A DNA stretch of 36,829 nt from Paludibacteraceae bacterium. GTDB taxonomy: Bacteria; Bacteroidota; Bacteroidia; Bacteroidales; Paludibacteraceae. Of this stretch, positions 1 through 36,829 are shown piece after piece. The notes beneath the pieces are model-generated. The model was not told the origin of the DNA. It ran no database searches and saw only the letters and a program-made list of their open reading frames with translations. The number at the start of each line of letters is the position of its first letter. Positions within the stretch are counted from its first letter, which is position 1. The DNA lies in assembly GCA_024405895.1 (NCBI GenBank), contig JAKSNW010000017.1, forward strand, positions 1 through 36,829, given 5' to 3'. The translations under genes and the position numbers were made by a program.

Positions 1-91
1 GAGAATTTAATAATTAACGTTTCATTTAACGTCCAACTTTTTGGGGTCACTTCATGTGCGGTGCCTCTTTTGTTTGTATTATGCAGAACGA

Positions 92-631
92 TTAGTAGTT
101 TGCAGACTTGAGTTCGAAGTAAGCCTGAGGGTGGTTGCATGTTGGGCAAGTCTCAGGGGCAGCCTTGCCGATGTGAACGTGTCCACAGTTGCGGCATTGC
201 CAGATGCAGTCGCCGTCGCGGCTGAATACGATGCCGTTCTCGATGTTTTCAAGGAGTTTCTGATAGCGTTCTTCGTGAACCTTCTCCACTTTGCCTACGA
301 GGGTAAACAAGTTGGCAATCTCCTCAAAGCCCTCCTCTCTTGCCTCTTTGGCCATGCGAGGATACATATCTACCCACTCTTCTTTCTCGCCAGCAGCAGC
401 GTCCTTGAGGTTCTCAATTGTTGAGCCGATGCCGTGGATGAGTTTGAACCACATCTTGGCGTGCTCCTTCTCTTGAGCTGCTGTTTCTTCAAACATGGCA
501 GCAATCTGCTCGTAGCCGTCTTTCTTGGCTTTAGAAGCGTAATAGGTGTATTTGTTGCGGGCCATTGACTCGCCGGCAAAGGCAGCCAAAAGGTTGGCTT
601 CTGTCTTTGTTCCTTTCAATGATTTTTCCAT
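92..631 (-). CDS. rbr: Rubrerythrin
   Basis: Cytoplasmic non-haem di-iron peroxidase that reduces hydrogen peroxide in anaerobes. The 179-residue protein has the normal two-part build. An N-terminal ferritin-like four-helix domain (about residues 1-140) carries the repeated Glu/His ligand motifs (EKEHAKMW, then EKVHEERY). A C-terminal rubredoxin-like domain has two CxxC knuckles (CRNCG and CPTCN). The start MEKSLKGTKTEANL matches the family. It lies 27 nt downstream of the superoxide reductase gene on the same strand, so the two are probably co-transcribed: superoxide is converted to peroxide by the first enzyme and peroxide to water by this one. I see no convincing terminator after the stop (positions 1-91). 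Confidence 0.96.
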   Translation of the reverse strand: MEKSLKGTKTEANLLAAFAGESMARNKYTYYASKAKKDGYEQIAAMFEETAAQEKEHAKMWFKLIHGIGSTIENLKDAAAGEKEEWVDMYPRMAKEAREEGFEEIANLFTLVGKVEKVHEERYQKLLENIENGIVFSRDGDCIWQCRNCGHVHIGKAAPETCPTCNHPQAYFELKSANY

Positions 632-658
632 TGTCGTATCAATATTATTAGTTTGTTG

Positions 659-1042
659 TTATCTGATTTCTGTTGTCATCCAGAGACCGTGGAGGTTGCA
701 GTATTCGTAGACTGCGGTCACCTCTTGAGATCCATAGCAGATGGCTTCAGCGGGTTTTGCAGGATCGAGGTAGTGAACATCGATGCTGGTTGGTGTCTCA
801 ACGGCAACGAAGCAGATGTGGTGTTCTGGTGTCATTGGGTGAGGCATCTCGCCGACTTTGATGTCGAGCATGTTGTTTTCAGTGCGTGTTACAACGGGAA
901 CATGCTTCTCTTTGGCTCCGTCGATGCCTTTTGGACTGAGTTCCTTCATCTCTTCGCCACAGCAGTGAGGTACTACGCCAGAGTCGACATGTTTTACGAT
1001 AACGTTGCCACAATGAGGGCATTTGAAAAATTTTGTAGCCAT
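659..1042 (-). CDS. dfx: Desulfoferrodoxin-type superoxide reductase (2Fe-SOR)
   Basis: Reduces superoxide to hydrogen peroxide without releasing oxygen, in the cytoplasm. The 127 residues hold a complete desulfoferrodoxin. The N-terminal rubredoxin-like centre has four cysteines (C8, C11, C27, C28). The catalytic domain has Glu45-Lys46-His47, His68, His74 and the C115/H118 pair (CNLHG) that ligate the active-site iron. Because all four N-terminal cysteines are present it is the two-iron class rather than neelaredoxin. A TACCTTTG -7 element lies about 45 nt upstream, and the fumarase terminator separates it from the preceding gene. Rubrerythrin follows 27 nt downstream, giving an oxidative-stress operon. 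Confidence 0.95.
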   Translation of the reverse strand: MATKFFKCPHCGNVIVKHVDSGVVPHCCGEEMKELSPKGIDGAKEKHVPVVTRTENNMLDIKVGEMPHPMTPEHHICFVAVETPTSIDVHYLDPAKPAEAICYGSQEVTAVYEYCNLHGLWMTTEIR

Positions 1043-1087
1043 AATCTAAATAATTTTATTGGTTTAATGAATGAGTTATAACCGCTG

Positions 1088-1095
1088 CAAAGGTA
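1088..1095 (-). promoter_or_regulatory. Bacteroidetes -7 element for the superoxide reductase operon
   Basis: On the minus strand this reads TACCTTTG, a perfect TAnnTTTG. It lies upstream of the superoxide reductase start and downstream of the fumarase terminator. I found no clear TTTG -33 element at the expected distance, so the promoter may be weak or activator-dependent. Confidence 0.55.
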
Positions 1096-1130
1096 GCAAT
1101 TATTTTTGAAGTGTCTTCATTTGTCAATTG

Positions 1131-1175
1131 AAAAAGAGGCGAACTGAATCATCTTTCCAGTTCGCCCCTTTTATT
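1131..1175 (-). terminator. Intrinsic terminator after fumarase
   Basis: A 9-bp perfect stem (GGCGAACTG at 1138-1146 with CAGTTCGCC at 1158-1166) is flanked by an A-run on the left and a T-rich run on the right, so it can act in both directions. On the minus strand it ends fumarase transcription (stop at 1203) before the superoxide reductase promoter. Confidence 0.85.
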
Positions 1176-1202
1176 TTATTGTGCTATTTGTTAACTTGTT
1201 TC

Positions 1203-2831
1203 TTAGCAGCGAGGTTTCAACTGTTTGAAGAAGTCGTTGCCTTTGTCATCAACGAGGATGAATGCTGGGAAGTCTTCAACTTCGATTTTCCAGATTGCTT
1301 CCATGCCGAGTTCTGGATACTCTACGCATTCGATGCTCTTGATGTTGTTTTGTGCAAGGATAGCAGCAGGACCGCCGATTGAGCCGAGGTAGAAGCCGCC
1401 GTGTTTCTTGCAGGCGTCTGTTACCACTTGGCTGCGGTTGCCTTTAGCCAACATGATGAGGCTGCCGCCGTTCTCCTGGAACTCATCAACGTATGGGTCC
1501 ATACGGCCGGCAGTGGTTGGGCCCATTGAGCCGCAAGGCATGCCTGCTGGAGTCTTGGCAGGACCAGCGTAGTAGATTGGGTGATCCTTGATATATTGTG
1601 GGAGACCCTCGCCGGCGTCAAGACGTGCTTTCAGTTTAGCGTGAGCGATGTCGCGGCCTACGATGATGGTGCCGTTGAGGCTGAGGCGGGTAGCAACTGG
1701 GTATTTTCTCAACTCTTTCAACACCTCTTCGATAGGTTGGTTGAGGTTGATCTTCACTGCGTCGCCTTCGCCAGCGTTGCGGAGTTCGGCTGGGATGAGT
1801 TCGTATGGTTTGTCGTCCATCTTCTCGATCCAGATACCGTCCTTGTTGATCTTACATTTGATGTTGCGGTCGGCAGAGCAGGAAACGCCGAGGCCGATTG
1901 GGCAACTTGCACCGTGGCGTGGGAGACGGATGATGCGAACGTCGTGAGCCATGTATTTGCCGCCGAACTGAGCGCCGAGGCCGATACGGTTAGCTTCTTC
2001 CAAAACCTGTTTCTCGAGTTCTACATCGCGGAAAGCACGGCCGTACTCGTTGCCAGTGGTTGGGAGTTCGTCGTAGTAGTGTGTTGAGGCGAGTTTCACG
2101 GTGAGGAGGTTCTTCTCAGCAGATGTGCCGCCGATAACGAATGCGATGTGGTATGGAGGGCAGGCAGCGGTGCCGAGGGTCTTCATCTTCTCGATGAGGA
2201 AAGGAACCAATGTGCCTGGGTTTTGGATACGAGCCTTGGTCTCTTGATAGAGGTAGGTCTTGTTGGCAGAGCCACCGCCTTTGGTAACGCAGAGGAAGCG
2301 GTATTCCATGCCTTCGGTAGCCTCGATGTCAATCTGTGCTGGGAGGTTGCATTTGGTGTTCACCTCGTCGTACATATTGAGAGGAGCGTTCTGTGAGTAG
2401 CGGAGGTTCTCTTCGGTATAGGTTTTGAATACGCCGAGTGAGAGAGCCTCTTCGTCGCAGTAGCCTGTCCAGACTTGCTGACCTTTCTCGCCGTGGATGA
2501 TGGCGGTGCCGGTGTCTTGGCAGAGTGGGAGTTTGCCTTTTGCGGCTACCTCTGCATTGCGGAGGAAGGTGAGAGCAACGTATTTGTCGTTGTCGCTGGC
2601 TTCTGGGTCGCTGAGGATTTTAGCCACCTGTTCGTTGTGGCTGCGACGGAGCAGGAATGATACGTCGCGGAAAGCAGCGTTAGCCATTGCGGTGAGACCT
2701 TCTTTGGCAACCTTCAAAATTGGTTTGCCTTCGAACTCACTGACAGACACATAGTCTTTGGTCAGGAGATAGTATTCCGTCTTGTCTTCGCCAAGAGGGA
2801 ACATAGGTTGATAGTGAAATTCTACAGCCAT
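1203..2831 (-). CDS. fum: Class I (iron-sulfur) fumarate hydratase
   Basis: Interconverts fumarate and malate with an oxygen-sensitive [4Fe-4S] cluster; in Bacteroidales it works in the reductive branch of the citric acid cycle that makes succinate. The 542-residue single chain has the N-terminal alpha-type domain with LCQDTGTAI, the cysteine-containing [16 protein letters not shown] region, and the C-terminal beta-type domain with [20 protein letters not shown] and [11 protein letters not shown]. The length fits one-polypeptide class I enzymes. It has its own terminator downstream and a -7 element upstream (2890-2897). It is divergent from the thioredoxin-like gene. Whether it corresponds to fumA or fumB of other bacteria cannot be decided here. 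Confidence 0.95.
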
Positions 2832-2889
2832 TTTCTTATGTTGTTTTTAGTTTATTTTCCGTGTCGGATTTCAGGGGGTAAAATTACTG

Positions 2890-2897
2890 CAAATCTA
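2890..2897 (-). promoter_or_regulatory. Bacteroidetes -7 element for fumarase
   Basis: Minus-strand TAGATTTG, a perfect TAnnTTTG, about 58 nt upstream of the fumarase start. No well-spaced TTTG -33 box is visible. It lies back to back with the promoter of the plus-strand gene. Confidence 0.5.
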
Positions 2898-2954
2898 AGA
2901 CTAAGGCAAATAATTGCGCGTATATTTTTTCGTATGCTTTGTAATGTCGTCCGA

Positions 2955-2986
2955 TTTGGCTGTTTCTGATTTTTGCATTACTTTTG
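2955..2986 (+). promoter_or_regulatory. Bacteroidetes housekeeping promoter for the thioredoxin-like gene
   Basis: TTTG at 2955-2958, a 20-nt spacer, then TACTTTTG at 2979-2986: a full match to the TTTG-N19-21-TAnnTTTG consensus. Transcription would begin near 2993, leaving only about 10-17 nt of leader. This rules out the longer reading frame that begins at 2914, upstream of the promoter. Confidence 0.75.
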
Positions 2987-3003
2987 CGGTGCAGAAAAAC
3001 CTC

Positions 3004-4467
3004 ATGGAAATGAAACGTATCGTACTCTTCATATTGGCGTTTTGTGCCGCTGTCATGTCGGCCACGGGCGCTCCGAAACATAAGATTGACTTTGAGATTA
3101 CCGGCCTCCACAATGCCGAGGTGCAGATAGCCATCTATCACGGCGCCACCGCCATGGAGGTGACGAAGGTGCGTACCGATGCCAAGGGCTGTTTTACGCT
3201 CACTGGCGACACGCTCCTTGTCAAAGGTCTCTATCTTATGGTGTTGCCAAACCATCAGTTCCTTGAGTTTGCGGTGGAGAACGAGACGCAGTTCTTCAAG
3301 ATTATTGCAGACGCCAATGACCTTGAGGGAACGGCCAAAGCCGAAAACTCGAACGGCAACGGCATGTTCTTCGAGTTCAAGCGTAAGAACAGAATGATGA
3401 TGGAGCGATACAAACATGCCGTCAGCCGTGTGCAAGAACTCTCGAAGGCATTGCCAACCATGGAGCCCGATTTGCGGAAGCAAGTAGCCGACTCCATCGC
3501 TTCCTATCGCGAAATGCAGATGCAGTCGATGCGTGAGATGCGCTCGTTTCAAAACAATGTGCTGCAGTACAACCGTAGCTCACTCCTTGCTGCCATCATG
3601 AATTGTACGCGTGAAATCACCTTGCCGCAGAATCTCACCCAGGATGAACGCTGGGCATTCGTTCGCGACCACTTCTTCGATTTCGTCAATCTTGCAGACA
3701 ATCGTTTGCCTCACATTCCTGCCTATAAGCAGATGCTCGACCGTTACGTGGGCCGTGAACTCATTCAGCATCCTGACTCTGTCACCGTGGGCATCGACAC
3801 GTTGCTCAATCAGATTCTCCGTACTGAGCAGAAGGGCTATGAGGGCAGTGTCTATTATTTCACTCTCAACTACTTTTTCACCAAGTTCCAGAACACTGCC
3901 TACCAGGGCTACGACCGCATCTTTACCAATATGATTGAGCACCACTACCTCACACGTCACTTGCCTAAGAGTGCGTTGGAGAACGCCGATTTCATGGAGC
4001 GTGTGGAGTTGCGTTATAAGGCGGTTTCGCCAAGCTGCATCGGTAATCATGCGCCCGACCTTCAGCTGCGTGACACGGAGGGACGTTGGGTTCACACCGA
4101 TAGTCTGCCGGGTGAATATACGGTGCTTATTTTCTACGATATCGAGTGCGAACATTGTGCTCAGGTCATTGAGACCTGGAAAGAGACACTTTCCTCGAAT
4201 GCACCTTTTGCCTCACGCATCAACACCGTGCTCTTCTACACTGGTGACCTCAAGAACGAGTGGAAGGAATATGTGAATCGCAAGCAACTGCAGCCATACG
4301 TCAATCTTATCGATGCGTTTGGCAGTTCTAAATTCGCAGAGAAATACAATATAGGTTCGACCCCTGTAATCTATGTCCTCAACCGCGACAAGATTGTCAT
4401 AGCGCGCCACATACCAGTATCGGAAATCCTTCCGTCCATCTCACGCTATAGCAAGACACTGAAATAA
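3004..4467 (+). CDS. Secreted or lipid-anchored thioredoxin-fold protein (TlpA-like, DUF4369/DUF5106 type)
   Basis: Probable envelope protein of 487 residues. An N-terminal hydrophobic signal segment follows MKR (IVLFILAFCAAVMS). A beta-rich region at about residues 30-130 resembles the DUF4369 domain of Bacteroidetes thiol-disulfide proteins. A long helical middle follows, then a C-terminal thioredoxin fold with a CxxC active site (CEHC) and the cis-proline segment STPVIYVL. The family role is thiol-disulfide exchange at the cell envelope; the substrate is unknown. The start at 3004 (or 3010) is chosen because the promoter lies at 2955-2986 and the signal peptide begins here. It is monocistronic and converges on ribF. 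Confidence 0.8.
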   Translation: MEMKRIVLFILAFCAAVMSATGAPKHKIDFEITGLHNAEVQIAIYHGATAMEVTKVRTDAKGCFTLTGDTLLVKGLYLMVLPNHQFLEFAVENETQFFKIIADANDLEGTAKAENSNGNGMFFEFKRKNRMMMERYKHAVSRVQELSKALPTMEPDLRKQVADSIASYREMQMQSMREMRSFQNNVLQYNRSSLLAAIMNCTREITLPQNLTQDERWAFVRDHFFDFVNLADNRLPHIPAYKQMLDRYVGRELIQHPDSVTVGIDTLLNQILRTEQKGYEGSVYYFTLNYFFTKFQNTAYQGYDRIFTNMIEHHYLTRHLPKSALENADFMERVELRYKAVSPSCIGNHAPDLQLRDTEGRWVHTDSLPGEYTVLIFYDIECEHCAQVIETWKETLSSNAPFASRINTVLFYTGDLKNEWKEYVNRKQLQPYVNLIDAFGSSKFAEKYNIGSTPVIYVLNRDKIVIARHIPVSEILPSISRYSKTLK

Positions 4468-4506
4468 CAATTCAGCAAGCCGTCGATTAAAGACAAAACA
4501 ACAGTT

Positions 4507-4526
4507 CCGGAAGCGAACACTTCCGG
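4507..4526. other. Small hairpin in the 3' region
   Basis: CCGGAAG and CTTCCGG form a perfect 7-bp stem with a 6-nt loop, with no T-run after it. It sits between the thioredoxin-like gene and the larger terminator and may stabilise the 3' end of that transcript. Confidence 0.45.
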
Positions 4527-4538
4527 CAGTAAGATAAC

Positions 4539-4586
4539 AAAAAAGCAGCCCCACGTATCTTTATTACGTAGGGCTGTTGCTTTTAT
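4539..4586. terminator. Bidirectional intrinsic terminator between convergent genes
   Basis: A long stem (AGCAGCCC and ACGTA on the left, TACGT and GGGCT on the right) has an A-run on the left and a T-run on the right. It serves the plus-strand thioredoxin-like gene and the minus-strand ribF. Confidence 0.85.
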
Positions 4587-4606
4587 ATAGTTAGGAGCTT
4601 GTTCAA

Positions 4607-5533
4607 TCAGTCATTAATGTTCTTGGCATGCTGCACTACAAACTGCTTGTCGCGTGCAATCTGTGCCTTCAACTCATCCAATGAGGCGAACCGCTGCTCA
4701 TCGCGTATCTTTGCCACAAAGGCAATCTCCAGCACCTGGTCGTAGAGGTCGGCATTGAGATTGATGATATGCACCTCTACGCTGCGGTAAGTATTGCCCA
4801 CTGTCGGGTTGTTGCCGATGTTCAGCATGCCGTCGAACCAGCGCTCGCCTACACGGACACGTGCTGCATAAACACCGTCGCCAGGAATCAGTTTGTCTTC
4901 CGCCACATTGAGATTGGCAGTAGGGAAACCGATGCTTCTGCCCAGCTGCTGACCCTTCACCACCATGCCTCTCAGCGTGTAGGGGCGTCCCAACAGTGTG
5001 GCAGCATGCTCCACCTCGCCATTGGTGAGGCAACGGCGTATCATGGAACTGCTCACTATGTCGCTCTCCACCTCCTGGCATTTGCCGTGAAGCACTTGTA
5101 CGCCTAGTTGCTCGCCAACCTCGCGGTAGTATTCGAAACCGTGTTCGCGATCACTGCCGAAATGGTGGTCGTAGCCAATGAGCAAGGTCTGAACGTTGAA
5201 GCCATCGTGCAGCAGTTTTAGAAATTCTGCCGATGTCAGCGATTTCAGTTCTGCATCGAACTTTAGCATCAGACAATGGTCTAACGCAACGGTTCCAAGC
5301 AATTCCTCCTTCTCTTCCTTTGGCGTCAGCAGGTAGAACGGACGCTCCGGATGAAAGAAACGCTGAGGATGATTGGCAAACGTGATGGCCATGGTCTGCT
5401 GGTGCAACAGGGAGGCTTTCTCGCCAAGTTGACGCAGCAAAGCACGGTGCCCGAGATGGACGCCGTCGAAGAAACCGATGGTAGCGCACTGAGGCGCTTC
5501 GGGACGGGGACTGTTACTTTGCAGCAGTTTCAT
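4607..5533 (-). CDS. ribF: Bifunctional riboflavin kinase / FAD synthetase
   Basis: Phosphorylates riboflavin to FMN and adenylylates FMN to FAD. The 308-residue protein has an N-terminal nucleotidyltransferase domain (ATIGFFDGVHLGH, the family's GxFDGxHxGH motif at about residues 18-29; later the SSSMIRRCL segment). The C-terminal riboflavin kinase domain contains GRSIGFPTANL and the NPTVG segment (GIGNNPTVG-like). The length is usual for the family. Its start lies inside the end of the upstream transporter gene (20-nt overlap), so translation is likely coupled. The terminator at 4539-4586 ends the unit. Confidence 0.96.
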   Translation of the reverse strand: MKLLQSNSPRPEAPQCATIGFFDGVHLGHRALLRQLGEKASLLHQQTMAITFANHPQRFFHPERPFYLLTPKEEKEELLGTVALDHCLMLKFDAELKSLTSAEFLKLLHDGFNVQTLLIGYDHHFGSDREHGFEYYREVGEQLGVQVLHGKCQEVESDIVSSSMIRRCLTNGEVEHAATLLGRPYTLRGMVVKGQQLGRSIGFPTANLNVAEDKLIPGDGVYAARVRVGERWFDGMLNIGNNPTVGNTYRSVEVHIINLNADLYDQVLEIAFVAKIRDEQRFASLDELKAQIARDKQFVVQHAKNIND

Positions 5534-6893
5534 TCTTTTGGTCTTTGCGTGCCGTTACTTTGGCAAAAATAAGCAATGCCACCGCCGATATCATACCGAC
5601 GCCGGCGAAGCAGAACCATATATAATGTGCATGCTCACTGGCAGCAAGCCATGCTTCGTGAGTTTCAAACAAGGCAGGATCTGGGCAGAACTTTGTCAGC
5701 AGAATACCCGACAAACCGAAACCGAGAATAGACGACAGGAACGAGTCGAGATTGCTGAAGCCAAGATACAATGCCTCCTGACCTTTGGGCGCCTGGAGTG
5801 AGAAATATTCTAGGTAGCGTGGTGAGATGAAACACTCCGCCAACGCCTGTATGATGATACCCAGAACGAGCATCAGCGTGATAGGGTGAATGCCGAACGG
5901 AAGCTCTGTGTGAATCAGATTGCCGCATGCCATGGTCATGGCAGAAAGCGGAATGAGGAACATGCCGATTGCCATGGACATCGGAGCAGTGCGCTTGGCC
6001 ATCATCTTCGTGATGAGGTTGACACAAAGCACCACAAACAACGGATTGACATTGGCAATCCAGCCCGGTTTAGCTCCTTCGCCTGCCATACGGATGACGT
6101 ATTTAGGCATGGTGGCGTATAATTGCTGTTGCACCATCCAGAAACCGGTAACGATGAGAATCAGTACCATCAGTCGGCCGTTGGTGCATACTTTCAGCAG
6201 ACCTTGCCATACCTCTCGTGCGTTCTTGCCGTCGCCGGCAGCATTTACCGAGCGGTAGAAAAAGAAGATGGCAAGCATGGCGCCTACGCACAATAAAGCC
6301 GAGAAGAAATTGATGTACAGATAGGCTCGCTCGCCAATAACCTGGCGGAGCGGGTCGATGAGAGACTTGCCGGAAAACGAGCCGATATTCACCAGCATAT
6401 AATAGATGCTATAGCCTCGTGCACGGTTTTCGGTGGTTGTCTCTCGTGCCACAGATGCCGAGATAATCGACTTGATGAAACTGCCGCCCACCATGATGAC
6501 GAGCATGATAGGCAATACAAGCCAACGCACTTGCTGCTGTTCCAAGCCGTGGAAGATGGTCTTGTCGCCATATTCCACCAACCCCTCATGCTCCATGGCA
6601 AGCGGGAATAACGCCATCAGCAGATAACCGATGGCAAGCAGACCAAAGGCAACGATGAGTGAGCGACGGTAGCCGATTTTGTCGGCGTATGCTCCCGTAA
6701 ACATTGGCAAAAAGTAGAGTCCTGCGGAGAATATGCCTGAAATCATCGATGCCTGGATGTCGTTGAAGCCAAGCGTATTCGACAGATAGAGCGTAATGAC
6801 TACAAACATGGCATAGAAAGCCATACGTTCGAGCAATTCGCTGATGTTTGCTGTCCAGAATGCGGGGGAGAATGTCTGCTTTTCCTTACTCAT
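5514..6893 (-). CDS. MFS transporter, POT/PTR2-like
   Basis: Inner-membrane major facilitator protein of 459 residues with about a dozen hydrophobic segments. The N-terminal motif ELLERMAFYAM resembles the ExxER-FxYY signature of proton-dependent oligopeptide transporters, and GAYADKIGYRRS is the conserved MFS loop between helices 2 and 3. A di- or tripeptide substrate is therefore plausible but not shown, because the signature is degenerate. It ends inside ribF, which it precedes in the same transcript. A candidate -7 element lies just upstream, overlapping the end of pfkA, and pfkA ends only 35 nt before it, so read-through from ispH-pfkA is also possible. Confidence 0.85.
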   Translation of the reverse strand: MSKEKQTFSPAFWTANISELLERMAFYAMFVVITLYLSNTLGFNDIQASMISGIFSAGLYFLPMFTGAYADKIGYRRSLIVAFGLLAIGYLLMALFPLAMEHEGLVEYGDKTIFHGLEQQQVRWLVLPIMLVIMVGGSFIKSIISASVARETTTENRARGYSIYYMLVNIGSFSGKSLIDPLRQVIGERAYLYINFFSALLCVGAMLAIFFFYRSVNAAGDGKNAREVWQGLLKVCTNGRLMVLILIVTGFWMVQQQLYATMPKYVIRMAGEGAKPGWIANVNPLFVVLCVNLITKMMAKRTAPMSMAIGMFLIPLSAMTMACGNLIHTELPFGIHPITLMLVLGIIIQALAECFISPRYLEYFSLQAPKGQEALYLGFSNLDSFLSSILGFGLSGILLTKFCPDPALFETHEAWLAASEHAHYIWFCFAGVGMISAVALLIFAKVTARKDQKNETAAK

Positions 6894-6915
6894 CGGAGCA
6901 TTTGTTTTTGGGATG

Positions 6916-6923
6916 CAAAATTA
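6916..6923 (-). promoter_or_regulatory. Candidate -7 element for the transporter-ribF unit
   Basis: Minus-strand TAATTTTG fits TAnnTTTG and lies in the short gap between pfkA and the transporter. No good -33 element is seen. Confidence 0.4.
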
Positions 6924-6928
6924 CAAAC

Positions 6929-7903
6929 TTATATTGAGAGAATCTGAATGATTTGATATTTATCGTCCTTCAGTGGTTTGTCGTCTTTGATGGCTTTGGA
7001 GAATGGCACGTGAACCACCTCGTCGTTCTGTACGCCGACCATGATATTGCGCTGATCATCAAGCAGTGCATCAACGGCAGCTACGCCGAGGCGACTGGCA
7101 AGGATGCGGTCGTAGGCAGATGGGGAACCGCCACGTTGCATATAGCCGAGAATGCAGACACGAACATCGTAGTTAGGGTCGAGTTTATGTATGCGGTCGG
7201 CAAGACCTTGAGCGCCACCGCCGCCTTCAGCCACGATAACGATGGAACTGTTCTTGGTTTTTCTGAAACCGTTGGCAATGAGTTGGTCAAGCTGTGCTAC
7301 GGAAGTCTCTCGCTCAGGAACGATGGCAGCCTCAGCACCGGAAGCTAAGGCGCTATTGAGAGCAAGGAAGCCAGCATCGCGACCCATTGCCTCAACGAAG
7401 AAGAGGCGTTCATGCGATGAGGCAGTATCTTTGATTTTATCCACAGCGTCCATAATTGTATTGAGAGCGGTATCGTAGCCGATGGTGGAGTCGGTGCCGC
7501 AGACGTCATTATCAATAGTGCCCGGAATGCCGACCACCGGAATGTCATATTCTTGTGCAAAGACACGTGCACCAGTGAAAGTGCCGTCGCCACCGATGAC
7601 AACAAGAGCATCGATGCTTTCTTTCTGCAGCACCTCGTAGGCACGTTGACGTCCTTCCGGAGTAGTAAACTCTTTGCATCGGGCAGTCTTCAGGATTGTA
7701 CCACCCTGTTGTATGATATTGCTGACATCCTGGCTTTGAAATTCGCGGATTTCATCTTCAATCAATCCTTTGTAGCCACGATAGATAGCTTTTACTTTTT
7801 TGCCGTTGTAGATGGCGGCACGGGTTACGGCACGTACCGCTGCATTCATTCCAGGTGCGTCGCCACCAGAGGTAAGCACGCCGATGCAATTGATTTTTGA
7901 CAT
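6929..7903 (-). CDS. pfkA: ATP-dependent 6-phosphofructokinase
   Basis: Commits fructose 6-phosphate to glycolysis. The 324-residue length is typical of bacterial PfkA. It shows [13 protein letters not shown] at residues 8-20, the GGDGT phosphate loop, the catalytic PGTIDND motif, EAMGRDAG and GYMQRGGSP. Glycine in GGDG and in PGTIDND (where pyrophosphate-dependent enzymes carry Asp and Lys) points to ATP as donor. The start lies 4 nt after the ispH stop, so both share a transcript. Confidence 0.96.
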
Positions 7904-7907
7904 AGTA

Positions 7908-8774
7908 TTATTGTTGTTTCGTTAGTTTTTCTTCAAGCCACTCGGCAACGCGTTCCATTAGCCATTTGGGTGTTGATGTTGCGCCACAGATTCCTATGCT
8001 GTCGTCGGGAGAAAACCAGGCAAGTTCGATATCGTCAGTTGATGAGATAAAGTGTACGTTTTCGTTGACATTGCAGCAAGCTTCGTAGAGCATCTTGCCA
8101 TTGGAACTTTTCACATCGCCAACAAAAAGTATTCTGTTGTATTGCTGTGCAAAGGTGCTGATGTGTGGCAGACGGTTGGCCACTTGTCGGCAGATTGTAT
8201 CGAACGATTGCAATGTAGCTCCGTTTTTCAGGCGTTTGGCTATCGTTTCGGCTATCTGTTGGAAACGTACGATGCTTTTGGTGGTTTGTGAGAACAGCAT
8301 GACTGATTTTGTGTAGTCTATTTTCTCCAAATCCTCATCAGTATCCACCACAATGGCGTGGTTGTCGGTTTGTCCCACGAGTCCAAGCACTTCGGCATGA
8401 CCATGTTTTCCGTGCAGTACAATCTGCGTGCCTGGATTGGAGAGGTATGCTTCACGAATGCGACGCTGAAGGGCAAGCACCACAGGACAAGTGGCATCAA
8501 TGATAGTAATGCCGTTGTTTTCGGCCGTGTGGTAGGTGCTTGGAGGTTCGCCATGTGCACGGAGAAGCACACGTTGTCCATGTAATTGTGCAAACTGGTT
8601 CAGATTGATGGTAACGAGTCCTTGTGCCGTCAGTCTGTCCACCTCGTTGGTATTGTGCACAATATCGCCGAGACAATGCAGCGAACCATGTTCCTGCAGT
8701 TCTTCTTCTACCATACGGATGGCACGTACCACTCCGTTGCAGAAGCCTGAGTTGTTGTCTATCTCAATCCTCAT
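7908..8774 (-). CDS. ispH: 4-hydroxy-3-methylbut-2-enyl diphosphate reductase
   Basis: Last enzyme of the non-mevalonate isoprenoid pathway, a [4Fe-4S] reductase giving IPP and DMAPP. The three cluster cysteines are in NSGFCNGV (C12), DATCPVV and [10 protein letters not shown]. The family motifs [15 protein letters not shown] (usually GHPE; the catalytic Glu is kept), [12 protein letters not shown] and GATSTPKWL are present. A longer frame starts at 8843, but [12 protein letters not shown] at 8774 matches the family start, and a -7 element at 8797-8804 lies inside the longer version, so I use 8774 (288 residues). First gene of an ispH-pfkA transcript. Confidence 0.94.
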
Positions 8775-8796
8775 AAGTCTGTGCCGATTGTGTGTG

Positions 8797-8804
8797 CAAA
8801 GATA
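8797..8804 (-). promoter_or_regulatory. Bacteroidetes -7 element for ispH-pfkA
   Basis: Minus-strand TATCTTTG, a perfect TAnnTTTG, 22 nt upstream of the chosen ispH start; it supports the shorter start. The -33 region shows no clear TTTG. Confidence 0.6.
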
Positions 8805-8843
8805 CGAGTTTTTTTGTGCTTGAAGGGGCTTATGATGTAGCAA

Positions 8844-8965
8844 AGGAGCACCATTTTACCCACGTAGGCATAAATAATAGGATTTGGGCAGAATTTATTC
8901 CAAATGGCGGTAAGTTACTTGCGGAAAAATTCCTCTTTACAGATTAGAACGCAATAATCATACCA
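8844..8965. other. Intergenic, no gene seen
   Basis: About 120 nt between the ispH promoter region and the topA terminator. I see no reading frame with family features and no strong repeat. Confidence 0.5.
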
Positions 8966-9004
8966 ATAAAAAGGGCCACTCCGTTTGGAAGCAGCCCTTC
9001 TTAT
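8966..9004 (-). terminator. Intrinsic terminator after topA
   Basis: AAGGGC at 8971-8976 pairs with GCCCTT at 8994-8999, extended by ACT/AGC with a mismatch. On the minus strand the stem is followed by a T-run (the plus-strand A-run at 8967-8972). It lies just downstream of the topA stop. Confidence 0.8.
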
Positions 9005-9021
9005 TTATAGATTTGTTTTAT

Positions 9022-11457
9022 CTATTTTGCAGCTTTCTTTGTTTTGGCTGTGGTTGTCTTTTTCGTTTTGGTAGCAGTCTTTTTTGTTGCCGTTTTCTTG
9101 GCTTTGGTTTCTGCTGTTCCTTTTTCTGCTTTTTTGGCAGCCACTTTCTTTGTTGCAGCCTTCTTTGCCTTGCCACGACGGGTTGGTTCGGTTTCGGCGA
9201 TTACTTTTTTGCAATCGTCAAGTGTCAGTTTTGTGGCATCTGTTCCTTTGGCAAGTTTATAGTTGCCACCATTGTGACGGATATATGGACCGAAGCGGCC
9301 GTCTAGTACTGCTATATCCTCATCCTCAAATACTTTGATAGTGCGTTTCTGCTCAGCAAGACGTTGCTCCTGAATCAGTTCTACAGCATGTTCCAAAGTA
9401 ACTTCCAATGGGTTTTCGTCTTTTGGCAGGGTGATATATTTGGCATTGTGACGGATGTAGTAGCCGTAAGGGCCATCGCCGACAACCACTTCTTTTTCCT
9501 CGAATTTGCCGAGATGGATAGGCAGTTTGAAGAGGTCAAGTGCTTCGTCAAGTGTGATGGTTTCCAACTTTTTGTCGCGTGAGAGTTTGACAATACGTTT
9601 GTCTTCATCGTCAGTGTCGCCAATCTGAGCTACAGGACCATAGAGAGCGAGGCGTACTAATACGATTTTTCCTGTTTTTGGGTCTTTGCCGAGAATACGT
9701 TCGCCATTCACATGATCCTTGCTTTCGGCTTCAATTACACCTGGGTGGAATGAGGTATAGAACTTCTCGATATTGTCATGCCAGCCAGCTTCACCTGCAG
9801 CAATTGTATCGAAACCTTCCTCCACATTGGCTGTAAAATCATAACGCATGATTTCAGGGAAGTTGTCGATAAGGAATTGGGTTGTAACTGTGCCGATATC
9901 TGTTGGCGAGAGTTTGCCTTTGTCTACAGTAGCCTTGTTTTGTTGCTCTGTGGCTGTGATTTTTCCGTTTTTGAATGTGAAGAGGCGAGTAACAGTAGGT
10001 GCATTCGAAATATCGGTACGCTCTACATATTGACGCTCTTGGATGGTAGAGATGGTTGGTGCGTAAGTTGAAGGACGACCGATGCCCAACTCTTCCAATG
10101 TACGAACCAGAGAAGCCTCGGTATAGCGTGCTGGATGCTGAGTGAATTTCTCTTGTGCAAGAGTCTGCGACAGTTTCAGCGTCTGGTTGGCTTCAAGGCG
10201 TGGCAACAGGGTGGTCTGTGTGTTCTCGTCGTCGTTGTCAACATGTTCCATGTAAACTTTTCTGAAACCGTCGAAAACAACAACCTCACCGGTTGCAGTA
10301 AATTGGTCTTGAGAATTGTCCACCGCAATTGTTACGATGGTTTTTTCCAATTCTGCATCTGCCATTTGTGAAGCAATGGTACGTTTCCAAATCAAGGAGT
10401 AGAGACGTTGCTCTTGCACTGTTCCCTTGATGGTTGGATTGCCTACATAGGTTGGGCGGATGGCTTCGTGTGCCTCTTGAGCACCTTTGCTCTTAGTGGC
10501 ATATTGGCGGAAATGGTAGTAGAGCTCACCATCTTTCTCAATGATGGTCTGTTTGGCAGTATTGAGTGCCAACGATGAGAGATTGACGGAGTCGGTACGC
10601 ATGTAGGTGATTTGACCAGATTCGTACAGCGACTGAGCCAAACGCATGGTGGTTGTTACCGAGAATCCGAAATGACGTGCAGCCTCCTGTTGAAGTGTTG
10701 AGGTTGTGAAAGGTGGAGGTGGCACACGGCGTGTTGGCACTTTGTCCACGCTTTCGATGGTGAAAGTGGAGTGGCTCATTGTTTCCAACAATTCACGCAC
10801 TTCTTTCTCTGTAGTGAGGCGGCGTTTGAGTGTGGCAGTGAGAACAGAACCATCGTCAGTTACAAAATCGGCTGTTACGCGGTAGAATGGTTCTGGTTTG
10901 AATTGGTGAATCTCGCGTTCACGTTCTACAATAAGTCGAACGGTAACACTCTGAACACGGCCGGCCGACAAACGTGGACGAACCTTGCGCCACAGCACTG
11001 GCGACAGTTCGAAACCTACGATGCGGTCCATAACGCGACGAGCCTGCTGAGCATTCACAAGGTTCATGTCGATACCACGTGGATGTTCTATGGCTTCAAG
11101 TATGGCGTTTTTTGTGATTTCGTGAAAAGCAATACGACGTGTCTGCTCATCTTTGAGTCCAAGCACTTCTTTCAAGTGCCAGGCGATGGCTTCTCCTTCG
11201 CGGTCTTCATCGGATGCGAGCCAAACCAACGAAGCATTCTTGGCAGCTTTTTTCAAATCGTCAACGAGAGATTGTTTATCCTCTATAATACTATAGTTAG
11301 GGGTATAGTCTTTCAGTGACGACTCCGAAAACTTGTCATCGACCAGCTCACGCACATGGCCTTGGCTGGACATCACTTTATAGTCATCTCCCAAAAATTT
11401 CTGAATGGTTTTAGCCTTTGCAGGAGACTCTACAATTACGAGATTGGATGCTGGCAT
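9022..11457 (-). CDS. topA: DNA topoisomerase I (type IA)
   Basis: Relaxes negative supercoils through a transient 5'-phosphotyrosine. The TOPRIM domain is at the N-terminus (LVIVESPAKAKTIQKFLG, later SDEDREGEAIAWH). The active-site tyrosine lies in QITYMRTDSVNLS. Two copies of a topoisomerase C-terminal repeat follow (GPYGYYIRHN and GPYIRHNGG) in place of four-cysteine zinc fingers. The last 50 or so residues are a Lys/Ala/Thr-rich basic tail, probably a DNA-binding extension. MPASNLVIVESPAK at 11457 is preferred over an in-frame ATG 33 nt upstream because the family begins a few residues before the TOPRIM strand. It has its own terminator and is probably monocistronic. Confidence 0.95.
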   Translation of the reverse strand: MPASNLVIVESPAKAKTIQKFLGDDYKVMSSQGHVRELVDDKFSESSLKDYTPNYSIIEDKQSLVDDLKKAAKNASLVWLASDEDREGEAIAWHLKEVLGLKDEQTRRIAFHEITKNAILEAIEHPRGIDMNLVNAQQARRVMDRIVGFELSPVLWRKVRPRLSAGRVQSVTVRLIVEREREIHQFKPEPFYRVTADFVTDDGSVLTATLKRRLTTEKEVRELLETMSHSTFTIESVDKVPTRRVPPPPFTTSTLQQEAARHFGFSVTTTMRLAQSLYESGQITYMRTDSVNLSSLALNTAKQTIIEKDGELYYHFRQYATKSKGAQEAHEAIRPTYVGNPTIKGTVQEQRLYSLIWKRTIASQMADAELEKTIVTIAVDNSQDQFTATGEVVVFDGFRKVYMEHVDNDDENTQTTLLPRLEANQTLKLSQTLAQEKFTQHPARYTEASLVRTLEELGIGRPSTYAPTISTIQERQYVERTDISNAPTVTRLFTFKNGKITATEQQNKATVDKGKLSPTDIGTVTTQFLIDNFPEIMRYDFTANVEEGFDTIAAGEAGWHDNIEKFYTSFHPGVIEAESKDHVNGERILGKDPKTGKIVLVRLALYGPVAQIGDTDDEDKRIVKLSRDKKLETITLDEALDLFKLPIHLGKFEEKEVVVGDGPYGYYIRHNAKYITLPKDENPLEVTLEHAVELIQEQRLAEQKRTIKVFEDEDIAVLDGRFGPYIRHNGGNYKLAKGTDATKLTLDDCKKVIAETEPTRRGKAKKAATKKVAAKKAEKGTAETKAKKTATKKTATKTKKTTTAKTKKAAK

Positions 11458-11628
11458 ATCGTTACTATTATATATTGTATAAGTGCCCAATTTTGGGAGC
11501 GCAAAGTAACGAATAGTTTTTCAATCTCAGGGTATAAAACTTACAATTTTTTATTTTGATGCCTTTATTTGGGGTTTAAAGTATTGATTCAAAAGAAAAA
11601 AGAAGTGTGTCAAAAAATGTAACTGATG

Positions 11629-14037
11629 CTATAATGAAGGTTGAATTTTGAATTTTATACCGAAATTTTCGTCCGGACAATCCTGTCTATGGGTGAGTCT
11701 CCACACAAATTCGAGGGTAAACAGACTAAAAATATTCGAAATGCCGACACCTGCTTCTACGTATGGCACACGGAGTGTCCAGTTGTTTGGCATCGGCATC
11801 ACGTTGGCATGTCCAGGACGTAGACCACCCCAAGCCATCTTGACGAATGCTTCTTCGCGGAAGTTGAGTCGTTTCACACCTGGAATGTGGTTGAAAATCC
11901 ATCCGTTGGTGAAGAAGTTGGCATGGGCCTCGAGCATGGCATCACTAAGGTATAGTGTCTGGTTGAGACTGTTGAACCGTAGGCAGTTGAACCAGCGTCC
12001 GCCTTGCGTGCGCGGGGTAAACAGTTGTGTGTATGGGGCGTCGCCGAAGAGATAGTTGCCACTTACGGAGTAGCGGAGTTCGCCCACGGAGGTATGGAGG
12101 AACTGATACATACTGAGCGAAATGGCAGCATATTGTCCTTGCTTTTCGCCGGTGTTGTAGTGGCCTATAGTGCCTACAAAACTTACCACTGGCTTATGAG
12201 AGGTGAGGTGATGGTGATGGAAGAAGTAGTCGACCGATTTCTCCTTGGGGGCGAAACGGAGGCCTACGCGAACGGTCTGGACGTCCATATATTCCAACGG
12301 GGTGTTGGATGTAGAGAGGAGTGGCAGCGAGTCGCCACCGAAGTAGCGGTGGTAGTTGCCTTCCACGAAGAGTTTGAACGGGGCGGCATCGTAACTGTAG
12401 TTGAGTCGGGCGATGCGCTGATGAAGGAGTTTGTTGTATTTGAAACCGACGTTGAAGAGGTTTTCGCCACGGTCGACATATTGGTCGATAGGGCCGTAGG
12501 TGCGTTGGAAGTCAACACGGTAGTAGTCGTCATAGTAGGAGGCGGTGAGGCTGTGGGCGCAGTCTGGACCGAAGCGGAAACGGAGGTCGCCGCCGTAACT
12601 CCATTGCTTGTTGCGGACGCCATAGCCGGCATATCCGCCAATGGAGAACCACGGACAGAGTTTCTCGCTGGTGCGGAGTCCGAGGGTTGGACGGAAGCCT
12701 TGGATCTGGTCGCCACGAATGAACTCGGTGAAAGGTCCGAACTCTATCGGGCCGACAGGAATATAGCCGGAGTTGATGATATAGACGAGGTAGTTGGCCA
12801 CACGCATGATCTTGGTGTTGTCGGCAGCCTCAATGGCTTGGACGAAGTTCTGATGGGTGGTGTCGATACGACCGTAAGGGGAGTGGTCGATGGTCTTTCC
12901 AAAGGCGGTTATGGAGTCGAACTGAATGTGCGAATCCATGATGGCAGCGAAGTAGTGCTTGGTGGTGTCGGCATGGAAGAGTTGCATGCCCAGTCCGTGG
13001 TTCATCTCCATCGGTGCGTAGTGACTGTCGTCGACCATCGCAAACTTCTGACAGAGATGGATGTTGTTGATGTAGTTGATGTTGGCGGTCGGAGGCATCG
13101 TTGCATCGATAAATGTCAACGCATAGTTTTCCGTATTGATGCGCATCACTCCTTTGAAGGCCAACGATTTGTCGCTCTTTGGGGTAAAGGTGATGATGTA
13201 TTCTTTGGCTTTGCGGCCGTTGGGGGTGTCGACGAATATGCTGTCAATCAAGTAGAACTCATAGAATGCTTTGCCTTGGTTGGAGAGAGGGCTGACGAAA
13301 CTTCGACCCATCAATGGTATGTTGTTGTCGTAGAAGTTCACCTCGGAGCAGATTGACTGCATGACAGCATCTATATACTCTGGAACCATCCTTAATGAAG
13401 TTCGCTGCTCCTGATTTCTAAGAGTGCTTTGCTCTTTGCCGTTCTCACGCACGATGGCTTCGGTCTGCAGACTGTAGTGCAAGGGGAGCATGGCAGAGGA
13501 GTCGGCATTGGTGAGGGTGCCTTCCTGCAATTCGCGGAAGAGTTTTCGCTGAAACATCTTCTGCTTCAGGTTAGTGAGGAAGAATTTGTTTTGAGTGGTC
13601 TGAACGTAGGAGAGATTAGTGAAGTCGCGGTAGTTGTTCTCCATCTTATGCTTACGCACCTCTTTCATGAAATCGCCTGCGGGGTCGCCACCTGGGGAGA
13701 TGGTGAGTTCGGAGAGCATGCCTACTTTCTCTTCCAAGGCGATGTTGACGACTTGGTCGCGCTTGGTCTGATCGAGTTTCACTGTCATGCGACGATAGCC
13801 GACCATGGAGACGACGATGGCGTCCTGATGCTCGGGGGCACGTAGGATGAAGTAGCCCTCATCGTTGGTGATGGTGCCTATCTTGCTGTTTTTATGAAAC
13901 CATATCTGAACGTTTTCCAACGGGCGCATGTCGGCGGCGCTGACGACCTGACCAATGACGATGATATCCTCCGCCTTGACGGCGATGGCTACGCAGAGCA
14001 TCAGGAGGATAAGGCAATATCGCTGAATAGTTTTCAT
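11629..14037 (-). CDS. DUF5686 / carboxypeptidase-regulatory-like outer-membrane protein
   Basis: An 802-residue envelope protein. The signal peptide is at residues 1-22 (ending AVKA before EDI). A carboxypeptidase-regulatory-like beta-sandwich at about 25-110 shows GQVVSAADMRPLENVQIW and GYFILRAP, as found at the start of SusC-like receptors. The rest resembles DUF5686, with alternating aromatic strands expected of an outer-membrane beta-barrel; the last residues (IKFKIQPSL) fit a terminal strand. The function is unknown in the family as I know it. It starts 9 nt after the phosphoesterase stop, so it is the last gene of the tetR-acyltransferase-phosphoesterase operon, which suggests a role in envelope maintenance. 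Confidence 0.82.
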   Translation of the reverse strand: MKTIQRYCLILLMLCVAIAVKAEDIIVIGQVVSAADMRPLENVQIWFHKNSKIGTITNDEGYFILRAPEHQDAIVVSMVGYRRMTVKLDQTKRDQVVNIALEEKVGMLSELTISPGGDPAGDFMKEVRKHKMENNYRDFTNLSYVQTTQNKFFLTNLKQKMFQRKLFRELQEGTLTNADSSAMLPLHYSLQTEAIVRENGKEQSTLRNQEQRTSLRMVPEYIDAVMQSICSEVNFYDNNIPLMGRSFVSPLSNQGKAFYEFYLIDSIFVDTPNGRKAKEYIITFTPKSDKSLAFKGVMRINTENYALTFIDATMPPTANINYINNIHLCQKFAMVDDSHYAPMEMNHGLGMQLFHADTTKHYFAAIMDSHIQFDSITAFGKTIDHSPYGRIDTTHQNFVQAIEAADNTKIMRVANYLVYIINSGYIPVGPIEFGPFTEFIRGDQIQGFRPTLGLRTSEKLCPWFSIGGYAGYGVRNKQWSYGGDLRFRFGPDCAHSLTASYYDDYYRVDFQRTYGPIDQYVDRGENLFNVGFKYNKLLHQRIARLNYSYDAAPFKLFVEGNYHRYFGGDSLPLLSTSNTPLEYMDVQTVRVGLRFAPKEKSVDYFFHHHHLTSHKPVVSFVGTIGHYNTGEKQGQYAAISLSMYQFLHTSVGELRYSVSGNYLFGDAPYTQLFTPRTQGGRWFNCLRFNSLNQTLYLSDAMLEAHANFFTNGWIFNHIPGVKRLNFREEAFVKMAWGGLRPGHANVMPMPNNWTLRVPYVEAGVGISNIFSLFTLEFVWRLTHRQDCPDENFGIKFKIQPSL

Positions 14038-14046
14038 AGTTTGTTG

Positions 14047-14541
14047 CTATTGTTTGGATAATTCAATAATTTCCATGTTACGGATGTCGTGACCGTCGAT
14101 TTCGAAACGGAGCATCGTACGGACCGCTTGGGCACCATAGTGGCCGATGGCTCCGGGGTTGACACAAAGGCAGTCGAGACTCTTGTCATACATAACCCTC
14201 AGGATGTGGGAGTGACCGCAGATGAAGAGTTGGGGTTTATAGGCCATGATATGTCGGTAGGCCTCACGGTCGTAGCGACCAGGGAAGCCGCCGATGTGGG
14301 TCATCAGCACTTTGACTCCTTCGCATTCGAACTGCTGAACCTTCGGGTAGGCAAGGCGGACATCGTAGCCGTCGATATTGCCATGAACGGCACGGAGTGG
14401 CTTGAAGGCTGCGAGGTTGTCGGCCACGGAGAGGCAGCCGATGTCGCCGGCATGCCATATCTCGTCGCATTCGGCAAAGCGTTCGTAGATCTTCGGTTCG
14501 AGGAAGGCGTGGGTATCGCTGATGAGTCCTATTTTCTTCAT
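14047..14541 (-). CDS. YfcE/MJ0936-type metallophosphoesterase
   Basis: Small (164-residue) calcineurin-like phosphodiesterase. The metal ligands are in order: SDTH (D9, H11), HAGD (D33), HGNID (N55), the THIGG histidine and GHSH near residue 110. Relatives hydrolyse model phosphodiesters; the physiological substrate is unknown. Its start overlaps the acyltransferase stop by 4 nt (ATGA type), and the DUF5686 gene follows after 9 nt, so it is an operon member. Confidence 0.88.
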   Translation of the reverse strand: MKKIGLISDTHAFLEPKIYERFAECDEIWHAGDIGCLSVADNLAAFKPLRAVHGNIDGYDVRLAYPKVQQFECEGVKVLMTHIGGFPGRYDREAYRHIMAYKPQLFICGHSHILRVMYDKSLDCLCVNPGAIGHYGAQAVRTMLRFEIDGHDIRNMEIIELSKQ

Positions 14542-15521
14542 TTCTTGGCTTTACGTTTATTTTCCAACCACTTGGCAAGGCTTTCTGGAGTTGTTTTCCA
14601 GCGACGATGCATCCAGACCCACTGTGTAGGATACTGACGTACAAATCGTTCCATGGCAGCGGTCTCGGCTTGGGTGTTTACCACAAGGTCGTTGGCTTCG
14701 TTGCCGGTGGATATCCAAGGCAACTCTTCTTCTATAATGAATTTATAGTGCGTATCATCCACGCGAACGGTTGCCATAGGAACTACGGCACATCCGGTGT
14801 CGGCAGCCACACGGGCGCATCCTAATGGGGTATAGGCTTTGTGGCCGAAGAAATCAACGAATTCGCCACGTACTTTAGTGTCTTGGTCAATCATCATAAT
14901 CATGCAGTCGCCTCTGCGAAGTGATTCGAGAATCTTGTCATAGCTGTGGTCGCGTTCATAGTTGTGCATGCCTCTCTTTCCGCGAAAATGCACCATGGTT
15001 TTCTGAAACAGCCATCCCTTGATAGGCTTGCTGACTGCATAGGTATGAAAACCAAGCATAGGGGGCGTAACGGCACTCAACTCCCAGATACTGAGGTGAG
15101 GAATGAGACAGAGCACACCTTTGCCGCGGTCGTAGGCTTTCTGTAAGTGCTCCAAGCCTTCCACTTCCACGAGTTGGAAGAATCGCTTTTTGTTGCGGAT
15201 GAAGACGGTGGCAAAGAAGTCGGTTACAGAAACGACTACCTCTTCGAACACATGCTTTGCCATCTCTTCCACTTCGCTGGCAGAGAGTGGCTGAGGCTCA
15301 TGGCTTTTTTCGCCGTATGCTAAGGTAAGATTCTCGATTGTGTGCTTCCTTCCGCTTTTTGTTAATTTGAAAGCCACTCGTCCGATGGCACGTGCCATTT
15401 TGGGGCGCCAAGAGTTAGGGGTGATCTGCAGCAATAACAAAAGGAGAAGGAAGAAGGGATAGGCTATCATCAGCACTATCTCGCGACGTATATCCTTGAT
15501 TTGTTTCTTCGTAATAGCCAT
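14538..15521 (-). CDS. Lipid A biosynthesis acyltransferase (LpxL/HtrB family)
   Basis: Membrane-bound enzyme that adds a secondary acyl chain to lipid A. The protein has 327 residues. An N-terminal transmembrane anchor (about residues 17-32, Leu-rich) is followed by the acyltransferase domain with the catalytic HX4(D/E) motif as H142-LSIW-E147, and GDCMIMMIDQDTK with FFGHKAYTPLG, equivalents of the DQ-x-G and FFG-x-A segments. I cannot say whether it is LpxL- or LpxM-like. It lies 12 nt after tetR and overlaps the phosphoesterase by 4 nt, so this operon may tune the outer membrane under TetR control. Confidence 0.9.
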   Translation of the reverse strand: MAITKKQIKDIRREIVLMIAYPFFLLLLLLLQITPNSWRPKMARAIGRVAFKLTKSGRKHTIENLTLAYGEKSHEPQPLSASEVEEMAKHVFEEVVVSVTDFFATVFIRNKKRFFQLVEVEGLEHLQKAYDRGKGVLCLIPHLSIWELSAVTPPMLGFHTYAVSKPIKGWLFQKTMVHFRGKRGMHNYERDHSYDKILESLRRGDCMIMMIDQDTKVRGEFVDFFGHKAYTPLGCARVAADTGCAVVPMATVRVDDTHYKFIIEEELPWISTGNEANDLVVNTQAETAAMERFVRQYPTQWVWMHRRWKTTPESLAKWLENKRKAKK

Positions 15522-15533
15522 AAACTTGTTGAC

Positions 15534-16118
15534 TTATTGTTTTCTTACTCCAGCCAAGAGCATGTTGACAATGCTTTCTCTATTGACAGTCAGATAGGCG
15601 TTGATGTGGTTGTCAAGGAATGGGGCTTCCAGGCCTTTCAGGGCGTAGAACAGGACGAGGGCGGTCCAGTTTGGACTCTCCACTGCCAATGTTCCTTGCT
15701 CTGTTCCCTCGGTTAGAATCGTTCGTAACATTCTGATTTCCTTCAGGTCGATAGACCTTCTGGCACGCTCTACCTCATACATGTTGCGGCTGAAGTCTTT
15801 CTTCAGTGAGTTATTGTGTGTAACAGCCTCCTTGATGGCTTCCATGTGGGTGAAGATGAAGTTTTGGAGCTTTTCGTAGGCATTGCCCTTGCTGTTCATC
15901 ACCACCTCAAGGCGGGCAAGAAGGTGAGTCAGCTCATGCTCAAGAATGGCATAGTACACCTCGTCACGATTGGTGAAATAGGTATATATGGTTCTGCGAC
16001 TTGTGCCTGCTTCGGTGGCTATGTCGTTCATAGTCACATTGTCGCGACCATGTTGCGACACCAGTCGGCGTGCCGTTTCTATGAAATGCAGTCTTGTTTC
16101 TTCTCGTCTGTTAGGCAT
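15534..16118 (-). CDS. TetR-family transcriptional regulator
   Basis: 194 residues. The N-terminal helix-turn-helix is typical of TetR: HFIETARRLVSQHGRDNVTMNDIATEAGTS, with TSRRTIYTYFTNRDEVY as recognition helix and following helix. The C-terminal ligand domain is divergent, so the effector cannot be named. First gene of the acyltransferase operon and divergent from the efflux operon across 668 nt. Local repressors of efflux pumps are common in this arrangement, so it may control either or both units; this is inference. Its promoter lies inside a palindromic repeat (16139-16169). Confidence 0.9.
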   Translation of the reverse strand: MPNRREETRLHFIETARRLVSQHGRDNVTMNDIATEAGTSRRTIYTYFTNRDEVYYAILEHELTHLLARLEVVMNSKGNAYEKLQNFIFTHMEAIKEAVTHNNSLKKDFSRNMYEVERARRSIDLKEIRMLRTILTEGTEQGTLAVESPNWTALVLFYALKGLEAPFLDNHINAYLTVNRESIVNMLLAGVRKQ

Positions 16119-16138
16119 AGGAGAGGTTGTTTCTGTTG

Positions 16139-16169
16139 CAAAATTAGTGCAAACCGAGGTGAGAACAAA
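16139..16169 (-). promoter_or_regulatory. Promoter of the tetR operon, carried by an intergenic repeat
   Basis: Minus strand: TTTG (16166-16169), a 19-nt spacer, TAATTTTG (16139-16146), 20 nt upstream of the tetR start. It matches the Bacteroidetes consensus. The same arrangement occurs in the related repeat before the BspA-like gene at 26439-26469. Confidence 0.65.
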
Positions 16170-16290
16170 ATAAAATCCATTTTATTTTTCTCCTGAGGTG
16201 CCGCCTAACTTGCGAAGCAAAATTAGTGCAAACTGCTCGCAATACCAAAAGAAAACGATGTTTTATTTTTATTATTGTATATTGCAGCCC
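16139..16290. repeat. Palindromic intergenic repeat, copy 1 (two subunits)
   Basis: The first subunit (16139-16215) contains a perfect 10-bp hairpin (AAAATAAAAT 16167-16176, ATTTTATTTT 16179-16188) inside a wider imperfect palindrome. A second, more diverged subunit starts at 16218 with the same CAAAATTAGTGCAAAC opening. It is nearly identical over about 75 nt to the repeat at 26439-26516. Confidence 0.8.
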
Positions 16291-16538
16291 CAAAAACAGA
16301 GACAACGTTTTGAGTCTGTGCGTTTCTGCCATCGTCTTGGCAGATGCTTTTTGACGTTTTCTGTTCTGGAAAGAAAACCCGCTGATGCGGAATTGCAGCA
16401 GAAAGTTATACAAAAAGATTATTCCCCGTTAAACCCTCGTCCGTTTTCGCGGTCGAAATAAGCGGAAAGAGGAAAAAGATTCCTGAATTTCCAATAAGTT
16501 TTTAGACGATAAATAAACGCAATCTTAATTTTTTTCTC
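16291..16538. other. Long divergent intergenic stretch, no gene seen
   Basis: Part of the 668-nt gap between tetR and the efflux operon. Reading frames here are short and without family features. The stretch ends at a plus-strand terminator with no annotated gene before it, so a small RNA is possible, but I see no matching plus-strand promoter. Confidence 0.4.
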
Positions 16539-16575
16539 CGCCCTGTTCCTTTTGGAATGGGGCGATTTTGTTTTT
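16539..16575 (+). terminator. Orphan intrinsic terminator
   Basis: CGCCCTGTTCC (16539-16549), TTTT loop, GGAATGGGGCG (16554-16564): an 11-bp stem with two G-U pairs, then ATTTTGTTTTT. It points along the plus strand, yet no plus-strand gene lies upstream back to radC-distal sequence in this gap. Confidence 0.7.
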
Positions 16576-16651
16576 CTATAACTGCAAACTGCTGATAACC
16601 ATAGCAGAACTATTTTTAAGAAAGTTTTTGTAAAATAATAAGTACTATGTA

Positions 16652-16682
16652 TTGCAAAAGTGTAAATTTTGTTCTATCTTTG
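16652..16682 (+). promoter_or_regulatory. Promoter of the efflux operon
   Basis: TTG at 16652-16654 (in ATTG), a 20-nt spacer, TATCTTTG at 16675-16682: a near-perfect Bacteroidetes promoter. Transcription would start near 16689, leaving a leader of about 98 nt that begins with the inverted repeat at 16693-16738. Confidence 0.8.
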
Positions 16683-16692
16683 CCACGTCGAA

Positions 16693-16738
16693 ATTAGATG
16701 TTTTGGGTGTAGTAAAGTAGCCTGTTTGAACGTCTAAT
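16693..16738 (+). promoter_or_regulatory. Inverted repeat at the start of the efflux-operon leader
   Basis: ATTAGATGTT (16693-16702) and AACGTCTAAT (16729-16738) are inverted with one G-T wobble and a 26-nt spacer. Lying immediately after the predicted transcription start, it could be an operator (for example for the divergent TetR protein) or an RNA hairpin in the leader. The sequence alone does not decide. Confidence 0.5.
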
Positions 16739-16786
16739 TACACAGAACAGCTTAACAATAGATAAACATCTAAAAAAACTTAGGCC

Positions 16787-17470
16787 ATGTTAGAATTACA
16801 AGGCATTCACAAGACTTACGACAACGGCGCCTTGCTTCACGTGCTGAAAGGTATCGACCTGGCGGTAGAGGAGGGCGAGTTCGTGTCCATCATGGGCGCT
16901 TCGGGCTCTGGCAAATCTACCCTGCTCAACATCATCGGTTTGTTGGACAACTACGACGAAGGCACCTATACCCTTGACGGCAAACTGATGAAAAACCTCT
17001 CGGAGAAAGAGGCTGCCCTCATGAGAAGCCGTTACATCGGTTTCATCTTCCAATCGTTCAACCTCATCAACTTCAAGACTGCCCTTGAGAATGTAGCCTT
17101 GCCGCTCTATTATCAAGGTGTGCCTCGTCGCAAACGCAACGAATTGGCAATGGAATATCTCGACAAGGTGGGACTGAAAGACTGGGCTACACACCTCCCA
17201 ACGGAACTCTCCGGTGGTCAGCGTCAGCGTGTTGCCATTGCACGTGCTTTGATAGCACGTCCGAAACTCGTCCTCGCCGATGAGCCGACAGGTGCTTTGG
17301 ACAGTACGACCTCACAAGAAGTTATCGACCTCCTTCGCGAGGTAAACCGCACCGAGGGCATGACAATGATTATTGTGACTCACGCCCCTGAGATTGCGCG
17401 ACAAACCGACAAGATTATTCATATCACTGACGGACTGATTTCTCACGTGGAGGACCTCAAGCATGCTTAA
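16787..17470 (+). CDS. ABC transporter ATP-binding subunit (MacB/LolD type)
   Basis: Cytoplasmic ATPase of 227 residues that powers a MacB-like exporter. Walker A GASGSGKST at 37-45 (K43), Q-loop Q89, signature LSGGQRQR at 141-148, Walker B LVLADEP at 161-167 (catalytic E166) and H-loop H199 are all intact. Its stop overlaps the first permease start by 8 nt. Unlike Proteobacterial MacB, the ATPase is a separate protein from the permease. It heads the five-gene efflux operon. Confidence 0.95.
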   Translation: MLELQGIHKTYDNGALLHVLKGIDLAVEEGEFVSIMGASGSGKSTLLNIIGLLDNYDEGTYTLDGKLMKNLSEKEAALMRSRYIGFIFQSFNLINFKTALENVALPLYYQGVPRRKRNELAMEYLDKVGLKDWATHLPTELSGGQRQRVAIARALIARPKLVLADEPTGALDSTTSQEVIDLLREVNRTEGMTMIIVTHAPEIARQTDKIIHITDGLISHVEDLKHA

Positions 17471-18725
17471 TTTCTTACAGGAACTCTTTGCTTCAATGCG
17501 TGCCAACAAACTGCGCACCATCCTCACCGGATTCTCCGTGTCGTGGGGTGTGTTCATGCTGATGGTGCTGTTGGGTGCAGCGGGGGGTCTGAACAGCAGT
17601 GTGATGGACAACTTCGCACAGAATGCTACCAACTCGATGGCAATCTACGGAGGCAATACCTCAGAGCCATTCGACGGACTGCCTGTCAACCGCCGCATTG
17701 AACTTCAGGAAAGCGATGTTGACATGCTGCTCAACCACTTTCCGCAGATATCAGCCTACTCTCGAGCCAAGAACATGTGGGGCATTGAGGCCACCGTCGG
17801 ATCGGAGTATGCCAACATCTCTGTGGCTGGTGTCGATGCCGACTACGTCCTCATCCGTCCAAAAAAGATACTCAAAGGACGTGCACTCAACGCCCTCGAC
17901 GACCGTCTTGCCCGCAAAAGCATTATCCTCTCCGAAGCCTCTGTCGACCAACTCTTCCATAACGACGAGCCTATCGGTCAAACGGTATTGATAAAAGGTA
18001 TCAGTTTTACCGTAGTGGGTGTCTATGAGAATGAGGGCGGTGGTCTTTACGGCATGATGCCTTATGTCACTATGCAGCAGACCATCAGCAACGGCAACAC
18101 CACTATCGATGCCTTCAACTTCATCGTCGACGGTGTTACCACCCGTCAGGATTCGGAAGCATTTCAGAAGCAGATTCGTGAGGTTCTTGCCCGCAGCAAA
18201 CGATTCTCTCCTACCGACCAGTCGGCCGTCTGGGTGTGGGACCGCTTGGGCAACTATCTCCAGACACGCATGATATTCTCTGCCATCAGCCTCTTCATCT
18301 GGCTCATCGGTATCGGCACACTCACTGCAGGTGTCGTTGGTGTAGGCAATATCATGATTGTAACCGTTCGTGAACGTACCAAGGAGTTCGGCATCCGCAA
18401 AGCCATTGGTGCTCCTCCAAGTGCAATTCTGAGAATGGTGCTGAGTGAATCGTTGGCCACAACATTCCTCTTCGGCTTGTTGGGCATGCTCATTGGTTCG
18501 GGCGTGTTGAAACTCGTTCAGATGATTGCCGGCGGCATGGCTGCCCCTACGCAGCAAGACGAGATGCCAAACATCGGCATGACCATTCTGACCAACATGC
18601 ACGTTGACCTCCGCATCGTCCTCTCCGCCTGTGCCGTACTGATTATCTCTGGTCTCATTGCGGGTTACCTCCCGGCAAAGCGTGCCATGAAGATGAAACC
18701 AATCGAGGCGTTGACGGCGAAATAA
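17463..18725 (+). CDS. MacB-like ABC permease, first subunit
   Basis: Inner-membrane protein of 420 residues with the MacB/FtsX plan: one N-terminal transmembrane segment (about residues 20-42), a large periplasmic core domain (about 45-265), and three C-terminal transmembrane segments. The FtsX motif NIMIVTVRERTKEFGIRKAIGA is the coupling region to the ATPase. It probably pairs with the second permease (18767-20029) as a heterodimer. The transported substrate cannot be inferred; relatives export macrolides, peptides or lipids. Confidence 0.92.
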   Translation: MLNFLQELFASMRANKLRTILTGFSVSWGVFMLMVLLGAAGGLNSSVMDNFAQNATNSMAIYGGNTSEPFDGLPVNRRIELQESDVDMLLNHFPQISAYSRAKNMWGIEATVGSEYANISVAGVDADYVLIRPKKILKGRALNALDDRLARKSIILSEASVDQLFHNDEPIGQTVLIKGISFTVVGVYENEGGGLYGMMPYVTMQQTISNGNTTIDAFNFIVDGVTTRQDSEAFQKQIREVLARSKRFSPTDQSAVWVWDRLGNYLQTRMIFSAISLFIWLIGIGTLTAGVVGVGNIMIVTVRERTKEFGIRKAIGAPPSAILRMVLSESLATTFLFGLLGMLIGSGVLKLVQMIAGGMAAPTQQDEMPNIGMTILTNMHVDLRIVLSACAVLIISGLIAGYLPAKRAMKMKPIEALTAK

Positions 18726-18766
18726 ATCTGTACACTGACTTATAAATAATATAAAACCATCTCTAA

Positions 18767-20029
18767 ATGTTCGACATTGATTTCTGGCAGGAACTCTGGC
18801 ACACCATCACCGCCAATAAGAAGCGTAGTGTGCTCACGGCATTTGGTGTGACGTGGGGCATGGTTATGCTTATTGTCATGGCGGGTTGTGGCTTCGGACT
18901 CAAGAAAAGCCTGAACGAGCAGTTCGAGAGTGTTGATGCCAATGCCGGTATCCTCTTCAGCAATTTCACCACTGAGGCTTACGATGGCTACAAGGCAGGA
19001 CGTTGGTGGCAACTCACCGACGACGACCTTGAGTTGCTCCGCTCCCAATATCCGGAGATTAAACGCATCACTGGCGAGATATCGCAGGGTGGTGGTTTGG
19101 GCAACAACGTGGTCCGCAACGGACAAGGAGGAGCCTATTCCCTTCGTGGCATTGAGCCTGTGTTCCAATCCATTCTCTCCACCAAGATGCTCAGTGGCCG
19201 TTATATCAATAACATCGATATCGACCAAAGCCGTAAGGTATGTGTCATCGGCCGTAAGATTGTCAACGCCCTTTATATGCCGGGCGAAGACCCGATAGGA
19301 ACCACTATACAAGTCAACGGCATCGGATTCACCGTTGTAGGCACTTGCACTGATGCCAGCGAGAGCGTCAACATCGGTTCGGAAGACGACGAGACCGTCA
19401 TCTTGCCGATTTCTACCATGCGTCTGATGTTCGGCTCCAACAATACAACACTTGACATGATCGTCTTTGCCACTGACGGCAAAGCACCGATAGCACCGTT
19501 GACAGAACGTATCCGTCAAACCCTCTACAGTGCACACCATATCAGTCCAACCGATAAGGGTGCCATGTGGGTGATGAGCATGCAGGATATCCTCAACAAG
19601 ACCAATGCCCTCTTCGGCGGACTGACCATACTTATCTGGCTCGTAGGCATCGGAACCTTGCTTGCCGGAGCAGTCGGTGTCAGCAACATCATGCTCGTCA
19701 CCGTTCGTGAACGTCGTCAGGAAATTGGCATCCGTCGTGCCTTGGGAGCCTCACCCCGTGTCATCATCCGTCAGATTCTCTGCGAGAGTTTCGTGCTGAC
19801 GTCGTTGGCTGGCATCGTGGGCATCGTGTTAGGTGTCTGGCTGCTGAGGCTTGTGGCCAACATCATCACAGCCAGCAGCGACTCCGGCTTCGTTCTCAAC
19901 CCGCAGATCTCGTTCGGACTCACGATGGTGGCACTTGCCATTCTCATCGTCCTTGGCATTGCAGCAGGCTTGCTGCCAGCGCAGAAGGCCATCAGCGTCA
20001 AGGCTGTAGAAGCACTTCAGGAAGAATAA
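18767..20029 (+). CDS. MacB-like ABC permease, second subunit
   Basis: Also 420 residues, with the same architecture as the upstream permease but clearly diverged: N-terminal segment at about 22-45, periplasmic core, then NIMLVTVRERRQEIGIRRALGASP and three C-terminal transmembrane segments. A tandem pair of similar permeases served by one ATPase is common in Bacteroidetes. It lies 41 nt after the first permease and 62 nt before the adaptor gene. Confidence 0.92.
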   Translation: MFDIDFWQELWHTITANKKRSVLTAFGVTWGMVMLIVMAGCGFGLKKSLNEQFESVDANAGILFSNFTTEAYDGYKAGRWWQLTDDDLELLRSQYPEIKRITGEISQGGGLGNNVVRNGQGGAYSLRGIEPVFQSILSTKMLSGRYINNIDIDQSRKVCVIGRKIVNALYMPGEDPIGTTIQVNGIGFTVVGTCTDASESVNIGSEDDETVILPISTMRLMFGSNNTTLDMIVFATDGKAPIAPLTERIRQTLYSAHHISPTDKGAMWVMSMQDILNKTNALFGGLTILIWLVGIGTLLAGAVGVSNIMLVTVRERRQEIGIRRALGASPRVIIRQILCESFVLTSLAGIVGIVLGVWLLRLVANIITASSDSGFVLNPQISFGLTMVALAILIVLGIAAGLLPAQKAISVKAVEALQEE

Positions 20030-20091
20030 AAAACAACACACAATAAAGAAAAGTAAGTATACTAACAACGATAAAAGACATTTATCAAGCT

Positions 20092-21183
20092 ATGAAAAAA
20101 GGATTGAAGATAGCTTTGGGCATCGCATTTGCCCTCATCGTAATCATCACATTCGGTTACTTGTTCAAACAGTCGCGTCCATCCAAGGTGGAATATCTCA
20201 CTGTGCAACCAGAGGTACGAACCATCGAACGTCGCTGTGTCTCAACCGGTAAGATCACCCCACGTAATGAGGTGAGCATCAAACCGCAAATCTCTGGCAT
20301 CGTCTCTGCCATCTACAAACAGCCAGGCGAGCATGTCAATGCCGGCGATATCATTGCTGTAGTAAAAGTTGTTCCTGATGTGGCTCAGTTGAATAGCGCA
20401 GAAAGTCGTGTCAACCTCGCCCGCATTGAGATGAAACAGCAGGAGGCTGAGTTCAACCGCCAAAAGCAACTCTATGCCGACAAGGTGATTTCTACCTCCG
20501 AATATGAGGCTTCACATACCACCTATCTCCGTGCCAAGGAGGAACTGCAGAACGCTATCGACGCTCTTCAGATTGTGAAAGAGGGTGTTGCTTCTCGCTC
20601 TGGTTCTTATAGCAACACACAGATCAAGTCAACAATCACAGGCACCGTCCTTGATGTCCCTGTCAAGGTGGGCAACTCCGTCATCCAAGCCAATACCTTC
20701 AACGATGGCACCGAGATTGCCAAAGTGGCTGACATGGGCGATATGCTCTTTGAAGGTAAGATTGACGAAACAGAGGTGGGTCGTATGAGCCAAGGCATGC
20801 CTGTTGAACTCAAGGTGGGTGCCTTGACCGGTCTGGTATTCCCTGCCGAACTGGAGTATATCTCTCCTAAGGCGAAAGAGGAAAACGGTACCGTGATGTT
20901 TGAAATCAAAGCAGCAGCCCATGTGCCTGACACCGTGTTGATTCGTGCCGGTTACAGTGCCAATGCCGACATCATTCTTGAGCGTCGTCAGGATGTGCTT
21001 GCATTGCCTGAGAGCACCATTCAATATGAAGACGGCGAGACCGTGGTCTATGTCCGCTCTGGCAAAGACAACAACTCTTGGGAACGTCGTACCGTAGTCA
21101 CTGGCCTTTCCGATGGTTTGTGGATTGAGATTGTCAGCGGTGTGACTGCCGACGATGTCGTAAGAAATGGTGTGAAACAATAA
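20092..21183 (+). CDS. Periplasmic adaptor (membrane fusion protein, HlyD/MacA type)
   Basis: Bridges the inner-membrane permeases to the outer-membrane channel. 363 residues. An N-terminal transmembrane anchor (about 5-24) is followed by the first lipoyl half (ISIKPQISGIVSAIYKQPGEHVNAGD), a helical hairpin at about 103-165, the second lipoyl half (STITGTVLDVPVKVGNSV), and beta-barrel and membrane-proximal domains ending DGLWIEIVSGVTADDVVRNG. Encoded between the permeases and the TolC-like gene, 14 nt before the latter. Confidence 0.93.
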   Translation: MKKGLKIALGIAFALIVIITFGYLFKQSRPSKVEYLTVQPEVRTIERRCVSTGKITPRNEVSIKPQISGIVSAIYKQPGEHVNAGDIIAVVKVVPDVAQLNSAESRVNLARIEMKQQEAEFNRQKQLYADKVISTSEYEASHTTYLRAKEELQNAIDALQIVKEGVASRSGSYSNTQIKSTITGTVLDVPVKVGNSVIQANTFNDGTEIAKVADMGDMLFEGKIDETEVGRMSQGMPVELKVGALTGLVFPAELEYISPKAKEENGTVMFEIKAAAHVPDTVLIRAGYSANADIILERRQDVLALPESTIQYEDGETVVYVRSGKDNNSWERRTVVTGLSDGLWIEIVSGVTADDVVRNGVKQ

Positions 21184-21197
21184 ACGGAATCTTCGCT

Positions 21198-22541
21198 ATG
21201 AACACGATTTTACGTAGGATATGTCTTCTCCTTTCGCTTCTGGCCGTCTCCATGATGGGTTCGAAGGCCATGGCACAGGCTTGGACACTTGAGCAGTGTC
21301 TGAAATATGCCGAGGAGCATAATCTCAATATTATACAACAGAAACTGCAGGTTGAAAGTCGTGAGAGTCAACTGACAACCGACAAACTGGCAGCATTGCC
21401 TGCTGTCAACGTCAGTGCCGACCAGCAGTTCTCCTTCGGTCGTGCCACCGGTTTGGACAATATCATTGTCAACCGCTCACAAGCCAACACCAGTTTCGGT
21501 GCTTCTGCCAATCTGCCTATCTTCACCGGTTTGCGAATGACCAATCAGGTGAAAGCCGATAAGTTCAACCTCCAGGCAGCCCTTGCCGATTTGGAGAAAA
21601 CCAAAGAAGATCTCCAACTGAACGTGACCGCCTACTACCTCCAGGCACTCTATGCAAAAGCCATTGTGGCCATTGCTGAAGAGCAGGTGGCATTGGCAGA
21701 GGAGCAGGTGGCAACAACCCGTAAGATGGTGGAAAACGGCAAGAAGGCAGAATCGGAACTCTACGACAACCTCGCCGCATTGAGTGCCGACCGTCAGCAA
21801 CTCACCGAGAGTCGCTCGCAAGAAAAACTTGCACTTCTTGATTTGGCTCAACTCCTTATGATAGAAGATGTCGCATCATTCGATATCGCTGCCCTTGATG
21901 TCAATGCCGACCTGCTCGGTCAGATGACACTGATGCAGAATCCTGACAGCGCTTACGCCCATTCCGTAGCCGTTCGCCCTGAGATTGTTGCCCAGCAGTA
22001 TCGTGTTGAGAGCAGCAAAGCCAATGTCCGTGTTGCTCAGTCGGGTTGGTATCCTACCCTTTCTTTCTCAACATGGTACGGAACTGGCTACTATCATCTC
22101 TATGATGCCGACAACACCCCATTTGGCAATCAACTCAAGAACAACGGTAGTACCGTAGTCGGATTGTCTTTGAATATCCCTGTCTTCGACCGTCTCCAGA
22201 CTCGCAACAATGTCCGTCAGGCTAAGGTCAGTGCTGCTGCTCAGGCTCTGGAACTGGAACGCAGCCGTCAGTCTTTGTTGAAGACTATCCAGACTGCCTA
22301 TTACAACGCCTTGGCTGCCCACGACAAGTTGGAGAGTGCTCGTGCCACCCAAGAGGCTTCGGCTGTGGCATTCTCCTATGCTCAGAAGCGTTACGACAGC
22401 GGAAAATCTTCTGCCTACGACCTCCAGCAAGCCAAGACACGACTGCAGAAAGCACAGGTTGAGGCTACTCAAGCACTCTTCGAGTTTGTTCTTCGCCACA
22501 AGATTTTCTGCTTCTATGCAGGCGAGGAAGCCGCTCTCTAA
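21198..22541 (+). CDS. TolC-family outer-membrane channel
   Basis: Trimeric outer-membrane exit duct. 447 residues. The signal peptide ends around AMA before QAWTLEQ. TWTLEQCLKYAEEHNLNI-like helix 1 is the usual start of the TolC repeat, and the two repeats of long helices are evident (about residues 25-235 and 250-440, the second with AYYNALAAHDKLESA and the RYDSGKSSAYDL motif). Last gene of the efflux operon. A stem-loop follows at 22569-22595. Confidence 0.93.
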   Translation: MNTILRRICLLLSLLAVSMMGSKAMAQAWTLEQCLKYAEEHNLNIIQQKLQVESRESQLTTDKLAALPAVNVSADQQFSFGRATGLDNIIVNRSQANTSFGASANLPIFTGLRMTNQVKADKFNLQAALADLEKTKEDLQLNVTAYYLQALYAKAIVAIAEEQVALAEEQVATTRKMVENGKKAESELYDNLAALSADRQQLTESRSQEKLALLDLAQLLMIEDVASFDIAALDVNADLLGQMTLMQNPDSAYAHSVAVRPEIVAQQYRVESSKANVRVAQSGWYPTLSFSTWYGTGYYHLYDADNTPFGNQLKNNGSTVVGLSLNIPVFDRLQTRNNVRQAKVSAAAQALELERSRQSLLKTIQTAYYNALAAHDKLESARATQEASAVAFSYAQKRYDSGKSSAYDLQQAKTRLQKAQVEATQALFEFVLRHKIFCFYAGEEAAL

Positions 22542-22568
22542 GACAAACTTACGAAATTAGTATACGTT

Positions 22569-22595
22569 GGGAACAGGGCAACACCTCCTGTTCCC
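22569..22595 (+). terminator. Stem-loop after the efflux operon
   Basis: GGGAACAGG (22569-22577) pairs perfectly with CCTGTTCCC (22587-22595). The following sequence is only moderately T-rich, so it may be a weak terminator or a 3'-end stabiliser. Confidence 0.6.
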
Positions 22596-22640
22596 ATCGT
22601 CTTCTATAGACTATAATTCATTCTTTACCCACTTATAACA

Positions 22641-23231
22641 ATGAAAGAAACCAAATTTTGCCAAAGTTGCGGCATGCCTCTCACCGAAGAGATTCTCGGA
22701 ACAAATGCCGACGGCTCCAAACATGCCGATTATTGTATTTATTGCTACAAAGACGGTGCTTTTACGGGCGATTTCACCATGGAAGAAATGGTGGAGTTCT
22801 GCTCGCAGTTTGTGGACCAGTACAACCAAGATACCGGACAACACCTCAGTCGCGAGGAGTATAAAGCCGTTCTCCGACAGTATTATCCCCAACTCAAGCG
22901 CTGGCAGACAAATGCCGACGACCTCCCGCATGCCGACTCTCCGATAAAACGTCAACTCATCAGCGAAATCAATGCGTTGAACATCAAAGATATGCCTGTT
23001 ATCGACAATCTCTTCGTGCTTCAAGGCTCTTTTGTCAACATGGAGTATAACCTCAACGGCAATCAAGTGAAACTGCTTGACGACAACGCTACCTATTGGG
23101 GCACTCAAGTGGAGAAAACGGGATGCGCCGACCGTTGCTTTGGCATTGCGTGCGATGAACGCTATATCCTTGTCTGCGAGTATGGCAAAGAAGGTGCAGA
23201 CCCCCAGATAGTTGCTTTGGTCAGACGTTAG
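22641..23231 (+). CDS. Zinc-ribbon domain protein of unknown function
   Basis: 196 residues. The N-terminus has two cysteine pairs (FCQSCGMPL and YCIYCYKDG) about 25 residues apart, the layout of the putative zinc-ribbon family found at the start of many small bacterial proteins, followed by a helical segment typical of it (FTMEEMVEFC). The C-terminal half (about 110-196) is a separate domain with further cysteines (GCADRCFGIACDERYILVCEYG) that I do not recognise. The gene is 99 nt after the TolC-like gene, beyond a stem-loop, so co-transcription is uncertain. It converges on radC. Confidence 0.75.
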   Translation: MKETKFCQSCGMPLTEEILGTNADGSKHADYCIYCYKDGAFTGDFTMEEMVEFCSQFVDQYNQDTGQHLSREEYKAVLRQYYPQLKRWQTNADDLPHADSPIKRQLISEINALNIKDMPVIDNLFVLQGSFVNMEYNLNGNQVKLLDDNATYWGTQVEKTGCADRCFGIACDERYILVCEYGKEGADPQIVALVRR

Positions 23232-23280
23232 AAACCAACGGACTCAACATAGAATAATATCTCCCATTATACTAAACTGA

Positions 23281-23328
23281 AGAACCAACCTTGAACGATA
23301 GATTATCGCAAGGTTGGTTCTTTTTTTG
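23281..23328. terminator. Strong intrinsic terminator between convergent genes
   Basis: A 13-bp perfect stem (AGAACCAACCTTG at 23281-23293 with CAAGGTTGGTTCT at 23309-23321), extended by an inner CGATA/TATCG pair, then a run of seven T. It ends the plus-strand zinc-ribbon transcript. The left flank is less A-rich, so action on radC is uncertain. Confidence 0.9.
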
Positions 23329-23363
23329 TTGCTTGTCTCGCTATGCGGTTTGGCTTAGAAGTG

Positions 23364-24080
23364 CTATAAATTGCTCTCGTCGTAAAAACTGTAGTATTTT
23401 CCCTGACCGACGATGATGTGGTCGATGAGTTTTATTTCGAGTATTTTGCACGCATCCTTTGTTCGCATTGTCAGATTGATATCTTCTTTACTTGGCTTGA
23501 GATGTCCGGAAGGATGGTTGTGTGCAAGAGCAATGGCAACGGCAGAGCGTTCAAGTGCCATGCGGAGCATCTGTTTGAGGTCGAACGTTGTGGATGCAAT
23601 GCCACCGGAGGAGAGTCGACGTGTCTCAATGGGAAGAAGTGCTTGATTGAGAAAAACCGCCCACATTTCTTCGTGGTCAAGATAGCCGAGGTGTGGTTCA
23701 AACAATTGATAAAGCGAACGGCTATCGGTCATTGGTGTACGTTCTTTCTGTGCCTCTTCCTTGCGACGGCGTCCCAGTTCCAATGCTGCGACAACGGTGA
23801 CTGCTTTGGCAGGACCGATGCCTTTGAAATCACGCAGAATCTGCTCTACGCTGAGGCTGCCGAGTCGTGCAAGATCGTTGTTCACCGTAGAGAGAATACG
23901 TTGCGACAGAGCCAGCACGTTTTCTCCTTTTAGTCCAGTGCGTAGGAGGATGGCGAGCAACTCGGAGTTGCTGAGCGACTGAGCACCATGGAGCATCAGT
24001 TTCTCGCGGGGCTGATCTTCGCTGTTCCACTCTTTCACCGTCAAGTGGTTGTTTTGGCTGACTGTCATTTTTTTCGGCAT
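23364..24080 (-). CDS. radC: RadC-family JAB/MPN domain protein
   Basis: 238 residues. The N-terminal helix-hairpin-helix region includes GAQSLSNSELLAILLRTG and FKGIGPAKAVTVVAALELGRR. The C-terminal JAMM domain keeps the zinc-metalloprotease signature: the glutamate in EEMWAVFLN, then HNHPSGHLKPSKED. The historic name is DNA repair protein, but a repair role is doubtful and family members often sit near mobile DNA. An in-frame ATG at 24131 would add 17 residues, but that stretch belongs to a duplicated 3' flank of the neighbouring BspA gene, so I start at MPKKMTVSQNN (24080); 24068 is also possible. Confidence 0.9.
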   Translation of the reverse strand: MPKKMTVSQNNHLTVKEWNSEDQPREKLMLHGAQSLSNSELLAILLRTGLKGENVLALSQRILSTVNNDLARLGSLSVEQILRDFKGIGPAKAVTVVAALELGRRRKEEAQKERTPMTDSRSLYQLFEPHLGYLDHEEMWAVFLNQALLPIETRRLSSGGIASTTFDLKQMLRMALERSAVAIALAHNHPSGHLKPSKEDINLTMRTKDACKILEIKLIDHIIVGQGKYYSFYDESNL

Positions 24081-24092
24081 AATGTTTCTGCG

Positions 24093-25352
24093 TTTCGTTG
24101 TATGCTGTTTGAGGTCGGTGCGACCACGCACTATTTCTTCACGAGAGTTGCTGTCTGGCGGATGCCGTTGGCTGTCACGTTGATGAAGTAGGTGCCTGCC
24201 TCAAGGGTTGAGACGTTCAGGCGGTAGTTCTCTTGTTGTGCTGGAAGCATTACTGTAGTGAGGATGCGGCCGTTGGCATCAAAAAGTTGCATTACGGCTG
24301 TACCAGTGTAAGGCTCAAGCATAAGGACGGTCTCGTCTTTGGCTGGATTAGGCACGATGGCAAACTCTGTGGTGCGGACAATGTCGATGGCTTGCTCAAT
24401 AGGAGCGATGTGAACGATGTCATTGGCAATCTCATCGCCATTGAGACGCACGCAGCCGTCTTCAACGACTGCACCGACAGGAGTAACGATTTCACAACTG
24501 TTGAGGGTGATGCTGTGCCATGAGTCAATTGCACAGTAGCTACCGCCTACATAGGCTTCGGCATTGGTGAAGGTGAGGTTTTCTTCGCCATAGCCATAGA
24601 GGCCGTAGTCTTGGTACATATCTTCGTTGATACGGAAGATACCGTTGGAAAGTTCAAAGTCGGAGCCTGCGTCTTCTGCTCCTATCATTGCTGTAGAGAA
24701 TTGAGCAGTGGCTGTCTGTCCGTGGAGGGTTACTTTCTGTTCACTTGCGTTGTAGACAAATTGTGAGAATTGGTTGTTGCCAGAGAAGTTGACGGTGACG
24801 TCGGGGCTGCTGATGAAGCTCAATGATTCTGCGCTGACATTGTTCAATGTAAGCACATGGGTGTTGCCGTCGTAAGTCACTGTTCCGGTGAGGCCTGGAG
24901 CAGTAAAGTTGGTTTCATTGTCACCGGTAATCTCAACGTTGTTGATGCGGATGCCGGAATTCTCAAATGTGAAGTTGGCAGTGAGGTTGACGTTGCTTGA
25001 AACAGTGATGTTTCTTGGGTTCTGTGTGTTGCCGTCGCTCCAGCTGGCGAATTGGAAACCAGGATTGGCTACGGCCTGAATGGTTGCTGTCGGATTTGAG
25101 CAAGTTGGTTGCGAGGTGACAGACGCTTCGCCCATTGTTGCGTTTGAGCTTGTCAGGGCGATGGTATAAGGGAAGCTTTCAATATAATTTGTAAACTGCT
25201 GCCAAGCGGAGCTGCTGGACTGATATGCAGATGTGCTTCCGCAAGGGATGTATACAGGGATTGAGGTGCTGGTATGATAAAAGACATCAGCTCCTAATTG
25301 TGGGGGTGCTGTGGACAACAAAGTGATGCTTGTGAGGCTTTGACAGTAGCCA
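24093..25352 (-). repeat. Segmental duplication, copy A
   Basis: Covers the C-terminal half of the intact BspA-like gene and about 38 nt beyond its stop codon, reaching the radC leader. It is paired with 26660-27918 (offset 2567 at the stop codon). The first tens of bases around the stop are identical in the two copies, including the non-coding flank. Confidence 0.8.
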
Positions 25353-26413
25353 AAAGCACCATCACCGAGTCTTGTGACCGAGCTTGGAATCGTGATGTTT
25401 GGAAGTGCACAATCCCAAAACGCATCATCTCCGATGCTTGTTACGGTATTGGGGATGGTGGAAGTTGAACAGCCAACAACCAGGCTGTTGTTTGATTTTT
25501 TGATGATAGCGTTGCAGTTGTTTCGGCTGTCGTATACGGTGTTGCCGCTGGCCACGGTGAGGGTGGTCAGTCCACTGCAGTGCCTAAACGGACGAGCGCC
25601 CAAGTTGCGGACCGATGCAGGGATGTTGATGTTGGTCAGATGTGAGCAAAAAGCGAATGCTTCCTCTTCGATGGCGGTCAATGAGTTTGACAAGGTGAGA
25701 GATGCCATTTGCAGGCAATAGGCAAAGGCTTCCATACCGATGCTTGTCACGGAGTTCGGGATAGCGATGCTTTGAAGATTGTCGCAACGATAGAATGCGT
25801 AGTTGCCGATGCTGGTAACCGTGTTTGGAATCGTAGACGATTGGCAACCAGCAATCAACTTGTTTGTTGAGGTCTCAATGATAGCATTGCAGTTGTTGCG
25901 GCTATCGTATACGGTATTGCCGCTGGCCACGGTGATTGTAGTGATATTATAGCAGAAACCCAAAGCTAACTCATCAATGGTTGTGACCGATGCGGGGATA
26001 TGGATGACAGAGAGTCCTGAGCACTCATACAGAGCCTCTTTGCCCAGTTTTGTCAAGGAACTTGGGAGGGTGATAGAGATAAGAGCTCTGCAACTACGGA
26101 ATGCCATGGTGTCAATAACAGTGACAGAATTTGGGATAGTTACACTTGTGAGCCCCGTACATTGTTGAAAAGCATACTTTCCTATGCCAGTAACTTGATA
26201 GGAGTTGCCGTTGTGTGTTACGTTGGCAGGGATGTTTACGTTTCCTGAATAATGGGTGTTAAGGCCTGCCACCACCGCTACGGTAGAGAATGTCTGTGAT
26301 GTGACTTTGTAGTAAATTGTTACTCCGTCGCTATTGACGGCTGAGAAGTCGTATGCAAAGAGTTGCAGGCTCATGCAGAGCACCACAATGATGCATAATA
26401 ATCTTTTTACCAT
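24131..26413 (-). CDS. BspA-like leucine-rich repeat surface protein with T9SS sorting tail
   Basis: Predicted secreted or surface adhesin-like protein of 760 residues. The signal peptide ends at LQLFA before YDF. BspA-type leucine-rich repeats at about 75-400 show the repeating phrases IPNSVT-IG--AF--C--L--I. Within them a module of about 100 residues occurs twice (both copies contain SGNTVYDSRNNCNAII), and its DNA is nearly identical near 25506 and 25879. Next is an InlB-type repeat (NPGFQFASWSDGNTQNPRNITV), a beta-rich segment, and a C-terminal type A sorting domain (FAIVPNPAKDETVLML to AGTYFINVTANGIRQTATLVKK) for type IX secretion. Its promoter lies in a palindromic repeat; radC follows after about 50 nt. 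Confidence 0.9.
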   Translation of the reverse strand: MVKRLLCIIVVLCMSLQLFAYDFSAVNSDGVTIYYKVTSQTFSTVAVVAGLNTHYSGNVNIPANVTHNGNSYQVTGIGKYAFQQCTGLTSVTIPNSVTVIDTMAFRSCRALISITLPSSLTKLGKEALYECSGLSVIHIPASVTTIDELALGFCYNITTITVASGNTVYDSRNNCNAIIETSTNKLIAGCQSSTIPNTVTSIGNYAFYRCDNLQSIAIPNSVTSIGMEAFAYCLQMASLTLSNSLTAIEEEAFAFCSHLTNINIPASVRNLGARPFRHCSGLTTLTVASGNTVYDSRNNCNAIIKKSNNSLVVGCSTSTIPNTVTSIGDDAFWDCALPNITIPSSVTRLGDGAFGYCQSLTSITLLSTAPPQLGADVFYHTSTSIPVYIPCGSTSAYQSSSSAWQQFTNYIESFPYTIALTSSNATMGEASVTSQPTCSNPTATIQAVANPGFQFASWSDGNTQNPRNITVSSNVNLTANFTFENSGIRINNVEITGDNETNFTAPGLTGTVTYDGNTHVLTLNNVSAESLSFISSPDVTVNFSGNNQFSQFVYNASEQKVTLHGQTATAQFSTAMIGAEDAGSDFELSNGIFRINEDMYQDYGLYGYGEENLTFTNAEAYVGGSYCAIDSWHSITLNSCEIVTPVGAVVEDGCVRLNGDEIANDIVHIAPIEQAIDIVRTTEFAIVPNPAKDETVLMLEPYTGTAVMQLFDANGRILTTVMLPAQQENYRLNVSTLEAGTYFINVTANGIRQTATLVKK

Positions 26414-26438
26414 AAGTTGAGTTTTTTGATTTGAGCTG

Positions 26439-26469
26439 CAAAGTTAGTGCAAACCGAGTGGAGAACAAA
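26439..26469 (-). promoter_or_regulatory. Promoter of the BspA-like gene, carried by an intergenic repeat
   Basis: Minus strand: TTTG (26466-26469), 19-nt spacer, TAACTTTG (26439-26446), 25 nt upstream of the start. Spacing and position within the repeat are the same as before tetR. Confidence 0.65.
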
Positions 26470-26590
26470 ATAAAATCCATTTTATTTTTTCTCCCGAGGT
26501 GCAGCCTAACTTCTCGAAAGAGAAGTGCAAGGTGAGTGAAATACAAAATACAATTTATTTTATTTTTATTCCCGAACCGCAGCCTTTCTT
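26439..26590. repeat. Palindromic intergenic repeat, copy 2 (two subunits)
   Basis: Subunit 1 (26439-26516) has the same 10-bp AT hairpin as copy 1 (26467-26476 with 26479-26488) inside an outer palindrome (AAGTTAG and CTAACTT). Subunit 2 (about 26517-26590) is a diverged version with TTTATTTTATTTTTATTCCCGA. Fills the gap between the intact and broken BspA genes. Confidence 0.8.
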
Positions 26591-26637
26591 CTTGAAAGTA
26601 CTGCAAGTTTTTGAATTGACAAATTCTTAGAATGCAC

Positions 26638-26662
26638 AAAAGCCACCCTTTCGGATGGCTTT
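26638..26662 (-). terminator. Terminator of the broken BspA gene
   Basis: AAAGCCACCC (26639-26648) and GGATGGCTTT (26653-26662) form a stem whose one non-pair is a G-U wobble only in the minus-strand RNA. There it is followed by TTTTG. This fits termination of the minus-strand gene that stops at 26698. Confidence 0.65.
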
Positions 26663-27918
26663 CGTTGTATGCTGTTTGAGGTCGGTGCGACCACGCACTA
26701 TTTCTTCACGAGAGTAGCTGTCTGGCGGATGCTGTTGGCTGTCACGTTGATGAAGTAGGTGCCGGCGGCAAGTGTTGAGACGTTCAGGCGGTAGTTCTCT
26801 TGCTGAGCAGGAAGCATCACTGTGGTGAGGATGCGGCCGTTAGCATCAAAAAGTTGCATTACGGCTGTACCGCTGTAAGGCTCAAGCATGAGTACGGTCT
26901 CGTCTTTGGCTGGGTTAGGCACGATGGCAAACTCGGTGGTGCGGACAATGTCGATGGCTTCAACGATAGGAGCGATGTGTACGACACCGTTGGAAATCTC
27001 TTCTCCGTTGAGCTTCACGCAACCATCTTCTACAACAGCACCCATAGGTTCAACAATCTCGCAGCCATTGAGAGTGATGCTGTTCCATCCGTCAACGGCA
27101 CAAGCACTGCCACCCACAAAGACCTCAGCATTGGTGATGGTGAGATTCTCGTCGCCATAGCCATAGAGACCGTAGCTTGCGCTCATGTTTTCGTTGATAC
27201 GGAAGATACCGTTGGCGAGTTCAAGGTCAGAACCTGAATATCTTGTAGACATACGAGCCGTAGTGAGTTGGGCGGTGGATGTCTGTCCGCTGAAAGTTAT
27301 TTTATGCTCGCTGGTATTAGTAATAACGGTTGAGAACTGGTTGTTTCCATTAAAAACGACATTCACATCGGTAAGGTTTCCTGAGAATATCATCGTAGAG
27401 GCACTGACGTTATCCAATGTAAGCACGTTGGTATTGCCATCGTAAGTCACAGTGCCAGTGAGGTTAGGTGCGGTGAAGTTGGCAGCATTGGCTGAGGTAA
27501 TCTCAACATTGTTGATTTTGATGCCAGAGTTCTCTGCGCTGAAGTTTGCTGTGAGAATGATGTCGCTTGAAACAGTGATGTTTCTTGGGTTTTGTGTGTT
27601 GCCGTCGCTCCAACTTGTGAATTGGAAACCAGGATTGGCTACGGCTTGAACGGTTGCTGTCGGATTGGTGCAAGTTGCAGGAGTTACGATGGAGACTTCA
27701 CCCATAGTCTCATTTGCACTTGTTACAGAGAAGATGTAAGGAGGAATCTCGGTGAAATTAGAGAATCTGGTCCAAACAGAAGTATATGACGAAGTGCTAC
27801 CACATGGTATGTTTACAGGTATAGAAGCATCAACATAAGAGAATACATTACTGCTCCTTAATGTTGGTGCGGTTGTTGCCAATGATGTAATGCTTGTTAG
27901 GTGCGTGCAATATTGGTT
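26660..27918 (-). repeat. Segmental duplication, copy B
   Basis: Second copy of the 24093-25352 segment: C-terminal BspA coding region plus about 38 nt of 3' flank. The ends around the stop codon are almost identical; the coding part has diverged, with small indels. Confidence 0.8.
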
Positions 27919-27936
27919 TGTGGCGCATATTGATAA
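26698..27936 (-). pseudogene. 5'-truncated BspA-like gene with T9SS tail
   Basis: The open frame (stop codon TGA at 37-39 of the 27901 line, i.e. 27937-27939) has no usable ATG at its 5' end; the first in-frame near-start is TTG at 27882. Translation upstream of this reads NQYCTHLTSITSLATTAP, which aligns with the last leucine-rich repeat of the intact neighbour (FGYCQSLTSITLLSTAPP), then homology stops abruptly near 27918. All earlier repeats and the signal peptide are missing. What remains is the InlB-like repeat, the beta-rich region and the complete sorting domain. Without a signal peptide it cannot be secreted, so I call it a remnant. The missing 5' part is not found elsewhere in the window. 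Confidence 0.8.
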
Positions 27937-27939
27937 TCA

Positions 27940-28187
27940 GTGAGTTGCATGTAATACGGTAGAAAAATCCTGTTGAGTTTGTTTTGAAGTAGTTATAGAT
28001 TGTAGATTTAACGATTTTAACTCTTATTAAGGCGCCGCGGATTAAAATTCCAAAAGTAGCAGCAAAAGATGCCAGCCCCATTACAAAAAAGCCATAGCAT
28101 TTCTGCCATGGCACATTTTTATTTACCACAACAACCTGCCCCTGTGGTATTAGGGCCCTTCTCTAAACGGAGAGAATGCTGAGAGAC
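27940..28187. other. Junction region between BspA remnant and accessory island
   Basis: No convincing gene. It holds the point where BspA homology ends and a terminator-like hairpin at 28086-28120. A minus-strand frame (27848-28129) with a hydrophobic start overlaps both the remnant and the hairpin and shows no family feature. The accessory region to the right begins here. Confidence 0.5.
28086..28120. terminator. Bidirectional intrinsic terminator
   Basis: GCCAT-GCA pairs with TGC-ATGGC around a short loop with one A-C mismatch, with an A-run on the left and ATTTTT on the right. It lies downstream of the minus-strand DUF2188 gene. Confidence 0.7.
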
Positions 28188-28409
28188 TTATCCTCTTGGA
28201 GGAAATGGATCCTTACCATGAGAGTCTCTTTCTCGAATCTGTCCATTACGACCGTGAATAAATAGTTCGGAATGCTGGTTCTTGGAAATTTGACGAGCGG
28301 CAGCAATTGCATCGGACTGCCTATCAAATGTTGAAGTCAGTCTTGAATTGCCTTCGCCCTTAATGCCCCACTTATCTCCAGCAGGAACAACATGTTGGTT
28401 CTTGCCCAT
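28188..28409 (-). CDS. DUF2188 domain protein
   Basis: 73-residue protein that is almost entirely one DUF2188 domain: KNQHVVPAGDKWGIKGEG at the start, then the Ala/Ile-rich helix with SDAIAAARQISKNQ, and the ending IHGRNGQIRERDSHGKDPFPP. Function unknown; members are small, widespread and often found on mobile or accessory DNA. It has an AAGGAGGT Shine-Dalgarno with 7-nt spacing, unusual for Bacteroidetes, and it is divergent from the RloA-like gene. It may have arrived from a donor that uses Shine-Dalgarno sites. Confidence 0.88.
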   Translation of the reverse strand: MGKNQHVVPAGDKWGIKGEGNSRLTSTFDRQSDAIAAARQISKNQHSELFIHGRNGQIRERDSHGKDPFPPRG

Positions 28410-28416
28410 CTGTTAC

Positions 28417-28424
28417 ACCTCCTT
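28417..28424 (-). promoter_or_regulatory. Consensus Shine-Dalgarno of the DUF2188 gene
   Basis: Minus-strand AAGGAGGT ends 7 nt before the ATG. Other genes in this window lack such a site, as expected for Bacteroidetes, so this one stands out. Confidence 0.8.
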
Positions 28425-28581
28425 TCTGCGCCCAGTTTTGACAAACATGTCATAGCGCTTTATATTACCCATGCAAATATTATACCAGAGTCAAATTTCT
28501 GATAAAACGCTGTTAATAATTGACAAATTGGCAATGTGTAACATAAATTTTGTCGTATTTATGCATATTTAACGCAAATAA

Positions 28582-28614
28582 TTGCCCAAGGTTTGAAATA
28601 AATTATTATCTTTG
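28582..28614 (+). promoter_or_regulatory. Promoter of the RloA/RloB unit
   Basis: TATCTTTG at 28607-28614 is a perfect -7 element, with TTG at 28582-28584 giving a slightly long 22-nt spacer. The predicted transcription start is near 28621, about 26 nt before the RloA-like ATG. Confidence 0.65.
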
Positions 28615-28646
28615 CAACGAAATTTTACAAAATATCAGACGTCATT

Positions 28647-29984
28647 ATGTTATTGTCAGCCAAATTTGAAAACATTTACTCGTTTAACGAGGAAACGCGC
28701 ATCTTGTTCACTGCCAGCAAGAGCGACCAATTGCCGTTGCAAGTGTCACGTGCGGAGAAGCGAGATGATATATCTGTGCTCCGCATGGGATTGATTTATG
28801 GTGCCAATGCTTCTGGAAAGTCAAACATCATAAAATGTTTGGCGATTATCAAGGAGTTTGCCTTGAATGGTTGGAGCAACCTCAAATATAATTACTTCAA
28901 GATGACTGATGAACCCCAAGAGCGTTCGAGTATCGAATTGGAGTTTAAGGCAGACAACCAGTTCTTTGCTTACGGAATAGCTTTCTCTAAAGGCGGTTTG
29001 CTTGAGGAATGGCTATATAAGACTGGCAGCCGCAATGACACCATGATCTTTGAGCGTAAACGTAATGGTGACAGTTGGGATAATACTATTGCACCTCAGT
29101 TCCTAAAAGATGAGGATGGACAATTCTTGAAGTTCCTGATTGACGGCACACCTACCAAGGGTACTTTCTTAAGTGAGTATATCAAGCGTAACGGAAAGGG
29201 AATAGATACGATTAAATCTGCTCGTAAATGGTTTGAGAATCTGAATATCATCTTCCCCAATACACATAGAACAGATTTCCCATTCCGAGTTGTGAACGAC
29301 ACCCAGTTCAGAACTGTAATGCGCGAACTGCTAAATTATTTTGGAACAGGTATCTCAGACCTTCGTCGCGTAGAGTCTAAACCTGAAGAATTGGGCATTC
29401 CCGACGAAATCCGTCAAAAGATTGAGGAAAGTCTTGAAGGCAAAGGCTCCGAAACAGGTGTGGTGATTCACAATGAGAACCGCTTCATCTTTGCAGAAAA
29501 AGATAAGTCGAAGAATCTGAAGTGGCATGAGCTGAAAACCATCCACAAGAAGGAAGACAGCAACTCAGACTATATATTCGAAATGTTCGAAGAATCTGAT
29601 GGAACGTCACGTTTGTTCGACTTCATTCCAATGCTTATAGATATGCGTGCAAATGATGCGGTCTATGTGATTGACGAGGTCGATAGGAGTTTGCATCCAA
29701 TGTTGACATTGAAATTATTGGAGATGTACAACAGTCTGCTTAAAAGCGATTCGCAAATGCAGCTAATATGCACTACACACGAGTCCAATCTTCTTTCTAC
29801 CGCCCCTATCCGTCAGGATGAAGTTTGGTTTGTAGAAAAAGACAAAAAAGGAGAAAGCCATCTGTCTTCACTTTGTGAGTACAAGCCAAGAGAGAATGTA
29901 CAGAAAGGTTATTTGAATGGTCGCTATGGAGCGATTCCGTTCTTTGGCGAACTGAATAATATTCATTGGGACGATGCGAAGTAG
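28647..29984 (+). CDS. RloA/AbiL-like AAA ATPase (phage defence)
   Basis: 445 residues, an OLD/SMC-like ATPase of the AAA_15/AAA_21 group. Walker A is GANASGKS at 52-59 (K58) and Walker B is YVIDEVDRSLHP around 340-350 (D343, E344), with the downstream histidine in CTTHESNLL. The segment between is the long insertion typical of RloA-like proteins. These proteins are encoded with RloB (TOPRIM) partners in abortive-infection systems such as AbiL; the sensor-plus-nuclease split resembles PARIS (AriA/AriB), but the partner here is RloB rather than DUF4435. It overlaps the RloB gene by 11 nt and has its own promoter. Confidence 0.88.
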   Translation: MLLSAKFENIYSFNEETRILFTASKSDQLPLQVSRAEKRDDISVLRMGLIYGANASGKSNIIKCLAIIKEFALNGWSNLKYNYFKMTDEPQERSSIELEFKADNQFFAYGIAFSKGGLLEEWLYKTGSRNDTMIFERKRNGDSWDNTIAPQFLKDEDGQFLKFLIDGTPTKGTFLSEYIKRNGKGIDTIKSARKWFENLNIIFPNTHRTDFPFRVVNDTQFRTVMRELLNYFGTGISDLRRVESKPEELGIPDEIRQKIEESLEGKGSETGVVIHNENRFIFAEKDKSKNLKWHELKTIHKKEDSNSDYIFEMFEESDGTSRLFDFIPMLIDMRANDAVYVIDEVDRSLHPMLTLKLLEMYNSLLKSDSQMQLICTTHESNLLSTAPIRQDEVWFVEKDKKGESHLSSLCEYKPRENVQKGYLNGRYGAIPFFGELNNIHWDDAK

Positions 29985-30636
29985 GAATAGTTTGATGCGT
30001 GAACGTCGCGAAGCATTTCGAGACGCCCGCCTGATAGTCATAGCCTCTGAGGGCAAGGACACGGAACGGATATATTTCAAGGCATTAGCCAAGGAATATA
30101 CCAATCCTCGTGTGCATGTGCATATCTTGGAACGTAGTGAAGCAGAACAGAACAACTCCAGCCCGGAACATGTGTTGAAGCAACTGAACGACTACAAAGA
30201 ACAGTATGCTTTAGAAGCAGATGATGAACTTTGGCTTGTTGTTGACAAAGACCGTTGGACTGAGGCGATGCTGTCCCGTGTCGCTACGGAATGTGCACAG
30301 GATGACTATATGCACATGGCTTTGAGCAACCCATGCATCGAGCTTTGGTTGCTTTTGCATCTGGTGGATGCCACCTCATTGACGTCCGAAGAACAACAGC
30401 AATGGTTTGAGAACCGTCGAAATTCGAGGAGGACAGACCCATATCTAAAGATGCGATTGCGTCAAGAGATGGGTTCCTATCATGAGTCGTCTTACGATGC
30501 CAAAATGCTAATAGAGCACGTAGAGGTAGCTATAGCGAGAGCAAAAGCATTGGACAAGAAGCCTGCCGATCGTTGGCCACAGACTCTCGGCACACGAGTA
30601 TATTTGTTGGCTGAAAGTGTGATGAACAGGAATTAA
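29974..30636 (+). CDS. RloB-like TOPRIM protein (phage defence)
   Basis: 220 residues. The TOPRIM-like core shows the conserved glutamate in IVIASEGKDTERIYF (E26) and the acidic pair in LWLVVDKDRW (D91, D93), both expected for metal-dependent nuclease activity. SNPCIELWLLLH is the family's characteristic segment. It is the likely toxic effector of the RloA-like ATPase encoded just upstream. The start at 29974 overlaps that gene by 11 nt; an in-frame ATG at 29995 (MRERREAFRDAR) is an equally good start. The first TIR gene follows after 35 nt, close enough for a joint transcript. Confidence 0.88.
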   Translation: MRSRNSLMRERREAFRDARLIVIASEGKDTERIYFKALAKEYTNPRVHVHILERSEAEQNNSSPEHVLKQLNDYKEQYALEADDELWLVVDKDRWTEAMLSRVATECAQDDYMHMALSNPCIELWLLLHLVDATSLTSEEQQQWFENRRNSRRTDPYLKMRLRQEMGSYHESSYDAKMLIEHVEVAIARAKALDKKPADRWPQTLGTRVYLLAESVMNRN

Positions 30637-30671
30637 CATCTTACCAATTTACAATTAACATTTGAGATAAA

Positions 30672-31238
30672 ATGGAAAGAGGACGCAATTATTTAGCATT
30701 GAATGAGAGCGAGAGGAGATTATTTTCTTCCTCGGCTTTACGGCCTTGTGTATTTATAAGTCACAAGAAAGATGATGCAAATTTCGCAAGACACCTTTCT
30801 GACTACATCATGGAAAGAGGAATCAACGTCTATTTTGACGAAAATGATCCAATACTTTCTAAAGAACACAAATCGCCTGACGAAGTTGTTAACGCAATCA
30901 AGAAAGGTTTGGGAAAATCCACCCATATGATTATAGTTTTGTCAAAGAAGACGTTAGAATCAAATTGGGTGCCATGGGAGGTCGGCTTTGCTAGTGCAAA
31001 AGATAAAGAGTATAGGCTGCTCCGACTTAATGATGTGTTAGGTGACATTCCAGAGTTTTACAAAGTCGCCAAAATCTTGAATGATTATGACGACTTGAAC
31101 AAATACCTTGCATCAATGAAAGCGGCTCAAACCAACAATCGAATTTCTCAAGAAGAAATAATTCGTAAAAAGAAACTTCTTGAACGATTGGATGAGTTGA
31201 AAAAAATTATTCCTCAAATAAATAAACAATCTTTATAA
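30672..31238 (+). CDS. TIR-domain protein 1
   Basis: 188 residues, one TIR domain at about 25-145. It opens with CVFISHKKDDANFARHLSDYI and has the conserved VYFDEND strand. The WxxxE motif that holds the NAD+-cleaving glutamate is NWVPWEVGFA (W99, E103), so it is predicted to be an active NADase or cyclase. The C-terminal 40 residues are charged and helical (KKKLLERLDELKKII). No signal peptide or membrane segment. It is a clear paralogue of the next gene, which starts 1 nt after its stop. Probable role: phage-sensing TIR enzyme, like ThsB of Thoeris, making a signal from NAD+; this is inference from context. Confidence 0.88.
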   Translation: MERGRNYLALNESERRLFSSSALRPCVFISHKKDDANFARHLSDYIMERGINVYFDENDPILSKEHKSPDEVVNAIKKGLGKSTHMIIVLSKKTLESNWVPWEVGFASAKDKEYRLLRLNDVLGDIPEFYKVAKILNDYDDLNKYLASMKAAQTNNRISQEEIIRKKKLLERLDELKKIIPQINKQSL

Positions 31239-31239
31239 T

Positions 31240-31785
31240 ATGGTTAAAGGCTTAAACTATTATTATCTAAGAGATCGTTATAACGGTGTACTCCCGCGCC
31301 CTACGTTGGAGAAACCGAGAGTCTTTATTAGTCATCAGAAGAAAGACTCCGATGCAGCGAAAGCTATTGCCGACTATCTTCAGGACGCTGGTATCGATGT
31401 GTACTTTGACCAATATGACAATAGTATCAACAGGTCCGACCCTCAATCGGTGGTTAGTGCAATTAAAAAAGGAATTGAGAATAGTAGTCATATGTTAGTA
31501 TTATTTTCTCCCAACACATATGGTTCTATGTGGGTGCCTTGGGAAATAGGATATGCTTACAATTCAGTTATCACGCTGAATGTTCTCCGTTTAAAAGGCG
31601 TAGATAAAGCAAAACTGCCAGAGTATTTGAAGGTAGTAAATACCGTGATGAGTATTTATCAACTAAACAATTTGATAGCAAGTATTAGGAGAACCAACAG
31701 AGACCAGCTAATATTAGAAAATAGGTCGTTCTCCGAAAGTAATTCGACTCATGTATTAAACAAAATAATGGATTCTTACGCATGA
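31240..31785 (+). CDS. TIR-domain protein 2 (tandem paralogue)
   Basis: 181 residues. The TIR domain at about 26-150 starts RVFISHQKKDSDAAKAIADYL, continues with VYFDQYD and AIKKGIENSSHMLVLFS, and has the catalytic motif MWVPWEIGYA (W98, E102). It aligns with TIR protein 1 from the N-terminal tyrosine-rich segment (LNYYYL) to beyond the domain, so the two arose by tandem duplication, yet they are well diverged, as expected for paralogues with different triggers. Its stop overlaps the next start by 4 nt (ATGA). Predicted NAD+-processing immune enzyme. Confidence 0.88.
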   Translation: MVKGLNYYYLRDRYNGVLPRPTLEKPRVFISHQKKDSDAAKAIADYLQDAGIDVYFDQYDNSINRSDPQSVVSAIKKGIENSSHMLVLFSPNTYGSMWVPWEIGYAYNSVITLNVLRLKGVDKAKLPEYLKVVNTVMSIYQLNNLIASIRRTNRDQLILENRSFSESNSTHVLNKIMDSYA

Positions 31786-33764
31786 AAAAGAATTTAGCCG
31801 TTTACGTATTGTTTCATACTCAGTATGAGCAAGGTAAAGCCACTTACAGTGACATCTATAAACTTCTTTGCCGTGATGCAAACCATCCTTTTGAGGATGG
31901 TTTGGACATCCCTGTTTATCTGCGAACTGGAGATGACGAGAAGATGAGCGACATAAAGTCAATCAGTTTGGATAATACAGACAAAACGTTTATCTTATTA
32001 TTAGTAGATGACGAAATGTATTGTAGTGATGTGTGGAAAAAGTATTTAGGAGAAGTGGTGGCACTAGAACATGATAATCCTGATAAGGTACAGATTGTTT
32101 GTGTTGAATTGAGCAAATTTGCCTTTGACATCGGTCATGGTCTATCTGACAAACAGTTTATACGCTTGAAGTCATTCTCTATACGAGATAATTGGGAGGA
32201 ATTTCAGATACGATTATTTGACAACATTATCCGCTTTATTATCAGAAAAGAACTGACGAAACTAAAGATTTTTATCAGTCACTCAAAGAAAGATGAGAAT
32301 AAAATTGGTCAAAAACGTGCAATAGAATTCAGAGATTTCATTCGCTCAAAAACAAAGTTGGATTCATTCTTTGATGCCAGTGATATCCTCGATGGGCAGG
32401 ACTTTGAAAATCAAATAAAGAACAATGCGGCAGGAGAACAATCACTGCTCGTCATCTTGAATTCAAATACCTATTCTGAAAGAGAATGGTGCCAAAAGGA
32501 GGTACTCTTTGCAAAGAGTAATAAGATACCTGCAATAGCAGTGAGCCTACTTGATGGTGAAGTGAAGCGTTGCTTTCCATACATTTCTAACATACCGTAT
32601 ATCCGTTTCAACGACAACTGGGTAGATGTTCTGATACTGATATTACGAACAGCATTAGATCAATATTGTCAAGCACAGTATTTGGAGAACCTTCGTGAGG
32701 AAATGGAAGAACCAGACAGAAGCACATTTAAGGTATTACTATTCTCACCTGAGGCCTATTCTTATGTATATGAAGAACTTGCATCGAATATTATTTATCC
32801 TGAGCCACCTCTTACTAAGGATGAATTGGATGTCTTGAAGAAGATTGCAGGAAAAGAAAAGCTGTTTCTTACTCCGATGCAATTGCTAGCACAAACAGTA
32901 AACCTAAAAGGAAAACGTGTAGCGGTTTCCGTGTCCGAAGTTCCAAATTCAGACGTATTAGGCTATGGAATAGATATGATACGAGATTTGACCATAGAAT
33001 TATCACGCCATTTGCTCATAGCTGGTGCTAATATGGTATATGGTGGTGATTTAAGACGAGGTGGTTATACAGAACTCTTTAGTGACATGTCGCTACAATA
33101 TAAAAATTATCAAGGGAATGTAGACCGAGAAACCTTCTTTTTCCGCAATTATTTTGCATGGCCAATCCATCTTAGTTTTACTAATGAGACGAGATTGCAA
33201 TATGTAAATAGTCGTGTTGATCCTATATTCGTAGAATGTCCAGAAGAATATAATGGAGATAAAAGTAAGCCAATAGCACCCGTTAATAATTATAATAACT
33301 ATATCTATGCTTTATCATTATTGAAGATGAGAAAACAAATGGAAACCGAGACGCATGCGAGAGTGATTCTCGGTGGACGCTCTTCTGGTTTTAGTGGTTT
33401 TATGCCTGGTGTAATAGAAGAATTTATTCAATCGGCAATGGCTGGTCATCCAATATATCTATTGAGTGGATTTGGAGGCGCCGCATCAATAATCGCCTCC
33501 CTTATAAATAAAGAAAAGAGCGTTGAAGACGTTATTAAGGAAGCCTGTGAAGAACCTCGTTACGCCGATTTCATGTCTTTCTGCAATAATCAAAGTATAG
33601 ATATGGGCTATAATAAATTGAAAGAAATTGTAGCGAATGGCATAGATTGCCTTAACAATGGATTGAGAAATGAGGAAAATGAAATCTTATTTCGATCAAC
33701 GGATGTTATAGAGATTGTAAGTTTAATAATTAAAGGACTAAAAAATACAATTGGACATGCATAG
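31782..33764 (+). CDS. TIR-like / TIR / SLOG-like fusion protein
   Basis: 660 residues in three parts. Residues 1-150 are a flavodoxin-like, TIR-like domain whose W85 is followed by glutamate six positions later (E91) rather than four, so it may be inactive. Residues 160-295 are a canonical TIR (KIFISHSKKDENK; EWCQKE with W236 and E240) predicted active. After a linker, about 375-585 look like a SLOG (LOG/DprA-like) nucleotide-binding domain: RVAVSVSEVP, YGGDLRRGGYTE at 420-431, GGRSSGFSG at 531-539, and a glycine-rich GFGGAAS near 563-569. In Thoeris ThsA, a SLOG domain binds the TIR-made cyclic ADP-ribose and switches on a SIR2 NADase. Here TIR takes the place of SIR2. The assignment of SLOG is from motif memory. 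Confidence 0.75.
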   Translation: MKKNLAVYVLFHTQYEQGKATYSDIYKLLCRDANHPFEDGLDIPVYLRTGDDEKMSDIKSISLDNTDKTFILLLVDDEMYCSDVWKKYLGEVVALEHDNPDKVQIVCVELSKFAFDIGHGLSDKQFIRLKSFSIRDNWEEFQIRLFDNIIRFIIRKELTKLKIFISHSKKDENKIGQKRAIEFRDFIRSKTKLDSFFDASDILDGQDFENQIKNNAAGEQSLLVILNSNTYSEREWCQKEVLFAKSNKIPAIAVSLLDGEVKRCFPYISNIPYIRFNDNWVDVLILILRTALDQYCQAQYLENLREEMEEPDRSTFKVLLFSPEAYSYVYEELASNIIYPEPPLTKDELDVLKKIAGKEKLFLTPMQLLAQTVNLKGKRVAVSVSEVPNSDVLGYGIDMIRDLTIELSRHLLIAGANMVYGGDLRRGGYTELFSDMSLQYKNYQGNVDRETFFFRNYFAWPIHLSFTNETRLQYVNSRVDPIFVECPEEYNGDKSKPIAPVNNYNNYIYALSLLKMRKQMETETHARVILGGRSSGFSGFMPGVIEEFIQSAMAGHPIYLLSGFGGAASIIASLINKEKSVEDVIKEACEEPRYADFMSFCNNQSIDMGYNKLKEIVANGIDCLNNGLRNEENEILFRSTDVIEIVSLIIKGLKNTIGHA

Positions 33765-34362
33765 AGTATTTGTAAGTTATTACCATCGTGACGACCAGCA
33801 TTATAAAGATAGTTTAGTAGAATGGGCTATAAAAAATGACGTTTTTATTGATGGTTCAGTTGATACGGGAGATATACCGGATGACTGGGATGATCAAAAA
33901 ATACGAGAGACAATTCGTGATGAATACCTTCAGGACACATCCGTGACAATTCTTCTTGTAGGACCAAACACTCGACATCGTAAACATGTGGACTGGGAAA
34001 TTTATTCTAGTATGTATGATGGCAAGAAGAATAAAAAATCGGGAATTGTTGTGGTGATGCTACCAGAAACAAATTGCGAAGGCTGTCATATACCATACGC
34101 AAATGAGAAGTTACAGATTTATCCAGAAGTTTCGAATTGGGTTAGTGTTGATTCTAGGAATGAGTACGAGAAACGTTATCCTGACATGCCTGAACGTATT
34201 ATAGACAATTTAATGAAAGATGGTGTCAAGATATCGGTAACTACATGGAATAAACTGACACCAAACAACCTCAGAATGATGCTCAATAATGCATACGACA
34301 ATCGACAGACTCAACCATATGATTTGAGCAGAAGTATGCGTAAAAAGAATGGTAATTGCTAA
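33751..34362 (+). CDS. ThsB-like TIR protein (DUF1863/MTH538 type)
   Basis: 203 residues. The start HRVFVSYYHRDDQHYKDSL, followed by FIDGSVDTGDI, and the motif NTRHRKHVDWEIYSS (E83 as the putative catalytic glutamate) are those of the MTH538 TIR-like family to which Thoeris ThsB belongs. It differs from TIR proteins 1 and 2, which are of the other bacterial TIR type. It overlaps the fusion gene by 14 nt (an internal ATG at 33757 would reduce this), so the two are translationally linked. Predicted to detect infection and make an NAD+-derived signal. Basic C-terminal tail (RSMRKKNGN). Confidence 0.85.
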   Translation: MDMHRVFVSYYHRDDQHYKDSLVEWAIKNDVFIDGSVDTGDIPDDWDDQKIRETIRDEYLQDTSVTILLVGPNTRHRKHVDWEIYSSMYDGKKNKKSGIVVVMLPETNCEGCHIPYANEKLQIYPEVSNWVSVDSRNEYEKRYPDMPERIIDNLMKDGVKISVTTWNKLTPNNLRMMLNNAYDNRQTQPYDLSRSMRKKNGNC

Positions 34363-34564
34363 GTTCGTGTTACCCGACAATGACACTCAAATCATATAAG
34401 CTTTTTTACAGATAAAGTGGCACTGGATCTGGAGTCCTTGAGGGAGTGTTTTCTCAGTACGAGCGGATGGTAATATTCCTCAAATTTTCTCTGAGGCTAT
34501 TGGGAACATGATTAAACAATCAAAATAACGTAGTATTCAGATTGGTATCAAAAACAACATAATT
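34363..34564. other. Intergenic region, possible gene remnant
   Basis: No intact gene. One frame ends with a protein-like stretch (ADGNIPQIFSEAIGNMIKQSK then stop at about 34526-34528), but it is interrupted by a stop codon within about 70 nt upstream, and I cannot assign it. It may be the tail of a lost gene between the TIR operon and the GNAT-ASCH pair. No Bacteroidetes promoter is obvious. Confidence 0.3.
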
Positions 34565-35617
34565 ATGAATGAAATTATCACATTAAAGCGATTTGCAGAC
34601 GTTGACTTGAACGACACGTTCTTCAACAGCCTGAAAGAAGACTATCCTGGGTTTGAAGCTTGGTTCGAGAAAAAATCTAAGGACAATAGTGAAGCCTACG
34701 TACAATATACAGACGATAACCTACAAGCATTTTTGTATCTAAAAAATGAAAGTGGAGAAGAACTGATCGATGTCACTCCCATTCGTCCTGCTTGTAATCG
34801 TCTGAAGGTTGGCACATTCAAGATTGACGCTCATAATACTAAGCTTGGAGAACGGTTTGTAAAGAAGATTTTAGATACAGCACTCGATATGAATGCTGAG
34901 GAAATCTATGTAACTATATATCCGAAACACGAAGGGCTTATCCGCATACTACAACGATATGGCTTTAATGAGGAAGGAAAAAAAGATGATGAACTTGTAT
35001 TAGTAAAAAACATGAAAGTTCTAACTGGAGACATTCTCAAAGACTTTCCTTTACTCACAGCAAAAGACAAGCGTAAATTTCTGCTTCCCATATATCCTAA
35101 GTATCATACAAAGATGTTCCCGGATTCCATATTGCGAAACGAGGAAAACAAGAAATATGAACTTGTCAAAGATATTTCTTACACGAACAGCATTCACAAA
35201 ATTTACCTTTGTTTTATGCCAGATACAGCGAGATTACAACGAGGAGACATAATTGCTATTTATCGTACAAAAGATGACAAAGGTCCCGCTCGATATCGTA
35301 GTGTAGTTACTTCTATATGCCAGATTGAAGAGGTCAAAACAAATAAGGACTTTGCTACCGTTGATGATTTCCTCACATATACAAACTTTTACAGCATCTT
35401 TGACTCCGAGGAGTTGAAACAATGGTATCAACAAAAGAATTGCTATGTTTTAAAGATGACCTATAACATCGCTCTTACAAAAAGGGTCACAAATGGTTAT
35501 CTTGTCGACAACCTTAAAATGAGCCCGAAGTATTGGGGATTTTTTCAATTAACAGACGAGCAATTTGATGCTATATTAAAAAAAGGAGAAGTCGATGAAA
35601 GTGTTATTATCGATTAA
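34565..35617 (+). CDS. GNAT acetyltransferase fused to a PUA-like (ASCH/EVE-type) domain
   Basis: 350 residues. The N-terminal GNAT-like fold (about 1-155) includes RLKVGTFKIDAHNTKLGERFVKKILD, the strand and pyrophosphate-loop helix for acetyl-CoA, and EGLIRILQRYGF near its end. The C-terminal half (about 165-345) begins YPKYHTKMFPDSIL and includes RLQRGDIIAIYRTKDDKGPARYRSVVT, resembling PUA-like domains that bind RNA or modified nucleobases. The fusion suggests acetylation directed to an RNA or nucleotide-linked target; this is inference. It overlaps the following ASCH gene by 23 nt. It may be a defence or toxin-antitoxin-like cassette given the location. Confidence 0.7.
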   Translation: MNEIITLKRFADVDLNDTFFNSLKEDYPGFEAWFEKKSKDNSEAYVQYTDDNLQAFLYLKNESGEELIDVTPIRPACNRLKVGTFKIDAHNTKLGERFVKKILDTALDMNAEEIYVTIYPKHEGLIRILQRYGFNEEGKKDDELVLVKNMKVLTGDILKDFPLLTAKDKRKFLLPIYPKYHTKMFPDSILRNEENKKYELVKDISYTNSIHKIYLCFMPDTARLQRGDIIAIYRTKDDKGPARYRSVVTSICQIEEVKTNKDFATVDDFLTYTNFYSIFDSEELKQWYQQKNCYVLKMTYNIALTKRVTNGYLVDNLKMSPKYWGFFQLTDEQFDAILKKGEVDESVIID

Positions 35618-35969
35618 ACCAGAGTTTGCCGATAAAATATTTAACGGTACAAAGAAATATGAGTTTCGCAAGAGTATATTTAAGAACAAGGACGTTGACA
35701 CTGTAGTCGTTTATGTATCATCTCCTTGGAAATATATAATTGGCGAGTTCAAGATAGATGCAATTCTTTGTGATAATGTAGATAAGATTTGGAAACAAAC
35801 CCAAGATTTTTCAGGAATCAGTGAAGATTTCTATCGGATGTATTTTGAAAACAAAACAAGTGCGTATGCAATTAAGATAGGACATGTCACAAAATTCAAG
35901 AAGTTCAAGAGACTTAGTGATTATCATATAAATCATGCTCCTCAATCTTTTGTGTATCTACGAACTTAA
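35595..35969 (+). CDS. ASCH-domain protein
   Basis: 124 residues, a single PUA-like ASCH domain: MKVLLSIKPEFADKIFNGTKKYEFRKS at the start (the family signature of IKP-x-A-x-KI-x-G-xK-x-E-x-RK) and VYVSSPWKYIIGEFKID. ASCH proteins are thought to bind RNA, and some hydrolyse modified nucleosides. The 23-nt overlap with the GNAT-PUA gene shows they are expressed together and probably act together. An inverted repeat follows 4 nt after its stop. Confidence 0.85.
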   Translation: MKVLLSIKPEFADKIFNGTKKYEFRKSIFKNKDVDTVVVYVSSPWKYIIGEFKIDAILCDNVDKIWKQTQDFSGISEDFYRMYFENKTSAYAIKIGHVTKFKKFKRLSDYHINHAPQSFVYLRT

Positions 35970-35973
35970 CAAG

Positions 35974-36025
35974 AATTATCTCGGGCATAAACTTGCGTAT
36001 AATACAAGTTTAGTCCGAGATAATT
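35974..36025. repeat. Near-perfect inverted repeat of about 52 bp
   Basis: AATTATCTCGG (35974-35984) pairs with CCGAGATAATT (36015-36025), and TAAACTTG (35988-35995) with CAAGTTTA (36005-36012), leaving a 9-nt loop and a small asymmetry (3 against 2 nt). A further CGAACT/AGTTCG pair (35961-35966, 36028-36033) extends it. It could be the 3' end structure of the ASCH transcript or a recombination site at the island edge. There is no long T-run. Confidence 0.75.
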
Positions 36026-36033
36026 ATAGTTCG

Positions 36034-36165
36034 CTAAACCATAACTCACTTGCCCCAATATGGAGAAGAACAACACCTTGTCTATAAAACAATTTTTAAA
36101 ATGTTGTTAGGTGCCTAATTAAGATGATTTAACGTGTTAATAGTGATTTGGTACTTGAAGATCGT
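36034..36165. other. Intergenic, no gene seen
   Basis: AT-rich sequence between the large inverted repeat and the hairpin cluster, without a gene or promoter I can support. Confidence 0.4.
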
Positions 36166-36180
36166 GTGGTGAAACACCAC
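36166..36180. other. Perfect 6-bp hairpin
   Basis: GTGGTG, AAA, CACCAC: a compact hairpin that opens the structured stretch before the tandem hairpin array. Confidence 0.5.
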
Positions 36181-36225
36181 CTTTGGATTGAGCGACGAAA
36201 TGTACACTCTGTCAAAGGAAGAACG

Positions 36226-36252
36226 AAGGGTATCGTGAATTGCTATACCCTT
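36226..36252. other. Perfect 8-bp hairpin
   Basis: AAGGGTAT (36226-36233) and ATACCCTT (36245-36252) with an 11-nt loop, immediately before the tandem array. Confidence 0.55.
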
Positions 36253-36256
36253 TAAT

Positions 36257-36385
36257 AAAACCAGAGGGGTGATTCGCCCCGATGGTTTTACCAGATTAGC
36301 GAAATAAGAATGTGGTTTCATAACCAGATACCAAATTGAGGTATGCGGTTTATAAAACCAGTTCCCTGATTTAGGGTGACGGTTT
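36257..36385. repeat. Array of four tandem hairpin units with variable stems
   Basis: Units at 36257-36289, 36290-36318, 36322-36351 and 36354-36385, centres 31-33 nt apart. Each runs (A)ACCAG, an inner arm, a loop, the complementary inner arm, GGTTT. The outer ACC/GGT arms are constant; the inner stems are GGGG/CCCC, ATT/AAT, TACC/GGTA and CCC/GGG, so they differ between units but always pair. In three units the loop is 7 nt. Adjacent units also form GGTTT/AAACC palindromes across their junctions. It lies 43 nt past the histidine kinase stop (minus strand). Function unknown. Confidence 0.7.
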
Positions 36386-36428
36386 GCTCAGATGTTTCTA
36401 CTTGATTAGGTATATTCAAAGATATAGA

Positions 36429-36829
36429 CTATTGCTCAAATTTTAGAATAAAAGTTGCGTGATAGCCCGCATCTGCTTTTTCCGAGAGTTCAAGCGAGCC
36501 ACCCAGCATGGTCATGATTTGTCGGGATAGCGCGAGACCTATGCCTGTACCTGTACTTTTAGTGGTGTAGAATGGGATGAAGATGTCCCTCCTGACCTCT
36601 GCAGGAATAGGTGTTCCGTCATTGCTGATGCGAAGGGCAGAGTCACGCCATGTGCATTCTATGTTCTTGGCACCAGCTTCGGCTGCATTTTTAATGATGT
36701 TGACGATAACCTGACGCAGGAGTGATTCGTCCGTGTCAAGGGCAGTATCAGCAGGAACACCTATTTTCCAGGTCATATTGGGATATAATTCCATAATCCC
36801 TTCAAGGAAGTCTTTCAGTTGGAGAGTTG
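36429..36829 (-). CDS. Sensor histidine kinase, C-terminal part (runs off the window)
   Basis: The open frame continues to the window edge; only the ATP-binding (HATPase) domain is visible. N-box LLRQVIVNIIKNAAEAGAKN, G1 box ISNDGTPIP, F-box IFIPFYTTK and G2 box STGTGIGLALS are all present, ending FILKFEQ. Upstream residues (TLQLKDFLEGI) continue in frame, so the internal ATG at 36794 is not the start. The sensor domain and partner regulator lie outside. It belongs to ordinary signalling genes rather than to the defence island. Confidence 0.88.
   Translation of the reverse strand, partial: TLQLKDFLEGIMELYPNMTWKIGVPADTALDTDESLLRQVIVNIIKNAAEAGAKNIECTWRDSALRISNDGTPIPAEVRRDIFIPFYTTKSTGTGIGLALSRQIMTMLGGSLELSEKADAGYHATFILKFEQ

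Follow-up and report, generated by a model that had tools for sequence, protein, structure and literature searches.

A four-gene TIR operon with a TIR-SLOG fusion protein: a candidate Thoeris-like system related to type III

What might four TIR-domain genes in a row do together? The question is raised by a 36,829-nucleotide stretch of a Paludibacteraceae bacterium (assembly GCA_024405895.1, contig JAKSNW010000017.1), hereafter the window, in which four TIR genes lie head-to-tail on the forward strand from 30672 to 34362 (Table 1). An initial annotation, made from the sequence, read them as a Thoeris-type operon with several TIR sensors around one SLOG-bearing effector. As it claimed, each of the four adjoining genes encodes a TIR domain: Pfam places TIR_2 in w3, w4 and w5, and PF08937 in w6. 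The junctions that it gave are correct for the 1-nt gap between w3 and w4 and the 4-nt overlap between w4 and w5, whereas the 14-nt overlap between w5 and w6 hinges on a TTG start at 33751 and shrinks to 8 nt with the in-frame ATG at 33757. Four TIR_2 matches were found in the source assembly (78% complete) by a genome-wide search with the TIR_2 family only; all four, the last of them below the cut-off, fall inside this operon.

Table 1. Positions in the window of the operon genes, the domains of w5 and the neighbouring genes.
Feature	Positions	Strand	Description or basis
AAA ATPase + RloB pair (AbiLi/AbiLii), neighbour	28647..30636	+	Pfam, PADLOC
w3 (gene 1)	30672..31238	+	Stand-alone TIR_2 protein, 188 aa
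w4 (gene 2)	31240..31785	+	Stand-alone TIR_2 protein, 181 aa
w5 (gene 3)	31782..33764	+	TIR-like + TIR + SLOG cluster 2 fusion, 660 aa
w5 N-terminal TIR-like domain, residues 1-155	31782..32246	+	Alignment of 50 homologues
w5 middle TIR, residues 163-279	32268..32618	+	Pfam TIR_2, 9.9e-10
w5 linker motif YPEPPL, residues 339-344, TIR-SLOG boundary	32796..32813	+	Homologue alignment
w5 SLOG cluster 2 domain, residues 375-636	32904..33689	+	Pfam PF18163 (LD_cluster2)
w6 (gene 4)	33751..34362	+	ThsB-type (DUF1863/PF08937) TIR, 203 aa
PDC-M11A/M11B candidate (weak GNAT match + ASCH), neighbour	34565..35969	+	Pfam, PADLOC

The SLOG-like C-terminal domain that had been proposed for the fusion protein is confirmed by the curated family PF18163 ('SLOG cluster2'), which w5 matches at 228.9 bits (1.1e-67), exceeding the gathering score of 25.3 bits. 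Within it, every one of 50 homologues keeps R517 and E547, and in all three profile comparisons these two residues align with R371 and E403 of ThsA, residues reported to coordinate 3'cADPR (PMC10022894). The ThsA pocket lysine, K388, aligns one position off a conserved basic residue of w5, residue 533, which is Lys or Arg in 45 of 50 homologues and Arg in w5 itself. Profile comparison relates SLOG cluster 2 both to the SLOG of ThsA and to that of ThcA. In the linker that precedes the SLOG domain, P340 and P342 are invariant in 50/50 homologues and Y339 is almost so.

The middle TIR domain of w5 carries a putative catalytic Glu240, in the motif W-C-x-x-E, that is kept in 49 of 50 homologues, and its profile matches to solved TIRs include Cat1 (8.8e-6) and AbTIR (0.0012). 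The N-terminal region has no Pfam match; its W85 is invariant, and an hhalign comparison with a TIR profile (P about 0.001, as for one comparison) is no more than suggestive of a TIR relative. We rejected this domain as an active TIR, because none of the 50 homologues has Glu at the position aligned with that of active TIRs. Among the four proteins Pfam shows neither a SIR2 nor a macro nor a nuclease domain, in agreement with the earlier statement that SIR2 and macro domains are lacking, and for this reason the fused TIR of w5 is the plainest effector candidate.

The first two genes had been called paralogues, and w3 and w4 are indeed 38% identical over 152 aa. Both match TIR_2 (1.3e-13 and 7e-17, respectively) and have a putative catalytic Glu, at residue 103 in w3 (motif WVPWE) and residue 102 in w4. 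The assignment of w6 to the ThsB type also held, with a match to ThsB_TIR/PF08937 of 75.7 bits (E 4.2e-21) and a weak profile match to solved ThsB (E 0.012); its putative catalytic residue is Glu83 in the numbering from TTG. Among homologues of the stand-alone TIR proteins the Glu is kept in 62 of 64 and 68 of 69, the remaining three being gaps. Retention of this residue is not proof of enzymatic use, because in S. aureus ThsB1 the putative catalytic Glu is described as dispensable for immunity (PMC12578639). In the nearest relatives, L028 and L029/L030, w3 is reduced to 3' scraps, so gene 1 looks dispensable by this comparison; w4 is intact among them. Whole-gene dN/dS is 0.05-0.11 for w4 and 0.05-0.13 across w4-w6.

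The operon sits between known (AbiL) and candidate (PDC-M11) defence genes, according to PADLOC. We considered both pairs as parts of the system and rejected them: BLASTP found no match to the AbiL or PDC-M11 genes in loci L002-L107 (E 1e-5, ORFs of at least 80 aa), and DNA homology to the nearest relatives stops at 34362-34365, that is, at the stop codon of w6.

To see which parts of the arrangement recur, we scanned for SLOG cluster 2 and retained 80 loci, of which the 79 with a SLOG call serve as the denominator. The TIR-like/TIR half is fused whole to SLOG in 54/79, partially in 2/79, and encoded by an adjacent gene in 19/79. Stand-alone TIR genes, counted strictly as classes TIRA and THSB with broken core pieces and second core genes excluded, lie within 3 kb of the core in 63 of 79 loci, from none to three per locus; a looser tally that includes those pieces and genes finds extra TIR ORFs in 70/79. 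TIR density is 0.306 per kb within 3 kb and 0.0096 per kb beyond 5 kb, an enrichment of about 32-fold, and 114 of 128 nearby stand-alone TIR genes share the strand of the core. These fusion, adjacency and stand-alone counts together argue for a constant TIR-TIR-SLOG core accompanied by variable, sensor-like TIR proteins. The remaining 16 loci have no stand-alone TIR gene within 3 kb. In six of them the contig ends inside that distance, but in the other ten it does not, so the core may be self-sufficient or may rely on a sensor encoded farther away.

The core recurs in many bacterial groups, and since stand-alone TIR genes recur with it, the operon is not a chance assembly. The single core with its none to three TIR genes is the pattern expected of several sensors around one SLOG effector. 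Independent occurrence of the genes, which had been named as evidence against that model, holds for the stand-alone TIR genes and is false for the TIR-TIR-SLOG core. The layout is, as had been said, a variant, although it stands for a family found widely rather than for an isolated case. A fixed four-subunit machine was rejected, given that the number and class of stand-alone TIR genes vary and that w3 is a scrap in L028 and L029/L030.

In both order and family the distribution is sporadic: PF18163 occurs in 5 of 393 genomes of the order, the source genome counted, and within the family w5 has TIR-level matches alone, in 2 other genomes of 101. E. coli has a related split operon, with matches in 39 of 5426 genomes, and the name Thoeris is absent from the annotation of the 15 E. 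coli records of it that were listed. As to phage-borne copies, one scan of viral_contigs gave 50 pattern matches, and tblastn identified none of them as a relative.

We propose that the operon is a Thoeris-like anti-phage signalling system related to type III, with w5 as both SLOG receptor and NADase effector, a reading to which we give an even chance. Under this proposal w4 and w6 (and w3) would sense infection and make an ADP-ribose-type signal from NAD+; once this signal was bound by the SLOG domain of w5, the TIR domain of the same protein would assemble and destroy NAD+, and the infected cell would halt ahead of phage release. Gene order, domains, the Glu pattern, ThsA-like SLOG residues and the constant core with variable TIRs are the sequence-level support; the signal, the direction of signalling, the loss of NAD+ and a role in phage defence are what we infer from them. 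The literature searched yielded no experiments or phage tests on the TIR-TIR-SLOG family, nor the phrases 'type III Thoeris', PF18163, PF18180 or 'SLOG cluster2', and the family may well have been described already.

Several other readings share part of this evidence. The stand-alone TIR proteins might form a cooperating complex in which one binds a phage product and recruits the cyclase, with w5 still the effector. Both TIR classes (TIR_2-like and ThsB-type) occur near the core in 36/79 loci and in 12 of the 13 closest (L028-L040, the exception being L031), and the S. aureus proteins ThsB1 and ThsB2, described as a cooperating pair (PMC12578639), provide a precedent; nor does the conserved Glu count against a complex, because S. 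aureus ThsB1 keeps a putative one that is dispensable for immunity. With one class alone near the core in 27/79 loci and a TIR number that runs from 0 to 3, we consider such a complex unlikely, if deserving of serious thought. Alternatively, the flow could be reversed or form a self-amplifying loop, the w5 TIR making the signal that its own SLOG senses while the stand-alone TIRs act as NADase effectors or amplifiers. Cis fusion of SLOG and TIR in most loci is what a receptor-effector would have (compare ThsA), and it is the stand-alone TIRs that are variable, which makes this order of events improbable to us even though Glu is kept in every TIR class except the N-terminal domain of w5 and ten of the 16 cores lacking a nearby stand-alone TIR have 3 kb of sequence on each side.

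The SLOG domain might also be no sensor but a LOG-like nucleotide-processing enzyme, which would shorten or break down what the TIR makes; SLOG families are reported to include enzymes (PMC9503650). Catalysis is then a conceivable task for its conserved Arg and Glu. The LOG motif, PGGxGTxxE, is however absent from the SLOG consensus, and the conserved residues match those that bind ligand in ThsA; thus we regard an enzymatic role as quite improbable. Finally, the locus might be no defence system at all: its genes could be clustered by chance, or its TIR proteins could serve some other function. That the literature searched holds no phage test of the family would be in keeping with this; an architecture common to many groups, the local TIR enrichment, the defence-gene neighbours and the sporadic distribution make it very improbable.

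Returning to the proposed SLOG receptor-effector, it is possible, though doubtful, that the family is a distinct Thoeris type, present in many groups including E. coli, in which TIR relays to TIR via a SLOG receptor with possible positive feedback. Signal synthesis and killing would then both be carried out by TIR enzymes, with feedback if the effector TIR also made the signal. If the proposed receptor-effector reading is right, there would be a Thoeris branch in which a SLOG receptor switches a TIR NADase instead of SIR2 and TIR partners are swapped around a fixed receptor-effector; sensing by ThsB-like proteins would become testable through sensor swaps, and a new receptor would be at hand in the search for signals that TIRs make and for phage sponges. 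The related E. coli operon could ease laboratory work.

Among known systems, type I Thoeris, the model of the initial annotation, is not the nearest. It is described as pairing a single SLOG gene with at least one neighbouring TIR gene (PMC11204291), as this operon does, and likeness extends to the ThsB-type w6 and to the w5 SLOG, which is related to that of ThsA with matching ligand-site Arg and Glu; in contrast, the SLOG partner is TIR in w5 and SIR2 in ThsA. Pfam found no SIR2 in the operon or the neighbours scanned, and STALD (the ThsA SLOG, PF18185) has no match in the source assembly. Type II (macro-TM ThsA with ThsB) likewise has at least one TIR gene in each operon, and its macro domain is absent from the 9 proteins scanned, as is any peptidase match that would recall type IV, whose effector is reported to be a caspase-like protease (PMC12847820). 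Cat1 (CARF-TIR), TIR-STING and SAVED-TIR are described as having a nucleotide-sensing domain that gates TIR in the same chain, a functional analogy; here the sensing domain is instead SLOG, and it is presumably TIR proteins that make the signal.

Type III combines a SLOG cluster 3 protein (ThcA) with ThcB4, a TIR protein whose N-terminal region is long, and has additional TIR genes in the vicinity. The window holds this gene set of SLOG, long TIR protein and further TIRs in a comparison of ThcA loci L023-L027 with the window and L019/L020, where some loci end at contig edges and the NCBIfam check of ThcB4 itself covered L025 and L027. All five of these ThcA loci carry one or more ThsB-type genes, and three carry a TIR_2-type gene. 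The difference lies in the SLOG, which in w5 is cluster 2 and fused to the TIR protein, whereas the three ThcA proteins tested all carry cluster 3 (PF18180), to which the w5 SLOG has no match at E 0.1; the two clusters are related, and the SLOG of locus L022 scores above both Pfam cut-offs (PF18163, PF18180). By the NCBIfam models, NF058525 for ThcA (cut-off 110 bits) and NF058526 for ThcB4 (220 bits), ThcA has no match among 8 window proteins at E 0.1 and none in the source assembly, and w5 reaches 37.5 bits against ThcB4, in the TIR region only; profile comparison likewise aligns the TIR domain alone. Formal type III membership was rejected on these cut-offs, though the architecture agrees. 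Because the window proteins miss the cut-offs, we describe the operon as a related variant and not a certified member; of the systems known, type III Thoeris stands nearest to it.

The four open reading frames that the initial annotation described as a TIR operon (w3 to w6) are all where it places them. By Pfam, w3 and w4 match TIR_2, w5 matches TIR_2 and SLOG, and w6 matches ThsB_TIR (4.2e-21). The SLOG domain of w5, which follows an N-terminal TIR-like domain and a middle TIR, is PF18163, 'SLOG cluster2' (1.1e-67), and w3 shares 38% identity with w4 across 152 aligned amino acids. The 14-nt overlap claimed for w5 and w6 holds with a TTG start, and shrinks to 8 nt if the ATG at 33757 is the start. 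Pfam found no effector domain other than TIR in the operon, and the source assembly (1.72 Mb, 78% complete) contained no TIR_2 match outside the operon and no STALD match.

Positions of the operon, its neighbours and the comparison features
Feature	Record	Position	Remark
Two proteins with secretion-system C-terminal sorting domains	window	24131-27882 (-)	one has BspA-type leucine-rich repeats
DUF2188 small protein (PF09954)	window	28188-28409 (-)	just upstream of the defence genes
AbiL-type pair	window	28647-30636	ends 35 nt before w3
w3	window	30672-31238 (+)	
w4	window	31240-31785 (+)	
w5	window	31782-33764 (+)	
w5, stretch compared in N-domain and TIR	window	31957-32556	
w5, stretch compared in SLOG half	window	33037-33756	
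w6	window	33751-34362 (+)	
PDC-M11A/B, PADLOC candidate	window	34565-35969	directly downstream of operon; high-scoring (486 and 164 bits)
3' scrap of w3	L028	7921-8331	
193-base piece like w3 end	L029	7430-7621	~0.7 kb upstream of w4
Locus with apparently intermediate SLOG	L022	1141-4803	genome of the window's order
733-aa core TIR protein	L052	7753-9954	upstream of separate SLOG gene
TIR, TIR, TIR (core match), hypothetical (SLOG match)	L108	5849-9024	in a row
Further TIR gene	L108	11397-15187	next to genes for nucleotide kinase and thymidylate synthase

PADLOC calls the AAA ATPase/RloB pair upstream of the operon AbiLi/AbiLii; with PDC-M11A/B on the other side, the operon is therefore surrounded by defence genes. 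A BLASTP search (E 1e-5) of the ORFs of the comparison loci L002-L107 gave no match to any of the four neighbours. The AbiL-type pair could share a transcript with w3 in the window genome, though the pair does not accompany the operon in the other loci. DNA similarity between the window and its nearest relatives begins inside w3 (L028, a Bacteroidales MAG) or at w4 (L029, a Prevotellaceae MAG, and L030, which is 99.7% identical to L029 and was treated as the same relative), and ends with w6. The unit thus consists of w4, w5 and w6, to which w3 is an optional addition, a boundary set by two independent relatives.

In L028 and L029 the proteins of w4, w5 and w6 are 88-92% identical to those of the window, and dN/dS for the whole genes is 0.05-0.13 (Nei-Gojobori, without a test statistic). 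The survival of w3 as 3' scraps alone in both relatives suggests the loss of a sensor. Within w5, DNA identity in all three pairs of window, L028 and L029 is 93-99% over 31957-32556, in the N-domain and TIR, compared with 70-91% over 33037-33756, in the SLOG. For the window against L029, dS climbs from 0.10-0.19 in the first half of w5 to 0.82 in the SLOG; the contrast with L028 is weaker (0.30-0.40 and 0.57). These three sequences, compared without a formal test, suggest that w5 is a mosaic produced by recombination between its TIR and SLOG halves.

The core of the operon, that is, the TIR-like/TIR half and SLOG, recurs with TIR genes in Bacteroidales and many other groups. A SLOG scan of genome contigs confirmed 115 stretches, and our figures cover the best 80 loci of the 115. 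By record title these belong to Bacteroidales, Flavobacteriales, other Bacteroidota, Cyanobacteria, Frankia, Paractinoplanes, Bacilli, Clostridia, Dehalococcoidia, Pirellulaceae, Verrucomicrobia, Acidobacteria, Gemmatimonadota, Synergistaceae, Riflebacteria, several Proteobacteria and others. Home-made HMMs called the SLOG in 79 of the 80 (L082 had no call). The TIR-like/TIR half is fused to it in 56 of the 79 (54 whole, 2 in part) and adjoins it upstream as a separate gene in 19; L051, L079, L085 and L092 are neither fused nor adjacent by the rules used. The start of the core TIR protein in L052, with the motif KGGVGRS, looks like a ParA/MinD-type ATPase.

Counting strictly, with only the stand-alone classes TIRA (TIR_2-type) and THSB (ThsB-type) within 3 kb of the core, 63 of the 79 loci have at least one stand-alone TIR (21 loci with three, 23 with two and 19 with one) and 16 have none; without the near-duplicates L030 and L060 the count is 61 of 77, and further near-duplicates may remain. 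Both classes occur in 36 loci, TIRA alone in 12 and THSB alone in 15, the TIRA class also picking up generic TIR domains of larger proteins. Stand-alone TIR genes are roughly 32-fold denser within 3 kb of the core (0.306 per kb) than more than 5 kb away (0.0096 per kb), and 114 of 128 lie on the core's strand. A contig end falls within 3 kb of the core in six of the 16 TIR-less loci (L062, L063, L067, L077, L079, L092) and in none of the other ten. L094 (with two core genes), L096, L101 and L102 carry TIR-TIR-SLOG cores with no stand-alone TIR within 3 kb despite sequence on both sides.

A tblastn search of plasmids matched 11 records, eight of which we inspected. Fused cores occur in Priestia, Gloeothece and Aureispira, and split ones in Klebsiella, Pseudomonas, Methylorubrum and Mesorhizobium; all of these have one or more TIR genes close by. 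The core of Rhizobium bangladeshense is fragmented. By blastn, the Klebsiella operon was matched in 39 of 5426 E. coli genomes. Each match among those listed (15 of 41 E. coli records) had 66% coverage and ~71% identity, and the genes in these records carry no annotation beyond TIR or hypothetical protein. In the one E. coli record inspected, L108 (NZ_CP031653.1), two TIR genes are followed by a TIR gene that matches the core and a hypothetical gene that matches the SLOG. The further TIR gene and its neighbours in L108 are possibly another defence system.

In type I Thoeris, the SLOG of ThsA binds a cyclic ADP-ribose isomer produced by ThsB, and the SIR2 domain depletes NAD+ (PMC11204291). There SLOG is paired with SIR2, whereas the SLOG of w5 is joined to a TIR, which it would gate within the same protein. 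The ThsA residues R371, K388 and E403 coordinate 3'cADPR (PMC10022894). A ThsA SLOG profile, built from five ThsA proteins and one stand-alone SLOG, matched the cluster 2 profile in each of its three versions, with E-values of 1e-6, 3.3e-6 and 4.7e-5, each from a single comparison; in all three, R517 aligned to R371 and E547 to E403, and K388 fell one position off the conserved basic residue 533. Both R517 and E547 are among the w5 SLOG residues invariant in 50 of 50 fused homologues (M516, R517, R527, G532, G543, E546, E547, F564-G566). The middle TIR keeps its Glu (E240 in w5) in 49 of these 50. In the N-terminal TIR-like domain a Trp is invariant, but the Glu position is occupied by I, L or V in 46 homologues, by Y in 3 others and by A in the last. 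Among stand-alone TIRs within 4 kb of the core, window proteins included, Glu is present in 62 of 64 TIR_2-type and 68 of 69 ThsB-type proteins, the remaining three being gaps.

This Glu is needed by all TIR enzymes examined, according to PMC10022894. In S. aureus ThsB1, immunity was intact with the putative catalytic Glu mutated (PMC12578639), and Glu conservation in the stand-alone TIRs should therefore not be over-read. Because of that result and the 16 loci without a stand-alone TIR, we hold slightly less firmly, at even odds, to the reading in which stand-alone TIRs sense infection and make an ADP-ribose-type signal, the w5 SLOG binds it and the fused TIR depletes NAD+, and three rival readings gain marginally. 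The several ThsBs of Bacillus are presumed to detect distinct phage markers (PMC11204291), and those of S. aureus are joined in one complex (PMC12578639); a variable TIR set around a constant core fits separate sensors or one complex alike. The literature searched yielded no experiments on the TIR-TIR-SLOG cluster 2 family.

Of the known systems, type III Thoeris comes nearest to the operon; its NCBIfam models met in our scans were ThcA and ThcB4. The window proteins score below both cut-offs, which rules out certified type III membership. Type III also differs in that the ThcA SLOG is cluster 3 (PF18180; 3 of 3 tested), whereas that of w5 is cluster 2, and ThcB4 can be aligned with the N-half of w5 over the TIR only. 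Within the phylum, ThcA turned up in 5 of 395 genomes; the corresponding figure for PF18163 within the order is 5 of 393, with the source genome counted. The five ThcA loci have a ThsB-type gene in every case and a TIR_2-type gene in three; three ThcA proteins gave STALD scores of 31.8, 16.6 and 18.1 bits (cut-off 24). The cluster 2 and cluster 3 profiles matched at E-values of 3e-6, 1.1e-5 and 5e-4 with different alignment sets. The SLOG of L022 passes both Pfam cut-offs (101.5 bits for cluster 3, 29.5 for cluster 2), and this locus seems to bridge type III Thoeris and the window family. Judged from sequence, the window operon has a type III-like build and probably shares common descent with type III Thoeris.
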